A stretch of DNA of 64,000 nucleotides from Henriciella mobilis (GTDB taxonomy: Bacteria; Pseudomonadota; Alphaproteobacteria; Caulobacterales; Hyphomonadaceae). The notes under the pieces were generated by a model. The model was not told where the DNA came from. It saw only the letters and a program-made list of their open reading frames with translations, and made no database searches. Below, piece by piece: positions 1 to 64,000 of this stretch (positions within the stretch are counted from its first letter, which is position 1; each line of letters begins with the position of its first letter). The DNA is taken from contig NZ_QWFZ01000006.1 of NCBI RefSeq assembly GCF_003576315.1, positions 62,001 through 126,000 on the forward strand, given 5' to 3'. The translations under genes and the position numbers were made by a program.

Positions 1-973
1 TTTCGTCCGAGCGGCCGGTGAGGCGCGACTCCAGGCAGAAGACGGTTGCAAGATCACCGAAGTCGAACTGGCGGTAGATGGCGCTGTACTCGCGCCCCGC
101 CGTCACGTCGCGGACCGGCATCCACTCCATATAGGCCTGGACGGCGGCCTGCTTGCGATCGGTCCAGTTGCCTTCGGTTTCCGGCTGGTGGTTTTCCGCG
201 CCGGTGCGATAGGCATTGTTGGTGCTTTCATGGTCGTCCCAGGTGCACAGCCACGGCGCGGCGGCATGGGCGGCCTGGGCCTTCGGGTCGCTCTTGTACT
301 GCGCATGGCGCATCCGGTAGTCGCCGAGGGTAATGACCTCCATGGGCGGCTCATGGAAACGGCCGAGTTCCTGCGCCGTCTCCGCGCCATAGCCATCCAC
401 GCCGTATTCGTAGAAATAGTCGCCGAGATGGATGATCGCATCGAGATCGTTCATCCGGCCAAGATCGTCATAGACGTTGAAATAGCCGAACTGCCAGTTC
501 GAGCAGGAGATGACCGCGAACTTGACCGGGTCCGTGCCCGAGGCGGCCAGCGTCTTCGTGCGGCCAACGGGGGAGGTGATATCGCCCGCCGCTGTCTTCG
601 CGGTGAACTGGTAGAAATACTGCGTGGCCGGATCGAGGCCGGTCATGTCGACCTTCACCGTGAAATCGCGGCCGGGTGTCGCTTCTGCGAGGGCCTGGCC
701 AACGATGTCGGTGAGACCGGCATCGCGCGCAACAATCAGGCTGACCGGGACCGGTGCGGTGGCGTTCTCGTCCGCAGGCGTCACGCGTGTCCAGAGGATG
801 ACCCGGTCGGACAGCGGGTCACCGGAGGCAACGCCGTGATCGAAGCTCGCCTCGCCCGGGAAGGCCGGACGATTATCGGCCAGCGGATCGCCGCCGGCTG
901 GCGTCGCACAGGCCGCCAGCCCTGCAGCACCTGCACTGAAACCAAGGAAATGACGCCTGGAAAACCTGCTCAT
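1..973 (-). CDS. phoD: PhoD-family alkaline phosphatase/phosphodiesterase, C-terminus cut by window edge
   Basis: Reading leftward from an ATG at 973 (ribosome site GGGAGGAG) gives 324 open codons that run off the window, so the C-terminal part is missing. The N-terminus MSRFSRRHFLG is a twin-arginine signal, followed by a hydrophobic stretch and LAAC at residues 19-22, so a Tat-exported lipoprotein is possible. ASGDP at about residues 49-53 is the usual start of the PhoD N-terminal domain. The metallophosphoesterase part shows HLGDYFYEYG and TWDDHE, typical Fe/Ca-binding segments. The family releases phosphate from phosphomonoesters or diesters outside the cytoplasm. The Pho regulatory block lies 2.4 kb to the right, but I see no PHO box directly upstream. 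A rightward open frame at 188-1060 is its antisense shadow. Confidence 0.85.
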   Translation of the reverse strand, partial: MSRFSRRHFLGFSAGAAGLAACATPAGGDPLADNRPAFPGEASFDHGVASGDPLSDRVILWTRVTPADENATAPVPVSLIVARDAGLTDIVGQALAEATPGRDFTVKVDMTGLDPATQYFYQFTAKTAAGDITSPVGRTKTLAASGTDPVKFAVISCSNWQFGYFNVYDDLGRMNDLDAIIHLGDYFYEYGVDGYGAETAQELGRFHEPPMEVITLGDYRMRHAQYKSDPKAQAAHAAAPWLCTWDDHESTNNAYRTGAENHQPETEGNWTDRKQAAVQAYMEWMPVRDVTAGREYSAIYRQFDFGDLATVFCLESRLTGRSDE

Positions 974-1056
974 GAAACCCGCTCCTCCCGAATTGCAGCC
1001 TTCTTTTATGCTGCCATCATGACGAATACGCGAAAGCAGGTCTATAAGCTGCAGCG

Positions 1057-2064
1057 ATGAGCAAATTGACCGCCACCGCAACCCAGGCCGACAACGGGAC
1101 CCGTCTCGACAGATTCCTGTCCGAACAGTTTCCGGACCTGTCGCGTTCGCGTGCGAAGGCACTGGTCAAGGAAGGGGCGGTGACCGCCGGCGGCGCGCTC
1201 GCCGATGATCCGAAAGCGCCGGTTCGCCCGGGCATTGCCTATGAGATCGACATGCCGCCGCCCATCCCCGCGACGCCTGAGCCGGAGGACATCCCGCTCG
1301 ATGTGCTGTTCGAGGATGAGCACCTCATCCTCGTCAACAAGCCGGCAGGCATGGCCGTGCACCCGGCGCCGGGCAGCTGGCAAGGCACGCTGGTCAATGC
1401 GCTGCTGCACCACTGCAAGGGTGAGCTGCCAGGAATTGGCGGGGTGGAGCGTCCCGGTATCGTCCACCGCATCGACAAGAACACGACGGGCGTGTTGGCG
1501 GTGGCGAAGACCGAAGCCGCGCATGCAGGGCTGTCGAAACTCTTCAAGACCCACGACATCGACCGGGCCTATCTCGCCATCACGCGCGGCGCGCCGCGCC
1601 CGCTCGTCGGCACGGTCGACATGGCGATTGCGCGCTCCACAGCCGACCGCAAGAAGATGGCGGTGGTGCGCGACCCGGACAGCGATGAGGGCCGCCACGC
1701 GATCACGCATTACAAGGCGCTCGAGACGTTCGGGGAGCTCGACAAGGGTACGGGGCTACCGGCCGCAGCACTCATGGAATGCCGGCTGGAAACCGGCCGT
1801 ACCCACCAGATCCGCGTGCACATGGCCCATATCGGCGCGCCGCTGATCGGCGATCCGACCTATGGCAAGCATCGTGGCATCAAGGCTTATGGCGCGGGCG
1901 AAGCCTTCATCGAGGCGACGACACGGGCGCGCCAGTTCGACCGCCAGGCGCTGCATGCGGCGAGCCTCGGTTTTGTCCACCCGGTGACGGGAGAAGACGT
2001 CTTCGCCGAAGCCCCGCTTCCGGAGGATATGGCCGAGCTGCTGGCCGCGCTGCTGAGGATGTGA
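1057..2064 (+). CDS. rluD: 23S rRNA pseudouridine synthase, RluD/RluA family
   Basis: The 335-residue protein has an N-terminal S4 RNA-binding domain (about residues 14-65, TRLDRFLSEQFPDLSRSRAK) and the RluA catalytic domain. The catalytic aspartate is D140 in HRIDKNTTG. The later ETGRTHQIRVHMAHIG segment is the conserved substrate-site motif. By family it isomerises uridines in 23S rRNA (helix 69 for RluD). The S4 domain and overall length fit RluD better than RluA, but RluC cannot be excluded. It diverges from phoD with only about 80 bp between the starts. A hairpin-rich repeat follows its stop. Confidence 0.85.
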   Translation: MSKLTATATQADNGTRLDRFLSEQFPDLSRSRAKALVKEGAVTAGGALADDPKAPVRPGIAYEIDMPPPIPATPEPEDIPLDVLFEDEHLILVNKPAGMAVHPAPGSWQGTLVNALLHHCKGELPGIGGVERPGIVHRIDKNTTGVLAVAKTEAAHAGLSKLFKTHDIDRAYLAITRGAPRPLVGTVDMAIARSTADRKKMAVVRDPDSDEGRHAITHYKALETFGELDKGTGLPAAALMECRLETGRTHQIRVHMAHIGAPLIGDPTYGKHRGIKAYGAGEAFIEATTRARQFDRQALHAASLGFVHPVTGEDVFAEAPLPEDMAELLAALLRM

Positions 2065-2065
2065 G

Positions 2066-2160
2066 GCGGCCCCACCCCGACCCTCCCCTGGGGGGAGGGA
2101 GCGAAAGTGGCAACCGAACGCGCAACCCCTCCCCCGACCCCGCTCGCGGGGTGGGGGGAA
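2066..2160. repeat. GC-rich double-hairpin intergenic repeat, copy 1
   Basis: Between rluD and ald lie two strong hairpins: CCCTCCCC/GGGGAGGG with a short loop, then ACCCCGC-TC-GCGGGGT. A related arrangement with similar flanking words (CCCCGA.CCTCCCC, GCTCGCGGGG) occurs at 47666-47760. It lies between two convergent stops, so it could act as a bidirectional stem, but no T-tract follows either stem. Confidence 0.6.
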
Positions 2161-2163
2161 TAC

Positions 2164-3285
<1,122 letters not shown>

Positions 3286-3335
3286 GACAGACCTCCAGAA
3301 ATGCTCATAGACAATTTAGTGCCTGCGCTAGGAGG

Positions 3336-3374
3336 TTCTTGCTAATATTGCAAGAAAATGTGGTGGCTTCTTGC
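3336..3374. promoter_or_regulatory. Inverted-repeat operator upstream of ald
   Basis: TTCTTGC (3336-3342) and GCAAGAA (3350-3356) form perfect 7-bp arms around a TAATATT centre. A third TTCTTGC lies at 3368-3374, 32 bp (about three helical turns) from the first arm. The pattern suits an Lrp/AsnC-type regulator, the family that usually controls ald. This assignment is inference from pattern and neighbour. Confidence 0.5.
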
Positions 3375-3378
3375 GCAG

Positions 3379-4065
3379 TCAGTTCGCGCGAAGGGAATAT
3401 CCTGCCGAGCGAACGGTGCGGATCGGGTCATCGCCCCCATTGCTCATCAGTGCCTTGCGCAGCCGCCCGACATGCACGTCCACGGTGCGCGCTTCGACAT
3501 AGACGTCCGAGCCCCACACCCCGTCCAGCAGCTGTTCGCGCGAGAAGACGCGGCCCGGATGCTGGATGAAATAGTCGAGCAGGCGGAATTCTGTCGGCCC
3601 GAGATGGATACCTTCGCCATTGCGGGTGACCGTGTGGGTCGTGCGGTCGACGACAATATCGCCGACAACCACCTTGTCCTCAATCAGCGCCGGGCGGATC
3701 CGGCGCAACACGGCGCGCACCCGCGCCATCAGCTCTGTCGTCGAGAACGGCTTGGTGACGTAATCGTCCGCGCCGGTGTCGAGCCCGCGGATGCGATCGG
3801 CTTCCTCGGTGCGCGCGGTCAGCATGATGACCGGCAGGTTCGCCGTCTCGGGCTTGGAGCGGATACGGCGGCAGACCTCGATCCCCGGCACCTTGGGCAG
3901 CATCCAGTCGAGAAGGACGAGGTCCGGCACGCGTTCGTCCAGCTGGATCATGGCTTCATCGCCATCCGGGGCGACCGCCGTTTCATAGCCTTCGCGCTCG
4001 AGATTGTAGCGCAGCAGTTCCGCGACAGCTTTCTCGTCTTCAGCGATCAGGACGAAAGGTTTCAA
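3379..4065 (-). CDS. phoB: Phosphate regulon response regulator PhoB
   Basis: The 228-residue OmpR-class regulator has a receiver domain with phospho-acceptor D53 (VLLDWMLP) and conserved K105 (TKPF). Its C-terminal winged helix includes PTEFRLLDYFIQHPGRVFSR and RTVDVHVGRLRKAL. On phosphorylation by PhoR it binds PHO boxes and activates phosphate-starvation genes. Its ATG overlaps the phoU stop by four bases (ATGA), so the two are translationally coupled as the last genes of the pst operon. Confidence 0.95.
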   Translation of the reverse strand: MKPFVLIAEDEKAVAELLRYNLEREGYETAVAPDGDEAMIQLDERVPDLVLLDWMLPKVPGIEVCRRIRSKPETANLPVIMLTARTEEADRIRGLDTGADDYVTKPFSTTELMARVRAVLRRIRPALIEDKVVVGDIVVDRTTHTVTRNGEGIHLGPTEFRLLDYFIQHPGRVFSREQLLDGVWGSDVYVEARTVDVHVGRLRKALMSNGGDDPIRTVRSAGYSLRAN

Positions 4066-4766
4066 CGCCCGCTTCCCTCTTTCTTGATCCGGGCTTCGAT
4101 GTGATCGCCCGTCGCTGTTTCCCCGGTGACCATGTAGTAGACGGCCTTGGCGATGTTCGTCGCGTGGTCGCCGATCCGTTCAAGGTTCTTGGCCATGAAC
4201 ATGAGGTGGGTGTTGGACCCGATCTGGCGCGGATCCTCCATCATGTAGGTCAGCGTTTCGCGGAAGAATGAGACGTAGTGGTCGTCGATGTCGTCATCGA
4301 GTTCGAGCACTTCGATGGCGGCGTTGACGTCCTGGCGCAGATAGGCGTCGAGGGCCTTCTGCAGCTGGTAGGAGACAGACCGCGACATGCGCTCAATGCT
4401 CTTGACGGCGGCGCGGTTCTCCTCGCCGGTCAGCTCCAGACAGCGCTTCGCGATGTTCTTGCAGAGGTCACCGATCCGCTCGATATCGCCTGCGAGCTTC
4501 ATCGCGCCGAGCACGGCGCGCAGGTCGGCGGCCATCGGGTGGCGCAGGGCGATAAGCCGGATGATCGCCTTTTCGGCCTCGGCTTCAAGCTCGTCGATGG
4601 CTTCATCGCGCTTGATGACCTGCCGGGCCAGTTCCAGGTCGAAGGTGACCACGGCGCGGCTGGAATCGTTGATCATGGCCTCGGCGAGGCCGCCCATTCT
4701 CAACAAGTTGGCTGAAAGATGCTCCAGCTCGTCGGTGAAAGCGGTGACAATGTGTTCTGACATCAT
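4062..4766 (-). CDS. phoU: Phosphate transport system regulator PhoU
   Basis: The 234-residue all-helical protein has the two PhoU repeats. It carries the metal-cluster-type segments MKLAGDIERIGDLCKNIAKR and AKNLERIGDHATNIAKAVYY. PhoU couples the Pst transporter to PhoR and keeps the regulon off when phosphate is ample. It sits 24 bp after pstB and overlaps phoB by four bases. The MM at its start allows initiation one codon later. Confidence 0.95.
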   Translation of the reverse strand: MMSEHIVTAFTDELEHLSANLLRMGGLAEAMINDSSRAVVTFDLELARQVIKRDEAIDELEAEAEKAIIRLIALRHPMAADLRAVLGAMKLAGDIERIGDLCKNIAKRCLELTGEENRAAVKSIERMSRSVSYQLQKALDAYLRQDVNAAIEVLELDDDIDDHYVSFFRETLTYMMEDPRQIGSNTHLMFMAKNLERIGDHATNIAKAVYYMVTGETATGDHIEARIKKEGSGR

Positions 4767-4790
4767 GTGCTTCTGTGCTTGGGTTCGGAT

Positions 4791-5612
4791 TTAGCCGAAC
4801 CGGCCCGTAATATAGTCTTGCGTACGGCTGTCTTCGGGGTTGGTGAAGATCCGCTCGGTATCACCATACTCCACAAGCTTGCCAAGGTGAAAGAAGGCCG
4901 TCTTTTGCGAGACGCGCGCAGCCTGCTGCATGGAGTGGGTGACGATCACGATGCAATAACGCTCACGCAGCTCGTCGATGAGCTCTTCGATGCGGGCCGT
5001 GGCGATCGGGTCGAGGGCCGAGCACGGTTCGTCCATCAGGATGACTTCCGGGCTGACGGCGATGGCGCGGGCAATGCAGAGACGCTGCTGCTGGCCGCCG
5101 GACAGGCCGGTGCCTGGTGCCAGCAGGCGGTCCTTCACTTCTTCCCAGAGGCCCGCCTTGCGCAGGGCGGACTCAACCACTTCGTCGAGCTCCTGCTTGC
5201 CCGAGGCCAGACCGTGGATGCGCGGGCCATAGGCGATATTGTCGTAGATCGACTTCGGGAACGGATTCGGCTTCTGGAACACCATGCCGACGCGCGAGCG
5301 CAGCAGGACCGGATCGATGGAGTGGTCGTTGATATCGGCCCCGTCCATGAAGATCTGGCCGGTCACGCGGGCCGACTCGATGGTGTCGTTCATGCGGTTG
5401 ATGCAACGCAGGAAGGTCGACTTGCCGCAGCCGGACGGTCCGATGAAGGCCGTCACGGCCCGGTCGGGAATGTCGAGCGAGATGTCAAAAATGGCCTGCT
5501 TCTCGCCGTAGAAGACATCAATGTTTCGGCATTCGACCTTGGTCATTTCCGGCATGTTTTGGGCCTGTTTCGATCTGGCGGTTTCGGTGAAGTCTTCGAC
5601 GTTGCCATCCAT
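4791..5612 (-). CDS. pstB: Phosphate ABC transporter ATP-binding protein PstB
   Basis: I place the start at the ATG at 5612, two bases after the pstA stop and nine bases after AAAGGAG, giving 273 residues. The longer in-frame extension to 5744 overlaps pstA and is not conserved-looking. Walker A is GPSGCGKS (58-65), the ABC signature is LSGGQQQR, and Walker B is [22 protein letters not shown] is the characteristic PstB Q-loop region. It powers high-affinity phosphate import through PstA/PstC. Confidence 0.95.
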
Positions 5613-5614
5613 GA

Positions 5615-7216
5615 CTACCATCTCCTTTCGAACCTGCGTCTCAAGATGATCGCTATGAGATTCATCAAGACGAGAAAGACGAGCAGCACGATGATCGCAG
5701 CTGCGGTTTGGGGTTCCCATGCCCGTTCCGCGCCGGTCGACCACTTATAGATCAGGACGGGCAGGACGGTCGACTCATCGGTGGGGCCGGACGGAACCTC
5801 GGCGACAAAGGCCACCATGCCGATCAGCAGAAGCGGGGCCGTTTCGCCAAGGGCGCGGGCCATGCCGATGATCGAGCCGGTCAGGATGCCGGGCGCGGCA
5901 AGCGGGAGCACATGGTGGAACACGGCCTGTGTCGGCGACGCGCCAACCCCGAGCGCCGCCGTGCGGATCGATGGCGGGACGGATTTCAGGGCGGCGCGGG
6001 ACGCGATGATCACGGTGGGCAGGACGAGCAGGCCGAGCACCAGGCCGCCAACAAGCGGAACCGAGCGCGGCATGCCGAGGAAGTTGATGAAGACAGCTGC
6101 GCCCAGCAGGCCGAACACGATGGAGGGGACAGCGGCAAGGTTATTGATATTGACCTCGATCAGGTCCGTCATCCGGTTCTTGGTCGCGAATTCTTCCAGA
6201 TAGACAGCCGCGAAGATGCCGACCGGAATGGCGAGCATGGCGGTGACCAGCATGGTCAGCAGCGAGCCAACGATGGCGGCGGCCGCGCCGGCGAGTTCCG
6301 GATAGGTGCTGTCGGAATGGGTAAAGAGCGAGGTGTTGAAGGTCGACTTGATGCGGCCCTCTTCCTTGAGCAGCATCGTCCAGGCGATCTGGCGGTCGCT
6401 GACGGTCCGGTTTTCCTGGGCTTGCGCCAGGACCAGCGCGGAGGCCTGCGCCCCGGCTGCCGGGAGGGCCTGCTCGCCAGCAATGAAGGTCAGAGAAGCG
6501 CTTCCATCGGCCAGCGTGTCGAGCCGGAACCAGGTGTCTCCGGCAGAGACCAGCGTGGTCGGGGCGCTGTCAGCGGCGCTGGCTTCCTGGAAGCGGGTTT
6601 CGGCCTTCGTGATGTCATCACTGGCATCGGGGCTGCTGAATGCCATCTGCACGCCGGTTTCGATGCTGCCGCTTATGCGCGCGACGGTTCCCAGCTTGAT
6701 TGAGGTGCGCTCGGTGACCCCGCCCTTGAGGAAGAGGTCGATATCGTCCGCCAGGGCGACCGAGAAGCGCTGCTGCGAACCGATCGTGTCGGGCCGCTCG
6801 GCTGTCTTGCGGGCGATGGGCAGGACGGCAAGCCGGGTGAACAGGCCATATAGCTCTCGCAGTCGAGCGCGGTCCTCGACACCCGGCAGGAACTGGTCGG
6901 CGAGATTGTCCTGCAGAAGCAGGTTGAAGCCGCTGACATTGCGGGAAATCTCATCCGGGTCACGCGCGCCGGTCGGGTCGACCTGGGCGGCGTCAAGCGT
7001 TGTGTCGAAGGTCAGGACATTGCGCGAAAAGGCCGACGAGGCCTGGCCGAAAATCGAGACCAGCAGCGTGATGAGCGCAACGACGGCGATCCCGATGGCG
7101 ACCTGGCCGTAGAGCTTGAAACGCATCTCGGCGGCATGGCGCTTCTTCAGGCGCTTGAGGGCTGCTTCAGTGACGAAGGTGCCCTTTTCGGAAGGGTTGG
7201 GCGCCGGGCTATTCAT
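5615..7216 (-). CDS. pstA: Phosphate ABC transporter permease PstA, long N-terminal form
   Basis: The protein has 533 residues, against about 290 in E. coli. An N-terminal membrane anchor (about residues 33-55) is followed by a roughly 240-residue periplasmic region of the DUF3333 type. The MetI-like permease core starts near residue 310 ([24 protein letters not shown]). The EAA-type cytoplasmic loop is [24 protein letters not shown]. Its start overlaps the pstC stop by eight bases. Long PstA forms are known in alphaproteobacteria; what the periplasmic insert does is unknown to me. Confidence 0.93.
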
Positions 7217-8615
7217 ATTTTTCCCTGTACTTCTGGACGACGCGCAGGGCGATCAGGTTGAAGATCAGCGTGACGATGAACAGGACGAAGCCGAGCGCGA
7301 AGGCTGACAGCGTCTTGGCATTGTCGAATTCGGTATCGCCGGTCAGCAGGGCGACGATCTGCACGGTGATGGTCGTCAGGTCGGCGGTTGGGTCCGGCGT
7401 GATCTGGGCGCGCTGGCCCGCCGCCATCACCACGATCATGGTCTCGCCGATGGCGCGGGAGACCGCCAGAAGCAGGGCGGCGATCACACCGGGCAGGGCT
7501 GCCGGCATGACGACCTGCTTGACGGTCTCTGACCGGGTTGCCCCCATCGCATAGGCGCCATCGCGAAGCGTCTGCGGGACGGCATTGATGACGTCGTCGG
7601 ACAGGGACGAGACGAAGGGAATGATCATGATCCCCATGACCAGCCCAGCGGCCAGCGCACTGGTCGGCTGCGCGGCCAGGAAACCGTCCGGAATGAAGGG
7701 CAGGGCGTTGAAGCCGTTCGCCGCGCTGCGCACGAGCGGGGCCACGAATTGCAGGGCGAAGAAGCCGTAGACGACAGTCGGGATGCCGGCCAGAAGCTCG
7801 AGCACCGGCTTGACGATGCTGCGAAAGCGCGGGCTGGCATATTCCGACAGGTAGATCGCCGAGAGCAGGCCGATCGGCGCAGCCACCAGCATGGCCAGGA
7901 AGGCGATCATGAAGGTGCCGAAGAAGAGCGGGATGGCGCCGAAGTCAGCCCCGGTCTGCGCGTTCCATTCGGTGCCGAAGACGAATTCGTGCACCGGGAC
8001 GCGCGAGAAAAAGCGCAGCGCTTCGAAGAACAGACTGCCGACGATGCCGATCGTGGTCAGGATGGCGATGGCGGCGCAGAGGAAGAGCATGAACTTGATG
8101 CCGTCCTCGACTCGCGCACGGGCGCGGAAATTCAGCGAAAGACGGCGGCGGGCAAAGTAGAAGCCGGTGCCGGCTGCGGCAATCGCCAGGACAAGGGCGA
8201 TGATCCGCGAAAAACCAAGCAGGTTTGTATAGCGGTCCGAGGCGGCGTCGAAGAGGGCATTGCCGGTTGCGACTGAATCGCGCCGCGCAACATGCTCGAC
8301 AATACGGTCAATATACTGGCCAAGCTCAAGCGCGCCGAGATCGCGGATGCGCTGGGGCAGCTCGCTTGCCAGCTGCGCACGGACGAGGGACTCGCCGAAG
8401 AGGCCGTAGAGAAGCAGGATGATCGCAGCCGGGCCCACGGTCACCATCGCAACGAAATAGCCGTGATAATTCGGCTGCGAATTCAGGCGTTCGGTCGTGC
8501 CGCTGCCGACAGCTACCGCCTGCGTACGTCCTGCATAGAAAGAGACGAATCCAGCCGCAGCGAGCACGGCGAAAAGCAACCATGCTATCGGCAGATGTCC
8601 AAAGGTCTCGAGCAT
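7209..8615 (-). CDS. pstC: Phosphate ABC transporter permease PstC, long N-terminal form
   Basis: The protein has 468 residues, against about 320 in E. coli. It has an extra N-terminal membrane and soluble region (about 1-190), then the MetI-like permease core from LFFGTFMIAFLAMLVAAPIG. The EAA loop is AMGATRSETVKQVVMPAALPGVI. It is the first gene of pstC-pstA-pstB-phoU-phoB and lies directly downstream of a PHO box at 8667-8684. No pstS gene is present in the window, so the periplasmic binding protein must be encoded elsewhere. Confidence 0.93.
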   Translation of the reverse strand: MLETFGHLPIAWLLFAVLAAAGFVSFYAGRTQAVAVGSGTTERLNSQPNYHGYFVAMVTVGPAAIILLLYGLFGESLVRAQLASELPQRIRDLGALELGQYIDRIVEHVARRDSVATGNALFDAASDRYTNLLGFSRIIALVLAIAAAGTGFYFARRRLSLNFRARARVEDGIKFMLFLCAAIAILTTIGIVGSLFFEALRFFSRVPVHEFVFGTEWNAQTGADFGAIPLFFGTFMIAFLAMLVAAPIGLLSAIYLSEYASPRFRSIVKPVLELLAGIPTVVYGFFALQFVAPLVRSAANGFNALPFIPDGFLAAQPTSALAAGLVMGIMIIPFVSSLSDDVINAVPQTLRDGAYAMGATRSETVKQVVMPAALPGVIAALLLAVSRAIGETMIVVMAAGQRAQITPDPTADLTTITVQIVALLTGDTEFDNAKTLSAFALGFVLFIVTLIFNLIALRVVQKYREKYE

Positions 8616-8651
8616 TGCGCCCCACCGATCATTCAGGCCCTGTTTTGGGCC

Positions 8652-8684
8652 TCATAACGCCGGTGCTTGACACATATGTGACAT
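8652..8684 (-). promoter_or_regulatory. PHO box and -10 element of the pst operon
   Basis: On the minus strand ATGTCAC-ATAT-GTGTCAA (8684 to 8667) is two 7-mers in tandem at 11-bp spacing, the layout of a PhoB-binding PHO box. Nine bases downstream, TTATGA (8657-8652) is a -10 at the distance expected for PhoB-activated promoters that lack a -35. The pstC ATG is 36 bp further on. A further TGTC half-site lies 13 bp upstream (near 8695). Confidence 0.8.
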
Positions 8685-8711
8685 ATACTGCGGACAGTCG
8701 TAATATTTCTG

Positions 8712-9392
8712 CTATCGGGCTTGCTGCGCGAAGGCCGGACGGCTCGAAAACTCGACAACGGCGCCACTTTCGGGATGCGGCAGGGCCAGGTGGCAGGCGT
8801 GCAGGCAAAGGCTCTGGAAACCGTCCGGGCGGCCGTAAAGCCGGTCGCCGCAGATCGGGTGACCGATGGCCTGCAAGTGCACGCGCAACTGATGTGTACG
8901 CCCCGTTTCCGGTGCGAGGTCCAGCAGGGCGAGGGCGCCATGATCTTCGATCAGCGACCATCTCGTCAGCGCCGGCTGGCCACTGTCCGGATCGGCCTTG
9001 CGCAGCGGGCGCATGGACCAGTCCCGGCCGATCGGCAGGTCGATGTCGCCGCTCATTCCAGCGGGCACGCCATGCACCATCGCCTGGTAGCGCTTGGCGA
9101 CCTGGCGTGCTTCGAAGGCCCGCGACAGCGCTCGCCCGGCCTCTGGCGTGCGGGCGAAGACGATCAGCCCCGATGTATCCATGTCGAGACGGTGGACCGC
9201 GACAAGCGGCCCGAATTGGCTTTCGAGCCGGCGTTGCAGGCAGTCCTGACGTTCGGCGCCGCGGCCGGGCACCGATAACAGGCCGGTGGGCTTGTCTGCG
9301 ACCAGTATGTGCTCATCCTCGAACAGGATCTGCCCGAAGCTGGGCGGCGGTCTGTAGGGGCGCGGCGGCGGTGGACCGCCGGTATCAGTCAT
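8712..9392 (-). CDS. RluA-type RNA pseudouridine synthase inside the pho cluster
   Basis: From the ATG at 9392 the product has 226 residues and no S4 domain, the compact RluA layout. The catalytic aspartate is D70 in HRLDMDTSGLIVFART, and ETGRTHQLRVHLQAIGHPI is the other conserved block. It should modify 23S rRNA or tRNA uridines. The start codon lies in ATGACTGA, overlapping the phoR stop by eight bases, so it is translationally coupled to phoR. It sits between phoR and the PHO box. Longer in-frame extensions run antisense-free into phoR and are rejected. Confidence 0.85.
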   Translation of the reverse strand: MTDTGGPPPPRPYRPPPSFGQILFEDEHILVADKPTGLLSVPGRGAERQDCLQRRLESQFGPLVAVHRLDMDTSGLIVFARTPEAGRALSRAFEARQVAKRYQAMVHGVPAGMSGDIDLPIGRDWSMRPLRKADPDSGQPALTRWSLIEDHGALALLDLAPETGRTHQLRVHLQAIGHPICGDRLYGRPDGFQSLCLHACHLALPHPESGAVVEFSSRPAFAQQAR

Positions 9393-10764
9393 CGGTGAGG
9401 CGGGATTCGGCATCGGCGATGGGGAGCCACACGCCAAAGACAGACCCTTCGCCTTCCTTGCTGGCCACGGCGAGTCCGCCGCGGTGACGCGCCATGATGT
9501 GCTTGACGATGGCCAGGCCGAGGCCCGTGCCTTCGATCTCGCCGCCGCGGCTTTCATCGACCCGGTAGAACCGCTCACCGAGGCGCGAGAGGTGTTTGCG
9601 GGCAATCCCTTCGCCGCAATCCTCGACCCGGACCCAGGCGGCCCGTGCTTCGCTGGATGCCCGCGGTTGCAGCAGGATGGAACGTCCAGCCCCGTCGCTG
9701 AACCGGGTGGCAAGGCGGCCGGCTTCGCTCATGGATGGCGCGGTGCCCGTCATCACTTTCACCCTGCCGCCGTCGCGAGAATACTTGATCGCATTGCTGA
9801 CCAGGTTCTGCACGACTTGCGAGATCTCGTCCGAACTGGCGGTGATCGGGATGTCGCTGGCCTGGGTGTCGAAGTCGAGATGCACCTTCTTGTCATGTGC
9901 CAGCGGCTGCAGCGAGAGGATGGAGCGTGACGTCACATCGCACAGGTCGATAATCGTGTCGGGCGCCCGGTGTTCGCTGAACTCGATGCGCGAGAGGGAC
10001 AGCAGGTCGGCGACCAGGTGGCGCATGCGTTCGGTCTGCTGGTGCATGATCTCAAGGAAGCCATCCCATGACTCGCGGTCGTCGCGGGCCGGGCCGAGCA
10101 TCGTCTCGATGAAGCCGGACACGGCGGTCAGCGGCGTGCGCAGCTCGTGGCTCGCATTGGCCAGGAAGTCGGCGCGGGCCCGCTCGGCCCTGTGGACGGC
10201 GGTGCGATCCTCGAAAATGACGAATACACTTTTCTTTTCCGGCCCCGGCGTGAGGTGCGCGAGCCACAATTCGTCGCCTTCACCGGTCTGGAACTCGACC
10301 CGTTCCGGTGCGCCGGACTTCGCGACCCGGTCGGTTGCGGACAGCACATCGGGCTGGCGGATAATCACCGATTTGAGGGCGCCCTCGATACTGTTCAGGC
10401 GGAACAGCGCCCCCGAATGGCGGTTCGAAACAAGGATACGCTCGTCGGGCGTTATATAAAGCGCCGGGAAGGGCAGGGCGCGAACCAGGGTCTGGATCGA
10501 CGTATTGTCTGCAACCGACTGGGTGGATGCGGTGGCCCGCCCGTCTTCGGCGGGCGGCGCAGGTGGAACCGAGCCGACATAATAGGCCAGTGCACCGGCA
10601 AACAGCACGATGGCGGCCATGATCCCTTCGACGAAACCAAGCGCGCCGGAAACGACCAGCAATGTCAGCAGGCCAGCGCCGCCCGTGGTCAGGACGATGA
10701 AGTCCCGAACCCGTTCCGGGCGCTTTCTGGCGCCCTGGCGATCATGGGTGTCACTTGCCGACAT
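9385..10764 (-). CDS. phoR: Phosphate regulon sensor histidine kinase PhoR
   Basis: The 459-residue protein has two N-terminal membrane segments (about 22-64) with almost no periplasmic loop, as in PhoR. A PAS-like region (about 85-190) follows. The HisKA motif is FLANASHELRTPLTAVSGF with phospho-acceptor H206. The HATPase domain has N (QNLVSNAIKYSRDG), DCGEGI and GTGLGLAIVKHI. About 35 residues are inserted between the N and G1 boxes. Partner PhoB is the last gene of the same leftward block. It is weakly preceded by GGAAAG. Confidence 0.92.
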   Translation of the reverse strand: MSASDTHDRQGARKRPERVRDFIVLTTGGAGLLTLLVVSGALGFVEGIMAAIVLFAGALAYYVGSVPPAPPAEDGRATASTQSVADNTSIQTLVRALPFPALYITPDERILVSNRHSGALFRLNSIEGALKSVIIRQPDVLSATDRVAKSGAPERVEFQTGEGDELWLAHLTPGPEKKSVFVIFEDRTAVHRAERARADFLANASHELRTPLTAVSGFIETMLGPARDDRESWDGFLEIMHQQTERMRHLVADLLSLSRIEFSEHRAPDTIIDLCDVTSRSILSLQPLAHDKKVHLDFDTQASDIPITASSDEISQVVQNLVSNAIKYSRDGGRVKVMTGTAPSMSEAGRLATRFSDGAGRSILLQPRASSEARAAWVRVEDCGEGIARKHLSRLGERFYRVDESRGGEIEGTGLGLAIVKHIMARHRGGLAVASKEGEGSVFGVWLPIADAESRLTDD

Positions 10765-10863
10765 TCGCTTTCCAACCAGCCTTTCGTTTTCATGACAAGT
10801 CTGCAGCAGCTGTCATTACCTCGCATTTTGCGCATGCGTTCCACGGAATCTCAATCTCTTTGT

Positions 10864-10942
10864 GTTGCAAATGCAACGACTGCAATGCATTATCGATTTT
10901 CAATAATTTTTTGTTGACAGTCGAGTAGTAGAGCCGTAGAGG
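10864..10942 (+). promoter_or_regulatory. Candidate promoter and inverted repeat for the RND operon
   Basis: TTGACA (10914-10919), 17 bp, then TAGAGG (10937-10942) make a plausible sigma-70-type promoter 25 bp before the outer-membrane-factor ATG. Upstream, GTTGCA-AA-TGCAAC (10864-10877) is a perfect 6-bp-arm inverted repeat that could bind a regulator. No dedicated repressor gene is adjacent. Confidence 0.5.
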
Positions 10943-10967
10943 CAACACGGGATATTTTGAGGGTTTA

Positions 10968-12392
10968 ATGAAGCAGACACGTGCAATTCTAGGAGCGCTG
11001 GCGCTCACGGGATGTGGGACCCTGTCAGGTGTGGCGGGCGATCCAGTCGCCGTTTTCCCGGTCGCGCCCGACGCGCCAGAGCGCTGGGCCGCCGCCGGTG
11101 TGACCGGCGACATGCCCGCTGCCGACTGGCTGGCCCAGTTCAACGACCCGATGATGGAAGCCCTGGTCGCCGAAACGCTGGAGGCCAATCCGAACATTCG
11201 CGCGCAATACTTTGCTGTGCGGGCCGCCAGCGCCCAGGCGCGTAGCGTTTACGGCCGTTCGCTGCCGAATGTCAGCGCCGGCATTTCCGGTGGCGTGACG
11301 TCCAACTACTCCGAAACCCTCGATGAGCGGTTTACCGACCCGACCTACAGCCTCGGCGTGGATGCCTCGTGGACGGCCGACCTCTGGGGACGCGTGCGCG
11401 CCTCCATCGAGGCCTCCGAAGCCGACCTGGCCGCGAGCGAGGCGGACCTTGCCTCGGCCCGCCTGTCGCTGGCCTCCCAGACGGCGATTGCCTGGACCGA
11501 CCTGAATGAGGCCGTCGCCCAGGAACGCGTCGCCATCCAGACCTTCGAGGCCCGCAACCGCATCCTGTCGCTGACCGAGCGGCGCTTTGCGCGTGGTCTT
11601 GTCGACTCGCTCGACGTTCGCCTTGCCCGCAGTGCCGTGGCGTCGGCTGAAGCGTCGATCGCAGCGCGCAGCCAGGCGCGCGAGAACGCAACCCGCCGGC
11701 TTGAAATCCTGCTCGGACGTTATCCGGGCAATGAGATCAAGGCACCGGGCACGCTGCCGGAACTGGAGCCGATCCAGGCCGCCGGTACGCCGGTCATGCT
11801 GCTGGCCCGCCGCCCGGATGTCGCTGCGTCCGAAGCCCGGGTGATCGCGGCCGGCCTGCGGGCCGAGCAGGCGCGTCTCGCCGTCCTGCCGAATCTCAGC
11901 TTCTCGGCATCGGTTGGCACCAATGAGACCGACTTTGCGGACCTCTTCGATCCGACCCGGATTGCCGCCAATGCGATTGCCTCGCTGGCCCAGCCAGTGT
12001 TTAATGGCGGGGCGCTGAAGGCCGACAAGGCTGCCGCGCTTGCCAATGCGGAAGCCGTCCTGTCGAGCTATGTCGCCAATGTCCTGCTGGCCTGGCGCGA
12101 AGCTGAAGACGCCATCGCCGCGGACGGCTACCTCGCCCAGCAGGTCGAGGCGCAAGCCCGCGCCCTGGATGAGGCCCTCAAGGCCGAAGAGCTGGCTACG
12201 CGCCAGTATTCCAATGGTCTGATCACGATCTTCAATCTGATCGATGCCCAGACCCGTAGACTGAATGCCGAGAGCACGCTGATTTCCGTCCGCTCGGCAC
12301 GTGTATCGAACCGCATCGCCTTCCACCTGGCAGTTGGGGGCGGGATACCGGGAGAGCCGGTCTCCGAAACCATAAATAATAACGCGCCCTGA
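10968..12392 (+). CDS. RND efflux outer membrane factor lipoprotein (NodT/OprM family)
   Basis: The 474-residue protein begins MKQTRAILGALALTGCGTLSG, a lipoprotein signal with the acylated cysteine at residue 16. The rest has the two OEP (TolC) repeats, rich in alternating Ala and Gln/Glu coiled-coil helices. The ribosome site is TTGAGGG. It forms the outer-membrane channel for the adaptor and permease encoded immediately downstream (13-bp and 4-bp junctions). Substrate is unknown. Confidence 0.9.
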   Translation: MKQTRAILGALALTGCGTLSGVAGDPVAVFPVAPDAPERWAAAGVTGDMPAADWLAQFNDPMMEALVAETLEANPNIRAQYFAVRAASAQARSVYGRSLPNVSAGISGGVTSNYSETLDERFTDPTYSLGVDASWTADLWGRVRASIEASEADLAASEADLASARLSLASQTAIAWTDLNEAVAQERVAIQTFEARNRILSLTERRFARGLVDSLDVRLARSAVASAEASIAARSQARENATRRLEILLGRYPGNEIKAPGTLPELEPIQAAGTPVMLLARRPDVAASEARVIAAGLRAEQARLAVLPNLSFSASVGTNETDFADLFDPTRIAANAIASLAQPVFNGGALKADKAAALANAEAVLSSYVANVLLAWREAEDAIAADGYLAQQVEAQARALDEALKAEELATRQYSNGLITIFNLIDAQTRRLNAESTLISVRSARVSNRIAFHLAVGGGIPGEPVSETINNNAP

Positions 12393-12405
12393 CAAGAGAC
12401 CTCCC

Positions 12406-13677
12406 ATGAAAAGATTCATCGCGCTCCTTCTTCCCGTTCTCGTTCTCATCGGCCTTGTCGGTGGTGGCTTCGTGCTGATGCAGCTGTTCAAGCCGCCCGT
12501 CGAAAAGGCTGAAGAACAGCCGCGTGGCCTGTCCGTCTTTGCGGAGGCCGCAGAGCTGACCGACCTGTCGATGACCGTCGCCGCGCAAGGCGAGGTCCGT
12601 CCGAAGCGCCAGATCGTGGTGGCGCCGCAGATCGCCGGCCGGATTTCCGATGTCTCTCCCGATTTCCTCGATGGCGGTTTCATCCGTCAGGGCCAGGTGC
12701 TGGTCCGTCTGGAATCGGCCGACTATGAGCTGGCCGTCACCCGCGCGCGGTCCATTGTCGCCTCGGCCGAGCAGAGGCTCGCCCGTGAACGGGCCGAAGC
12801 CGATCTCGCCCGCCAGGACATTCGTGAGCTTGGCATCGAGGATCCGAGCCCGCTTGCCCTTCGCGAACCGCAGCTGGCGGAAGCTACGGCCAACCTTGAA
12901 TCCGCCAAGGCTCAGCTCGCCGATGCGCAGCTGGCCCTGAACCGGACCGCTGTCACCGCGCCATTCTCCGGCCGGGTCCGTGAACGCGACGCCGACCTTG
13001 GCCAGTTTGTCAGCCCCGGCCAGTCGCTGGGCACGATCTTCGCGACCGATGTGGTCGAGGTCTCGCTGCCGCTGTCCGACGACGACCTCGGCCGGGTCGG
13101 CCTGCCGCTCGCCTTTGCCGAGACGAAGGACAATCCCGGTCCGCAGGTGACCTTTACGGCGAATGTCGGTGGCGAGATGCGCACCTGGGAAGGCCGCGTG
13201 CGGCGCACCTCGGCGGCACTCAACCCGCAGACGCGCCTGATCAACGTCATCGCCGAACTGGATGACCCGTATGGCGAAGGCGCCGACAATGGCGTGCCGA
13301 TGGCGCCTGGCCTGTTCGTGAATGCGAGCATCGAGGGCCGTATGATCCAGAATGTGGTGAAGGTCCCGCGTGCCGCCCTTCGCGGTGTGGACGAGGTTTT
13401 CATCGGTGACGGCCCGGCGGGCGAGCTGCATATCCGCAAGGTCGATGTCGCGTTCAGCGATGAGGACGGTGCCTATGTCCGTTCCGGCGTGGAGCCGGGC
13501 GAGCTGGCCATCGTCTCACCGATCCAGGCCGCGTTCGAGGGCATGAATATCCAGGTCGTCGAGCGTATGCCGGATGGATCGCTGATCCCCCGCACGCCGC
13601 GCAAGATGAGCGATGACGAAGACACGCCGGAAACCTCGACGCTGGTGTCCGGAGACGTTGATGGAGCCGCACAATGA
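12406..13677 (+). CDS. RND efflux periplasmic adaptor (HlyD/MexA family)
   Basis: The 423-residue membrane fusion protein has one N-terminal membrane anchor (about 4-26). A barrel-sandwich half follows, starting VAAQGEVRPKRQIVVAPQIA, then a helical hairpin (ARSIVASAEQRLARERAEAD), the second lipoyl half (ALNRTAVTAPFSGRVRERDA) and the beta-barrel. The C-terminus is acidic. Its stop overlaps the permease start by four bases. It bridges the inner permease and the outer channel. Confidence 0.92.
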   Translation: MKRFIALLLPVLVLIGLVGGGFVLMQLFKPPVEKAEEQPRGLSVFAEAAELTDLSMTVAAQGEVRPKRQIVVAPQIAGRISDVSPDFLDGGFIRQGQVLVRLESADYELAVTRARSIVASAEQRLARERAEADLARQDIRELGIEDPSPLALREPQLAEATANLESAKAQLADAQLALNRTAVTAPFSGRVRERDADLGQFVSPGQSLGTIFATDVVEVSLPLSDDDLGRVGLPLAFAETKDNPGPQVTFTANVGGEMRTWEGRVRRTSAALNPQTRLINVIAELDDPYGEGADNGVPMAPGLFVNASIEGRMIQNVVKVPRAALRGVDEVFIGDGPAGELHIRKVDVAFSDEDGAYVRSGVEPGELAIVSPIQAAFEGMNIQVVERMPDGSLIPRTPRKMSDDEDTPETSTLVSGDVDGAAQ

Positions 13678-16600
13678 ACGGTCTGGTCGCCTGGTGGGCC
13701 CGTAACGGGATTGCTGCCAACCTGCTGATGGTCATCGCCTTCATTGGCGGGACATTCGGGTTTCTCAGCCTTGAGAAAGAGGCCTTCCCATCCGCCGACT
13801 TCAACGGCGCGTCCGTATCGATTGCCTGGCCCGGCGCCTCGCCGCAGGACGTCGAAGACCAGATCGTTGTCCGCCTGGAAGAAGTCGTCGCCGACATTGA
13901 CGGCCTGAAGCGGATGAGCGGTGTGGCGCGCGAAGGCGTTGGCTACGTCAATCTCGAGTCCGAGCTGGACATCGACATCGACGAGTTCGTCGACGAGGTG
14001 AAGCGCCGCGTCGATACGATCTCCAACCTGCCGCAATCGTCCTTCCCGCCGCAGGTGCAGCGCTGGCGCGCGAACAACCAGTATATGGGCCTGGCCATTC
14101 ATGGCGATGTCGACCGCAAGACGCTGAAATACTATGCCGAGCAGGCGCGGGACAAGATCGCGCTGATTGATGGCGGCGAGCTGGCCCAGGTCTGGGGAAC
14201 GCTGGATGAAGAAGTGTCGATCGAAGTCTCCGAGGAGGCCCTGCGGCGCTACAACCTGACCTTTGCCGAAGTCGCCAATGCGGTGCGCAGTTCCTCGCTC
14301 AACTCCTCGGGCGGGATCGTGCGGACCGATACCGGTGCCGTCGCGCTGCAGGCGCGACAGCTGGCCGACACTGAAGAGGAATTCGGCAACATCGTCGTTC
14401 GCGAGACCGTCGACGGCGGAACGATCCGTATCCGCGATGTGGCAGAGGTCGTTGATGGCTTCGTCGATGCAGACCTCGACGCCACGCACAATGGCGATCC
14501 GACCGCCTTCATCATGATCAACCAGCCGGAAAAGATGGACATCGTCGCCTATACCGACGCGATCCATGAATATATCGAGCGCGCCAATAGCGGCAAAGGG
14601 CCCGACGCCCTGCCGGCCGGTATCCGGATCGACCCGCTGTTTGACGATTCCGATGTCTATGAAGGCCGGATGGACACGATCAGCTCCGCAGCGACGCAGG
14701 GCATGATCCTCGTCCTGATCATCCTGATCCTCTTCCTGCGCCCGGTCGTGGCGTTCTGGGTGACGATCGGGATCGGTACAGCCTTCGCCGGCGGCATCAT
14801 GCTGCTGCCGCTGTTCGGCGTGTCGCTGAACTTCCTGTCCCTGTTCGCCGTGCTGCTGGTGATCGGCGTGGTCGTCGATGACGCAATCGTGGTCGGCGAG
14901 AACATTCACAAGGAAGTCGAAAGCGGCCGGCGAGAGGGGCTCGATGCCGCGACGGTCGGAACGCAGCTGGTGCTGAAGCCTGTCGTCTTCGGCGTGATCA
15001 CCACCATGATCATGTTCGCGCCCTGGATGTTCCTGCCCGGTCCCGAACGCCAGTTCACGGCGCAGATTTCCTATGTGGTCATCGCAGCCCTGCTGTTCTC
15101 GCTGATCGAGTCGATGCTGATCCTGCCGTCGCACCTGTCGCACATGGAGCCGCAGAAATTCGACGGGCCCATGGGCAAGTTGCTTCGGGCTCAGCAAACG
15201 ATTGCCGACAGCCTGCTGACCTTCGCCAACAAGATCTACAAGCCGGTTCTGGAAGCCGCCGTGAAATGGCGTTACGTGACGCTGGCCGCTTTCGCGTCCA
15301 CCTTCATCTGGGCGATCATGCTGTTGCAGACGGGGATCGTGCCCTTCCGCTTCATGCCTGAGATCGAGGGTGACCTGCTGCGTGTCAGTATCGACCTGCC
15401 GGAGGGCTCGCCGCAGTCGCGCTCGCTGCAGGTTCGCGACCAGCTGAACCAGGCCATCGTTGTCGCGAAGGCCGAGCTGGCAGAAGACTATCCCGATCTC
15501 GAGGAGTCCCTGATCCAGGGCGTATCCATCGTCGCCGAGGAAGGTAACGTCCAGTCCTGGATCGGACTGATGCCGGCCGAAGATCGCCCGACAGGCGTCG
15601 GCGCGAAGCTGATCACCCAGAAAGTGCGCGACGCTTTCGGCGAAGTGCCGGATGCCGAGGAAGTGAACTTCGAATTCACGATCAACGACTCCGACAATTC
15701 GATCCGGTTCGCTCTGAACCACGACAATCTGGCGCTGCTCCGGCAGGCCGCCTCCGAGGTGAAGGCCCAGCTGGCCACCTATGAGCAGACCTATGATATC
15801 AGCGACAACCTGTCGTCTGCCGCCGAGGAAGTCCGGATCAACCTGAAGCCCGGCGCAAGCTCGCTCGGCCTGACGCTGGCCGATGTGACCTCGCAGGTGC
15901 GCGCGGCCTATTACGGTATCGAGGCCCAGCGCCTGCCGCGTGACGGTGAGGATGTGCGGGTGATGGTCCGCTATCCCGAGGCGGCGCGCCGCTCGCTCGA
16001 CAGTCTGCGTGACCTTCGGATCCGGACCAATGACGGGCGTGAGATTCCGCTTGCCCAGGTCGCCGATATCTCGTTCGAACCTGGCATCAACCGCATTCTC
16101 CGGCGCGAGCGCATGCGCTCTGTGACCGTGTTCTCCGACCTTGTCGGCGATGGTACGCGGGCCGTGATCTCAGCGGACATGGAGCAGAATTTCTGGCCAG
16201 ACTTTGCCAAGAAGTATCCGGAAATCACGCGCGGCGTGGTCGGGTCGGCGGAGTCCGAGCAGGAATTCTTCCAGGACATCATCCGGCTGTACCTGACGGC
16301 TTTCGTGATGATGTACATCCTGCTGGCGATTGCGTTCCAGTCCTATTCGCAACCGATCCTGCTGATGATGGCCATTCCGTTCGGCTTCGCCGGCGCGGTG
16401 TTCGGGCACGTCGCCTTCGGTGTGCCGATGGCCCTGTTCTCGATCTTCGGGATCGGCGCGGCGGCAGGTGTTGTGATCAACGACAACCTCGTCCTGGTTG
16501 ACTATATCAACAGGCGGCGGGCTGAGGGCGCCGGCGCGTTGCAGGCTATCGTGGATGCAGGCGTGTCGCGGTTCCGTCCGGTCCTGCTGACCTCGATCAC

Positions 16601-16889
16601 GACCTTTGTCGGTATCCTGCCGATGATCGCGCAGAAATCTGTGCAGGCGCAGTTCCTGAAGCCAATGGTGGTCTCGCTCGGCGCAGCGGTGGCGTTTGCC
16701 CTGTTCGTCTCGCTGCTCATGGTGCCCGCGCTCTACGCCATCGGGTGCGAGGTTGGCCGCATCTTCCGCTGGACCTGGGGCGGTCGTCCCTATCGCCAGA
16801 TCGGTGAATCCTATGAGGGTGACGTTCATATCGATGAAGAGGAACTCATTGGAACAAGTCGCGGCGGCCGGGCGCAGCCAGCAGAATAA
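13674..16889 (+). CDS. RND efflux permease (AcrB/HAE1 superfamily)
   Basis: The 1071-residue permease has twelve predicted membrane helices in two halves with large periplasmic loops. TM1 is NGIAANLLMVIAFIGGTFGF. The proton-relay pair is D402-D403 in VVVDDAIVVGENI, and the second-half equivalent reads AAGVVINDNLVLVDYI. The porter domain has PQDVEDQIVVRLEEV. The sequence looks closer to the acriflavin-type proteins of unknown substrate than to AcrB itself. A 749-codon leftward frame across it is an antisense shadow caused by the GC bias. Confidence 0.93.
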   Translation: MNGLVAWWARNGIAANLLMVIAFIGGTFGFLSLEKEAFPSADFNGASVSIAWPGASPQDVEDQIVVRLEEVVADIDGLKRMSGVAREGVGYVNLESELDIDIDEFVDEVKRRVDTISNLPQSSFPPQVQRWRANNQYMGLAIHGDVDRKTLKYYAEQARDKIALIDGGELAQVWGTLDEEVSIEVSEEALRRYNLTFAEVANAVRSSSLNSSGGIVRTDTGAVALQARQLADTEEEFGNIVVRETVDGGTIRIRDVAEVVDGFVDADLDATHNGDPTAFIMINQPEKMDIVAYTDAIHEYIERANSGKGPDALPAGIRIDPLFDDSDVYEGRMDTISSAATQGMILVLIILILFLRPVVAFWVTIGIGTAFAGGIMLLPLFGVSLNFLSLFAVLLVIGVVVDDAIVVGENIHKEVESGRREGLDAATVGTQLVLKPVVFGVITTMIMFAPWMFLPGPERQFTAQISYVVIAALLFSLIESMLILPSHLSHMEPQKFDGPMGKLLRAQQTIADSLLTFANKIYKPVLEAAVKWRYVTLAAFASTFIWAIMLLQTGIVPFRFMPEIEGDLLRVSIDLPEGSPQSRSLQVRDQLNQAIVVAKAELAEDYPDLEESLIQGVSIVAEEGNVQSWIGLMPAEDRPTGVGAKLITQKVRDAFGEVPDAEEVNFEFTINDSDNSIRFALNHDNLALLRQAASEVKAQLATYEQTYDISDNLSSAAEEVRINLKPGASSLGLTLADVTSQVRAAYYGIEAQRLPRDGEDVRVMVRYPEAARRSLDSLRDLRIRTNDGREIPLAQVADISFEPGINRILRRERMRSVTVFSDLVGDGTRAVISADMEQNFWPDFAKKYPEITRGVVGSAESEQEFFQDIIRLYLTAFVMMYILLAIAFQSYSQPILLMMAIPFGFAGAVFGHVAFGVPMALFSIFGIGAAAGVVINDNLVLVDYINRRRAEGAGALQAIVDAGVSRFRPVLLTSITTFVGILPMIAQKSVQAQFLKPMVVSLGAAVAFALFVSLLMVPALYAIGCEVGRIFRWTWGGRPYRQIGESYEGDVHIDEEELIGTSRGGRAQPAE

Positions 16890-16973
16890 TTTTCCCCGAT
16901 TTTCGCAGGCCGCCGGGTGGATATTGCCCGGTGGCGTGCGATAAGGACCTGATAAATCTAGGAGGATCTATCC

Positions 16974-19160
16974 ATGAAACGACTTCTTGCAGGGGTAGCG
17001 ACTGTTGCCCTGCTCGGTGCCTGCGCAACCGCAACGGAGGAGGCCGCGCTCGACTCGACCGAGGCTGCGACCACCGTCACCGAAACCGCGCCGGCCGAGG
17101 CGGAAGCTACGCCTAAGAAGCATGTCGTCGAAACCACATCGCCGGATTTCTGGGGTGACTGGGGCATTGATACCAGCGTCATGGATACAGAGGTCGATCC
17201 GGGCGACAATTTCTTCATGTATGTGAATGGCGGCTGGTTCGATGAATTCGAACTGCCGGCTGACAAGACCCGCTATGGCGCCTTCGACCTGCTGCGCGAA
17301 AAATCCGAGCAGCAAGTGCGTTTCATCATCGAGGATGTCGCCGCCGACGCGCCGCCGACCGATACGCCGGAAGGCAAGGTCGCAGCTTACTACAACGCCT
17401 ATATGGACACCGATGCGATCGAGGCAGCCGGGCTTGAGCCTGTGCAGCCCTATCTCGACAAGATCCAGGCCATCGAAACCCGCGAGCAGCTGGCTGAAAT
17501 CTTCGCCACGCCGGGTTTCTCCTCGCCGATTAACGGTTTTGTCTGGGTCGATGACAAGGATCCGAGCGACTACATCTTCCAGATGTCGATGGGCGGTCTC
17601 GGCCTGCCGGACCGCGAATACTACCTCAAGGATGACGAGAAATCCGTCGATATCCGCGCGAAATATGTCGAGCTTCTGACCTTCCTGCTCGGCAAGGCCG
17701 GTTATGAGGATGCCGAAGCGAAGGCCGCCGACATCCTGGCGCTGGAAACCAAGCTGGCCAAGGCCGACTGGGACCGCGCCGTCAGCCGGAACCCGGAAGT
17801 CACCTATAACAAGTTGACGCGCGCTGAGCTCGACGAGCTGGCCGGCGACTTCCCGCTGACGACAGCGCTGACCACGATCGGCGTCAATGACGAGACCGAA
17901 TTCCTCGTCACCGAAGTGCCACCGACGGCTGAGGAAATCGCTGCCGCGGGCCTCTCACAGGAAGATGTCGACAAGCTGGGTGCCGGCATGCCGGCGGCCT
18001 TCAACCTCGCCATGACCGAAGACCTCGACACCTGGAAGGCGTACCTTTCGGCGCACATGCTGTCGAACTTCTCCTCGGTCCTGCCGAAGGAGATCGACGG
18101 TGCCGACTTTGCCTTCTACGGCACGGTGCTGGGCGGCCAGCCCGAGCAGCGGCCGCGCTGGAAGCGGGCGGTCTCCTCGGTTCAGGGCAATCTGGGCGAA
18201 GCGCTCGGACAGGTCTATGTCGAGCGCCACTTCCCGGCGGAAAACAAGGAAAAGATGGACGAGCTGGTCGCCAATCTGCGCGCGGCCATGCACGTCAATC
18301 TCGAAGACCTCGAATGGATGGGCGAAGAGACTCGCGAAAAGGCGAAGTACAAGCTCGACAAGTTCAACCCGAAGATCGGCTACCCGCCGAAATTCGAGAC
18401 CTATGAGGGCCTGGAAGTTTCTGACAATGCCTTCCAGAACTCGGTCAATGCCGGGATCTGGGGCTTCAAGGACAATATTGCCCGCCTGAACGAGGAGCCG
18501 GACCGCGACGAGTGGTTCATGACCCCGCAGACGGTCAACGCCTATTACAACCCGGCCTATAACGAGATCGTCTTCCCGGCCGCCATCCTGCAGCCGCCCT
18601 TCTTCAACGTCTCGGCTGACCCGGCTGTGAACTATGGCGCCATTGGCGGCGTCATCGGCCACGAAATGGGTCATGGTTTCGATGACCAGGGCTCGAAGTA
18701 TGATGGCGACGGTGTCCTGGCCAACTGGTGGACCGAAGACGACCGCGAAGCCTTCGATGCGCTGACGTCCGCGCTGGTCGAGCAGTACAACCAGTACTGC
18801 CCGCTGGAAGAGGGCGAGCCCTGCGTGAACGGCAAGCTGACGCTGGGCGAGAATATCGGCGACCTTGGCGGTCTGTCGCTCGCCTATCGCGCCTACCAGA
18901 TGTCGCTCGATGGCGAAGAAGCCCCGGTGATCGACGGTTTGACCGGCGACCAGCGCTTCTTCATGGCCTGGGCCCAGGTCTGGCGCTCGAAGTATCGCGA
19001 CGAAGCCAAGCGCACGCAGATCCTGACGGACCCGCATTCGCCGGCTGAATTCCGCGTCAACGGCATCGTTCGCAATTTTGACGAGTGGTACGACGCCTTC
19101 GACATCAGCGAAGATGCGGACCTCTATCTTCCGCCTGAGGAACGTATCCGCATCTGGTAA
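16974..19160 (+). CDS. M13-family zinc metallopeptidase lipoprotein (PepO-like)
   Basis: The 728-residue protein starts MKRLLAGVATVALLGACATA, a lipoprotein signal with acylated Cys 17. The M13 zinc site is H563-E-M-G-H567 (VIGHEMGHGFDDQG), with the third ligand E626 in GENIGDLGG. NAYYNPAYNEIVFPAAILQPP is the substrate-binding block of neprilysin-type enzymes. The C-terminal tryptophan (RIRIW) is typical. It should cut short peptides in the periplasm. GGAGG precedes the ATG, and an 11-bp-stem terminator follows at 19187. Confidence 0.95.
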   Translation: MKRLLAGVATVALLGACATATEEAALDSTEAATTVTETAPAEAEATPKKHVVETTSPDFWGDWGIDTSVMDTEVDPGDNFFMYVNGGWFDEFELPADKTRYGAFDLLREKSEQQVRFIIEDVAADAPPTDTPEGKVAAYYNAYMDTDAIEAAGLEPVQPYLDKIQAIETREQLAEIFATPGFSSPINGFVWVDDKDPSDYIFQMSMGGLGLPDREYYLKDDEKSVDIRAKYVELLTFLLGKAGYEDAEAKAADILALETKLAKADWDRAVSRNPEVTYNKLTRAELDELAGDFPLTTALTTIGVNDETEFLVTEVPPTAEEIAAAGLSQEDVDKLGAGMPAAFNLAMTEDLDTWKAYLSAHMLSNFSSVLPKEIDGADFAFYGTVLGGQPEQRPRWKRAVSSVQGNLGEALGQVYVERHFPAENKEKMDELVANLRAAMHVNLEDLEWMGEETREKAKYKLDKFNPKIGYPPKFETYEGLEVSDNAFQNSVNAGIWGFKDNIARLNEEPDRDEWFMTPQTVNAYYNPAYNEIVFPAAILQPPFFNVSADPAVNYGAIGGVIGHEMGHGFDDQGSKYDGDGVLANWWTEDDREAFDALTSALVEQYNQYCPLEEGEPCVNGKLTLGENIGDLGGLSLAYRAYQMSLDGEEAPVIDGLTGDQRFFMAWAQVWRSKYRDEAKRTQILTDPHSPAEFRVNGIVRNFDEWYDAFDISEDADLYLPPEERIRIW

Positions 19161-19186
19161 TCCTTTCAGGACAAGACCTTATGGCG

Positions 19187-19223
19187 ACGGGGCAGGTGCA
19201 AACCTGCCCCGTTTGCGTTTCCC
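19187..19223 (+). terminator. Rho-independent terminator after the M13 peptidase
   Basis: ACGGGGCAGGT and ACCTGCCCCGT form a perfect 11-bp stem around the tetraloop GCAA. A T-rich stretch (TTTGCGTTT) follows. Confidence 0.8.
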
Positions 19224-19320
19224 GTTCTGTGTGCGGACGAAAAAAACCGTTTGTCAATCTTCACAAGACGGTCCCGCCGGGTCTTTTATATCGCCCTTCG
19301 CTCTGGGGAGGGCTGGATAA

Positions 19321-19689
19321 ATGCCATTGCCAAAGGCTGTCGCCGGTTATTTCGACAAGCTCGAAGGCCCGATGAAGGCTGTCGCGATCAGGCTCAGTGA
19401 AGCAGTCTACGAGCGCGGACCGCATCTCAAGGCGACATATGCCTGGGGCCAGCCATGCTGGATCGGGAATGAGCGGGTGGTTTCCATCATGGCGCATGCG
19501 CGTCACTGCAACCTTCAGCTCTGGTCGGGTGCCCGGATGGCTGAGCAGTATTTCGGCCGCATCGAGGGCAGCGGAAAGATGCTGCGCCATGTGAAGGTGC
19601 GCAGTCCCGATGAGATCGACGACGAACTGATCGACATCATCGACCGAGCGATCCAACTCGACCAGGATGCACCGGTGCGCGTGCGCTGA
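19321..19689 (+). CDS. DUF1801-domain protein (YdhG-like)
   Basis: The 122-residue cytoplasmic protein matches the DUF1801 fold. Recognisable stretches are MKAVAIRLSEAVYERGPHLK, the central AWGQPCWIGNERVVSIMAHA and the C-terminal helix DDELIDIIDRAI. Function is not established; the family is structurally related to iron-chaperone frataxin-like YdhG. GGGAGGG is placed just before the ATG. It is a monocistronic gene. Confidence 0.75.
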   Translation: MPLPKAVAGYFDKLEGPMKAVAIRLSEAVYERGPHLKATYAWGQPCWIGNERVVSIMAHARHCNLQLWSGARMAEQYFGRIEGSGKMLRHVKVRSPDEIDDELIDIIDRAIQLDQDAPVRVR

Positions 19690-19785
19690 CGGGTGGACCC
19701 GCCCGGCGGCCGGCCTGCTTGCCCGATTGCCGGGCTTACAATTATGCTGGGTCCGGTATGCAAGCGACAGGCAGGGGAGGCCGCC

Positions 19786-20133
19786 ATGCGCGCCCGCTTG
19801 ATCATCTTTCTTCTGCTGGCTGCAGGTCCGGCCATGTCGGCGGCGGGCCAGGCAGAGCGTACGCTGAACGCGGTCATCACGCGCGGCGTGGTGCTGACCA
19901 CGCCCGACTATGAAATCCCGATCACCTATGCCCCGGACGGCACCTATTCCGGCCAGCTGGGCGAGACGGCCTTCCAGGGCCGCTGGCGGATCGAGGGCGC
20001 GCAGCTTTGTGCATCATCCTCGATGTCGCCGACGGAGACGTGCACCGAATACCCGCCCGGCATGGGGCCGGGCGATGCGTTCGAGGTCAACAATCCTGCG
20101 CTTGGGCGCGTTACCGTGACGATCAATCCCTGA
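19786..20133 (+). CDS. Small exported protein of unknown function
   Basis: The start is set by GGGGAGG seven bases before the ATG at 19786, although the frame is open to 19693. The 115-residue product has a signal peptide (MRARLIIFLLLAAGPAMSAA). The mature part is about 95 residues with GTYSGQLGETAFQGRWRIEG and four cysteines or near-cysteines in a short loop. That pattern suggests a small periplasmic beta-barrel such as the META or lipocalin-like types. I do not recognise the family. Confidence 0.65.
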   Translation: MRARLIIFLLLAAGPAMSAAGQAERTLNAVITRGVVLTTPDYEIPITYAPDGTYSGQLGETAFQGRWRIEGAQLCASSSMSPTETCTEYPPGMGPGDAFEVNNPALGRVTVTINP

Positions 20134-20134
20134 C

Positions 20135-21271
20135 TTAGAGCGTCGGATTGATCAGGTATTTCTCACCCGTGCGCTTTTCATTGTAGGTTTTCAGCGTGTC
20201 CGGGTTCAGTGCCTCGCGCAGCGAGATCTCCGCGGTGTAGTGGCTCGCAAAGGTTGTCTTCAGCTCGTCCATGACGCGTTTGCGCAGGCGGGCGCGGCCT
20301 TCTGCCCCGATCTTCTGAAGGAAGTAGGTCAGCAGGTAGCCGCCTGCGTTCCAGGCCATGCCGACGCCCGGCGGGATCAGGGTCGGGCTGAGATCGAGCC
20401 GGCCATAGATATAGACCTGCTTGTTCTGGGCAGAGCCATAGCGGCTGTACTCTGCGCCGATGTTCGCGGCGGCTTCCATGGCTGTCAGGATCTGTCCGGC
20501 CAGCGGCCCGCCGCCAATCGCATCGAACGCCAGCGTCGCCTTGGTTTCGGCGAGTGCCTTGATCAGGTCGTCCATGAAGGTGTCGGAAGACGAGTTCACA
20601 ATGTACTTCGCGCCAATATCGCGCAGGATCTTTTCCTGCTCGGGCTTGCGGACAATGTTCACCAGCGGCACGCCGTCGGCGATGCAGATCTTGTTGAGCA
20701 TCTGGCCGAGATTGGAGGCTGCTGCCGTATGGACGAGGCCTTTGTGGCCTTCCATCCGCATCGTCTCCGGGAAGGAGAGGGCCGTCAGCGGGTTAACGAA
20801 ACACGAGGCGCCATCGCGCGCAGACGTGCCTTCCGGCAGCTCCATCACCTGGGCAACGTTGAGCAGGCGGTATTCGGCGTAGAACTCGCCGCCAAGCCCG
20901 GTCACCTTCTTGCCGAGAAGGGCCTGGGCGGCGGGTGACTTGCCGGCTGCGACCACTGTCCCGGCGCCTTCATTGCCGACCGGCAGCGACTGTCCGACCC
21001 GGCCTGCCATGGCGCGCATACCTGGTTTTGGAATGTCGGCGGTGACGACCGGATGACTGTCAGTACCCGACTTGCGCAGCGTCGACAGGTCACCGGCCCC
21101 GACGAGCAGGCCCAGGTCCGACGGATTGATCGGCGTTGCCTCGACGCGGATGAGCACATCGTCATCGCCTGGCTGCGGTACGGGGACATCGATGAGCGAG
21201 AGCTCAAGCTCGCCGCTCTCCTTGACCAGCGTTCTCAGCTGCAGGCCCTTTTCGGGGACGTTTCCGGACAT
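20135..21271 (-). CDS. MDR-family NAD(P)-dependent oxidoreductase (zinc-free quinone/enoyl reductase type)
   Basis: The start is the ATG at 21271, eight bases after AAGGAGG, giving 378 residues; an in-frame extension to 21307 lacks a ribosome site. The N-terminal GroES-like domain (VLIRVEATPINPSDLGLL, NEGAGTVVAAG) lacks the zinc-binding cysteines. The nucleotide fold starts VHTAAASNLGQMLNKICIAD, which departs from the usual GxxGxG. It is convergent with the small exported gene, with one base between the stops. Substrate unknown. Confidence 0.8.
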   Translation of the reverse strand: MSGNVPEKGLQLRTLVKESGELELSLIDVPVPQPGDDDVLIRVEATPINPSDLGLLVGAGDLSTLRKSGTDSHPVVTADIPKPGMRAMAGRVGQSLPVGNEGAGTVVAAGKSPAAQALLGKKVTGLGGEFYAEYRLLNVAQVMELPEGTSARDGASCFVNPLTALSFPETMRMEGHKGLVHTAAASNLGQMLNKICIADGVPLVNIVRKPEQEKILRDIGAKYIVNSSSDTFMDDLIKALAETKATLAFDAIGGGPLAGQILTAMEAAANIGAEYSRYGSAQNKQVYIYGRLDLSPTLIPPGVGMAWNAGGYLLTYFLQKIGAEGRARLRKRVMDELKTTFASHYTAEISLREALNPDTLKTYNEKRTGEKYLINPTL

Positions 21272-21461
21272 GTGGGTTCCTCCTTGGAATTGTCTCTTTG
21301 CGTCCACTTAGCGGTAGGCATGGCAGCAAGACAAGCCGCGTTACGGGCGTTATAGTTTTGCTGAGGTCATCCTCGCCGGTCCTGTAAGACCTTGACGCTC
21401 GGGCATCTGGGGCGCACATCTTCGCGCACGCAACATTTATAGAAAGCCCTGGAGGAGAAAT

Positions 21462-22640
21462 ATGGCTGAAGATCCCGTCGTTATCGTAGGTATGTCACGT
21501 ACACCCATGGGGGGTCTGCTGGGCGATCTTGCCGGCATGTCAGCCAACGAACTCGGTGCAATTGCCGTGAAAGCAGCGTCCGAAGAGGCCAAGCTTTCGG
21601 AGACCGACGTCAACGAAATCATCATGGGTAACTGCCTGCCAGCAGGCCAGGGCCAGGCGCCAGCCCGCCAGGCGGCCATCAAGGCCGGGCTCGACAAAGG
21701 CACCGAGGCCACCACGATCAACAAGATGTGCGGCTCCGGCCTGCAGGCGGCCGTCATGGGCGCGAATGCGATTGCCGCGGGCAATGCGAGCATCGTCGTC
21801 GCCGGCGGCATGGAATCCATGACCAATGCGCCGCACCTCGTCGACCTGCGCAAGGGCCACAAGTACGGCGCGGCCGCCATGAGGGACCACATGGCGACGG
21901 ACGGTCTCGAGGATGCCTATGAGAACAAGGCGATGGGCGTTTTCGCCGACATGATCGCCCAGGAATACCAGTTCACCCGCGAGCAGCAGGACGCTTATGC
22001 CATCGAAACGCTGAGCCGTGCGCAGAAAGCGACCGAAACCGGCAAGTTCAAGCGCGAGATCGTCCCCGTCACGATGAAGACCCGCAAGGGCGATGTGACC
22101 GTGGACACCGATGAGCTGCCGCGCACGGCCCGTCCGGACAAGATCCCGAGCCTGCGCCCGGCTTTCGGCAAGGACGGCACGGTCACGGCCGCCAACGCGT
22201 CCGCCATTTCTGATGGTGCCGCGGCGCTGGTGCTCATGAAGCAGTCGGAAGCCGAAAAGCGCGGCCTGAAGCCGATTGCGAAGATCGTCTCCTCCTCCAG
22301 CCACGCACATGAGCCGAAATACTTCACGACTGCGCCCGTGCCGGCAATGAAGAAGGCGCTCGAGAAGGCAGGCTGGTCGAAGGACGATGTCGGTCTCTGG
22401 GAAATCAACGAGGCCTTTGCCGTCGTCCCGATGATCGCCATGAAGGAAATGGGCATCAGCCACGACATCGTGAACGTCAATGGCGGTGCCTGCGCCATGG
22501 GTCACCCGATCGGCGCCTCGGGCGCACGCATCCTGGTGACGCTGCTGGCGGCCATGGAAGACCGCGATGTGAAGAAAGGCGTTGCCTCGCTCTGCATCGG
22601 CGGCGGTGAAGGCATCGCGATGTGCGTCGAGCGCGTCTAG
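21462..22640 (+). CDS. Acetyl-CoA C-acetyltransferase (thiolase)
   Basis: The 392-residue thiolase has the nucleophile C90 in INKMCGSGLQ. The NEAFA block and H in GACAMGHPIGASGARI are present, and the C-terminal general base lies in SLCIGGGEGIA. It condenses two acetyl-CoA or cleaves acetoacetyl-CoA, in short-chain fatty-acid, ketone-body or polyhydroxyalkanoate metabolism. No partner PHA or beta-oxidation gene is adjacent, so direction is undecided. GGAGG precedes the ATG. A terminator follows at 22667. Confidence 0.92.
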   Translation: MAEDPVVIVGMSRTPMGGLLGDLAGMSANELGAIAVKAASEEAKLSETDVNEIIMGNCLPAGQGQAPARQAAIKAGLDKGTEATTINKMCGSGLQAAVMGANAIAAGNASIVVAGGMESMTNAPHLVDLRKGHKYGAAAMRDHMATDGLEDAYENKAMGVFADMIAQEYQFTREQQDAYAIETLSRAQKATETGKFKREIVPVTMKTRKGDVTVDTDELPRTARPDKIPSLRPAFGKDGTVTAANASAISDGAAALVLMKQSEAEKRGLKPIAKIVSSSSHAHEPKYFTTAPVPAMKKALEKAGWSKDDVGLWEINEAFAVVPMIAMKEMGISHDIVNVNGGACAMGHPIGASGARILVTLLAAMEDRDVKKGVASLCIGGGEGIAMCVERV

Positions 22641-22666
22641 GCGCACGGCACACCGAAAATCTGAAG

Positions 22667-22699
22667 AGGCCGGTGCCCTGCGCGCCGGCCTTTTTCTTT
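22667..22699. terminator. Rho-independent terminator between thiolase and the serine hydrolase
   Basis: AGGCCGGTGC and GCGCCGGCCT pair as a 10-bp stem with one wobble, followed by TTTTTCTTT. It ends the thiolase transcript and lies just past the convergent hydrolase stop. Confidence 0.8.
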
Positions 22700-22705
22700 A
22701 GCGTC

Positions 22706-23818
22706 CTAGTCGGCCGACGTCGCCAGCCTGTCCTTCACCGTATCGAGAAGGGCCTGGGTGGTGTCCTTTGACGTGTCATTGAACTCGCTCGCATTGACGA
22801 TGATGACTGCGTCCAGCGAGGGAATGAGCGCGACGCGCGAGAGCCACATCGTGTTCGAGCCATTGTGCCAGTAGATGCGGCCAAGCTCGTCATCCTCCAT
22901 GATGGCCCAGCCCATGGCATAGTCGGCGCTCTCATCTGGCCAGGGCGCAAGCAGGTGGTCCCGCATGTCCGGCGTGATGAAGCTGCTGTCCTCATCGACG
23001 AATTCGAGCAGCAGCTGCGCGTGGCTTGCCAGCGGGACGTGCAGCGTGCCGGCCGGTCCGAGCGCCTGCGGATTGTCCGCGCCGGGGCCGCGTCCGGCAG
23101 GCTTCAGGCCGCCAAACATGCCGCGCTTGTGGCCCTGCAGCCCTGACTGCGGCGCGCCGGCGCCCCAGCCCTGCGACCAATCGCTGCCGTCGGCATTGAA
23201 GACATAAGCTTCCATCGCGTCTTCCCAGCTCATGCCGAGGATGCCCTCGATCGCTGCGCCCGCGACGATGTAGTTCACATTGCTGTACTCATACGTGCCC
23301 GGTTCGCCCTCGGGCGGTTTGCGCAGCCGGCTGCGGACGGTTTCGAGGCGCTGTTCGGGCAGGCTGGCCGTGTCATTGTGACGGGCAATCAGCCAGATCG
23401 CCCCCAGCTGTCCGATGCCGGAGCGGTGGGCGAACAGGTCCTCGATCGTGGTGTCCTGCCAGGCCGGGTCCATGTCGCCGGCCATGCCCGGGAACAGGTC
23501 CGGAAGGGTCGCGCCCCAATTGGCAAGACCCTCTTCGACCAGCCGGGCATAGAGCAGGGCGGTCAGCGCCTTGCTGTTCGATCCGATATGCCAGGCATCG
23601 CCTGGCGCGGCGGGCTCGCCTGAGCCTTTTGCTGTCTCTCCCGACACGGCGATGGCAGGTGTATCGCCGACCGCGATGACGGCTGCACCGAGGGCGACGA
23701 GGCCGGCGCTTTCGCGGCTGGCGTCGACCTCGGCCTGCAGCCAGTCCGGGTCAACCGGTTCTGCTGAAGCAAACCCGGCAAGAATGGCGAATGAGAATGA
23801 GAGGAGCAGCCGTCTAAT
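22706..23818 (-). CDS. Exported beta-lactamase-related serine hydrolase (class C/EstB-like), apparent ATT start
   Basis: The conserved part has the active-site S80-N-S-K83 (family SxxK) and YSN in EYSNVNYIVAG, the signature of class C-type beta-lactamases and esterases. The frame extends upstream of the first GTG (23647) through a clear signal peptide, RRLLLSFSFAILAGFASA, to an ATT at 23818-23816. That ATT lies six bases after a perfect AGGAGG. No ATG, GTG or TTG lies in frame between the ribosome site and the signal peptide. Translation therefore most likely starts at ATT (370 residues), or the allele has lost an ATG. Substrate is unknown. Confidence 0.75.
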   Translation of the reverse strand: MRRLLLSFSFAILAGFASAEPVDPDWLQAEVDASRESAGLVALGAAVIAVGDTPAIAVSGETAKGSGEPAAPGDAWHIGSNSKALTALLYARLVEEGLANWGATLPDLFPGMAGDMDPAWQDTTIEDLFAHRSGIGQLGAIWLIARHNDTASLPEQRLETVRSRLRKPPEGEPGTYEYSNVNYIVAGAAIEGILGMSWEDAMEAYVFNADGSDWSQGWGAGAPQSGLQGHKRGMFGGLKPAGRGPGADNPQALGPAGTLHVPLASHAQLLLEFVDEDSSFITPDMRDHLLAPWPDESADYAMGWAIMEDDELGRIYWHNGSNTMWLSRVALIPSLDAVIIVNASEFNDTSKDTTQALLDTVKDRLATSAD

Positions 23819-23843
23819 GGCGGGCCTCCTTTTGTGTCTTCTG

Positions 23844-24338
23844 CTAGCTGGCCGGCACGTAGTCGCTGATCAGGCCGAGCGGCAGCGCGGTGGTGCGCTT
23901 GGCGACATTGATCACGATACGCGACTGCACATCCGAAACCAGACCCGATCCGAGGAGTTTCTCTCTCAGGAAGGAGTCATAGGCATGCATGTCGGTGGTG
24001 GTAATGCGGATGACATAGTCGACGGCACCGGTAACCGTCATGCATTCGAGCACTTCCGGCCATTTGCGCACGAGCTGCTCGAAACGGTGGAGGTTTTCCT
24101 TGCTCGGCAGGGCGAGTTTGACGCTCGCCACCACCTCGAAACCGAGGCCGAGCGCGTCGCGATCGAGCAGGGTGACGCGTCCTTCGATGATCCCGGCCTC
24201 TTCCATGCGCTTGATGCGGCGCCAGCATGGCGAAGAGGACAAACCGACCCGATCAGCGATTTCCGCGACAGAAAGTGCGGCATCTTTCTGGATAAGATCG
24301 AGAATCTTGGCGTCGATGGCGTCAAGCGTTTGAGGCAA
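23844..24338 (-). CDS. Lrp/AsnC-family transcriptional regulator
   Basis: The 164-residue protein has the AsnC-type HTH (LDAIDAKILDLIQKDAALSV, then AEIADRVGLSSSPCWRRIKR) and a RAM/effector domain (CMTVTGAVDYVIRITTTDMH). It starts at TTG after GGAGAG. It diverges from the indolepyruvate:ferredoxin oxidoreductase gene, so it probably controls that gene and itself in response to an amino acid. Confidence 0.92.
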   Translation of the reverse strand: MPQTLDAIDAKILDLIQKDAALSVAEIADRVGLSSSPCWRRIKRMEEAGIIEGRVTLLDRDALGLGFEVVASVKLALPSKENLHRFEQLVRKWPEVLECMTVTGAVDYVIRITTTDMHAYDSFLREKLLGSGLVSDVQSRIVINVAKRTTALPLGLISDYVPAS

Positions 24339-24354
24339 TTTTTCTCTCCATTTA

Positions 24355-24437
24355 ACGCAATATGTGGAACACTTTGCCCTTTCTTACGCCAATTTGAGCA
24401 AGATGGGCAAGCATTTTCGTGTAAAAACGCAAATATT
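24355..24437. promoter_or_regulatory. Three helically phased direct repeats between lrp and the ior gene
   Basis: ACGCAATAT (24355), ACGCCAATTT (24386) and ACGCAAATATT (24427) are similar words in the same orientation, 31 and 41 bp apart, or about three and four helical turns. Lrp-type octamers commonly bind such phased arrays. The repeat function is inferred. Confidence 0.4.
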
Positions 24438-24467
24438 ATCGCTAAAGAGATTTAGGGAGTTCATTTC

Positions 24468-27400
24468 TTGGAACACCGTGAAGTCACGCTGAACGATAAA
24501 TACGATCTTGTCGAGGGCCACGCTTACATGACTGGCATCCAGGCGCTGGTGCGCCTGCCGCTTGACCAGAGGCGCCTCGACCGTGCCGCCGGATACAACA
24601 CGGCCGGTTTCATTTCGGGCTATCGCGGCTCGCCGCTCGGCGGCTACGACCAGCAACTCCGCGCCGCGCAGAAATGGCTGGACGCCCATGACATCGAGTT
24701 CTGGGAAGGCCTGAACGAGGACCTTGGCGCCACCGCCGTCTGGGGCAGCCAGCAGCTAGGCCTGTTCCCCGGCGCCCGTCGCGATGGCCTGTTCGGCATC
24801 TGGTACGGCAAGGCGCCCGGCGTCGACCGCTCCGGTGACGCCTTCAAGCATGCCAACGCCGCCGGCTCGTCGCGTCTTGGCGGTGTCCTCGCCATCTGCG
24901 GCGACGACCATATGTGCAAATCCTCGACGCTGCCGTCGCAGTCGGAATATGCGATGCGCGATGCCGAGATCCCGGTGCTCAACCCGGCCTCGATCCAGGA
25001 CGTGCTCGACTATGGTATTCATGGCTGGGCGATGAGCCGTTTCTCCGGTGCCTGGTCCGCCCTGATCGCGCTGGCAGACACCATGGACTCCGGCGCCGTG
25101 GTCGATGTGACGCTGGACCGGCTGAAACTGATCAAGCCCGACTTCGAGTTTCCGGAAGACGGCGTGCATATGCGCCGCGGCGACAACCCGCTCGACAAGG
25201 AGCGCCGGCTTCGCCAGTTCAAGCTTCCCGCCGCGCAGGCCTGGGTCAAGGCCAACGGGCTCGACCATGTCCTCATCCCGTCCCCGAAGCCGCGCGTCGG
25301 CATCGTCACGACCGGCCAGGCGGCCCGCGACATCTTCGAAGCGCTTGCCGCGATCGGCCTGACGCCGGAACAGGCCGGTGCGCTCGGCATCAGCGTGTTC
25401 AAGGTCGCCATGCCGTGGCCGCTTGAACAGTCGGCGATCCGCGAGTTCTGCCGCGGCCTCGAGCGCGTTCTCGTCATCGAGCACAAACGCCCCCTCATTG
25501 AGGAGCAGCTGCGCGCCGCGCTCTACAGCCTGCCGGACAACCAGCGCCCCTATATCGAGGGCAAGCGCGACAAGCAGGGCAAGCCGCTTCTGAGCGAGGT
25601 CGGCTCCATCCCCGTGCCTGAAATTGCAGACGCCGTCATGCACCGCGTCCCGGGCGAGTGGGACCACAGTGCGGCAGACCAGTATTTCACCCGCGTCGGC
25701 GCAGCCGGCCGGGCAGCGCTGTCAAACGCGTCGCCAACCGTGCGTTCGCCGCACTATTGCTCGGGCTGCCCGCACAATACCTCGACCGTCGTGCCGGAAG
25801 GCTCGCGCGCGCTTGCGGGCATCGGCTGCCACTACATGGCGAACTTCATGCCGGACCGGAACACCGACATGACCAGCCAGATGGGCGGCGAGGGTATCGC
25901 CTGGCTCGGCCAGTATTTCGCAACTGATGAAGACCACATGTTCGTCAATCTCGGCGACGGGACCTATTCGCACTCCGGCTCGCTCGCGATCCGCGCGGCG
26001 GTCTCCTCGAAGGCGAACATGACCTACAAGATCCTCTACAATGATGCGGTCGCCATGACCGGCGGCCAGCATGTCGAATCCGGCCAGACTCCAGTGAATA
26101 TCGCCCAGCAGGTCGAGGCCGAGGGCGTCACCAAGATCGTCATCGTGACCGAGGATCCGACCCGCTATGCCGGCGTGAAGGGGCTGCCGCGCTCCGTGCG
26201 CATCTATGACCGCGAGAAGCTGGACGAGGTCCAGCGCATGCTGCGCGACACGCCCGGTGTCTCGGTCCTGATCTATGACCAGATCTGCGCGACAGAGAAG
26301 CGCCGCCGCTCCAAGCGCGGCCTGCGCAAGCCGGACCGTGTGCGCGTGATGATCAATCAGGAGGTCTGCGAGGGCTGCGGCGACTGCTCGGTGAAATCGA
26401 ACTGCCTCTCCGTCGAGCCGGTCGAGACCGATCTTGGCCGCAAGCGCCGGATCAACCAGTCGACCTGCAATACCGACCTCTCATGCCTGCGCGGTTTCTG
26501 CCCGAGCTTCGTGACCATCAAGGATGGCCACTTCGCCGCCGAGGACGAGCCAGGTCTTGATGTCGACGCATCCGGCCTGCCGCTGCCGGACCTGCCATCG
26601 GTTGCCAAGCCGTGGAACGTGCTGTTCACCGGCGTTGGCGGAACAGGTGTGACGACCGTGGCCGCGGTGCTCGCCATGGCCGCGCATGTCGATGGCAACG
26701 CTTCCTCCAGCCTCGACATGACCGGCCTTGCCCAGAAGGGCGGCCCGGTGCTCTCGCACCTGCGGTTTGCCAAGCATCCCGAGCTGATCTCGACCGGCCG
26801 CGTGCCGCCGGCTTCGGCCGATGCGGTCATCGCCTGCGACCTCGTCGTGGCCGCAAGCGGCGACGCCCTTGGCCTTATGGATGTCGGGCGCACGGTGGCC
26901 TCGGCCAATGCCGACGTCACGCCGACGAGCGAGTTCATCCGTGACCGTTCGAAGAAGTTCGAGAGCCAGCTGCTGGCTGCGCGCGTGAAGCGCCAGGCCC
27001 GCGACTTCGGCACGATCGATGCTGAGGCGCTGGCGCTGCTCTATCTCAATGACGCGATCTACACGAACATGATCATGGTCGGCTACGCCTGGCAGAAGGG
27101 GCACCTGCCGGTGTCGCTGCGCGGGCTTTACCGGGCGATCAAGCTGAATGGCGTGAAGGTCGAGGAAAACATGAAGGCCTTCGATGTCGGGCGCCTGGCC
27201 GCTGCCGATCCGGAGCGGCTCGCCGAGACGCCGGATCCGCGCGGTGAGGTCAAGCCGATGACGCTGGACGAGCTGATCGAGGACCGGGCAAGCCGCCTGG
27301 TCGCTTATCAGAACGACGCCTATGCCCAGCAGTATCGCGATCTCGTCGCCGAGGTCCGCGCGAAGGAAGAGAAAGCCGGGCTCGGTGAGGGCTTCACCAC

Positions 27401-27926
27401 GGCGGTGGCGAAGTTCGCCTTCAAGCTGATGGCCTACAAGGACGAGTATGAAGTCGCCCGCCTGTTCACCGACGGGTCCTTCGACAAGAAACTTCGGGAG
27501 ACCTTCAAGGGCGGGAAGATCCAGTTCCACATGGCGCCGCCGCTGCTGTCCAAGAAGGATGCCAACGGTCATCTTCTCAAGAAGAAGTTCGGCCCTTGGA
27601 TGAAGACGGCCTTCAGCCTCATGAAGCGCTTCAAGGGGCTGCGCGGCACGCGGTTCGATCCGTTTGGCTACACCGCCGAGCGCCGGATGGAGCGCCAGCT
27701 GCGCGACGACTATCTGGAGAACATGATCAAGCTGGCCGATGGCCTGACGAAGAAGAACCATGAGCTTGCCATTGCCATCGCCTCGATCCCGGATGACATC
27801 CGTGGCTACGGCCATGTGAAGGAGGCCGCCGTCGAAGCCGCCGAAGCGCGCTCGAAAGAGCTGTGGCAGAACTGGCCTGAGGGCGGCCTGCCGAAAGAGA
27901 AGAAAACGCTGATCGCGGCGGAGTAG
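24468..27926 (+). CDS. Fused indolepyruvate:ferredoxin oxidoreductase (IorA-IorB type)
   Basis: The 1152-residue protein joins the two subunits of archaeal IOR. The N-terminal part is a pyrimidine-type ThDP domain (about 25-390) and a ThDP-binding domain around LGDGTYSHSGSLAIRAAVSS. A ferredoxin-like region has CEGCGDCSVKSNC from C634 and STCNTDLSCLRGFCP. The gamma-type domain starts LFTGVGGTGVTTVAAVLAMA. It decarboxylates aryl-2-oxo acids from aromatic amino acids to acyl-CoA, reducing ferredoxin. It starts at TTG after TTAGGGAG and diverges from the Lrp gene. Confidence 0.9.
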   Translation: MEHREVTLNDKYDLVEGHAYMTGIQALVRLPLDQRRLDRAAGYNTAGFISGYRGSPLGGYDQQLRAAQKWLDAHDIEFWEGLNEDLGATAVWGSQQLGLFPGARRDGLFGIWYGKAPGVDRSGDAFKHANAAGSSRLGGVLAICGDDHMCKSSTLPSQSEYAMRDAEIPVLNPASIQDVLDYGIHGWAMSRFSGAWSALIALADTMDSGAVVDVTLDRLKLIKPDFEFPEDGVHMRRGDNPLDKERRLRQFKLPAAQAWVKANGLDHVLIPSPKPRVGIVTTGQAARDIFEALAAIGLTPEQAGALGISVFKVAMPWPLEQSAIREFCRGLERVLVIEHKRPLIEEQLRAALYSLPDNQRPYIEGKRDKQGKPLLSEVGSIPVPEIADAVMHRVPGEWDHSAADQYFTRVGAAGRAALSNASPTVRSPHYCSGCPHNTSTVVPEGSRALAGIGCHYMANFMPDRNTDMTSQMGGEGIAWLGQYFATDEDHMFVNLGDGTYSHSGSLAIRAAVSSKANMTYKILYNDAVAMTGGQHVESGQTPVNIAQQVEAEGVTKIVIVTEDPTRYAGVKGLPRSVRIYDREKLDEVQRMLRDTPGVSVLIYDQICATEKRRRSKRGLRKPDRVRVMINQEVCEGCGDCSVKSNCLSVEPVETDLGRKRRINQSTCNTDLSCLRGFCPSFVTIKDGHFAAEDEPGLDVDASGLPLPDLPSVAKPWNVLFTGVGGTGVTTVAAVLAMAAHVDGNASSSLDMTGLAQKGGPVLSHLRFAKHPELISTGRVPPASADAVIACDLVVAASGDALGLMDVGRTVASANADVTPTSEFIRDRSKKFESQLLAARVKRQARDFGTIDAEALALLYLNDAIYTNMIMVGYAWQKGHLPVSLRGLYRAIKLNGVKVEENMKAFDVGRLAAADPERLAETPDPRGEVKPMTLDELIEDRASRLVAYQNDAYAQQYRDLVAEVRAKEEKAGLGEGFTTAVAKFAFKLMAYKDEYEVARLFTDGSFDKKLRETFKGGKIQFHMAPPLLSKKDANGHLLKKKFGPWMKTAFSLMKRFKGLRGTRFDPFGYTAERRMERQLRDDYLENMIKLADGLTKKNHELAIAIASIPDDIRGYGHVKEAAVEAAEARSKELWQNWPEGGLPKEKKTLIAAE

Positions 27927-27940
27927 GCGAAAAACAACAC

Positions 27941-27974
27941 CGCCTCATGGTGAGCGAAGTCGAACCACGAGGCG
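27941..27974 (+). repeat. Palindromic repeat of the GIY-YIG element family, solo copy A
   Basis: Arms CGCCTCATGGT and ACCACGAGGCG (one mismatch) enclose the loop GAGCGAAGTCGA. The inner 30 bp are identical to the right terminal repeat of the GIY-YIG element at 42757-42793. The outermost two pairs differ by compensating changes (CG/CG here, GC/GC there). Confidence 0.85.
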
Positions 27975-27988
27975 GGCCGCATTGCAGA

Positions 27989-28026
27989 ACACCCTTGTCC
28001 TTCGACTTCGCTCAGGATGAGGGTGT
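27989..28026 (-). repeat. Palindromic repeat, solo copy A-prime, inverted relative to copy A
   Basis: Arms ACACCCTTGTCC and GGATGAGGGTGT (two mismatches) enclose TTCGACTTCGCTCA, the reverse complement of the copy A core. Together the two copies form an inverted pair between the ior and lysS stops. Confidence 0.8.
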
Positions 28027-28032
28027 ATTTTC

Positions 28033-29622
28033 TTAGGCTCTTGCCAGCGCGTTCTTGATCAGCCTTGCTGTCTCATGCACGCCATAAAGCGCGGCGAAGC
28101 CGCCGAAGCGCGGGCCCTGGCTCTGGCCGAGCAGGACTTCGTAGAGCGCCTTGAACCAGTCGCGCAGATTCTCGAACTCGTGCGTCTTGCCGATCTCGAA
28201 GGTGAGGTTCTGCAGGGTTTCTGCGTCGGCATCCCCCTCGATCAGGCTGAGGCGTTCGGCGAGGTCTTCCATGGCTGCGCGCTCCTTCTCGTCGGGGGCG
28301 CGATAGACCTTGGTCGGCTGGACGAAGTCCTCATAATAACGGATCGCATAGCCGGCGAGCTGGTCGAGCAGCGGATGGCTGTCCGGGCTCGCCTCGGGCG
28401 CATAGCGGGAGATGAAGTCCCAGAGCTGGTCCTTGGTCTCGGTGTTTGCGGCGCTGACCAGGTTGAGCAGCAGTGCGAACGACACAGGCGTATCGCCCTC
28501 CGGCGGGTTGCCGGAATGGATGTGCCAGACAGGGTTCTCGATCTGGCGGGCCGGCTCCTCCTCGGGATACTTCGACAGGAAGGTGAGATACTCGTCGACC
28601 GCCTTCGGGATCACGTCGAAATACAGCTTCTTGGCCGCGCGCGGCTTCTGGAACTGGAACAGCGACAGGCTCTCCTGCGGCGCATAGGCGAGCCAGTCCT
28701 CGACCGAGATGCCATTGCCCTTGGTCTTGGAGATCTTCTCGCCCTTGTCGTCGAGGAACAGCTCGTACACATATTGCTGCGGCGGCTGGGCGCCGAGGAT
28801 CTTGCAGATCTTGGAATAGATCGGCGCATTGTCCTGGTGGTCCTTGCCGAACATCTCGAAGTCGACGCCGAGCGCGGCCCAGCGCATGCCGAAATCCGGC
28901 TTCCATTGCAGCTTGGTGTTGCCGCCCGTGACCGGGATGGTGACGTCACTGCCGTCCTCATCCTCGAAGGTGATTGTCCCGGCCTTTGCATCAGTCGCCT
29001 TCATCGGCACGTAGAGGACGCGGCCGGTCGAGGGCGAGATGGGCAGGAAGGGGGAATAGGTCGCCTGCCGCTCGGCGCCGAGGGTCGGCAGCATCACGGC
29101 CATGATCTCATCGAACTTTTCCAGCGCGCGCAGCAGCGCCTCATCGAACGCGCCCGACGTGTAGAGCTCCGTCGCCGACTTGAACTCATAATCAAAGCCG
29201 AAACTGTCGAGGAAGGCGCAGAGCCGCGCGCCCATATGCGCGCCATAGCTTTCATGCGTGCCGAACGGGTCCGGCACGGATGTCAGCGGCTGTTGCATAT
29301 AGGCTTCGAGATCAGCCGGGTTCGGCACGGTCGGTGGGACCTTGCGCATACCGTCCATGTCGTCGGAAACGCAGATCAGCTTGGTTTCGTACTTCCCGTC
29401 GGTCAGCGTCTCGAAGGCGTGGCGCACCATGGTCGTGCGGACCACTTCGCCGAAGGTGCCGATATGCGGCAGGCCGGACGGGCCGTAGCCGGTCTCGAAG
29501 ACGACCGGGCCCTGTTTCGGATTGCCGGCGCGCTCCATGTTTTCCAGCCGTTTGAGCAGGGCACGGGCCTGTTCGAAGGGCCATGCCTTGGCAGTCTCGG
29601 CTAGCGTGGATAGCGCGCTCAT
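28033..29622 (-). CDS. lysK: Class I (archaeal-type) lysyl-tRNA synthetase
   Basis: The 529-residue enzyme is a class I Rossmann synthetase, unrelated to E. coli LysS. The HIGH motif appears as HIGT (53-56, in [15 protein letters not shown]), and the KMSKS loop as [16 protein letters not shown]. It charges tRNA-Lys. Class I LysRS is well known in many alphaproteobacteria, so this is probably the cell's only LysRS, though the window cannot show that. A 509-codon rightward frame across it is a shadow. Two palindromic repeats follow its stop. Confidence 0.93.
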
Positions 29623-29709
29623 CTTTTCTCCGTCCGGTCAGTTGAACGTGCCGGAGGTAGAAGGGCGAGCAGGCGCGGTCAAGCTGGCGCTGCAAATCGC
29701 CGGGTGCGC

Positions 29710-30489
29710 TCAGGCGGCCGCGTGCACGATCACTCTGTCGCGTCCAGCGGCCTTGGCCTCATAAAGGCTGAGGTCGGCGCGTCGCATAAGTTCGCTCAGC
29801 GTGTCGGCAGGGGTTCCGCCAGCAACACCGATACTGGCCGTTACGCGTCGTACGATGCCGGGCCTGGGCGTGAAGATCATGCGGTTGACCGCAAGGCGCA
29901 GCCGTTCTGCTGCCTGATGCGCGGTTTCCATGTCCTCACACGGTACGAAGGCGCCGAATTCCTCGCCGCCAAGGCGCCCGATCAGTTCTCTGCCTTGCAC
30001 AGCCTGCGACAGGGCGCCGGCGAAGCCGCGAAGGGCTTCGTCGCCAGCCATGTGGCCGTACTGGTCATTGATCATCTTAAAATGGTCGATGTCGATCATC
30101 AGCATCGCGCCATTCGTGCCCTCGACGCGCAGCTGGTTGACCTGCTTCAGGAACGCGTCGCGATTAAGAATGCCTGTGAGCGGATCGATCCGCGAACGCC
30201 GCTCCAGTTCCGCATGGACATCTGCGAGTTCGCGCATGGCGCGTTCAAGCTTCAGCCGGCCACGTTGCAGGACAATCGTCACGGGTATGGCAACGAGGAC
30301 GGGTACGATCGTCGCGATGGTCAAGGTCGGCCCAGCGAACTGTTCGGTATAGGCCGGGTCCAGTGGCAACACGAAAAGACAAATGCTGGTCACGGTCCAC
30401 GAAACAATGATCGCCACGACCGTGACGAACACGGTGCGGGTAAAAGACAGCCTTTCGGGTGACTTTTCGCGGGGCGGATCGTTTCTCAT
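29710..30489 (-). CDS. Membrane diguanylate cyclase (GGDEF domain)
   Basis: The 259-residue protein has two membrane segments (about 17-41 and 53-75), a short linker helix, then a full GGDEF domain beginning DPLTGILNRDAF. The active site is GGEEF (174-178), and the metal-binding DIDHFK segment is intact, so c-di-GMP synthesis is likely. The allosteric RxxD I-site is absent; QGRE occupies that place. There is no recognisable sensory domain. It diverges from bfd, and no ribosome site is obvious. Confidence 0.88.
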   Translation of the reverse strand: MRNDPPREKSPERLSFTRTVFVTVVAIIVSWTVTSICLFVLPLDPAYTEQFAGPTLTIATIVPVLVAIPVTIVLQRGRLKLERAMRELADVHAELERRSRIDPLTGILNRDAFLKQVNQLRVEGTNGAMLMIDIDHFKMINDQYGHMAGDEALRGFAGALSQAVQGRELIGRLGGEEFGAFVPCEDMETAHQAAERLRLAVNRMIFTPRPGIVRRVTASIGVAGGTPADTLSELMRRADLSLYEAKAAGRDRVIVHAAA

Positions 30490-30591
30490 TGATCGTATTC
30501 TTTAGCCGGATAACGTATCCATCAGCCTAGCAACTGCGTGAAATTTTGATCGAAATTGCTGGGATCGACCGGTCGCACGGAACTTGCATCA

Positions 30592-30615
30592 ATTGTCATT
30601 GACAATCATTCGCAA
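30592..30615. promoter_or_regulatory. Fur-like operator upstream of bfd
   Basis: ATTGTCA-T-TGACAAT (30592-30606) is a perfect 7-1-7 palindrome. It overlaps a second, weaker one, TGACAAT-C-ATTCGCA, giving the overlapping-site layout seen at Fur boxes. It lies 20-40 bp before the bfd ATG. Assignment to Fur is inference from the form and from the iron-related gene. Confidence 0.55.
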
Positions 30616-30634
30616 CTGTGTCTAATTGAGAACC

Positions 30635-30835
30635 ATGATCATTTGCATTTGCAGACGCATTAACGACCAGGGTGTGCAGGCGGCTATCGAAGCTGGTGCA
30701 CGCAGCCCTGAAGCCGTGCAGGCGCATCACGGGTGCGAGTTCAACTGCGGCAAATGCAGAACCACTATGGGCGAAATGATCGCCGAGACGGTTGACGCCG
30801 CCCCGCCGGAACCGGGCCTGCTTGCTGCCGAGTAG
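30635..30835 (+). CDS. bfd: Bacterioferritin-associated ferredoxin Bfd
   Basis: The 66-residue protein begins MIICICRRIND; the ATG at 30635 is preferred over the in-frame TTG at 30626. The [2Fe-2S] ligands C4, C6, C38 and C41 are all present, as in E. coli and Pseudomonas Bfd. It binds bacterioferritin and donates electrons to release stored iron as Fe(II). Bacterioferritin is encoded 190 bp downstream. A Fur-like palindrome overlaps the promoter region, which fits induction under iron limitation. Confidence 0.92.
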   Translation: MIICICRRINDQGVQAAIEAGARSPEAVQAHHGCEFNCGKCRTTMGEMIAETVDAAPPEPGLLAAE

Positions 30836-31025
30836 GCGGCTCACCCACTTTCAGGAAAAATACCAGTCATTTCAGGCAGCTGAAGGCGCAGCGCGTTGCG
30901 CCGTTTCGTGCAATTGCTTCTCACTATCACAAGCATCTGATTTTATTGGACTTTTTGATTGAGAATCGGTCGGGTCATGCTATTTCAGGGGCAGACCAAA
31001 ACCCCTCGGATCCAAGGAGGATGCC

Positions 31026-31508
31026 ATGAAAGGCGATCCTAAAGTCATCGAATTCCTGAACGCCGCGCTGAAGAATGAGCTGACCGCGATCAATCAGTAT
31101 TTCCTGCATAGCCGGATGCTCAAGGACTGGGGCGTCAGCCGGCTCGCCGAATTCGAGTACAAGGAATCCATCGAAGAGATGGAGCATGCCGACTGGCTGA
31201 TCGAGCGCGTCTTGTTCCTCGGCGGCCTGCCGAACCTCCAAGACTTGGGCAAGCTCAAGATCGGTGAAACGGTCGAAGAAATCCTCAAATGCGATCTCGA
31301 ACTCGAAATGGAAGCCATTCCGCTCCTGCGAGATGCGATGGAATATGCCGAAAGTGCGCGTGACTATGTCAGCCGCGACCTGTTCGGGAAAATCCTGCAC
31401 AGTGAGGAAGAGCATGTCGACCATCTGGAGACCCAGTTCGACCTGATCGAGCGCATCGGCATCCAGAACTACATCCAGCTTCAATCTAAGCCGGTCGACG
31501 ACGAATAG
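31026..31508 (+). CDS. bfr: Bacterioferritin
   Basis: The 160-residue protein has all the diiron ferroxidase ligands E18, E51, H54, E94, E127 and H130, and the haem ligand M52 (in [20 protein letters not shown]). It forms the 24-subunit iron-storage shell. AAGGAGG lies six bases before the ATG. It follows bfd in the same direction but after a 190-bp gap holding a weak hairpin (30885-30902), so it probably has its own promoter and opposite iron response. Confidence 0.96.
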
Positions 31509-31535
31509 GCACTGCCCGCCCCGCCGGGGCGAGTA

Positions 31536-32198
31536 TCATGCATAGGCGTATGGCCCGCCCCTTTCGAGGGCTGCGGCATAGGCCGGCCGGGCGTGCACGC
31601 GCTGCAGGAAGTCGCTGATATTGCGATACGCGCCAGCGCCTGCCCGGTCTGCCGCCGCTTCGAGCGGGAAGCTCATGATGATGTCAGCGGCGGTGAACTC
31701 CGCTCCGGCAAACCAGCCCGTCTCCGCCAGCGCGCTCTCCCAGTATTCGACATGCTCCCGGATTCTCGGGTCGACGAAGCCGGCTTCCGCGCGCGATGAA
31801 ACGCCCTTGACGAGCGGGCGCATCAGCGGGTTGGCATTTTGCGGCATGCGCTGGAAGATCAGCTTCAGCAGCAATGGCAGCATGGCCGAACCTTCGGCAT
31901 AGTGCATCCAATAGGTCCAGGCGCGCGCTTCTGCCGTGCCAGCCGGCGGTTTCAGCCGCCCGCCGCCATGCGTGTCGATGATGTATTCGATAATGGCGCC
32001 CGTCTCGGCGACGATGATGCCATCCTCTTCCAGCACGGGCGATTTGCCGAGGGGGTGGATTGTCCGCAGCGCGTCCGGTGCCAGCATGGTCTCAGGGTCG
32101 CGCTCATAGCGGACCACCTCATAGGGCAAGGCGAGTTCCTCAAGCAGCCACAGGATGCGCTGCGAGCGCGAGTTTTCGAGGTGGTGAATCCTGATCAT
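31536..32198 (-). CDS. Glutathione S-transferase family protein
   Basis: The ATG at 32198 gives 220 residues; the frame is open further upstream but without a ribosome site. The N-terminal thioredoxin fold starts MIRIHHLENSRSQRILWLLE, with the glutathione-binding cis-Pro in HPLGKSPVLEEDG and the E-T pair in VAETGAIIEY. The C-terminal helical domain ends FTAADIIMSFPLEAAA, the conserved N-capping box. Substrate is unknown. Confidence 0.9.
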   Translation of the reverse strand: MIRIHHLENSRSQRILWLLEELALPYEVVRYERDPETMLAPDALRTIHPLGKSPVLEEDGIIVAETGAIIEYIIDTHGGGRLKPPAGTAEARAWTYWMHYAEGSAMLPLLLKLIFQRMPQNANPLMRPLVKGVSSRAEAGFVDPRIREHVEYWESALAETGWFAGAEFTAADIIMSFPLEAAADRAGAGAYRNISDFLQRVHARPAYAAALERGGPYAYA

Positions 32199-32282
32199 GC
32201 CGGCGGGCTCCGCTCTCTGCCTCATCGGACATAGGCTCGCAGGCCACAAAGGAAAGCGATGACGCTGCGGAACCAGAGGCGT

Positions 32283-33230
32283 TCAGACGCCGGCCTTCTC
32301 GAGGAAACCGTCAAAGCCCTGCCAGAAGGCGCCGCGGCGTTCGTCGGTCTCCATCAGGATCTCATGCATCGCGCCCTCGATCGTGACGTGCGTGCAGTCC
32401 GGCAGGTGTCTGGCGACGCGCGCATGGGCCTTGTTGTCGACCAGTTTTTCCTCGCCCGCACTCGCGACGAAGACCGGCACATCGACGCCGCGCAGCAGGC
32501 CCGGCTTTGTCGTCTTGTTGAGGATGTCGAGCGACGCGCCGAGCCAGCCCCAGGTGACCGGGCCAAGCTCGAGCTGCGGCGCCGCATCGATCAGGTCGCG
32601 CTGCAGCTGCCAGCGGGTCCGGTCATGGGTGACGATATTGGTCTCGAACGTTTCGGCCGGGCCGGGCTGCTGCGCATAATTGCCCGACCGGCCCATCGCC
32701 CGCATGGCCCAGATGATGTAGCGCGCGGCAAGATTGATCGGCAGGCCCCACATGGGCGCGGAGAAGGCCGCTGCCTCGACCTTCACCAGCTTCTGCGTCA
32801 GCGCCGCCAGCGCAATCGCTCCGCCCATGGAATGGGCGAGCGAGACATAAGGCCGGGGCAGGCGGCCAGCCAGCGTGTCCAGCCCGTTGCGCAGCGCGCC
32901 CATGAAGGTCTCGAACCGGTCGATGTGACCCTTGGCCGGATCGTCCAGCAGTCGTTCCGACAGGCCCTGGCCGGGCCAGTCGAGGATGACGACAGCAAAG
33001 CCGCGGCCCTGCAGGTCGCGCGCGACTTCGAAATATTTCTCGATGAATTCGGTTCGCCCCGGACAGATGATGGCCGTGCCGCGGGCCTGTTCGCGAAGGG
33101 AAGGCGCCATGCAGGCGCGCAGCTTGCGGCCCGCAATGCCTTCGAACCAGATAAGATCGGCGCCTTCCGGTTCTGGATTGCCCGGCACGCGCACGAAGTG
33201 GGTGAGGTGGCTGGTATCGCTGGCGCTCAT
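32283..33230 (-). CDS. Alpha/beta hydrolase, monoacylglycerol lipase/lysophospholipase-like
   Basis: The start is the ATG at 33230, four bases after GGAGG, giving 315 residues. The oxyanion region is IICPGRTEFIEKY, the nucleophile elbow is AHSMGG, and the catalytic His is in EGAMHEILMETDE. DWPGQGLSERLL is typical of the serine aminopeptidase S33 (Hydrolase_4) group that includes PldB. It probably cuts monoacylglycerols or lysophospholipids. Confidence 0.85.
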   Translation of the reverse strand: MSASDTSHLTHFVRVPGNPEPEGADLIWFEGIAGRKLRACMAPSLREQARGTAIICPGRTEFIEKYFEVARDLQGRGFAVVILDWPGQGLSERLLDDPAKGHIDRFETFMGALRNGLDTLAGRLPRPYVSLAHSMGGAIALAALTQKLVKVEAAAFSAPMWGLPINLAARYIIWAMRAMGRSGNYAQQPGPAETFETNIVTHDRTRWQLQRDLIDAAPQLELGPVTWGWLGASLDILNKTTKPGLLRGVDVPVFVASAGEEKLVDNKAHARVARHLPDCTHVTIEGAMHEILMETDERRGAFWQGFDGFLEKAGV

Positions 33231-33333
33231 CGAGCCTCCGGGCATCAACAGGAAAAAGATCGGGCGCCGCAGGCCTTTGCCCGGGCGCCCGTCTTCATAA
33301 CATGGTTTCCACGCCTATGCGGGAGTCTGAGCG

Positions 33334-33636
33334 TCAGCCCAGCTTTTTCATCAGGCCTTGCAGCTGCATGGCGACCGACATGTCGCCGAGCACTTTCAGC
33401 TTGCCTTGCATGAAGGCCATGGTCGGGTCCATTGCGCCGGAGGCGAGCTTGACGAAATCGTCCCAGTCGACCTTGACGGTCGCATCGGCATCGGCGTCCG
33501 AATTGTCAGCGACGCCATTGGCGCCGTCGATGAAGAGTTTGCCGACATCGCCAAAGTCGAATTTCACCTTCTTGTTGAAGTCGCTGCCGGCCGTGACAGC
33601 TTCGTTGGCTTTCTGGGTAAGGGTTGCAAGGTCCAT
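33334..33636 (-). CDS. SCP2 sterol-binding domain protein
   Basis: The 100-residue protein is a single SCP2 domain: a lipid-binding fold with VKFDFGDVGKLFIDG, ATVKVDWDDFVKLASGAMDP and FMQGKLKVLGDMSVAMQL. Such small proteins bind acyl-CoAs or other lipids in the cytoplasm. The ribosome site is GAGGAGG. It lies next to fatty-acid-type genes (carboxyltransferase, hydrolase) but on its own transcript. Confidence 0.88.
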   Translation of the reverse strand: MDLATLTQKANEAVTAGSDFNKKVKFDFGDVGKLFIDGANGVADNSDADADATVKVDWDDFVKLASGAMDPTMAFMQGKLKVLGDMSVAMQLQGLMKKLG

Positions 33637-33845
33637 GGACGCCTCCTCGTTTGGGTCTCTGAAAAAAGGATAAAGCAGGCGGACACTACGTAAGGCAAGA
33701 GGCGGAAAGGACTGTTTTTTTCCGGTGTCGCCATTTCGACACGAGATTGCATCCGGCTGACGCGCAAATCTTTTCGCTGCGGCATGTCCATGGACGAACG
33801 GATTGTTCTTGACGGACCCGTCATCAAAATCCGATTGATCATCTC

Positions 33846-35393
33846 ATGTCTTGGGAAAAGTCGATTGAGGAACTTCGCCGCCGTGAACGCATGGCGGAGA
33901 AGATGGGCGGCGAGGAACCGGTGTCCCGCCAGCGCGGGCGCGGCAAGCGGACGGTTCGGGAACGGGTGTCGTTCCTTGTCGATCCGGGCAGCTTCCACGA
34001 GATCGGCAAGATCGCCGGTGTCGCGACCTATGACGAGGATGAGCAGCTCGAAAGCTTCATGGCGTCGAACTCGGTTGTCGGCCGGGCGACGCTCGATGGC
34101 CGTCCGGCGATGATTCTCGGCGATGATTTTACCGTGCGCGGCGGGGCGGCGGATGCCTCCATCCGGGGCAAGACGACCATCGCGCTGAAGCAGGCCATCG
34201 AATACCGCATGCCGCTCGTCCAGCTGATCGACGGCACCGGTGGCGGCGGCTCGATCAAGATGTTCCTCAAGGATCCGCGCACCTACATCCCGGAGACGCC
34301 GAGTTGGGAGCTGCTGGTCGAGGCGATGGGGGAGGTCCCGACGGTGTCGCTGGCGCTGGGCCCTTGCGCCGGCCTCGGGGCAGGGCGCGTTGGCTCCAGC
34401 CACTACTCCGTGATGGTGAAGGAGCTGTCCCAGGTCTTCGTCGCCGGTCCGCCGGTGGCCATCGCGATCGGTGAGGACGTTTCCAAGGAGGAACTTGGCG
34501 GCTGGGAGATCCAGGCGAAGAACGGTACCGTCGACGATGTCGTCGATACCGAAGCCGACGCTTTCAAGGCCGCCCGGCGCTTCCTGTCCTACCTGCCCTC
34601 TTCGGTGCATGAGCTGCCGCCGGTCACCGCCCCGACCGATGACCCGAAGCGCAAGGAAGAGGACCTTATCTCCATCGTTCCGACGGACGGAAAGACGCCC
34701 TACAAGCCGCAAAAGATCATCAATGCCACAGTCGACAAGGGCAGCTTCTTCGAGATTGGCAGCCAGTGGGGACGGGGCATCGTGACCGGACTTGCCCGCA
34801 TTGACGGGCACCCGGTCGGGGTCATGGCCGGCAATCCCTTCTTCCTCGACGGCGCCTGGACGGCCGATGTCTGCGACAAGGTCATCCGGCATATGGATCT
34901 TTGTTCGACCTTCCACCTGCCGGTTGTCCACTTCGTCGACTGTGCGGGATTTGCCGTTGGCGTGAAGCATGAAACCGCAGGGGTCACCCGCAAGGGCGTG
35001 CGCGCCATGGCGGCGGTCTACCAGGCCACCGTACCGGTCTGCGCGGTCGTCATCCGCAAGGCGTTCGGCCTGGCAGGCTCGGCGATGATGAACCCGACAA
35101 AGGCAAAGTGGCGCTATTGCTGGCCGTCTGGCAACTGGGGCTCGCTGCCCATGTCCGGCGGGATCGAGGCAGCCTTCCGAAAGGAGCTGTCGGAAACCGA
35201 CGACAAGGAGGCGCTACTCAAGTCGCTCTACAAGAAATTCGAGGCGATGGAGGACCCGTTCCGCACGGCCGAGGCCTTCTTTGCCGAAGAAATCATCGAC
35301 CCGCGAGAAACCCGTCCCCTTCTTGTCGATTTCGTGCATCATGCACGCCGGAGACTGGAGCCCGGCAAGACGGTTTTCGGCCCAAGGCCGTGA
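33846..35393 (+). CDS. Acyl-CoA carboxylase beta subunit (carboxyltransferase, PccB-like)
   Basis: The 515-residue protein has both crotonase-like carboxyltransferase halves. The oxyanion segments are LIDGTGGGGSIK with ALGPCAGLGAGRV, and VDCAGFAVGVKHE with AVVIRKAFGLAGSAMM. It transfers CO2 from carboxybiotin to an acyl-CoA (propionyl, methylcrotonyl or other). The biotin-carrying alpha subunit is not in the window. No good ribosome site precedes the ATG. Confidence 0.88.
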   Translation: MSWEKSIEELRRRERMAEKMGGEEPVSRQRGRGKRTVRERVSFLVDPGSFHEIGKIAGVATYDEDEQLESFMASNSVVGRATLDGRPAMILGDDFTVRGGAADASIRGKTTIALKQAIEYRMPLVQLIDGTGGGGSIKMFLKDPRTYIPETPSWELLVEAMGEVPTVSLALGPCAGLGAGRVGSSHYSVMVKELSQVFVAGPPVAIAIGEDVSKEELGGWEIQAKNGTVDDVVDTEADAFKAARRFLSYLPSSVHELPPVTAPTDDPKRKEEDLISIVPTDGKTPYKPQKIINATVDKGSFFEIGSQWGRGIVTGLARIDGHPVGVMAGNPFFLDGAWTADVCDKVIRHMDLCSTFHLPVVHFVDCAGFAVGVKHETAGVTRKGVRAMAAVYQATVPVCAVVIRKAFGLAGSAMMNPTKAKWRYCWPSGNWGSLPMSGGIEAAFRKELSETDDKEALLKSLYKKFEAMEDPFRTAEAFFAEEIIDPRETRPLLVDFVHHARRRLEPGKTVFGPRP

Positions 35394-35465
35394 AGCTGCC
35401 CAAATTCCGCCGTGAACGGATGCTCACATCAGGTCTCCAACTCGTCCAATGAGAGGGGACGCACG

Positions 35466-36431
35466 ATGATACTGAAAAGAGTTACACCGGCCCTGGCCGC
35501 GCTCGGCTTCCTGGCGGCCTGCGGTGGTCCCGGCGGTGGCAATGCCGATTATGAACGCAGCCCCGCTCCGCCGCCGCCTGCGCCGGTCATGGAGGAAGCG
35601 GCAAGCTTTGGCGGGGTCAGAAAGATGGCCAGCGCCGACCAGTCCTTCAGCCAGCCTTCGCCGACACCGGATCGCCCGGATGCCGAGCCGGGGGCCCAGC
35701 AGTACATCGCTTACAGCCATTCGCTCGGCCTGCGCCTGCCGCAGGGCGGCGTCGAGCCGATGATGCAAGCCCATATCGATGCCTGCAAGGCGGCCGGAAC
35801 CAATACCTGCATCATCATCAACTCCAACACCTATTCCTACGATGAGGACAATATCAGCGGCAATGTCTCGCTGCGCGCAAAGCCCGACTGGATCGAGAGC
35901 TTCCTCGCCGCCATCGACGAGGCGACCGAGAAAGCCGGCGGCGAGGTCACCTCACGTTCGACCCGGGCCGATGACCTGACCCGCCAGATTATCGACACCG
36001 ATTCCCGCCTTGAGGCGCAAAAGACGCTGCAGACCCGGCTGGAAGGCCTGCTTGAGCGCCGGGACGGGACGCTGGGCGACCTGCTCCAGATCGAGCGCGA
36101 GCTTGCCCGCGTCACAGGTGAGATCGAGTCCATCGAAGCCAATCTGAAGGCGCTGCGCCTCAGGGTCTCGATGTCCTCGCTCGACATCTCCTATGAGACC
36201 AAGGTCCCGCCCTTCTCGCCGTCACGGTCCAATCCGCTCGGTGAGGCCTTCGGGGATTTCTTCTACAACCTGTCGGCCGCCATCGCTTCCGTGATCACCG
36301 CTTTCGCGGTCGGCCTGCCTTGGCTCCTGCTGATCGGGGTTTTCCTCTGGATCTGGTTGAAGCTGATCTGGCCCCGGATGCGGCGGAAGAAGAAGGTCGA
36401 CGCCCCGAAGCCTCGGCCGACGCAGAGCTGA
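35466..36431 (+). CDS. DUF4349-family lipoprotein with C-terminal membrane anchor
   Basis: The ATG at 35466 follows GAGAGGGG, giving 321 residues. It has a lipoprotein signal (ALAALGFLAACGG, acylated Cys about 19), a Pro-rich linker, a DUF4349 domain with a coiled-coil (TRQIIDTDSRLEAQKTLQTR), then one membrane helix (about 275-300) and a basic tail (RMRRKKKVDAPKPRP). The function of the family is unknown. Its last 137 bp overlap the 3' end of the convergent pseudouridine synthase gene. Confidence 0.82.
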   Translation: MILKRVTPALAALGFLAACGGPGGGNADYERSPAPPPPAPVMEEAASFGGVRKMASADQSFSQPSPTPDRPDAEPGAQQYIAYSHSLGLRLPQGGVEPMMQAHIDACKAAGTNTCIIINSNTYSYDEDNISGNVSLRAKPDWIESFLAAIDEATEKAGGEVTSRSTRADDLTRQIIDTDSRLEAQKTLQTRLEGLLERRDGTLGDLLQIERELARVTGEIESIEANLKALRLRVSMSSLDISYETKVPPFSPSRSNPLGEAFGDFFYNLSAAIASVITAFAVGLPWLLLIGVFLWIWLKLIWPRMRRKKKVDAPKPRPTQS

Positions 36432-37182
36432 TCAGGCTGGCGCGCTCTTCTTCGGTAAGGGCGCGCCACTTGCCTTCTGGCAGGTCACCGAGCTCCAGCG
36501 GCCCAATGCGGACGCGGTAAAGGTCGACGACCAGGAGGCCGACCAGTTCGCACATCCGCCGGATCTGCCGGTTACGGCCTTCCCGAAGGATGAAGCGCAG
36601 GCGGCCCGGGCTGACCTGGTCGACCTTCGCATGCTTCAGCCGCCGGCCATCCAGCGTCAGCCCATGGCGCAGCTTGTCGAGCGCTTGCGGCGTGACCTGA
36701 CCCTTCACTGTGACAAGATACTCCTTGTCGAGATTGGAATGCGGGCCGATCACAGCCTTCGCCAGCACGCCGTCCTGCGAGAGTAGCAGCAGGCCGCGCG
36801 AATCCATGTCGAGCCGGCCGAGCGGGGCGAGCTGGGTCTTCGCGCCGGGCAGCTTCGGGGCCTTGCCGACCAGGTTCGCCTTGGTGACGAGCCGTACAGC
36901 AGGCGTCTGACCGGCTTCGGGCTGGGCGGAGACATAGCCGACCGGTTTGTGCAGTACGGCGGTCAGCTGGTCGTCCAGCGCCTTCGCCCCGGCGCTGCCG
37001 AGGACCATGGTCTCGCCGGGCGATATCTTGTGGCCGGGCTCGCTCACGGTTTCGCCGTTGACCTTGACCTCGCCCCGGCTGATGAGCGCCTCGGCCTCGC
37101 GGCGCGAGCATAGGCCAAGCTGCGCCATCCACTTGTTGAGCCGGACAGGCTCGTCGCCCTGATAGGTGTGCTCTTGCGCCAT
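36295..37182 (-). CDS. RsuA-family pseudouridine synthase (RluB/E/F type)
   Basis: The 295-residue protein has an S4 domain (VRLNKWMAQLGLCSRREAEA) and the RsuA catalytic motif GRLDMDSRGLLLLSQDG. The REGRNRQIRRMCELVG block is typical. It modifies a uridine in 23S rRNA; RluB or RluF are the nearest types. The conserved domain ends near residue 250. The remaining Ser/Arg/Lys-rich tail is read opposite the DUF4349 membrane helix. Confidence 0.88.
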   Translation of the reverse strand: MAQEHTYQGDEPVRLNKWMAQLGLCSRREAEALISRGEVKVNGETVSEPGHKISPGETMVLGSAGAKALDDQLTAVLHKPVGYVSAQPEAGQTPAVRLVTKANLVGKAPKLPGAKTQLAPLGRLDMDSRGLLLLSQDGVLAKAVIGPHSNLDKEYLVTVKGQVTPQALDKLRHGLTLDGRRLKHAKVDQVSPGRLRFILREGRNRQIRRMCELVGLLVVDLYRVRIGPLELGDLPEGKWRALTEEERASLISSASAEASGRRPSSSAASGARSASTRSRGKPRSAGAKAGRPRKR

Positions 37183-37356
37183 GGCGGACCCTTATCAGAG
37201 CTTTGTCAGTGGCGCGAGCGCGTGCAGGTGACTGAATTTATTGGGCTCCTTCAGTTCCATGCAAAAGCGCATGCCAGTTAGCTGAAGCAATGCGTTGTTT
37301 AATCGGTGGGGGCGCCTTATTTCGCACTTGCAGCATAGAATGCGCAGGTGCAGCAA

Positions 37357-37965
37357 ATGGCCCATCAACTTCATATCCGCTCGACCGACGGGTCTCCCGT
37401 CCTGATCCGCCCGATGGAACGTGGCGACGAAGCCGCGCTGCGCGAAACGGTGGCCAAACTTTCCACCCGGTCGCGCTATCTTCGCTTTTTCTCCAGCCTC
37501 TCGCCTGTGCCGGACCCCGTGATCCGCAGGCTGGTCGATGTCGATGGCGAGCGCCACATGGCGTGGGTGGCCATCGACGAGTCGCAGGCGGACCAACCCA
37601 TCATCGGCGCAGTCCATGCGATCCGCGACGATGCCGGTGCAGCGACAGGTGAGTTCGCGATCGGCCTGCTCGATGACTGGCACAGCCAGGGCCTTGCTCG
37701 CCTGCTGATCGCGGTGCTTTGCGCGCAGGCCTCCATGCGTGGGATGACCGCGATGACGGCGGACGTGCTCTGGGAGAACAAGGCCGGCCGGGCCCTGATG
37801 AAGGCGATCGGTGCACGCTCCACCGGATCCGACGCGACGGTTGTCGAATACCGGTTCGAGGTCGCGGACACGCTGGCTACCCTGCGCGGCGGCATGCGCG
37901 GAGCGGCCATGCAAACCGTCTTCGACGCCATCGAGACCGGCAGCCTGACCTCCGACGCGGCCTGA
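37357..37965 (+). CDS. GNAT-family N-acetyltransferase
   Basis: The protein has about 202 residues from the ATG at 37357, which follows AGG by eight bases; a GTG three codons upstream is the alternative. The acetyl-CoA domain shows GEFAIGLLDDWHSQGLARLL (motif A variant, Q-x-x-G-x-A) and ADVLWENKAGRALMKAIGA (motif B). The start IRPMERGDEAALRETVAKLS is the usual N-terminal helix. The long N-terminal block resembles the C-terminal domain of protein acetyltransferases such as Pat. Substrate unknown. Confidence 0.85.
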   Translation: MAHQLHIRSTDGSPVLIRPMERGDEAALRETVAKLSTRSRYLRFFSSLSPVPDPVIRRLVDVDGERHMAWVAIDESQADQPIIGAVHAIRDDAGAATGEFAIGLLDDWHSQGLARLLIAVLCAQASMRGMTAMTADVLWENKAGRALMKAIGARSTGSDATVVEYRFEVADTLATLRGGMRGAAMQTVFDAIETGSLTSDAA

Positions 37966-37969
37966 TCCG

Positions 37970-38503
37970 TCAGGGTGTAACCGCGCCGCCGGCGGGCCAG
38001 TCCGTATCGCCGATGCGGGTCAGCTCCATCCTGAAGGTTTCGACCGGCTCGCCCGTTGCCGGGTGGTAGTGGCCGACTTCCGTCCAGATCCCGTCCTCCA
38101 GCGTTGCGGTGTAGACGATGCGGGCCTCCGGCCCGGCAGGGATCGTCCAGACAAATCCTGTTTCCGTTGCCTCCAGGGCGAAGGTGCCGGTCCGCCCGTC
38201 CGTGTAGCTGCGCATCTCGCATGGGGCGTCCGGCGCGTCGCAGGAGACGACCGCGAAGGCGTTGAAAGCCAAGGCGCCGCCTGCTTCGTATCCGCGCCCT
38301 TCGATGACGGCGACATCGCCGCCTAGCATCGGGCCGACGCGTTCGGTCTGGGTCAGTTCGAAGGGCTGCCGGTTTGCGTCGATGCCGACAGCCGTTCCTT
38401 TCCAGGTGCCATAGAAGGGCTCCAGTGGGTGGGCCTTGTCCTCGGCATTGGCGCCCAGCGTGGCGGCGGTGGCAACCAGCAGGGCCAGTGACATCCGGAT
38501 CAT
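37970..38503 (-). CDS. Exported lipocalin-like protein of unknown function
   Basis: The ATG at 38503 follows GGAG, giving 177 residues with a signal peptide (MIRMSLALLVATAATLGANA). The mature part starts PLEPFYGTWKGTAVGIDANR and alternates beta strands, as in DUF1579/heme-binding-like beta barrels. An inverted repeat at 38524-38542 lies 21 bp upstream of the start. No function is known to me. Confidence 0.65.
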   Translation of the reverse strand: MIRMSLALLVATAATLGANAEDKAHPLEPFYGTWKGTAVGIDANRQPFELTQTERVGPMLGGDVAVIEGRGYEAGGALAFNAFAVVSCDAPDAPCEMRSYTDGRTGTFALEATETGFVWTIPAGPEARIVYTATLEDGIWTEVGHYHPATGEPVETFRMELTRIGDTDWPAGGAVTP

Positions 38504-38523
38504 GATTTTTCTCCGCTTCAAAT

Positions 38524-38542
38524 AACTTTGCAAAACAAAGTT
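38524..38542. promoter_or_regulatory. AACTTTG/CAAAGTT inverted repeat (operator)
   Basis: AACTTTG (38524-38530), spacer CAAAA, CAAAGTT (38536-38542) has perfect 7-bp arms and is AT-rich in a GC-rich window. It lies between the divergent exported-protein gene and MFS gene, closer to the first. No regulator gene is adjacent; the cognate factor is unknown. Confidence 0.5.
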
Positions 38543-38678
38543 TACTTTTGGCCTGCTTTTGTCAAGCGATATCGTGGCCGTGCCCGCCTGCGAGGGTGCG
38601 CTCCAGCGCAGGCAGCATCCCCCTTCCGCATGGGCATGCTTTCCCGCGCCCGGGGGAAGCGCCTATCCTTGTACCTGC

Positions 38679-39902
38679 ATGACGGACACCCCTGATACCG
38701 CAACGACCGAACGCCGCCTTTCATCGACAGAGGTGCTGCTGCTGACGTTTGCTGCGGCGGTCGTCACGGCGAATGCCTATTACATCCACCCGATCATTTC
38801 CGAGGTCGCGCGCGGCTTTGATGTCGACAAGGGGCTGATCGGGATCGTGCCGGGGGCCAACCAGATTGCGTTGGCGCTCGGTGTGTTCCTTCTGCTGCCG
38901 CTGGGCGACCGGATATCCAATCGAAAGCTCGTGACGTTCACGGTTGCCGGCCAGTTCCTGTCCATGGTCGGCATGGCCTTCGCGCAGGATTTCCGCCTGT
39001 TTACCCTCGCCGCGACCGTGCTCGGCTTTTTCACGATCGCGCCATACCTGCTGCCGGCCTATGCGTCGAAACGGGTCGATCCGGTCCGCCTTGGCCAGGT
39101 CACGGCGACGCTGACGACTGGCGTCATCGGCGGCATCCTTGTCGCGCGCGCGGGCGCCGGCGTGGTGGCCGAGCATTTCGGCTGGCGCACGGTCTACTAC
39201 ATCGCCTCAGGCTTCATGCTGGCCGTGTCGATCGCGCTGCCAATGATCATGGACGAACGCGAGGCCGACACAGGCGAAGCCGCTGGCCAGAGCTATCCCC
39301 GCCTGCTCTTTTCGATGTTCGGCCTCATCCGGCGTCATCCTGAAATTCTCCTGAGCGGTACGATCCAGGGGCTTGGCTTCGGGACGTTTCTCGCGGTCTG
39401 GATGGGGATCGGCCTGCACCTGCCGGACATGGGATACGGCGTCGATGTGGTCGGCTACCTGGCGGGTTTTGCCATCTTCAACCTGTTCACCACGCCGCGT
39501 TTCGGGCGTTGGGCCGACAATGTCGGACCGCGCCGGGCGCGTCTTGTCGTAGCCGCCCTGAATTTCGCGGGCGTCCTGCTGCTCTGGCCATTTGGCTACA
39601 ATCTCTGGCTGCTGATCGTGCCGACCATGCTGATGACGCTGGTCGGACCGGTCGTCGACATCACCAACCGGATGACGTTCCTGTCGCTCGAGCCGCAGAT
39701 CCGTACACGGCTGATGACGGTCTATATCGTCATGATGTTCATAGGCGGTGGCATGTCGAGTTCGGCCGGTACGGCGGTCTATGCCTGGGCGGGCTGGATG
39801 GGAACCGCGGCGCTGGCCACAGCCATGTCGGGCGCGCTGCTTGCCCTGAGCGCGATCAGCCTTTTCCAGCGCGGGCGTGCCGGCCAGGACACCGGCGCCT
39901 GA
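38679..39902 (+). CDS. MFS transporter
   Basis: From the ATG at 38679 the protein has 407 residues and twelve predicted membrane helices. The frame is open upstream to 38559, but that segment is hydrophilic, Cys/Pro-rich and lacks family features. The first loop motif is GDRISNRKLVTF (MFS motif A variant). No ribosome site precedes the ATG; TATCCT at 38664-38669 could be a -10 giving a nearly leaderless mRNA. The product resembles drug:proton or sugar-efflux type permeases. Substrate unknown. Confidence 0.85.
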   Translation: MTDTPDTATTERRLSSTEVLLLTFAAAVVTANAYYIHPIISEVARGFDVDKGLIGIVPGANQIALALGVFLLLPLGDRISNRKLVTFTVAGQFLSMVGMAFAQDFRLFTLAATVLGFFTIAPYLLPAYASKRVDPVRLGQVTATLTTGVIGGILVARAGAGVVAEHFGWRTVYYIASGFMLAVSIALPMIMDEREADTGEAAGQSYPRLLFSMFGLIRRHPEILLSGTIQGLGFGTFLAVWMGIGLHLPDMGYGVDVVGYLAGFAIFNLFTTPRFGRWADNVGPRRARLVVAALNFAGVLLLWPFGYNLWLLIVPTMLMTLVGPVVDITNRMTFLSLEPQIRTRLMTVYIVMMFIGGGMSSSAGTAVYAWAGWMGTAALATAMSGALLALSAISLFQRGRAGQDTGA

Positions 39903-39989
39903 GAAACTCGCGTGATGGGGCGGCCATGCGTTGACCGATTCGGTCGACTCGCTAACCATAAAGCCGGGTATCAACAGGGGACGCAAAAG

Positions 39990-41102
39990 ATGATGGCATC
40001 CTTGCGCATTTTGTCCGCCACGCTGGCGGCTGGTTTATTCCTGCCAGGCCTTGCCCTGGCGCAATCGACAAAGGTCTGCACAGCGGGCGATTGTTCCAAT
40101 GGAAGAGGCACCGCCGAGTACCGTAAGGATGGCGAGCTGGTCGTCACCTACACCGGTGACTTTCAGGCCGGCCTGCCCACGGGCCAGGGCTCCTATGTCG
40201 AGGCCGACGGCGCCAAGTTCACAGGTCAGGTCGAAGCGGGGTCCCCCATCAAGGGTACGATGACCTATCCCGATGGCGACAGCTATACCGGCGCGTTCAA
40301 GGACGGGAAGTATGATGGTCAGGGCACCTATATTTTCGGCGCGGGCGAGTATGAAGGCGATACGCTGGTCGGGACCTATGCCGACGACAAGCCAGTCAAG
40401 GGCACCTACACCTGGGCATCCGGGCAGACCTACACTGGCGACTGGGATGGCTGGGTCCGCTCCGGCAAGGGGCGGATCGTCTACACCAGCGGCAACAGTT
40501 ACAATGGCGACTGGTTGAATGGCGAACGCCATGGCGAAGGCACCTACACCTGGACCAATGGCATGACCTTCACGGGTACTTGGGTAGAAGACGCGCGCAC
40601 TTACGGCACAGAGACCTATACCGATGGCGACGTCTATGTCGGCGATTACGCCAATGACAAGCGCCACGGACAAGGCACGATGACCTATGCCGACAATGAT
40701 GTGTACACCGGCAGCTGGCAGGCTGGCGAGAAGCATGGAAAGGGGCGCTATACCTGGGGCTCAGGCGACTATGCTGGCGATGTCTATGAAGGTGACTACA
40801 TTCTCGGCAAGCGGACCGGGCAGGGCACCTACACCTGGACGGCCGGTATGGTCTATACCGGCGCCTGGGTGGACGGGAAGCGCATGGGGCAGGGCGTGAT
40901 GACGTGGCCGTCCGGGCAAAGGTATGAGGGCAACTGGGTCAACAGTCAGCGGGCTGGCCAGGGCACCCAGAAGTATTCTGACGGACGGATCTTTGTCGGC
41001 ACCTGGAGCGATGATGAGCCGGTTTTCGGCACGTTGCAGCTGGTCGGCCAGGATCCGCGTCCCGTTCGTGTTGAGGATGAAAATTTCGTCTGGGCCGACT
41101 AG
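39990..41102 (+). CDS. Secreted MORN-repeat protein
   Basis: The ATG at 39990 follows AGGGGACGC, giving 370 residues: a signal peptide (MMASLRILSATLAAGLFLPG, cleavage near ALAQS) then about 14 MORN repeats of roughly 23 residues. Examples are YTGDFQAGLPTGQGSYVEAD, YNGDWLNGERHGEGTYTWTN and YVGDYANDKRHGQGTMTYAD. Repeats 3-6 drift from consensus. MORN arrays form an elongated beta-sheet ribbon that binds proteins or lipids. In this case it should act in the periplasm or at the outer membrane; the partner is unknown. Confidence 0.88.
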   Translation: MMASLRILSATLAAGLFLPGLALAQSTKVCTAGDCSNGRGTAEYRKDGELVVTYTGDFQAGLPTGQGSYVEADGAKFTGQVEAGSPIKGTMTYPDGDSYTGAFKDGKYDGQGTYIFGAGEYEGDTLVGTYADDKPVKGTYTWASGQTYTGDWDGWVRSGKGRIVYTSGNSYNGDWLNGERHGEGTYTWTNGMTFTGTWVEDARTYGTETYTDGDVYVGDYANDKRHGQGTMTYADNDVYTGSWQAGEKHGKGRYTWGSGDYAGDVYEGDYILGKRTGQGTYTWTAGMVYTGAWVDGKRMGQGVMTWPSGQRYEGNWVNSQRAGQGTQKYSDGRIFVGTWSDDEPVFGTLQLVGQDPRPVRVEDENFVWAD

Positions 41103-41293
41103 GCGGAATGCGGCCTCGTCCGGCGCTTGCGTGCCGTCTGGACAGCGCGCCCGCTCAGCCGGCACGGGCATTCTCGCCGATTCATTCAATTCTGGCTTGA
41201 ATCCTGCGTAAGCGTTCCTCGACCGAATTTTGAGGGTGGCTGGTCTCCGGGGGGAGTCGGGCGCCGCCGGCCATGAGGGGGCAGGGGACAATC

Positions 41294-42349
41294 ATGCCAA
41301 TTCCGCTCGACCTGGGCGACGCCTGGGCGCTTGTGCTTCGTTACAAGATGTTTTTCATCACGCTGTCTGTGTTCTTCGGCGCGGCGGTAATTTCACTCAT
41401 CTGGCAGTGGCGGCGCATGGGCAAGTCGCTCAGCCTGCGGGAATTTCTCAAGACTTGTTTCCAGCCGGGCTTTGCCGGTGCGTCGAGCCGGACGGATCTT
41501 GCCATGTATGTCATCGTGAAGCTCACCCATGGCTTCCTCGTGGCCGGAATGATCATCGTGCAGCTCTGGCTCGGCCTGGTGATTGCAGACGGCCTGACAG
41601 CACTGTTTGGCGCGGTCGAGCCAGCCGAGGCGGGTTTCGTCACTATCGTCGTCATGTCGGTCGTGATCTTCCTGTTCGCCGACTTCTCGAACTTCCTGAC
41701 CCACTACATGCAGCACAAGATCCCCGTCCTGTGGGAGCTGCACAAGGTACACCATTCGGCGACCTATCTCTCGCCGCTGACCACCGCGCGCATGCACCCG
41801 CTGGGTGACCTGTTCGACCTGGTCACCGCCGGGGCCTTTACCGCCATTCCGATGGGCGTGGGCGTCTATCTTTTCGGCTTTGACCTGCCAGAACTCTTCC
41901 TGATGCTGGCCAATGCGAACTTCATCGGCACGGTGCTGGTGCTCGACGCGCTGCGCCACAGCCAGTTCCCGGTCAGCTTCGGGGCGGCCGACCGCGTGCT
42001 GATGAGCCCGCACATGCACCAGCTCCACCACAGCATCGACGAGGCCCACTGGGACAAGAATATGGGCAACAAGCTGTCCATCTTCGACTGGATTTTCGGC
42101 ACGGCCTACAAGCCCGCGCAGGGCGAGATTGTCGGCTATGGCATCGGCCGCGGCGACGCCGAGGACGACCTGTTTCACAGCCTGTACGGGGCGTATGTCC
42201 GCCCGGTCTTCGGCATGGCCCGCACCCTGATCGGCCGCCGCCCGGACCTGCCGCCACCCGTGCGGCCAATTTCGCAGGGGGGTCTTTCGGGCGACGCGAA
42301 GGCCGCCGGGCCCGCGGCGGAAGCCGGCCGGGAACTGCAGACCGGATAG
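41294..42349 (+). CDS. Sterol desaturase/fatty-acid hydroxylase-superfamily membrane protein
   Basis: The ATG at 41294 follows AGGGGAC, giving 351 residues with about six membrane segments. The three di-iron histidine boxes are HYMQH, HKVHH and HMHQLHH, and SIDEAHWDKNMGNKLSIFDW is the typical last block. It should hydroxylate or desaturate a lipid (sterol, hopanoid, carotenoid or fatty acid). The GIY-YIG element lies 13 bp beyond its stop. Confidence 0.9.
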   Translation: MPIPLDLGDAWALVLRYKMFFITLSVFFGAAVISLIWQWRRMGKSLSLREFLKTCFQPGFAGASSRTDLAMYVIVKLTHGFLVAGMIIVQLWLGLVIADGLTALFGAVEPAEAGFVTIVVMSVVIFLFADFSNFLTHYMQHKIPVLWELHKVHHSATYLSPLTTARMHPLGDLFDLVTAGAFTAIPMGVGVYLFGFDLPELFLMLANANFIGTVLVLDALRHSQFPVSFGAADRVLMSPHMHQLHHSIDEAHWDKNMGNKLSIFDWIFGTAYKPAQGEIVGYGIGRGDAEDDLFHSLYGAYVRPVFGMARTLIGRRPDLPPPVRPISQGGLSGDAKAAGPAAEAGRELQTG

Positions 42350-42362
42350 GCATGGCCTCGCG

Positions 42363-42399
42363 CGCCCTCGTGGTTCGACTTCGCTCACCATGAGGGCTA
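42363..42399 (-). repeat. Left terminal palindromic repeat of the GIY-YIG element
   Basis: It contains the core TTCGACTTCGCTCA in the opposite orientation to copy A. It ends ten bases before the nuclease ATG, so the hairpin could mask the weak ribosome site. Confidence 0.9.
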
Positions 42400-42408
42400 A
42401 GAGACGGC

Positions 42409-42759
42409 ATGCTCGGGGATGCGTTCGTCTACATTCTGAAATGCGCTGACGGGAAATATTATGTCGGCCGCTATCGGGGCAGGGACCTCGCGACGCGGAT
42501 TGGCGAGCATCAGTCGGGCCTGCGAAAGGATGCATGGACCTATCGGCGGCGCCCCGTTGAACTGGTCTGGTCGACGCAGTTCTACAGGATGGACGAAGCG
42601 GCCGCCTTCGAACAGCAGATCAAGAAATGGTCCCGCGCCAAGAAGGAGGCCCTGATCCGAGGTGATGTCGCGGCGCTGAAGCAGCTGTCGCTTTCGAAAT
42701 CCGCTCCCGCCGATCCATCCAAAGCCTGGTTCCCGAGAGGAAAATCGCACAGCGACTAG
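42409..42759 (+). CDS. Single-domain GIY-YIG endonuclease
   Basis: The 116-residue protein is one GIY-YIG catalytic domain. V7-Y-I and Y18-V-G20 stand for GIY and YIG, R30 and H34 follow in LATRIGEHQSG, and the metal-binding Glu is E68 in AAFEQQIKKWSRAKKEALI. It has no UvrC or homing-endonuclease DNA-binding extension beyond a short basic tail. The family nicks or cuts DNA. It is flanked on both sides by identical palindromes that form part of its 5' leader and its stop codon, which suggests they are its substrate or its means of spread. That role is inferred. Confidence 0.85.
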   Translation: MLGDAFVYILKCADGKYYVGRYRGRDLATRIGEHQSGLRKDAWTYRRRPVELVWSTQFYRMDEAAAFEQQIKKWSRAKKEALIRGDVAALKQLSLSKSAPADPSKAWFPRGKSHSD

Positions 42760-42793
42760 CCCTCATGGTGAGCGAAGTCGAACCACGAGGGCG
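42757..42793 (+). repeat. Right terminal palindromic repeat of the GIY-YIG element
   Basis: It carries the core TGAGCGAAGTCGAA and begins with the TAG stop codon of the nuclease gene. It matches solo copy A at 27941 over the inner 30 bp. Confidence 0.9.
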
Positions 42794-42815
42794 GGTTGAG
42801 TATCGCCGGCAGATG

Positions 42816-42849
42816 GCCCTCGCCCTTCGCCTTCGCTCAGGGTGAGGGC
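42816..42849 (-). repeat. Palindromic repeat, diverged copy D
   Basis: Arms GCCCTCGCCCT and AGGGTGAGGGC (one mismatch) enclose TCGCCTTCGCTC. Compared with the element ends, the stem has changed on both sides so that pairing is kept. Confidence 0.8.
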
Positions 42850-42883
42850 TATGGGGGGCGAGGCTGCAACCGATCCACACGAT

Positions 42884-42921
42884 GCCCCTTCTTCCTGAGC
42901 GAAGTCGAAGGATGAGAGGGC
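42884..42921 (+). repeat. Palindromic repeat, diverged copy E
   Basis: The core TGAGCGAAGTCGAA is intact, with imperfect arms GCCCCTTCTTCC and GGATGAGAGGGC. It is inverted relative to copy D, repeating the pairwise arrangement seen at 27941-28026. Confidence 0.7.
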
Positions 42922-42943
42922 AAACGGGCCGAAGATGTGCCTT

Positions 42944-45277
42944 CTAAACCCCCGTAACAAAGGTCGAGATGACTTTCTTCAGGCCGGCCTTCTCGAAGTT
43001 GACCTGCAGCTTTGTCCCGTCCGCCGCCAGCACCTGGCCGTAGCCGAATTTCTCGTGGTGGACGCGCTGGCCGACCTTGAAGCCTGACTTGCCCGATGAG
43101 GTTGCGAGCAGCTCGGCCTTGCCGTCGATGATGGGGGCGGACTTGCCGGCGGATTTCGCGTTTTCCTTCAGGCGCCGCCAGCCGGGCGAGTTGTAGGAGC
43201 TGCGCTCGCCAAGGTCCTCGATCGTGCCCTGGAAGCCGGTCTCGCCGCCGGGCATGGTGGAATAGCCGGTCTCGCTGACCGCCTCGACATGGTCATGCGG
43301 CAGCTCGTCGACGAAGCGCGACGGCAGCACTGACTGCCAGCGCCCGAAGATCATCCGGTTGGCGACGAAGCTGATCGAACATTTCTCCCGCGCGCGGGTA
43401 ATGCCGACATAGGCAAGGCGGCGCTCCTCCTCGAGGCCCTTCATCCCGCTCTCGTCGAGCGAGCGGCGGGATGGGAAGACTTCCTCCTCCCAGCCGGGCA
43501 GGAAGACCATCGGCCATTCGAGCCCCTTGGCCGCGTGCAGCGTCAGGATCTGCACCTCATTGCCCGAGCTCTGCCCGCCGACATCCATGACAAGCTCCAC
43601 ATGTTCGAGGAAGCCGGCGAGGCTGTCGAACTGGCCGAGCGCGTGGATGAATTCCTTGAGGTTGTCGAGACGGGTCTGCGATTGCGGGCTGCGGTCCTTC
43701 TGCAGCATGTCAGTATAGCCGGACTCATCCAGGATGACCTGCGCCAGCTCATGATGCGGCATGCCGTTATTGAGCCGGTCGCGCCACATGTTGATCTGGT
43801 CGATGAAGGTCGTGAGGCCGCGCTTGGCCGGGCCCTTGATCTCGTCGGTCTGCAGCACCATCGGCGTCAGCGTGAAGAGCGAGCGGCCATCCTCGCGCGC
43901 GAACATTTGCAGCTTCTGGATGGAGGAAGCGCCCACCCCGCGCTTGGGCTGGTTCACCACCCGCTCGAAGGCGAGGTCATCGTCAGGCGAGCGGATGAGG
44001 CGCAGATAGGCGAGCGCATCGCGGATCTCGGCGCGTTCGAAGAAGCGCGGGCCGCCGATCACGCGGTACGGGATGCCCAGCATGATGAGGCGTTCCTCGA
44101 AGAGGCGCATCTGCCAGGAGGCCCGCACCAGGATGGCGCAGTCCTCATATGCGCCGCCCTTGCCGACATAGGATTCGATATCGTCGCAGATGAGGCGCGC
44201 TTCGGCCTCGCCGTCCCAGAGGCCGCGCACTTTCACCCGGTCGGCATCCGGATCGCTGCCCGTTTCCTCGCCAACGTAAAGCGTCTTGCCGAGCCGGCCC
44301 TTGTTCTGCGCGATGACCGATGAGGCGGCGGCGAGGATGTGCGCGGTGGAGCGGTAATTGCGCTCCAGCCGGATGACCTTGGCGCCCGGAAAATCCTTCT
44401 CGAAGCGCAGGATGTTGTCCACCTCTGCCCCGCGCCAGCCATAGATCGACTGGTCGTCATCGCCGACGCAGCAGATATTGCCGGTGCCGCGCGCCAGGAG
44501 GCGCAGCCAGAGATACTGGGCGACGTTCGTGTCCTGATACTCGTCGACGAGGATATATTTGAACTTGGCGTGATAGTCGGCCAGCAGGTCCGGGTTTTCC
44601 TGGAAGATGGTGATGTTGTGGATCAAGAGGTCCCCGAAGTCGCAGGCGTTCAGAACCTTCAGGCGCGACTGGTAAATCTCATAGAGCTTGATCGCCTTGC
44701 CGTCGGCGAAGTTCCACGCCTCGTCCTGCGGCACCTTGCCGGGCGTCAGCGCGCGGTTCTTCCAGCCATCGATGAGATTGGCGAGGTGGCGCGGCGTCCA
44801 GCGCTTGGTGTCGATGCCTTCAGCCTCGATCACCTGCTTGCAGAGGCGGATGGCATCGTCGCTGTCGAGGATGGTGAAGGTGGATTTCAGGCCGGCCAGC
44901 TCGGCATGGCGGCGCAGGATCTGCGCGCTGATCGAGTGGAAGGTGCCAAGCCAGCGCAGCCCCTCGCCCGCATCGCCGATCAGCTGCAGCGCGCGTTCGC
45001 GCATCTCGCGCGCGGCCTTGTTGGTGAAGGTGACGGTCAGGGTCTGGCTCGGCCAGGCGAGTTTCGTTGCGATGATATGGGCTAGCCGCGTCGTCAGAAC
45101 GCGCGTCTTGCCCGTCCCGGCGCCAGCCAGCACGAGCAGCGGGCCATCGGTCGTCTCGACCGCTTCGCGCTGTTCGGGGTTGAGGCCGTCCAGATAGGCC
45201 GCATTGGTATCAGGCACCGGCGCGCGGGCAGCGGCCATTTCCGAGATGGACGGGCGGCGATTCGCAGAAGAACTCAT
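42944..45277 (-). CDS. uvrD: UvrD/PcrA superfamily 1 DNA helicase
   Basis: The ATG at 45277 gives 777 residues; the frame is open to 45613, but that extension looks non-coding. Walker A is GAGTGKT (51-58). Motif II is VDEYQDTN, motif III is GDDDQSIYGWRGA, motif V is LTLHAAKGLEWPMVFLPG and motif VI is LAYVGITRAREK. The C-terminus has the Tudor-like KVGQRVHHEKFGYGQVL domain that binds RNA polymerase in PcrA. It unwinds DNA 3'-5' in nucleotide-excision and mismatch repair. Confidence 0.95.
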   Translation of the reverse strand: MSSSANRRPSISEMAAARAPVPDTNAAYLDGLNPEQREAVETTDGPLLVLAGAGTGKTRVLTTRLAHIIATKLAWPSQTLTVTFTNKAAREMRERALQLIGDAGEGLRWLGTFHSISAQILRRHAELAGLKSTFTILDSDDAIRLCKQVIEAEGIDTKRWTPRHLANLIDGWKNRALTPGKVPQDEAWNFADGKAIKLYEIYQSRLKVLNACDFGDLLIHNITIFQENPDLLADYHAKFKYILVDEYQDTNVAQYLWLRLLARGTGNICCVGDDDQSIYGWRGAEVDNILRFEKDFPGAKVIRLERNYRSTAHILAAASSVIAQNKGRLGKTLYVGEETGSDPDADRVKVRGLWDGEAEARLICDDIESYVGKGGAYEDCAILVRASWQMRLFEERLIMLGIPYRVIGGPRFFERAEIRDALAYLRLIRSPDDDLAFERVVNQPKRGVGASSIQKLQMFAREDGRSLFTLTPMVLQTDEIKGPAKRGLTTFIDQINMWRDRLNNGMPHHELAQVILDESGYTDMLQKDRSPQSQTRLDNLKEFIHALGQFDSLAGFLEHVELVMDVGGQSSGNEVQILTLHAAKGLEWPMVFLPGWEEEVFPSRRSLDESGMKGLEEERRLAYVGITRAREKCSISFVANRMIFGRWQSVLPSRFVDELPHDHVEAVSETGYSTMPGGETGFQGTIEDLGERSSYNSPGWRRLKENAKSAGKSAPIIDGKAELLATSSGKSGFKVGQRVHHEKFGYGQVLAADGTKLQVNFEKAGLKKVISTFVTGV

Positions 45278-45294
45278 GGCGAACATATAGCAGG

Positions 45295-45321
45295 AGTCTG
45301 CCGCCTTGGCAGGGGCAGACT
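45295..45321. promoter_or_regulatory. Inverted repeat in the uvrD upstream region
   Basis: AGTCTGCC (45295-45302) and GGCAGACT (45314-45321) are perfect 8-bp arms with an 11-bp spacer, 18 bp before the uvrD ATG. It is not the alphaproteobacterial LexA box (GTTC-N7-GTTC). It could be an operator or a leader hairpin. Confidence 0.35.
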
Positions 45322-45452
45322 GCGCACGGCGGTTGCTTCTTTCCGGGCGGCCTGCAGCGGATCTTGTCGCAAATTCACCCCCGGGTTTAACCGGATTACA
45401 GGAATGATCGGCGATAAGGGCATGGATCTGAAAGCCAGCCGGAGACGCCGTC

Positions 45453-46109
45453 ATGGAAGGGTTTGATCGCGAAGCGCTTGTGAAGAGCTCGCAGGCAAGG
45501 CAGCGCAGCGGCGCCTGGTTCTGGGCTGCCGTGGCAGTCCTGCCTGTCGCCGGGATCGCCGCCGGACTGGCGCTTGGCGTGATGCCAATGGGCGGGGCAG
45601 ACAAGCCGGTCATGATCGCCGAGCAGCCCGCTGCCGCTGTTGTGAGTGCGCCGGCACCTGCACCTGAAAGGGTCGCTGCGACCGCGCCGGGCTTCTCAGC
45701 CCTGGCCGAGCTGCGCCGCTATGACATGGTCCTGCGTACGCTGCGGCACTGCGCAAATGTCGGGCCCTCGGCGCATTACCTGAAAGCCAGCGAGACCTAT
45801 CGCAACACCAATTTCGGCAAGACCGGCCCGCTGCGCGAGATTGCCCAGGATGAGCCGCCCGAGTACGACCTATCGGCATTTGAGAAACCGATATCGACCA
45901 ATCCTGCCGAGATCATGGTCCAGGGCATGACCGGCCAGATCGCCATGAATGCCCTGCAGCGGGCCAACCAGTTCGAGACCATGATGGACGACATCGAGCG
46001 GCAGTCGCAGGGCTATCTCGGCGAAGCGCCGTCAGCGGCCGAGTGCACCACCTTCCGTAACGAGGTGATCATGGGCAAGCACAATCTGACCCTGCCGCCT
46101 GCGGGTTAG
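45453..46109 (+). CDS. Membrane-anchored protein of unknown function
   Basis: The 218-residue protein has a short cytoplasmic N-terminus, one membrane helix (about 21-44, WFWAAVAVLPVAGIAAGLAL), a Pro/Ala-rich linker and a periplasmic domain. That domain begins AELRRYDMVLRTLRHCANVG, with two cysteines (C100 and C202 region) that may pair. No known domain recognised. It diverges from uvrD and is not linked to the next operon. Confidence 0.65.
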   Translation: MEGFDREALVKSSQARQRSGAWFWAAVAVLPVAGIAAGLALGVMPMGGADKPVMIAEQPAAAVVSAPAPAPERVAATAPGFSALAELRRYDMVLRTLRHCANVGPSAHYLKASETYRNTNFGKTGPLREIAQDEPPEYDLSAFEKPISTNPAEIMVQGMTGQIAMNALQRANQFETMMDDIERQSQGYLGEAPSAAECTTFRNEVIMGKHNLTLPPAG

Positions 46110-46162
46110 GGCGCACGACCGCCGATCAATCCAATTGAGCGCGTGTATTTCCAATAAGCGGC

Positions 46163-46199
46163 TTGACTCACATCCAAATATGTAAATATGTAATTACAT
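46163..46199 (+). promoter_or_regulatory. Promoter and operator of the arsR operon, leaderless
   Basis: TTGACT (46163-46168), 18 bp, and TATGTA (46187-46192) form a promoter whose start site would fall on the arsR ATG (46198). Tandem ATATGTAA words (46178, 46186) and the perfect palindrome ATGTAATTACAT (46188-46199) overlap the -10 and the start codon, ideal for autorepression by an ArsR dimer. No ribosome site precedes the ATG. Confidence 0.65.
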
Positions 46200-46557
46200 G
46201 CTTACAGATGATGACATGTCCGCGGTCTTCCGGGCGCTCTCGCATGAGAGCCGGCGGAAGATGCTGGATATCCTGAAGGCCAAGCCCGGCTGCTCTGTCG
46301 GCGCGCTGGCGCAGGAATTCGATGTCAGCCGCATCGCGGTGATGAACCACCTCTCCGTGCTGGAGCAGGCCGGGCTCGTCACCAGCGAGAAGAAGGGCCG
46401 AACGCGTCATCTCTATCTCAATGCCGTCCCCATCCGGATGATCCAGGACCGGTGGCTGGACGCCTATAGCGAGCCGTTCGCCGGGCGGCTCACATCCATC
46501 AAGGCCATGGCCGAAGCAGCGGTCCGGCAAGACCAGGGGGACGATGACAATGAGTGA
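46198..46557 (+). CDS. ArsR-family HTH transcriptional regulator
   Basis: The 119-residue winged-helix protein has FRALSHESRRKMLDILKAKP, the recognition segment ALAQEFDVSRIAVMNHLSVL and the wing EKKGRTRHLYLNAVPI. It lacks the cysteine metal-site motif ELCVCDL, so it is not a classical metal sensor. ArsR plus SRPBCC pairs are common, and the regulator usually controls its own operon. It overlaps the next gene by eight bases. The mRNA appears leaderless. Confidence 0.9.
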   Translation: MLTDDDMSAVFRALSHESRRKMLDILKAKPGCSVGALAQEFDVSRIAVMNHLSVLEQAGLVTSEKKGRTRHLYLNAVPIRMIQDRWLDAYSEPFAGRLTSIKAMAEAAVRQDQGDDDNE

Positions 46558-47101
46558 GCAGGAAAAGGCTGCAGGCGCGGCCGGGGACAGGCAGGTCTAC
46601 AAGGTGCTGATCAAGGCGCCGATCGAGACCGTGTGGAACACGCTGGTGAAGACGGACGATGTGCTGCCCTTCTTTTTCGGCGCGGTGTGCGAGGTTGAAG
46701 GCGGCCAACTCGCTGCTGGCAAGCGCATGCGCATGGTTACCCCGAACCGGAAGTTTGCGAGCGTGGTCGGCGAGGTGACCGAGTTTTCCCCGCCGCATCG
46801 CTATGCCCATACCTTCAAGTTCACCCAGTGGGACGATGAACATTGCACGGTCACCTACGACCTTAAGGAAACGCCGGACGGCGTCGAATTCTCGCTCATC
46901 ACAACGGGCGTGCCAGCCGGCTCGAAGACCGAAAAGTCCATGGCGCAGGGCGGGACCTTCATCACCTCCAATCTCAAGACACTTGTCGAGACCGGGAAGC
47001 CGGGCTTCTCTGGCCGCATGGTGATGACGCTCGGGCCGCTCATGGGAATGATGACGCCGAAAAAATGCCGGATCGAAAACTGGCCGCTTGGGCGCGAATA
47101 G
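46550..47101 (+). CDS. SRPBCC (AHSA1/START-like) protein
   Basis: The preferred start, ATG 46550, follows AGGGGG by about nine bases and overlaps the arsR stop; ATG 46544 is possible. The 183-residue protein begins the helix-grip fold with VYKVLIKAPIETVWNTLVKT. HRYAHTFKFTQWDDEHCTVT and a long C-terminal helix with GTFITSNLKTLVETG complete it. The fold binds hydrophobic ligands or assists clients. It is the middle gene of arsR-SRPBCC-DUF4287. Confidence 0.88.
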   Translation: MSEQEKAAGAAGDRQVYKVLIKAPIETVWNTLVKTDDVLPFFFGAVCEVEGGQLAAGKRMRMVTPNRKFASVVGEVTEFSPPHRYAHTFKFTQWDDEHCTVTYDLKETPDGVEFSLITTGVPAGSKTEKSMAQGGTFITSNLKTLVETGKPGFSGRMVMTLGPLMGMMTPKKCRIENWPLGRE

Positions 47102-47113
47102 GGAGGACAGGAT

Positions 47114-47665
47114 ATGGCGAAGACACAGGAAGAGATACTCGCAAGCCACATTGCCGGCATGGAAGCAAAGACCGGCAAGCCGCTCTCGCACTGGATCAAG
47201 GTCGTCCAGTCGACCGGGCTCGAAAAGCATGGCGAGCAGGTCAAGTTTCTGAAAGAGAAGCACGGCTTCGGGCACGGCCATGCCAACATGGTTTGCCAGG
47301 CCGCCAAGGGCCGCTTCGAGGCCGACGAAGGCGACATGCTGGCGGGCCAGTACAAGGGCAAGGAGCAGCTGAAACCGATCTACGACGCGCTGGAGGCCTA
47401 TGCGAAGACCCTCGGCGATGATGTCGAGATCTCGCCGAAGAAGACATCGGTCGCCTTCCGCCGGTCGAAGAATTTCGCGGTCGTTACGCCGGCGACGAAG
47501 TCGCGGGTCGATCTGGGCCTCAATCTCAAGGGGGAGGCCGGCACGCTGAGGCTGGCAGAAGAAAAACCCGGCTCCATGTGCACCCACAAGATGAAACTGC
47601 TTGCCGTGGAAGAGGTCGATGACGAGGTGAAAGCCTGGCTGAAAGCGGCCTACGAAAAGGCTTAG
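47114..47665 (+). CDS. DUF4287/DUF5655 two-domain protein
   Basis: The 183-residue protein joins an N-terminal DUF4287 (MEAKTGKPLSHWIKVVQSTG, LKEKHGFGHGHANMVCQAAK) to a C-terminal DUF5655 (ISPKKTSVAFRRSKNFAVVT, DLGLNLKG). DUF5655 is found with transport or nuclease-like proteins, but no reaction is established. GGAGGACAG precedes the ATG by a few bases. It is the last gene of the arsR operon, with a 12-bp gap to the SRPBCC gene. A hairpin repeat follows its stop. Confidence 0.82.
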   Translation: MAKTQEEILASHIAGMEAKTGKPLSHWIKVVQSTGLEKHGEQVKFLKEKHGFGHGHANMVCQAAKGRFEADEGDMLAGQYKGKEQLKPIYDALEAYAKTLGDDVEISPKKTSVAFRRSKNFAVVTPATKSRVDLGLNLKGEAGTLRLAEEKPGSMCTHKMKLLAVEEVDDEVKAWLKAAYEKA

Positions 47666-47760
47666 AGGCCCCGCCCCGATCCTCCCCAGAGGAGGGAGAA
47701 GGATGCGCCATGTTTGCAACCCGCGTTTCCTCCCCGCTCGCGGGGAGGGTCAGGGTGGCG
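47666..47760. repeat. GC-rich double-hairpin intergenic repeat, copy 2
   Basis: It has two stems, CCTCC/GGAGG and CTCCCCGC-TC-GCGGGGAG, with wording close to the copy at 2066-2160. Only the stem-and-loop words and a central GCAAC are shared; the spacer differs. Confidence 0.6.
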
Positions 47761-47870
47761 CGCTGTGCGAATGCGATAGATGTTATTCCGGTGCCGGAGG
47801 GCGATAAATCTGGCGCGTCTCATCCGATGGTCTATCTTCCTTCGCACATTGGCGAAGCGAGGGTGGCGGG

Positions 47871-49859
47871 ATGAGCGGCGAGACACTGGACTGGCACAAG
47901 GTCGCCGAACTGGATGAGCTGGCCGAGGCCCGGGTCAAGTCGGCCTCTGCCGGCGGGCGGTCGCTCGCTATTGTCCATTTCGACGGGCAGTACGCCGCCA
48001 TGGACAATCACTGCCCGCACCAGGGCGGGCCGCTCGGAGAAGGCTCCATCGAAAAGGGCGTCGACGGCAAATGCTGGCTGCGCTGCCCCTGGCATGGCTG
48101 GGATTTCGACCCGCTGACTGGCAAGCCGCCGGGCGGGCATGAGGATTCAGGGCAGGAGACCTTTCCGGTCGAGATGCGCGAGGATGGCGTCTATGTCGGC
48201 CTGCCACCCGCACCAGAGCGCCCGCGTACCGTCTCCGACGTGATGGTCGAGACGATGGTGAACTGGGGCGTGACCAGCGTGTTCGGCATGGTCGGTCATT
48301 CCAATCTCGGCTTTGCCGATGCGATGCGGGTCCAGGCCGAAACCGGCAAGCTCAACTATTATGGCATCCGGCATGAAGGGGCTGCCGCTTTTGCGGCCTC
48401 CGCCTATGGCAAGCTGACCGGCATTCCGGCCGCGGCCTTCACCATTGCCGGACCGGGCGCAACGAACCTGCTGACCGGCATGTGGGACGCGAAGGTCGAC
48501 AGTGCGCCCGCGCTGGCTCTGACGGGCCAGGTCCAGGAGCAGGTGATCGGCGTGCACGCCTTCCAGGATATCGACCTTGAAGCCGCTTTCCAGGCGGTCG
48601 CGGCCTATTCGCAGACGGTTCACCCCGGCTCGGCCCATGCGCAGCTCATGACCGGCGCAATCAAGACAGCGATCCTCGAACAGGGTGTCGGCCACCTCGT
48701 CCTGCCAGATAATACGCAGACCCTGCCGGCAACCGATGCCCAGAAAGCGCAGGGTCCGAAGGGGCGGATGGCGAACCGGGCGGTCGCGCCGCCTGAAGAA
48801 GATCTCAAGGCTGCCGCTGAGATGATTGCCAGCGCCCGGCGCCCGATGATCATTCTCGGCTATGGCGCGCGCGACGGCGTGGCGGCGGCGACTGGCCTTG
48901 CCGAAGCGCTGAACGCGCCGGTTGCCACCACCTTCAAGGCCAAGGGACTGATCGCGGACGCCCATCCGCTGGCTGCCGGCGTGATGGGCCGGTCCGGCAC
49001 GCCGATCGCGAGCTGGTTCATGAACGAGGCAGACCTGCTGATCGTGCTCGGCGCGTCCTTCTCCGACCATACCGGCATCGAACCCTCCAAGCCTATCATC
49101 CAGATCGACCGCGACCCGATGATGCTCGCCAAGCGCCACCCCGTGACCCTGCCGGTCATGGGCGATGTTGGCGTTGCTGCCATGCAGCTGAAGGGCGCGC
49201 TCGAAAGCCTGCAAGTCGCCGGGACAGACCAGCGAGGCGAGATCGGGGAGCGTTGGGCGATTTGGCGCCAAGAGAAGACCACGCGCGTGACTGAAGACAA
49301 TGGCCGGGGGCTGCCAGCCGCCGCGCTGTTCGCGGCCCTGACGCGGCTTGCGCCGACGGATGCGATCATCGCGGTCGATGTCGGCAACAATACCTATTCG
49401 TTCGGGCGCTATTTCGAGCCGACCGGCGCGCAGCGCATCCTGATGTCAGGCTATCTCGGATCGATCGGTTTCGGTTTCCCGGCGGCCATGGGCGCATGGG
49501 CTGCCACACAGGACCGCGACGCTTTCAGGGGCCGCAAGGTCATCTCGGTGAGCGGCGATGGCGGCTTCGGCCAGTACGCCATGGAGTTCACCACCGCGGT
49601 CAAATACGGGATGAACATCACCCACGTGCTGATGAACAATTCGGAGCTCGGCAAGATCTCGAAAGAGCAACGCGCCGGTGAGTTCCCGGTCTGGCAGACG
49701 GGGCTCGTCAATCCACCCTTTGCGGGTTTCGCGCGCGCCTGCGGCGGCATGGGGCATATCGTGAAGACGCGCGAGGATCTGGAGCGGCATCTCGCCGAGG
49801 CCCTGGCGCATGATGGCCCGAGCCTCGTTGAAGTGATTACCGACCCGGACCTTCTCTAG
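47871..49859 (+). CDS. Rieske-ThDP fusion enzyme (pyruvate oxidase/acetolactate synthase-like)
   Basis: The 662-residue protein starts with a Rieske [2Fe-2S] domain of about 110 residues. The ligands are C48-x-H50 (NHCPHQGGPL) and C72-x2-H75 (RCPWHGWDFD). A complete three-domain ThDP enzyme follows from about residue 117. The activating Glu is E169 (IRHEGAAAF), and the ThDP/Mg motif runs from G562-D-G to N589-N590. It resembles pyruvate oxidase and acetolactate synthase, but the FAD site is not clear. An internal Rieske cluster could carry electrons away from the ThDP intermediate. Substrate unknown; it is convergent with an enoyl-CoA hydratase. Confidence 0.85.
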   Translation: MSGETLDWHKVAELDELAEARVKSASAGGRSLAIVHFDGQYAAMDNHCPHQGGPLGEGSIEKGVDGKCWLRCPWHGWDFDPLTGKPPGGHEDSGQETFPVEMREDGVYVGLPPAPERPRTVSDVMVETMVNWGVTSVFGMVGHSNLGFADAMRVQAETGKLNYYGIRHEGAAAFAASAYGKLTGIPAAAFTIAGPGATNLLTGMWDAKVDSAPALALTGQVQEQVIGVHAFQDIDLEAAFQAVAAYSQTVHPGSAHAQLMTGAIKTAILEQGVGHLVLPDNTQTLPATDAQKAQGPKGRMANRAVAPPEEDLKAAAEMIASARRPMIILGYGARDGVAAATGLAEALNAPVATTFKAKGLIADAHPLAAGVMGRSGTPIASWFMNEADLLIVLGASFSDHTGIEPSKPIIQIDRDPMMLAKRHPVTLPVMGDVGVAAMQLKGALESLQVAGTDQRGEIGERWAIWRQEKTTRVTEDNGRGLPAAALFAALTRLAPTDAIIAVDVGNNTYSFGRYFEPTGAQRILMSGYLGSIGFGFPAAMGAWAATQDRDAFRGRKVISVSGDGGFGQYAMEFTTAVKYGMNITHVLMNNSELGKISKEQRAGEFPVWQTGLVNPPFAGFARACGGMGHIVKTREDLERHLAEALAHDGPSLVEVITDPDLL

Positions 49860-50668
49860 TCGATCCGTGCCTGCGCCTTGTGACGGGCCGCCTTGAAGTT
49901 GGGCTTGCGTTTCTCGATGAAGGCCGAGACCGCTTCCTTGTGTTCGGGCAGGGTGTAGCATAGTTCGAGCTTTTCATGCTCGCGCTGCTGCATCATCCCG
50001 TGGTCGGTCTCGCAGGCATTGGCGGTGAGCAATTCCTTCGTCATGCGCAGCATGGGCGACGGGTTCTCGGCGATTTGGGTGGCGAGTTCCACCGCATCGG
50101 CGAGCAGCGTGTCCGGCTCTGCCAGGCGGTCAGCGAGCTTTATCCGCACGGCTTCCTCGCCTGAAACGGGCCGGGCCGTCAGCATCAGCTCATGCGCCGT
50201 GCCCCAGCCGACGCGCTGCATCAGGTAGTGCGAACTGGCAAGCTCCGGCACGATGCCCACCTTCACGAAAACGAAGCCGAACTTCGCGTCCCTGGAGGCG
50301 ACGATCATGTCGAAGGGCAGGATCTGGGTCACGCCGATTCCGAAGGCGGGTCCGTTCACGGCGGCGATGCAGGGCTTTGACGAGCGGATCAAAGTGATCC
50401 AGTCGATCCCGCCATCGCGCTTGTGCGCCTTGTTATCGGAGGCGTCGATATTGTTCTGGAAGTAACTCATGTCGGCGCCGGCGCAGAAACCGCGGCCTTC
50501 GCCGGTCATGACGATGGCGCCGATGTCGTCATCCTCATTTGCGGCCGTGATGGCCTGACCGAGCTCGCGGCTCATCTGCGGTGTCCAGGCATTCAGCTTT
50601 TCGGGCCGGTTGAGGGTGATGACGCAGACAGAATTCTGCTTCTCGACGCGAATCTGTTCGTAGGACAA
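49856..50668 (-). CDS. Enoyl-CoA hydratase/isomerase family protein
   Basis: The 270-residue crotonase-fold protein has the first oxyanion segment GRGFCAGADMSYF and the second NGPAFGIGVTQILPFDMIVA. The usual catalytic Glu of helix 3 corresponds to the FVKVGIVPELASSHYL block, where E is kept. It should hydrate trans-2-enoyl-CoA or act on a related acyl-CoA. Its stop overlaps the Rieske-ThDP stop by four bases. The first ATG is used. Confidence 0.9.
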   Translation of the reverse strand: MSYEQIRVEKQNSVCVITLNRPEKLNAWTPQMSRELGQAITAANEDDDIGAIVMTGEGRGFCAGADMSYFQNNIDASDNKAHKRDGGIDWITLIRSSKPCIAAVNGPAFGIGVTQILPFDMIVASRDAKFGFVFVKVGIVPELASSHYLMQRVGWGTAHELMLTARPVSGEEAVRIKLADRLAEPDTLLADAVELATQIAENPSPMLRMTKELLTANACETDHGMMQQREHEKLELCYTLPEHKEAVSAFIEKRKPNFKAARHKAQARID

Positions 50669-50744
50669 GCTGGCCTCCCAAGGCTGTTTTCCGGGAGGAT
50701 GATCCCCGTGCCGCAGCGGCAGTCACGGGGAAAATGGGAACAGG

Positions 50745-51281
50745 CTAGTCCGCCTTCATCACTTCAGTGTGGGTCAGCGTGTCGGTGTATTGCTGGAAAG
50801 CTGTGATAGCGCCGTCTTCGACGGTCCAGACATGGACGAAGGGAATGTCCATCTCCTTGCCCGTGGCCGTATGCTTCGCCCTGTAGCGGCCTATCGCGGC
50901 GACCTTGTCGCCGTCCGCGATGTATTCGCTCGGTGTGGCAGAGAAGTAATCCCATTCGCCGCCGATCCGGGCGAAGACACCATTTACGATCTCGTCTGCA
51001 CCCTCATACGGGTTCTGGTCGGCATAGGGGCTGTTTTCGGCCTCGTTCCAGACGATGCCAAGGGCGAAGTTCGCCGTCACGCCTTCAATGTCGCCATATT
51101 CGAACGCATTGTAGACGCCCATGACAAGGTTGACCGGAGAGGTCGGCGCGTCTGGCGTTTCAACGGCGTCCGTTTCGGACTCCGCCGGTGTTGGCGGTGT
51201 TTCAGCGGTCTCGTCTGTAGAGGCTGGCGCGCTGCAGGCGACGGCAAGGCCGATGACGGCGACGGCAAATATGCGTTTCAT
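50745..51281 (-). CDS. SnoaL/NTF2-like lipoprotein
   Basis: The ATG at 51281 follows GGGGGGAG, giving 178 residues. The lipoprotein signal is MKRIFAVAVIGLAVACSAPA with acylated Cys 16, then a Thr/Pro/Glu linker. The NTF2-like domain starts PVNLVMGVYNAFEYGDIEGV and includes GADEIVNGVFARIGGEWDYF. It is a periplasmic member of a ligand-binding or polyketide-cyclase fold, function unknown. It diverges in content from the neighbouring OYE gene but is on the same strand, 66 bp downstream. Confidence 0.82.
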   Translation of the reverse strand: MKRIFAVAVIGLAVACSAPASTDETAETPPTPAESETDAVETPDAPTSPVNLVMGVYNAFEYGDIEGVTANFALGIVWNEAENSPYADQNPYEGADEIVNGVFARIGGEWDYFSATPSEYIADGDKVAAIGRYRAKHTATGKEMDIPFVHVWTVEDGAITAFQQYTDTLTHTEVMKAD

Positions 51282-51346
51282 GATCACTCCCCCCATAATG
51301 GAATGTGGAGTGGGCACATGTTTGCCGCCGGCCGTCAAGCAAGGCC

Positions 51347-52459
51347 CTAGTAAAGCGTTGCCATGGCCTTTGCGTCGTAGCCTTCCAGCTCGTCGGTGCG
51401 CCCTTCCTTGACCTTCTGCGCCCAGAACGGATCCTGCAGCAGGGCGCGGCCGACGGCGACGAGGTCGAATTCGCCTTTCTCGAGACGTTCGATGACATCG
51501 GTGAGCGGGCGGGTCTTGGAGGCTTCGCCGCGCATGCCGCCGATGAACTCACCCGACAGGCCAACCGAGCCGACCGTGATCGTCGGCAGGCCGGTGAGCT
51601 TCTTGGCCCAGCCTGCGCAGTTGAGGCCGTTCTCGCCATCGACCTCAGGGAATTCGGCTTCCCAGAAGCGGCGCTGGCTGGCGTGCAGCATGTCGACACC
51701 GGCATCGGCAAAGACCTTGAGGAAGGCTTCGAATTCCTGCGGCGTCTGCGCGAGCTTCGCGCTGTAGTCCTGTTGCTTCCACTGCGAGAAGCGCAGGATG
51801 ACCGGCATGTCGGGCCCAACGGCCTTCTTCACTTCGGAGATGATCTCGCCGGCAAAGGTCGCGCGGTCGACCAGGCTGCCGCCATACTTGTCCTCGCGCT
51901 TGTTCATCACGTCCCAGAAGAATTCGTCGATCAGATAGCCATGCGCGCCGTGGATCTCGACCGTGTCGAAGCCGAGGTCCTTTGCGCTGGCTGCAGCCGC
52001 GGCATAGGCCGAGACCATATCGGCGACATCTTCCTCGGAGGGTTCCTCGAAGATCTGCTTGCCCTTGTGGGTCACGCCGGAGGGGCTGTCGGTCGGCGCA
52101 TCGGGATAGTGCCCGGTGCCGGCCTTGCGCATCATGCCCTGGTGCCAGATCTGCGGGCCCATCTTGCCGCCTTCGTCATGCACCGCATCGATGACCTTTT
52201 TCCAGCCGGCGAGCGCGGCGTCGGTATGGAAGAGGGGATAGTTCGGATTGTCGGAAGCGCCCTTGCGCGGGATGAGCGTGCCTTCCGACAGGATCAGACC
52301 GACATCGGCGCCCGCCCGTCGGGCGTAGTAAGCGGCGACATCGTCGGTCGGAATGCCGTTCGGGCTGAACCCGCGCGTCATCGGCGCCATGACGATACGG
52401 TTGGGCAGCTCAAGGCCTTTCAGCTTGAACGGTTCGAAGAGCGGGGCAGCAGCGGACAT
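51347..52459 (-). CDS. NADH:flavin oxidoreductase, Old Yellow Enzyme family
   Basis: The ATG at 52459 follows GGAGGGAT, giving 370 residues. The FMN TIM barrel begins FKLKGLELPNRIVMAPMTRG. The substrate-binding pair appears as KMGPQIWHQGMM and GFDTVEIHGAHGYLIDEFFW. FMN-phosphate contacts are in GSVGLSGEF and VGRALLQDPFWAQKV. It reduces activated alkenes with NAD(P)H and FMN. A single TIM-barrel protein, without the C-terminal domains of 2,4-dienoyl-CoA reductase. Confidence 0.93.
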   Translation of the reverse strand: MSAAAPLFEPFKLKGLELPNRIVMAPMTRGFSPNGIPTDDVAAYYARRAGADVGLILSEGTLIPRKGASDNPNYPLFHTDAALAGWKKVIDAVHDEGGKMGPQIWHQGMMRKAGTGHYPDAPTDSPSGVTHKGKQIFEEPSEEDVADMVSAYAAAAASAKDLGFDTVEIHGAHGYLIDEFFWDVMNKREDKYGGSLVDRATFAGEIISEVKKAVGPDMPVILRFSQWKQQDYSAKLAQTPQEFEAFLKVFADAGVDMLHASQRRFWEAEFPEVDGENGLNCAGWAKKLTGLPTITVGSVGLSGEFIGGMRGEASKTRPLTDVIERLEKGEFDLVAVGRALLQDPFWAQKVKEGRTDELEGYDAKAMATLY

Positions 52460-52612
52460 CGGATCCCTCCAGAGATTTATTTCACCAGGCAAGTATCTGG
52501 GTCAAAGCCCGCGCCGGTTCAATGACCAAAACCCGCGCGATGTGTTCAGTACGCATTCACTTGAGTGTTCCTAAACTCCCTGTCATCCATGCAGGTTTCC
52601 GGGAGGACGCTT

Positions 52613-53725
52613 ATGATTCGCATTACGGGGCTTCTGGCACTGGCTGGCCTTGCGGCCTGTTCGACGCCGGGGATCGATTACGCCGCGCGCGTCGTCCCGC
52701 CGAACACCGCTGCTGTCGAGACGCGCACGGTGGATGTCGGCCGCTTCGATGGACCGGGCGGAAACTGGTATGCTGGACGCTTCGAGGAAATGCTGGCCAG
52801 CGCGACCTTTGACGGCAAGCCCTGGTTCCGCATGGCGCGTTATAGCGATGGCTATGTCCCCGATGGCCAGCGGGCGGGGATCTATGAAGGGCGCATCGAC
52901 ATTGTCGATTATCGCGCCGAGGAATACTCCCAATGGGTCACGAAATGCGTCGAGTGGGACGGGCTGTTCGACTGCGAACATCGTGCGGAGGTCGAGGAAA
53001 TCTGCCTTCGCGAGGACCTGCAGGTCTCCGTCACCCCGCGTCTGATCGAGTATGGCACCGGGCAGATCCTGTTCCAGGAAACCTATTTTGGCGACGCGTC
53101 GAATGAGAGCTGCGATGAAGGCTACTGGCATGGGCGGCGCGGCAGCCATGCTGGCGGCGGCGGGTATCTCTACGGTCTGCTGGGCGGTGTGTCGCCGCCT
53201 CGCGGCATGGTCCTCGATGCGCTGGCCGACACGATTTACGAAGTGCGCGGTGACATTGCGCCCAGCAATACGACACGGCGCGCCGTGTTCGTCGAAGAAG
53301 CGATCGACCCGGTCGTGCGGGCCGATCCGCGCTTCGAGCAGGCCGTGAAAGCCGGGCCGAAATCACCGGATTTCTCCTGTTATGTCTGGGAGGACATGAA
53401 GGCTGAATATCCCGACTCGCCAGCCGTGTCGCACAATCTCGGCGCCTGTCTTGAGGCGCGGGGCGACTTTGTCGCGGCTCACGGCATGTATGCCGAGGCG
53501 GCCGAGCAGTCGGCAGCGATATCCGGTACGGGCCAGCCGGACGAACCGTTCCGCAAGGCGCTGTCGCGTATGTCCTACTACCGCACCGGCCTGCAGCTCA
53601 TCGACCGGCTGACCGAGCCCGACCGTGGCTGGCAGCCTGTGCCGGGCGGCGAGAGCCTGCCGGGGGGCGAGCTGCCGGAGGGCGAGTTGGACGGCGCCCC
53701 GGCCGACGACGAGGCCGGCAGCTAG
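52613..53725 (+). CDS. Lipoprotein of unknown function
   Basis: GGGAGGACG precedes the ATG at 52613, giving 370 residues. It has a lipoprotein signal (LLALAGLAACSTPG, acylated Cys about 16), a beta-rich middle region with five cysteines (CVEWDGLFDCEH, CLREDLQVSV), and a helical region, LGACLEARGDFVAAHGMYAE, that looks like a degenerate TPR. The C-terminus is a Gly/Pro/Glu-rich repeat. No family recognised. Confidence 0.75.
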   Translation: MIRITGLLALAGLAACSTPGIDYAARVVPPNTAAVETRTVDVGRFDGPGGNWYAGRFEEMLASATFDGKPWFRMARYSDGYVPDGQRAGIYEGRIDIVDYRAEEYSQWVTKCVEWDGLFDCEHRAEVEEICLREDLQVSVTPRLIEYGTGQILFQETYFGDASNESCDEGYWHGRRGSHAGGGGYLYGLLGGVSPPRGMVLDALADTIYEVRGDIAPSNTTRRAVFVEEAIDPVVRADPRFEQAVKAGPKSPDFSCYVWEDMKAEYPDSPAVSHNLGACLEARGDFVAAHGMYAEAAEQSAAISGTGQPDEPFRKALSRMSYYRTGLQLIDRLTEPDRGWQPVPGGESLPGGELPEGELDGAPADDEAGS

Positions 53726-53738
53726 TCGTTCGGGCGGC

Positions 53739-53837
53739 CTAGCCGCTGAGCCCGGTCACGGCCATCGCATAGCCGGCACAGGCGGCCGCGAAAAAACAGG
53801 CTGTGACGATACCGGCGCGGACAGCAATCCTGGTTAT
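53739..53837 (-). CDS. Possible 32-residue membrane microprotein with non-ATG start
   Basis: AGGAGG lies nine bases before ATA at 53837-53835. From there 32 codons run to TAG: hydrophobic, reading TRIAVRAGIVTACFFAAACA then GYAMAVTGLSG. No ATG, GTG or TTG fits the ribosome site. It would be a single-pass membrane peptide. Non-ATG initiation and small size make this tentative. Confidence 0.3.
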   Translation of the reverse strand: MTRIAVRAGIVTACFFAAACAGYAMAVTGLSG

Positions 53838-53912
53838 GTCGATTGTCCTCCTGGGCAGGACCGGTCCGCGTTGGCGCCGGTCATGATCAGGAGTTGAACG
53901 CGGCAGACCCGA

Positions 53913-54092
53913 TCAGGTTTCCCGCTTCGCCGCGTCTATTTCCTTGCGCAGCTTTTCCAGACGCGCCGTCTCGGCCTGCCGCTCCGCCTTGGTGCGGCCG
54001 AATTTTGCCCGGTTCTCGACGGCCTGCTGCTCCTTGCGGGCTTTGGCCTTTGCCTTGCGGGCCTTGTTGAGATTGATCGGCTGGTCGCTCAC
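53913..54092 (-). CDS. DUF4169-family small protein
   Basis: From a GTG at 54092 (GAGGG six bases upstream) there are 59 residues: SDQPINLNKARKAKAKARKE, then a basic coiled helix with RAKFGRTKAERQAET. This is the DUF4169 pattern of short, highly charged proteins common in alphaproteobacteria, function unknown. It follows the next gene by nine bases as a two-gene unit. It lies about 4 kb from fumC. Confidence 0.8.
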   Translation of the reverse strand: MSDQPINLNKARKAKAKARKEQQAVENRAKFGRTKAERQAETARLEKLRKEIDAAKRET

Positions 54093-54101
54093 GCTGGACC
54101 C

Positions 54102-54398
54102 TCAGTCCTCGTGCGTGTCGCGCCACTGCTCCATGGCGAGCGAAATGGCGAAGGTCTCACGGTATTTCGGGCTGGAGGCCGGCCTCGGGGCACGGGCCGA
54201 TGTCAGCGCCATGATCTCGGCCAGCTTGTTGTGCGCAGCACCGGCCTGTCCGGCGCCGATATAGGCATGCAGCTCGACCAGTGCGGAGGAGAGCGGGTCA
54301 TGCGCTCGGATCACGAAGTATGGTTCGTCTTCTGCCAGTTTCTCGATGACGTCGAATTCGGACGGATTGGCTTTCGAGCCGATGGGCGCCTTGGACAT
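54102..54398 (-). CDS. Small hypothetical protein upstream of the DUF4169 gene
   Basis: The 98-residue protein reads SKAPIGSKANPSEFDVIEKL, then a central helix with DPLSSALVELHAYIGAGQAG and a Lys/Arg-rich end. No signal peptide or membrane segment. I do not recognise the family. It appears cotranscribed with the DUF4169 gene. Confidence 0.7.
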   Translation of the reverse strand: MSKAPIGSKANPSEFDVIEKLAEDEPYFVIRAHDPLSSALVELHAYIGAGQAGAAHNKLAEIMALTSARAPRPASSPKYRETFAISLAMEQWRDTHED

Positions 54399-54480
54399 GG
54401 GGATCAGCCTTTCGAATCAGGATGTTTGCTGACCGAAAGCCTAGATAGACTCGCGCGCGGCGTCACCTGAGGGGGATCAC

Positions 54481-56121
54481 TTAGTGCCCGCTGCCGAAGG
54501 CGCCGGTGCGGACCGAATAATCCACGGCGAGACCATAGTCCGGGTCATCGTCGCTATCGACCATGAGCTGGCCGGCCCGGTTGAGCAGCTTGTGGCAGTC
54601 GCGCGAGAGGTGACGCAGGCGCAGCGTCTTGCCGAGCGCTTCGTACTTCGCGGCCAGGTCCTCGATGGCCTGCAGGGCCGACTGGTCGACCACGCGCGAG
54701 CGCATGAAGTCGACGATGACAATGTCCGGGTCGGTCTCCGGGTGGAACAGCTCGGCAAAGCCGTCGGTCGAGCCGAAGAAGAGCGGGCCCTCGATCTCGT
54801 AGACATGCGCGCCGGGCGTGCGGATCGAGTCGCGCTCGATGATGCGGATGCGCCGCGCATTGCTCCAGGCATAGGCGAGCGCCGAGACGATCACGCCGAC
54901 GACGACGGCGGTGGCGAGGTCGTAGGCGACCGTCACGCCGGTCACCAGAACGATGACGAGCGCATCGGTCAGCGGAATGCGCGTCATGATGCGCAGGCTG
55001 TTCCATGCGAAGGTGCCGATCACGACCATGAACATGACCCCGACCAGCGCCGCCAGCGGAATCTGCTCGATGAGGCTGGAGCCGACCATGATGAAGGCAA
55101 GCAGGAAAAGCGCCGCCGACAGGCCGGACAGGCGTGTGCGCCCGCCCGATTTCACATTGATCATCGACTGGCCGATCATCGCGCAGCCGCCCATGCCGCC
55201 GAAGAAGCCGGTGACGAGGTTGGCGGTGCCCTGCGCGATGCATTCCTGGCTCGCGCCGCCGCGCCTGTTGGTCATCTCGCCGACCAGGTTCAGCGTCAGA
55301 AGGCTTTCGATGAGGCCGATGGCGGCCAGGATCAGCGCGTAGGGGAAGATGATTTCCAGCGTTTCGAGATTGAGCGGCACCATCGGAATGTGGAAGGCCG
55401 GCAATCCGCCCTCGATGGACGCCAGGTCACCCACGCGTGGCACTTCGAGGCCGAAAGCGATGACGATGCCGGCCACGATCGCGATGCCGGCCAGCGGAGC
55501 GGGTACGGCTTTGGTGAGCTTCGGCATGCCCCAGATGATTGCCATGGTCAGCGCGACGAGGCCGAGCATCAGGATAAGCGGCAGGCCCGTCATCCATTCC
55601 CCGCCCGCCATGCCATGGCCGGAGGCTTCGGCCGTGCCGGGCACCTGGAACTGGCTCAGCTGGGCCAGGAAGATCACGATGGCGAGGCCATTCACGAAAC
55701 CGAGCATCACCGGGTGTGGCACAAGCCGGATGAACTTGCCGAGCTTGAAGATGCCAGCGCCCAGCTGGAGGATGCCCATCAGAACGACCGTTGCGAACAG
55801 GTATTCCACGCCATGCTGGGCGACCAGCGACACCATGACGACGGCCAGCGCTCCGGTTGCCCCGGAGATCATGCCGGGCCGTCCGCCGATGGCCGCCGTG
55901 ATCAGCCCGACAATGAAGGCCGCATAGAGCCCGACAAGCGGGTGCACGCCAGCCACGAAGGCGAAGGCCACCGCTTCCGGCACGAGCGCCAGCGCCACGG
56001 TGAGACCCGCCAGCAGCTCGGTCTTGATCCGGCCGGGCGTGAACTTGGCGAGGTTCGCCTGCGAAAAATTCTGCGCGCCAAGGCGATCTGCAAAAGCAGC
56101 GAATGAGGATTTGCTTGTCAC
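54481..56121 (-). CDS. SulP-family inorganic anion transporter with STAS domain
   Basis: The 546-residue protein has about 11-14 membrane segments beginning LKTELLAGL-type (IKTELLAGLTVALALVPEAV) and the conserved SulP region FFGGMGGCAMIGQSMINVKS. It ends in a STAS domain (VYEIEGPLFFGSTDGFAELF, VDQSALQAIEDLAAKYEALG). Relatives move sulfate, bicarbonate or other anions. The STAS domain regulates transport. It follows the SDR gene on the same strand after a 113-bp gap. Confidence 0.9.
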   Translation of the reverse strand: MTSKSSFAAFADRLGAQNFSQANLAKFTPGRIKTELLAGLTVALALVPEAVAFAFVAGVHPLVGLYAAFIVGLITAAIGGRPGMISGATGALAVVMVSLVAQHGVEYLFATVVLMGILQLGAGIFKLGKFIRLVPHPVMLGFVNGLAIVIFLAQLSQFQVPGTAEASGHGMAGGEWMTGLPLILMLGLVALTMAIIWGMPKLTKAVPAPLAGIAIVAGIVIAFGLEVPRVGDLASIEGGLPAFHIPMVPLNLETLEIIFPYALILAAIGLIESLLTLNLVGEMTNRRGGASQECIAQGTANLVTGFFGGMGGCAMIGQSMINVKSGGRTRLSGLSAALFLLAFIMVGSSLIEQIPLAALVGVMFMVVIGTFAWNSLRIMTRIPLTDALVIVLVTGVTVAYDLATAVVVGVIVSALAYAWSNARRIRIIERDSIRTPGAHVYEIEGPLFFGSTDGFAELFHPETDPDIVIVDFMRSRVVDQSALQAIEDLAAKYEALGKTLRLRHLSRDCHKLLNRAGQLMVDSDDDPDYGLAVDYSVRTGAFGSGH

Positions 56122-56234
56122 GGGGAGGGCTTCAGTCTGCTGAGAGGATAATTGATTGAGCCGCTATGGCGGTCTTCATGCTGCGGTGCAACACGAGGAC
56201 CGCCAAAATGACTGAATTTTCTTTCTGGTGCCGC

Positions 56235-57044
56235 CTAACTAGAGGCGACGATGCCGCCGTCACACGGAATGGTGTGGCCGGAAATGTAGGCGCCGGCACG
56301 GGACGACAGGAACATGGCAAGGCCGGCAATATCCTGCGGTGTGCCCACGCGTCCCGAGGGATTGCGCTCTGCGACGGAATCCCAGTCGACGCCTTCGGTC
56401 TTGCCGCCAAAGCCGACCCCGGTCGACAGCATCCAGGTCGGGAAGGGACCGGGCGCAATGCCGTTGACGAGGATATGCTCGCCGACATGCTGGGCCGCCA
56501 TGAAGCGGGTGAGGTGGATCACCGCCGCCTTGGACGTGCCATAGGCATAGCCGCTGAAGGGCGAGGTGTGCATGCCGTCGATCGAGGCGATGTTGATCAC
56601 GCGGGCCGGGTCGTCTGCGCTGGCGGATTTGCGCAGGAGCGGGACCAGTTTCTGGAACAGGAAGAAGATGCCTTTGACATTCACGTCCATCACCTTGTCC
56701 CAGCCGCTTTCCGGGAACTCTTCCAGCGTCGCGCCCCAGGCGACGCCTGCATTGTTGATCAGGACATCGACCTTGTCCTCGCGCTTGGCGATCTCGTCGG
56801 CCAGGTGCTGGATGCCGACCATTTGCCCGACATCTGACGGGATCGCATAGATCTCGCCGCCATACTCGCCCTTGAGACGTTCGACGGTTTCCTCGCAGGC
56901 CTTCTCCTTTCGCGAGGAGATGATCACCTTCGCACCATTGGCGAGGTATCCGGCCGCGAGCATCTCACCGATCCCCCGCGATCCGCCCGTGATGACGACT
57001 GTCTTGCCCCTCACCGAGAAGAGATTGCTGAAATCATTGCTCAT
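56235..57044 (-). CDS. SDR-family oxidoreductase
   Basis: The 269-residue classical SDR binds NAD(P) through TGGSRGIG (residues 19-26) and has NNAG, an Asn in the MDVNVKG helix, and the catalytic Ser (NIASIDG) with Y-x3-K (YAYGTSKAA). The acidic or basic cofactor position SSRKEKA suggests NADPH. The C-terminus has HTIPCDGGIVASS. Substrate unknown. Confidence 0.92.
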   Translation of the reverse strand: MSNDFSNLFSVRGKTVVITGGSRGIGEMLAAGYLANGAKVIISSRKEKACEETVERLKGEYGGEIYAIPSDVGQMVGIQHLADEIAKREDKVDVLINNAGVAWGATLEEFPESGWDKVMDVNVKGIFFLFQKLVPLLRKSASADDPARVINIASIDGMHTSPFSGYAYGTSKAAVIHLTRFMAAQHVGEHILVNGIAPGPFPTWMLSTGVGFGGKTEGVDWDSVAERNPSGRVGTPQDIAGLAMFLSSRAGAYISGHTIPCDGGIVASS

Positions 57045-57156
57045 GGCGCGTCCTCCGCTTTTGTTTCACTGGTGAAGCGTTTAGGCGGTGCGGTGACGCA
57101 TGGGCAACCCAAAAAATTTTCGCGGACGATCAGCAGGACTGAGGTTCAAGGGACGG

Positions 57157-57618
57157 CTAATCCTTCTCCTCGATCCAGAAGATGAAGCCGGTTGTTTCAT
57201 TGAAGGCGATGATGCCGGTATCGAATGTGGAGTCCGTTAGCCCGATCCACATCCAGGCATTATCGGGCGTGAAGGCAGGCGTGTGCGCCTCGAAATCGCT
57301 GTGGCGCGAATTGGACCAGAACTGCGCGTCCGGTCCCAGCTCGCCGAGCATGGCATCCATTTCGCGGGCAAGGCCTTCGCGGTAGCGGCGCTCGCCATAG
57401 GCCAGCGACTCCTTCTGCACATAGGCCAGAACGCGCGCGGCTGTCCGGCGGCTGATCTGGAAGAAATCCTCAATGGACTGCGGCGAGTAGCCAGCCTTGC
57501 GGGCGATTTCCACCACACGCTCTGACGGGCCTACGGCGCCGATATCGCCCAGCCAGCAGCTGACCGCGCTCTGACGTTTGTTTCGAAATTTCTTGGCGAA
57601 TGCGGCAAGCTGCTTCAT
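57157..57618 (-). CDS. Third protein of the ccdAB operon, unknown
   Basis: The ATG at 57618 begins seven bases after the ccdB stop; the AGGG of the stop region serves as ribosome site. The 153-residue protein starts MKQLAAFAKKFRNKRQSAVS. A possible HTH-like helix pair (YSPQSIEDFFQISRRTAARV) is followed by a helix and a beta-rich C-terminus (MWIGLTDSTFDTGIIAFNET). I recognise no family. Its tight spacing argues for cotranslation with the toxin, so it may be an accessory to the toxin-antitoxin pair. Confidence 0.65.
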   Translation of the reverse strand: MKQLAAFAKKFRNKRQSAVSCWLGDIGAVGPSERVVEIARKAGYSPQSIEDFFQISRRTAARVLAYVQKESLAYGERRYREGLAREMDAMLGELGPDAQFWSNSRHSDFEAHTPAFTPDNAWMWIGLTDSTFDTGIIAFNETTGFIFWIEEKD

Positions 57619-57625
57619 CCGGGCC

Positions 57626-57922
57626 CTAGGTCCCGAAGAAGAGTCGGGAGAGCGCGCGCTGAATGGCGTACTCATCATCGAGCAATGAGCCAATCTGTGT
57701 TTCGAGCGCCCTTGCCCTGATGCTTGCCATCAGATGGATGCCAACAAGGAAGGCCTCGCCGTTCAGATTGACGCGAGGCGTTATGACCTCGATCGGCTTG
57801 GCGGCTGAGGCTGGATAAAGCGGCGCGGCGAGGACAAAGTCGCCTGTGTCGATTCCGGGGTATTGAAGGACCACGACGGGCGGGCGCCCCTCACCGATAT
57901 GGAAAACGGCCAGGTGGCTCAA
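57626..57922 (-). CDS. ccdB: CcdB-family gyrase toxin
   Basis: The 98-residue protein matches CcdB in length and pattern: an N-terminal strand, VVLQYPGIDTGDFVLAAPLY, then ITPRVNLNGEAFLVGIHLMA and the final helix. E. coli CcdB poisons DNA gyrase through its last residues W99-G100-I101; here the end reads F-G-T. It starts at TTG in TTGA, which overlaps the antitoxin stop by three bases, so it is translationally coupled to ccdA. Confidence 0.85.
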   Translation of the reverse strand: MSHLAVFHIGEGRPPVVVLQYPGIDTGDFVLAAPLYPASAAKPIEVITPRVNLNGEAFLVGIHLMASIRARALETQIGSLLDDEYAIQRALSRLFFGT

Positions 57923-58338
57923 AAGGCCCGCAGCCCATCGGACCAGAGCCCTTCGCGGTCCACGAGGTCATTCCAGCTCTCGATCGCTTCCCGATTTTCT
58001 TCGGAGAAGCGTTTCATGCGCTCGGTTTTGACCGCCCGCTCGACCGCGGCGCGGGCGATTTCGGCGGGGTCGAGGCCGTAGGACGCGGCTTCTTCGAGGA
58101 GGGCGGGATGGAGATCTAGCGTATCCCGCCCAAAGGTGGCGCGATCTTCCGCCATTCCCCGAGCTCGGCTCGACAGGACCTTTTCGACAGCAGCATGCGC
58201 TGATGCCCGCAGACTGCCTGTCGCTCCCGACATGAAACTATATAGCGTTGTCGGTGCAAGGCCGGCGCTCTCTGCGATTCCCGAAACCGGCTGTTTCGAG
58301 GCCCTAATGGCGTCGCGAAGGTTCTCCGGAGACATCAT
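57919..58338 (-). CDS. ccdA: CcdA-family antitoxin with extra N-terminal HTH
   Basis: The 139-residue protein (138 if the second ATG is used) joins two domains. The C-terminal half (about 70-139) is a CcdA: the ribbon-helix-helix DTLDLHPALLEEAASYGLDP and the toxin-binding tail FSEENREAIESWNDLVDREG. An added HTH about residues 14-42 reads KQPVSGIAESAGLAPTTLYS, like Cro/CI regulators. Canonical CcdA has about 72 residues and only the RHH domain. It neutralises CcdB and should repress the operon by binding 58331-58371. Confidence 0.82.
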   Translation of the reverse strand: MMSPENLRDAIRASKQPVSGIAESAGLAPTTLYSFMSGATGSLRASAHAAVEKVLSSRARGMAEDRATFGRDTLDLHPALLEEAASYGLDPAEIARAAVERAVKTERMKRFSEENREAIESWNDLVDREGLWSDGLRAF

Positions 58339-58371
58339 CTACGGAAATTACGTAATCTCGTAGATGATGTC
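58331..58371. promoter_or_regulatory. Nested palindromic operator of the ccdA-ccdB operon
   Basis: GACATCATCTACG (58331-58343) and CGTAGATGATGTC (58359-58371) are perfect 13-bp arms. Inside the 15-bp spacer is a second palindrome, ATTACGTAAT (58347-58356). The left arm contains the ccdA start ATGATG, so repressor binding would cover the start codon. No ribosome site is seen, so the mRNA may be leaderless. Two symmetric elements suit a regulator with two DNA-binding domains. Confidence 0.75.
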
Positions 58372-58380
58372 AAACTGAAA

Positions 58381-59790
58381 TCACCCCGGCGAGATCATCT
58401 TCGACGGGTCGACAATCGCGTCGAAATCCTCTTCGGGGATGCCGTCCTTGATGGCTTCTTCCTTCAGCGTTGTGCCGTTCTTGTGGGCGGTCTTGGCGAT
58501 CTTGGCGGCGCGGTCATAGCCGTACTTTTCCTTCAGCGGCGTGACCAGCATCAGTGAGTTCTTGAGGCCTCGCTCGATATTGTCGAGGCGCGGTTCGATG
58601 CCGACGACGCAATTGTCGGTGAAGCTGACGGCAGCGTCTGCGAGCAGGCGGACCGACTGCAGGAAATTGTAGGCCATCATCGGGTTGAAGACGTTGAGCT
58701 CGAAATGGCCCTGTGAGCCTGCAAACCCAATAGCGGCATTGTTGCCGTGGATGTGGGCGCAGACCTGCGTGAGCGCCTCGCACTGGGTCGGGTTGACCTT
58801 GCCCGGCATGATCGAGCTGCCTGGCTCGTTTTCCGGCAGGGCCAGCTCTCCAAGTCCGGAGCGCGGGCCGGAGCCGAGGAAACGGATATCGTTCGCGATC
58901 TTGAAGCAGGACATGGCGACCGTCGCGATGGCGCCATGCGTGAAGACCATGGCGTCATGGGCGGCCAGCGCCTCGAACTTGTTCGGCGCGGTCTTGAAAT
59001 CGAGGCCCGTGATCGCGGCAATCTTCTTCGCCACCAGGTCGTCGAAGCCGACCGGCGAGGCGAGGCCCGTGCCGACCGCCGTGCCGCCCTGGGCCAGCTC
59101 CATCAGCTTCGGCAGGGTCAGTTCGATCCGCTCGATGCCATTGGCGAGCTGCTGGGCATAGCCGGAGAATTCCTGGCCGAGCGTGACCGGCGTTGCGTCC
59201 TGGGTGTGGGTGCGGCCGATCTTGATGATGTCGGCCCATGCCTTCGCCTTCTGGTCGAGCGCGCCGTGCAGCTTCTTCAGGGCCGGAACCAGCCGGTGGG
59301 TGACCTCTTCGGCGCAGGCAATGTGCATCGCGGTCGGGAACGTATCGTTCGAGCTTTGCGACATGTTGCAGTGATCGTTCGGGTGCACCGGCTTCTTGGT
59401 GCCAAGCTCTCCGCCGAGGATCTCGATGGCGCGATTGGAGATCACCTCATTGGCGTTCATGTTCGACTGGGTGCCCGAGCCCGTCTGCCAGACCACCAGC
59501 GGGAAGTGGTCGGTCAGCTTGCCTTCGATAACTTCCTCGGCGGCCTGGATGATCGCTTCGCCAAGCTTCGGGTCGAGCTTGCCGAGTTCCATGTTCGCCT
59601 GGGCGGCGGCCTTCTTGACGATGCCGAGCGCGCGGACGACGGGCTCGGGCTGCTTTTCCCAGCCGATCTTGAAGTTGCCAAGCGAGCGCTCAGCCTGCGC
59701 ACCCCAATACTTGTCGCCCGCGACCTCGATCTCGCCCATCGTGTCGGTTTCAATGCGAGGCTTCGGCTCCTTGTCGCCAAAAATGCCCAT
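58381..59790 (-). CDS. fumC: Class II fumarate hydratase
   Basis: The 469-residue protein carries the superfamily signature [17 protein letters not shown] with the flexible catalytic loop. [32 protein letters not shown] and [20 protein letters not shown] are the other conserved blocks. It interconverts fumarate and malate in the TCA cycle, iron-independent. Its stop lies ten bases beyond the ccd operator, so the toxin operon sits directly after it. Confidence 0.95.
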
Positions 59791-59882
59791 TGGTCGGCTC
59801 CTTCATGTTCGGTAGAATTCGTTTCTTGTGCGCGCTTTAGCATGCGGGCAGAGCAGCGCAAATGCGGCCTTTGCGCGGTCGC

Positions 59883-60311
59883 CTATTCGTCGACGACAGG
59901 CACTTCCACCCGGACCAGTACGCGCACATGGTCGGCAAGCGCCAGGTTCGGCGCTTCGCGCGTTTCCTTGGCGATGCGGCTGTCGTAAATGTCGTAATTG
60001 CTGACAATGGCGTGCTCGACCGTCGAGGTGCGGGCATAGGCGATCTGGTCCCCGGCCTGCTGCGCAAAGGCGATGATCTCGAGGCTCGCGCCATCGCAAT
60101 CGGTCCCGATCCGGTCGACCACGCTGAACAGGGCCTGTTCGGCCTCTTCGGTTAGCATCGCGCTGTCCGGGGCAAAGGCGAGATCGGCCTCGGCGCAGGT
60201 CTCCATGACGGTGTCGCCCGTCTCGTAGCCCGTGATGTCACCGGACGGCCCGCAGGCACCCAGCCAGGCTGCCATGGCAAGTGTGAGCGCTGCTGCGCGC
60301 AAAGGATACAT
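59883..60311 (-). CDS. Small lipoprotein with OmpA-like C-terminal region
   Basis: GGAGG precedes the ATG at 60311, giving 142 residues. The lipoprotein signal is LRAAALTLAMAAWLGACGPS. The mature part holds a single short domain, LTEEAEQALFSVVDRIGTDC, then ASLEIIAFAQQAGDQIAYAR and a tail; the pattern is a loose match to OmpA peptidoglycan-binding domains. It diverges from hemH with overlapping upstream regions. Confidence 0.65.
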   Translation of the reverse strand: MYPLRAAALTLAMAAWLGACGPSGDITGYETGDTVMETCAEADLAFAPDSAMLTEEAEQALFSVVDRIGTDCDGASLEIIAFAQQAGDQIAYARTSTVEHAIVSNYDIYDSRIAKETREAPNLALADHVRVLVRVEVPVVDE

Positions 60312-60436
60312 ACCGCCTCCGGGGTTTGCTGGCTTCCGCTTGTCGCAGCAATTCGCCGCCATGTGCAAGAGCCGCAGCCCTTCTCCCTTGTCTCGTGCCC
60401 GCACGCTCTATCTATTGGGCGGAACCAGCCGACAGG

Positions 60437-61507
60437 ATGACAGATACTATGCCGGACGCGAGCGACAATATGGGCGGAAGCGTGCCCGTTCATGCCCCGA
60501 ATGGTCACCCGGCCGTATCCGGAGGCAAGACGGGCGTGCTGCTTGTCAATCTCGGCACGCCGGATGGCACCGATTACGCGTCGATGCGCCGCTACCTGTC
60601 GGAATTCCTGTCCGACCGCCGCGTGATCGAACTCAACCCGCTTCTCTGGCAGCCGATCCTGCAAGGCCCGATCCTGACCTTTCGCCCATCCAAATCGGGT
60701 GCAGCCTACAAGAAGATCTGGATGGAGGATGGCTCGCCGCTGCTGGTCTATACCCGCGCTCAGGCGAAGAAGCTTGCCGAGCGGATCGGCAGCGAGCAGC
60801 TGCTTGTCGACTTCGCCATGAATTACGGCAATCCCTCCATCGCCTCCAAGGTCGACCGGCTGGTGCGCGAGGGCTGTACGCGGATCATGGTGCTGGCGCT
60901 CTATCCGCAATACTCGGCCACGACGACGGCCAGTGTCTATGACCGCACCTTCGATGCCTTGAAGAAACTGCGCTGGCAGCCGGCCCTGCGCACAGCCGAC
61001 GCGTTCCATGACCATCCGGCTTACATCAAGGCGCTGGCTGGCTCGATCAAGGATCACCTGGACGGGCTCGACTTTACGCCAGACCGGGTGCTGATGAGCT
61101 ATCATGGCATCCCGAAATCCTATTTCGACAAGGGCGACCCGTATCATTGCCACTGCCACAAGACGACGCGCCTGGTCGCCGAGGCGCTGGGCTGGGAAGA
61201 CGGGTTCGCGATGACAACCTTCCAGAGCCGGTTCGGCCCGCAGGCCTGGCTCCAGCCCTATACCGACAAGACGCTGGAAGCGCTGCCGGAAGAGGGCGTG
61301 AAGAAACTCGTCGTAGTCTCTCCGGCCTTCATTTCGGACTGCCTGGAAACGCTCGAAGAGATCGCCATGGAAGGCCGCGACCAGTTCATGGAGGCTGGCG
61401 GGACGCACTATTCGATCGTGCCGTGCCTGAATGACAGCGAGCGGGCGATCGACTTGCTGGAAACGCTGGTCAAGCAGCAGCTGGCCGGGTGGATCGACCA
61501 GGCCTGA
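60437..61507 (+). CDS. hemH: Ferrochelatase
   Basis: From the ATG at 60437 there are 356 residues; an ATG at 60449 is the alternative. The family blocks are VLLVNLGTPDG, VLALYPQYSATTTASVYD and the catalytic His in LMSYHGIPKSYFDKGDPYH. CHCHKTT and SPAFISDCLETLEEIAMEG complete it. It inserts Fe(II) into protoporphyrin IX to form haem. Its N-terminal extension of about 25 residues is longer than in E. coli. Confidence 0.95.
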   Translation: MTDTMPDASDNMGGSVPVHAPNGHPAVSGGKTGVLLVNLGTPDGTDYASMRRYLSEFLSDRRVIELNPLLWQPILQGPILTFRPSKSGAAYKKIWMEDGSPLLVYTRAQAKKLAERIGSEQLLVDFAMNYGNPSIASKVDRLVREGCTRIMVLALYPQYSATTTASVYDRTFDALKKLRWQPALRTADAFHDHPAYIKALAGSIKDHLDGLDFTPDRVLMSYHGIPKSYFDKGDPYHCHCHKTTRLVAEALGWEDGFAMTTFQSRFGPQAWLQPYTDKTLEALPEEGVKKLVVVSPAFISDCLETLEEIAMEGRDQFMEAGGTHYSIVPCLNDSERAIDLLETLVKQQLAGWIDQA

Positions 61508-61555
61508 ACGGCGCGGGAGGTTCCGGCACAACGCGCCTTGCGCTAGGATGACAGC

Positions 61556-61870
61556 ATGGACGCCTATTTCGAAACCATCGCGCAGACGCCGGTCCTGATC
61601 ACGCTCGCCGCCGTGGCGCTGGTCGCCTACTGGTTCGGCAAAGCTTCGGGCGGGCCTGCGCCGGACAGGGCGCAGGAGCAGGCTGACATCGCCCGGGCCA
61701 CCCGATCGCTGACAGCAAACCAGAAGATGCAGATCGACGCGGCGATCGATGCGCGCAGGAAAATCGAGGCGATCCGCATCATGCGAGGGGCCACCGGCCT
61801 CGGCCTCAAGCAGTCCAAGGAAGCCGTGGACGCCCGTATCCGCGAACGCGACCTGACAGACAAGGCCTGA
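61556..61870 (+). CDS. Membrane protein with ribosomal L7/L12-like C-terminal domain
   Basis: The 104-residue protein has one N-terminal membrane helix (about 11-29, LITLAAVALVAYWFGK). A short linker leads to a C-terminal domain, RRKIEAIRIMRGATGLGLKQ then SKEAVDARI, that strongly resembles the factor-binding domain of L7/L12. Such standalone copies exist in proteobacteria, function unknown. It lies seven bases before the RusA-like gene, suggesting an operon. Confidence 0.75.
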   Translation: MDAYFETIAQTPVLITLAAVALVAYWFGKASGGPAPDRAQEQADIARATRSLTANQKMQIDAAIDARRKIEAIRIMRGATGLGLKQSKEAVDARIRERDLTDKA

Positions 61871-61877
61871 GGCGGAT

Positions 61878-62234
61878 TTGGACGGCTGGATCAAGAACGG
61901 CAAGGTTCGCGCGCGCATCACTGAGGATGGCGCGCTGGAGGTGCGCTGTTTCGGCCTGACGACGCAGGCGAAATACTACAAGCCGCTGCTGAAGGAGTTC
62001 TTCCGTAAGGACTTCACCCCGCTGCGCCCGGGCTATGGCGACTATGCCGTCCACATCGTCATGGAATATACCGGCGATCCGCCCTGGATGGATCTGGACA
62101 ATCTCGCCAAGGCGCTGCTCGACAGCGTGACGGGCAATGCCTTTGCCGACGACCACCAGGTTGCCCGCCTGCTGGTCGAGCGCCGCGTCGGCGATCGCGA
62201 GGGCATCTATATGCGCGTCGAAGCAATGGATTGA
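61878..62234 (+). CDS. RusA-like Holliday-junction/endodeoxyribonuclease family protein
   Basis: The 118-residue protein begins at TTG eight bases after the previous stop. The RusA catalytic acids are visible in MDLDNLAKALLDSVTG (D-x-D-N-x-x-K) and the later D-D of NAFADDHQVARLLVER. RusA resolves Holliday junctions. RusA genes are often of phage origin, but no other phage gene is near. RGD-independent N-terminal strand VRARITEDGALEVRCFGL. Confidence 0.8.
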   Translation: MDGWIKNGKVRARITEDGALEVRCFGLTTQAKYYKPLLKEFFRKDFTPLRPGYGDYAVHIVMEYTGDPPWMDLDNLAKALLDSVTGNAFADDHQVARLLVERRVGDREGIYMRVEAMD

Positions 62235-62318
62235 ATTTACGGCTCTTTCTGAAAGTTCTGGAAAGGCGGCTGCGAAAGACTATCCTGCGTTACGACAAAT
62301 AAGGGGAGGGCTTTCGCC

Positions 62319-62741
62319 ATGTCGTCGACAGAGCCAGTTATGATCTCTCAGGAAATGATGTACCTGTTCGGATCGGTCGTGATCCTGCTGGTTGTCCTGT
62401 TCGTGCAGTCGGTAACGACGGTTCTTGCCAACGGATTGCGATGGGGGCTCGGCCCGCGCGACGTGCCCGCCAAGGACGATCTTTTTGCCGGCCGGGCCAA
62501 GCGGACCGTGCAGAACCATATGGAAGGGCTCGCCCTGTTCGGGTTTGCCATCCTCATCATTGAGATGAGCGGCCTGAACTCCGACCTTAGCAAAACCGGC
62601 GCAGCGCTGTTCTTCTGGGCACGCCTCGCCTATGCGCCGGCCTACCTTCTCGGCATTCCAACCGTCCGCACCCTGATCTGGGCCGTCTCGCTCGTCGGTA
62701 TCCTGATCGAGCTCTATGTGATCGCAGCAACGGGCCTTTAG
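62319..62741 (+). CDS. MAPEG-family membrane protein
   Basis: The 140-residue protein has four predicted membrane helices. The MAPEG signature is in RAKRTVQNHMEGLALFGFAI. Relatives are glutathione-dependent enzymes of eicosanoid or lipid metabolism and detoxification. GGGGAGGG lies a little upstream of the ATG. Its stop overlaps the SET gene stop by four bases. Confidence 0.88.
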   Translation: MSSTEPVMISQEMMYLFGSVVILLVVLFVQSVTTVLANGLRWGLGPRDVPAKDDLFAGRAKRTVQNHMEGLALFGFAILIIEMSGLNSDLSKTGAALFFWARLAYAPAYLLGIPTVRTLIWAVSLVGILIELYVIAATGL

Positions 62742-63211
62742 GAAAGGCGGATGCGGGTCTGGAGCGGGCCTGCGCCATTCGTGTTTGACGGTGCGATCAT
62801 GTCGGCAGGCAGCTGGCGGCCGAGCGGGCTGATCGAGGCCATCATCACATGCGCCGTGGTGTCGAATTCGCGATAGTCGCAGGTCAGCTCGACACCCGCC
62901 GGGATGTCCATCAGGGCATAGCCAGCATCAATGCCGGAGAAGTCGGTATTCGGCGTCTCGCTATGGTTCATGTAGCGCCCTTCATCGCCGTCCAGGATGC
63001 AGACGGAGGTGTCATAGGGCGGGATGTAGGTGTAGCGCTTCAGGAAATCCGACAGCCGCTCATCGGAATCGGAAAAGCTGTCGAGCGAGATCATCCGGTC
63101 GATGCGCGGGTCGAAGCGCCAGATGAGCTGGCCGCGTTTGATGGATTCACGGGCGTAAACGCCGAGGCCTTCGATTTCGGAGGCGGCGAGGTAGCAGGGC
63201 ACCAGCATCAT
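62738..63211 (-). CDS. SET-domain protein (putative lysine methyltransferase)
   Basis: The 157-residue protein is essentially one SET domain: EIEGLGVYARESIKRGQLIW, then YMNHSETPNTDF with the NHS motif, and the end ELTCDYREFD, equivalent to the eukaryotic ELxxDY block. SET enzymes use S-adenosylmethionine to methylate lysine. The post-SET cysteines are absent. A few bacteria carry such small SET proteins; target unknown. Confidence 0.85.
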   Translation of the reverse strand: MMLVPCYLAASEIEGLGVYARESIKRGQLIWRFDPRIDRMISLDSFSDSDERLSDFLKRYTYIPPYDTSVCILDGDEGRYMNHSETPNTDFSGIDAGYALMDIPAGVELTCDYREFDTTAHVMMASISPLGRQLPADMIAPSNTNGAGPLQTRIRLS

Positions 63212-63411
63212 GGCCGGGCAGGCTCCTGAAAGGCCGGGTCGCCGCCCGGAAGTGGATCAGGGTTTTGCCCGCGCTGGCGTCGCGCAATTGAGCTAGATGC
63301 TCTCTATTCAGGAATATTCAAGTTAAATGTTTGGAGAGGGCCGCTTCAGGAAAAATGCACCGCGTTCCTGCGGCTTGGCCTTCGGTGGGAGAGCAAACGG
63401 GCTGGTCGCGT

Positions 63412-63870
63412 TCAGAACCGCCTGAACGGTTTCGGGGCCGCCGTCGCGGTGGCGGTGGCGACGAGCTTGCCGTCCGGGTTCAGGCAGCGGGCTTCGGAAA
63501 AGCAGACGGTCTTGCCGAATTTCAGGATTTGCGCCTCGACCCGCGCCGGCCCGACGAAGAGCGGGGCGAGGTAGGAGACTTTCATCTCCAGCGTCGGGGC
63601 CGTCATGGTAACGTTGGAGGCAATGATGATGGCGGTCGAAATCGCTTCGTCGAGCATCGCTGCGATAAAGCCACCCTGGATGGCGCCGGTCGGATTGGCG
63701 AAGCTCTCATCGGCCACGAAATCGACGACGATACGCTGCTCGTCCTGGTTCACCTCGACAAGGTGCATGCCAAGCGTATCCGAACAGGCCGGACGCTTCT
63801 TTGAGTTCTGGAAACGCGCCAGCATCTCGGCGTCGCTGAGGCGCGGCTTTTCCTGACGGGTCTCTGCCAA
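63412..63870 (-). CDS. PaaI-family thioesterase (hotdog fold)
   Basis: The 152-residue protein has the hotdog fold with the PaaI active-site pattern NPTGAIQGGFIAAMLDEAIS, where the Asp of LDEA is catalytic. It should hydrolyse short or aromatic acyl-CoA. It starts at TTG three codons or so after the stop of the next gene upstream (gap of two bases); an ATG at 63825 is the alternative. It is the second gene of a leftward unit. Confidence 0.85.
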   Translation of the reverse strand: MAETRQEKPRLSDAEMLARFQNSKKRPACSDTLGMHLVEVNQDEQRIVVDFVADESFANPTGAIQGGFIAAMLDEAISTAIIIASNVTMTAPTLEMKVSYLAPLFVGPARVEAQILKFGKTVCFSEARCLNPDGKLVATATATAAPKPFRRF

Positions 63871-63872
63871 GA

Positions 63873-64000
63873 CTATTTCCGGCGGAACGCGTCGATATTG
63901 ACCACCGTCCCGGCGCCCTGGTCACCCGATGCACGCTTGGCCTCTTCCGGCTGATGCGCGGGCTCATCGGCGGCGGCCGGCGCCACCACGTCCTGGCCGG
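63873..64000 (-). CDS. C-terminus of a gene cut by the right edge
   Basis: On the minus strand an open frame enters from the right edge and ends at TAG at 63875-63873. Its visible part is Ala/Pro/Glu-rich and ends GTVVNIDAFRRK. It lies two bases before the PaaI gene. The family cannot be told from 41 residues. Confidence 0.55.
   Translation of the reverse strand, partial: GQDVVAPAAADEPAHQPEEAKRASGDQGAGTVVNIDAFRRK

Follow-up and report, generated by a model that had tools for sequence, protein, structure and literature searches.

A GIY-YIG nuclease gene bounded by inward-facing palindromes in Henriciella mobilis: a probable REP-like mobile element

The window analyzed here, a stretch of 64,000 nucleotides of Henriciella mobilis (contig NZ_QWFZ01000006.1, positions 62,001 to 126,000; assembly GCF_003576315.1), contains a small GIY-YIG nuclease gene between two palindromes (Table 1). 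In a preliminary description made from the sequence alone, the two ends were given as reverse complements of each other, and they do match at 37 of 37 positions. Identity does not extend past the edges of the arms, where the adjoining bases mismatch on both the outer and the inner side. The identical ends may reflect recent spread or gene conversion, the two origins suggested in that description. The ends had also been called perfect palindromes, which is correct in so far as one arm is an exact inverted repeat of the other and each folds as a hairpin, but each arm by itself is an imperfect palindrome. The hairpins have a loop of 12 nt; their stems are imperfect, with a G-T pair in the left arm and a one-base mismatch in the right arm, and the calculated DNA folding energies are -9.8 kcal/mol (z -2.9) for the left and -8.6 kcal/mol (z -2.1) for the right arm. 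The right end supplies the stop codon, as described, TAG at 42757-42759 being the first triplet of the arm. The spacing between the left arm and the ATG is nine bases and not ten, as had been stated.

The description of the gene as a bare 116-residue GIY-YIG nuclease was confirmed by an intact reading frame and by a Pfam GIY-YIG match (E 8.3e-15; 55.3 bits, against a cut-off of 22.6), which is the sole Pfam match of the protein. In an alignment of 43 nuclease sequences, Y8, R30, H34 and E68 are invariant and Y18 is present in at least 90%. We take Y8, Y18, R30 and E68 to be the catalytic Tyr, Tyr, Arg and Glu of the domain, and the window protein thus has both the domain and the presumed catalytic residues of the GIY-YIG superfamily. 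A dN/dS ratio was obtained for five of seven nuclease pairs and was 0.05-0.18; silent sites are near saturation in each of these pairs except L022/L023 (dN/dS 0.10). Judged from these comparisons, the gene is under purifying selection with its presumed catalytic positions conserved. With one GIY-YIG domain in about 100 amino acids, the protein resembles UPF0213 and the small stand-alone GIY-YIG proteins 1zg2 and 1ywl, which are the best solved relatives of the nuclease profile (E 4.7e-20 and 1.1e-14, respectively). In the accessible literature, no publication was found that treats UPF0213 or YhbQ together with GIY-YIG. NCBIfam, PHROGs and PADLOC gave no matches, and two Rfam matches, both to microRNA families and far under the gathering scores, were taken as chance. 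The C-termini of three protein matches (P0064, P0072 and P0089) read PSTSSG or PSTGSG, the translation of CCTTCGACAAGCTCAGG or CCTTCGACAGGCTCAGG; here the right palindrome would encode the end of the protein.

Table 1. Palindromes and nuclease gene at and around the element in the window.
Feature	Position	Strand	Remarks
Left terminal palindrome, REP-like	42363..42399	+	Core TTCGACTTCGCTCA pointing at the gene
Single-domain GIY-YIG nuclease gene, 116 aa	42409..42759	+	ORF and Pfam; stop codon within the right palindrome
Right terminal palindrome	42757..42793	-	Exact inverted copy of the left one
Further family palindrome	42816..42851	+	One core mismatch
Further family palindrome, TCC..GGA stem type	42887..42921	-	Genome core search
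Gene-less palindrome pair	27941..28026	cores 27951-27964 (-), 28001-28014 (+)	Outward-facing

The core of the arms is found elsewhere in the window and in the genome; the whole 3.97-Mb genome has 16 copies of it and none of the reversed control. With up to two mismatches allowed, the window has 8 copies, compared with a mean of 0.64 in shuffled sequence. Most genomic copies have a TGG..CCA stem and two have a TCC..GGA stem, with an identical core. The two further palindromes to the right of the element form an inward-facing pair without a gene. The outward-facing pair, which combines one stem of each type, lies between two genes that converge on it, 24468-27926 (+) and 28033-29622 (-).

Within the genus, 29 genomes were searched for related proteins, and 45 matches were obtained: 14 of clade A (E below 1e-24), 30 of clade B (33-42% identity) and a 41-residue fragment (L033) at the L024 locus, which lies between two palindromes. 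Inward-facing copies of TTCGAC-N2-3-GCTCA were present within 200 nt on both flanks at 13 of the 14 clade A loci; at the sole exception, L031, the family palindrome stands on the left flank only. Four clade A loci (L025, L027, L042 and L043) have a core with AG or AA instead of TTC. None of the 17 clade B loci examined, of 30 in the genus, had palindromes of this family. Several clade B loci have other inverted palindromes, and neither TTCGA nor CGTC palindromes were found at the flanks of the window genome's own clade B genes, L001 and L002.

Wider samples supported the proposal that palindromes of this family also border other GIY-YIG genes. A profile search of contigs gave at least 479 stretches encoding a relative, of which the best 80 make up the named sample. 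The motif CCTTCGA-N2-60-CTCAGG was found on both sides at 38 of these best 80 loci and in none of 893 pairs of background windows, hence far more commonly than in the controls; on at least one side the counts were 59 of 80 and 28 of 893. Likewise, CTCAGGATG was present in the flanks of 50 of the best 80 loci, compared with 1.6 expected. When inverted repeats spanning the gene were scored without gaps, the best one reached at least 15 at 50 of the 80, compared with 6 of 1392 mechanical ORFs, a control that lies mostly inside genes, in which several GIY frames ran into neighbours, and to which the controls by background windows and called genes are superior. The TTCGA..CTCA family around GIY-YIG genes was counted in Alphaproteobacteria and observed by eye in Bacteroidota, Chloroflexi, Ignavibacteria, Nitrospinota and Actinomycetota; the palindromes seen to flank genes in Ignavibacteria, Nitrospinota, Chloroflexi, Bacteroidota and Janibacter were of the TTCGA or CTCGA type. 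Five flavobacterial loci (L104, L141, L143, L150 and L153) lie among palindromes of yet another family (TCGAACTGAC .. TATCGAGAAC), and one genome, G151, has 11 GIY-YIG matches with several different flanking inverted repeats.

The class sample consisted of 240 genomes of the same class, drawn evenly; the matches listed extend down to 71.3 bits, exclude the window's own and were assigned to clade A at 100 bits or more, a cut that we set ourselves. Among these matches, the TTCGA family stood on both sides at 14 of 23 clade A loci, three with less than 150 nt of flank having been dropped, and at 2 of 70 clade B loci, one of which (L356, 96 bits) is just below the cut. The motif was missing on one or both sides at the other 9 of the 23 clade A loci listed. 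An inverted-repeat score of at least 16 was obtained for 14 of 25 clade A loci (L212 was left out, its flank being missing) and for 35 of 70 clade B loci among the matches listed, compared with 5 of 401 called genes, 240-1200 nt long, at the class and named loci, which are mixed neighbouring genes and not accessory genes as such. Ends were weak (score below 16) at 11 of 25 and 35 of 70 of the listed loci, respectively; clear ends are absent in about half of clade B and about two fifths of clade A.

Many palindromes of clade B belong to another family. CGTC-tagged REPs are defined, in the available part of the survey by Di Nocera, De Gregorio and Rocco (2013; PMC3733652), by a [CT]GTC tag, a stem of 8-9 bp, a loop of 4-5 and a CCA tail, and many of the palindromes flanking clade B genes have all of these features. 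Among the class-sample matches listed, 36 of 70 clade B loci had a strict CGTC REP on one side or more and 24 had them on both; at 46 of the 70 they were missing on one or both sides. Of 514 background windows, 12 had one on at least one side and none on both; the corresponding numbers for control genes were 5 and 0 of 75, and the windows were added because the gene control comprised only these 75 genes. The left and right stems were identical at 14 of 23 both-sided loci, compared with 1.7 on average and at most 7 in 5000 permutations, a test based on 63 clade B loci before seven more joined the count. No strict CGTC REP was found at the 23 clade A class loci among the matches listed, at the 80 named loci (best 80 of at least 479) or near the window gene, whose palindromes are a separate family with a TTCGA..CTCA core.

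For a tree of 207 distinct nucleases, built with FastTree, loci were labelled by the palindrome family present on at least one side, which gave 142 labelled sequences (101 TTCGA, 41 CGTC) and 65 unlabelled ones. The label required two changes on this tree, which has few columns and many open forks, and at least 31 in each of 100 label shuffles. Five loci that were duplicated across samples or shared 45 identical residues were excluded; an earlier tree that included them likewise gave two changes. In the seven fetched genomes with both clades, 8 of 9 clade A loci had TTCGA and none CGTC palindromes, and 10 of 21 clade B loci had CGTC and none TTCGA palindromes, the remaining 11 being unlabelled. 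The palindrome family thus tracks the nuclease clade, even within a single genome, and we are highly confident of both the unit structure and its family specificity.

These comparisons bear on the possibility that the palindromes are ordinary REPs, moved by other means, which pile up around dispensable small genes by chance or insertion preference. Such accumulation would fit with the dispersed, intergenic nature of REPs, with the genomes that are rich in REPs and have no clade A gene, and with the lack of clear ends in about half of the clade B genes. It is disfavoured by the control genes and windows at the same loci, which almost never have palindromes on both sides, and by the paired ends themselves, which match in their stems, face inward in the genus and fit the family of the clade. 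We consider it very unlikely.

Genomes that encode the nuclease were also found to be richer in its palindromes. In the 240 class genomes, the median number of CCTTCGA-N2-30-CTCAGG copies was 26.5 in 24 clade A carriers compared with 1 in 216 others, and reversed controls occurred at about 0.25 per Mb in carriers and others alike. At least ten palindromes were present in 19 of the 24 carriers and in 18 of the 216 other genomes; the exceptions are thus the latter 18 and the 5 carriers with fewer than ten. Within the genus, the TTC core was present in 9-70 copies in 10 carriers and 0-32 copies in 19 others (one-sided P 1.7e-4; P values are rough because genomes within a sample are related), with G026, which has a truncated gene, counted among the carriers and G014 and G017, which have another core, among the others. 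Between 25 and 32 TTC cores were counted in G005, G011 and G021, which have no clade A gene. The AGG core separates carriers less well: its four carriers have 25, 20, 6 and 6 copies and the remaining genomes 0-18 (P 0.007), with 18 in G004 and 17 in G016, neither of which has an AGG-type gene. Altogether, 421 exact cores were found across 20 of the 29 genus genomes, few of them flanking a gene. Among the matches listed from seven genomes, 25 of 30 exact-core neighbours at most 200 nt apart face inward, 4 outward and 1 in tandem, and 16 of the 25 inward pairs are spaced 52-58 nt. Carriers hold many dispersed palindromes as well as inward-facing gene-less pairs.

Dispersed palindromes of this kind could instead be moved by RAYT or IS200-type HUH transposases, with the GIY-YIG gene as a passenger. 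The spread of REPs by TnpA_REP is the known case in the available parts of the literature (PMC3733652; PMC8266576), and the genus genome richest in cores, G007 with 70, has one match to Y1_Tnp (PF01797). At E <= 0.001, however, this family was unmatched in 26 of the 29 genus genomes, including that of the window and five in which 31-38 cores were counted. The E. coli control was positive; RAYT as the mobiliser is thus disfavoured in the genus. Three of four fetched Y1_Tnp loci have no TTCGAC core, and at L349 a single core lies about 500 nt away. A passenger gene, moreover, would not track the palindrome family. As for the CGTC repeats, the portion of the 2013 survey available to us reports no link to transposase genes and zero tyrosine transposases flanked by them, and states that they "apparently lack a dedicated transposase" (PMC3733652). 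Transport by HUH enzymes is in our judgement highly improbable.

Locus alignments show that the gene is found together with its palindromes, as a single unit, at different places in genomes. Same-strand alignments over the gene were obtained for 721 locus pairs, of which 678 have no common flank, but the genus is a fairer sample because most of the 721 pairs join different families, for which no common flank would be expected, and a few loci are duplicates. In the genus, only the unit was in common in 19 of 23 alignable clade A pairs, or in 18 of 23 without L028/L030, which have one neighbour in common in opposite orientation. Four of the unit-only pairs (L026/L028, L026/L030, L026/L041 and L028/L041) have no common neighbour and an alignment that passes both gene ends, extending 48-76 nt beyond the left one and 53-63 nt beyond the right one; L030/L031 and L030/L041 likewise align past both ends. 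The best unit-only pair is 85% identical, and near-identical copies at two sites were not found among these.

Places without the unit were found in relatives for two sister copies. The place of L041 in G016 measures about 500 nt with the element, compared with 53-60 nt between the same flanks in G011, G006 and G003; it measures 98-212 nt in G005, G010 and G026, and about 314 nt in G001, where a lone palindrome makes the stretch look like a remnant of the element. At the place of L022, the element is present in 2 of the 20 genomes looked at, of 26 with a match; in G002, G026 and G023 it is absent, the aligned neighbours are 24-64 nt apart and the right-hand neighbour matches over about 900 nt. 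Base-exact boundaries are not readable because the intergenic sequence has diverged, and no base-exact insertion with a target duplication was found among the compared loci. The sister copies combine a unit at unrelated sites with sites that lack it in relatives, as expected of a transposable element. Relatives without the element, as anticipated, were found for L041 and L022, and no empty site was demonstrated at the window locus itself. There, the neighbouring gene (41273-42349, desaturase/hydroxylase-like by reading) has a best match of 35% identity in the other 28 genus genomes, so that the stretch beside uvrD looks private to the window genome. A uvrD gene was identified in 27 relatives; the gene order at its end differs in them, and neither a desaturase nor a clade A GIY gene is present there. 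The uvrD end of G017 has one weak GIY match (27.5%).

Plasmid records contained four loci, three with TTCGA-type palindromes on both sides and one with none, as assessed by score and by eye. Two loci on Sphingomonas plasmids are placed as in an operon: L354 lies between nrdR and an RNA methyltransferase gene, and L355, a GIY-YIG-like hypothetical gene without palindromes, lies between rnc and era and may be a settled copy.

Positions of this type would suit a cooperating but non-mobile unit, in which the nuclease serves the host, in branched-DNA repair or phage defence, and its transcription is regulated or ended by the hairpins. The stop codon inside the right hairpin fits with such a unit, and so do the GIY-YIG genes of Caulobacter that are tied to phage-related regulation: two nucleases under XRE regulators and a phage homologue, with a suggested role in infection, according to the available part of that study (PMC10688885). 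Terminator hairpins, however, need no dispersal, no matched ends and no inward orientation, and presence and absence at orthologous places together with unit-only homology indicate mobility; PADLOC and PHROGs also returned no match. We regard a non-mobile unit as unlikely.

GIY-YIG homing endonucleases are known, and the existence of places with and without the unit would also fit a homing-like process, in which the nuclease cuts the unoccupied duplex site, recombination with the occupied allele copies the unit, and the palindromes are binding or target sites. Homing would hold the unit at one site, but the copies occupy different places, and the many exact cores in the genus would be left unexplained. 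This process appears quite unlikely to us.

The preferred reading is that the gene and its two inward-facing palindromes are an autonomous REP-like mobile element, which we consider probable. The preliminary description had drawn a parallel to RAYT transposases and REP sequences, with an unrelated nuclease. The parallel stands as an analogy, on account of the homologue flanks, the relatives without the element and the palindrome counts in carriers. As in REP/RAYT systems (REPtrons), according to the available survey text (PMC3733652), short extragenic palindromes are dispersed, often as inverted pairs, and a single gene is flanked by inverted palindromes of an enzyme-specific type; the window element likewise has one gene, with inverted REPs from a dispersed family on its two sides. 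Unlike in RAYT REPtrons, the enzyme is a GIY-YIG nuclease and not an HUH/Y1 tyrosine transposase, and by inspection no GTAG is present on either strand in 42361-42402 and 42755-42795. REPINs are tied to RAYTs, whereas the sole linked enzyme found here is a GIY-YIG protein. The gene-less pairs nevertheless resemble REPINs as presented in the available part of PMC3116915, being inverted palindromes a short distance apart. No report joining GIY-YIG genes to REPs was found in the literature outside bioRxiv preprints and most subscription journals, and no publication on GIY-YIG with CGTC-tagged palindromes; GIY-YIG with repetitive extragenic sequences appeared as an incidental mention only. The main text of PMC12306157, as far as available, does not mention GIY-YIG.

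It is likely that the nuclease acts on its own palindromes, and we are inclined, with somewhat less assurance, to see it as the mobiliser. The enzyme would recognise its palindrome in hairpin form, as it extrudes from duplex DNA or becomes exposed on single-stranded DNA during replication, and would cut at or near the hairpin; host repair would then copy the whole unit, or gene-less palindrome pairs, into new intergenic sites. GIY-YIG enzymes cut hydrolytically, without a covalent protein-DNA link, which would leave the joining to the host, unlike in RAYT/HUH enzymes. The sister clade B would serve the CGTC REPs, for which no enzyme was known according to the available part of the 2013 survey (PMC3733652). 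On balance, we slightly favour the broader view that these units represent a new class of prokaryotic mobile element, with a hairpin-recognising GIY-YIG nuclease as its sole enzyme and as the seeder of both the CGTC REPs and the TTCGA..CTCA palindromes, each of them a widespread family.

If this is true, genes labelled merely as "GIY-YIG nuclease family protein" would gain a role, and REP-like systems would have arisen at least twice with unrelated nucleases. The CGTC REPs, described without an enzyme in the available text of the survey (PMC3733652), would have one. The element would be spread by hydrolytic cutting and host repair, which could be tested with one protein and one oligonucleotide.
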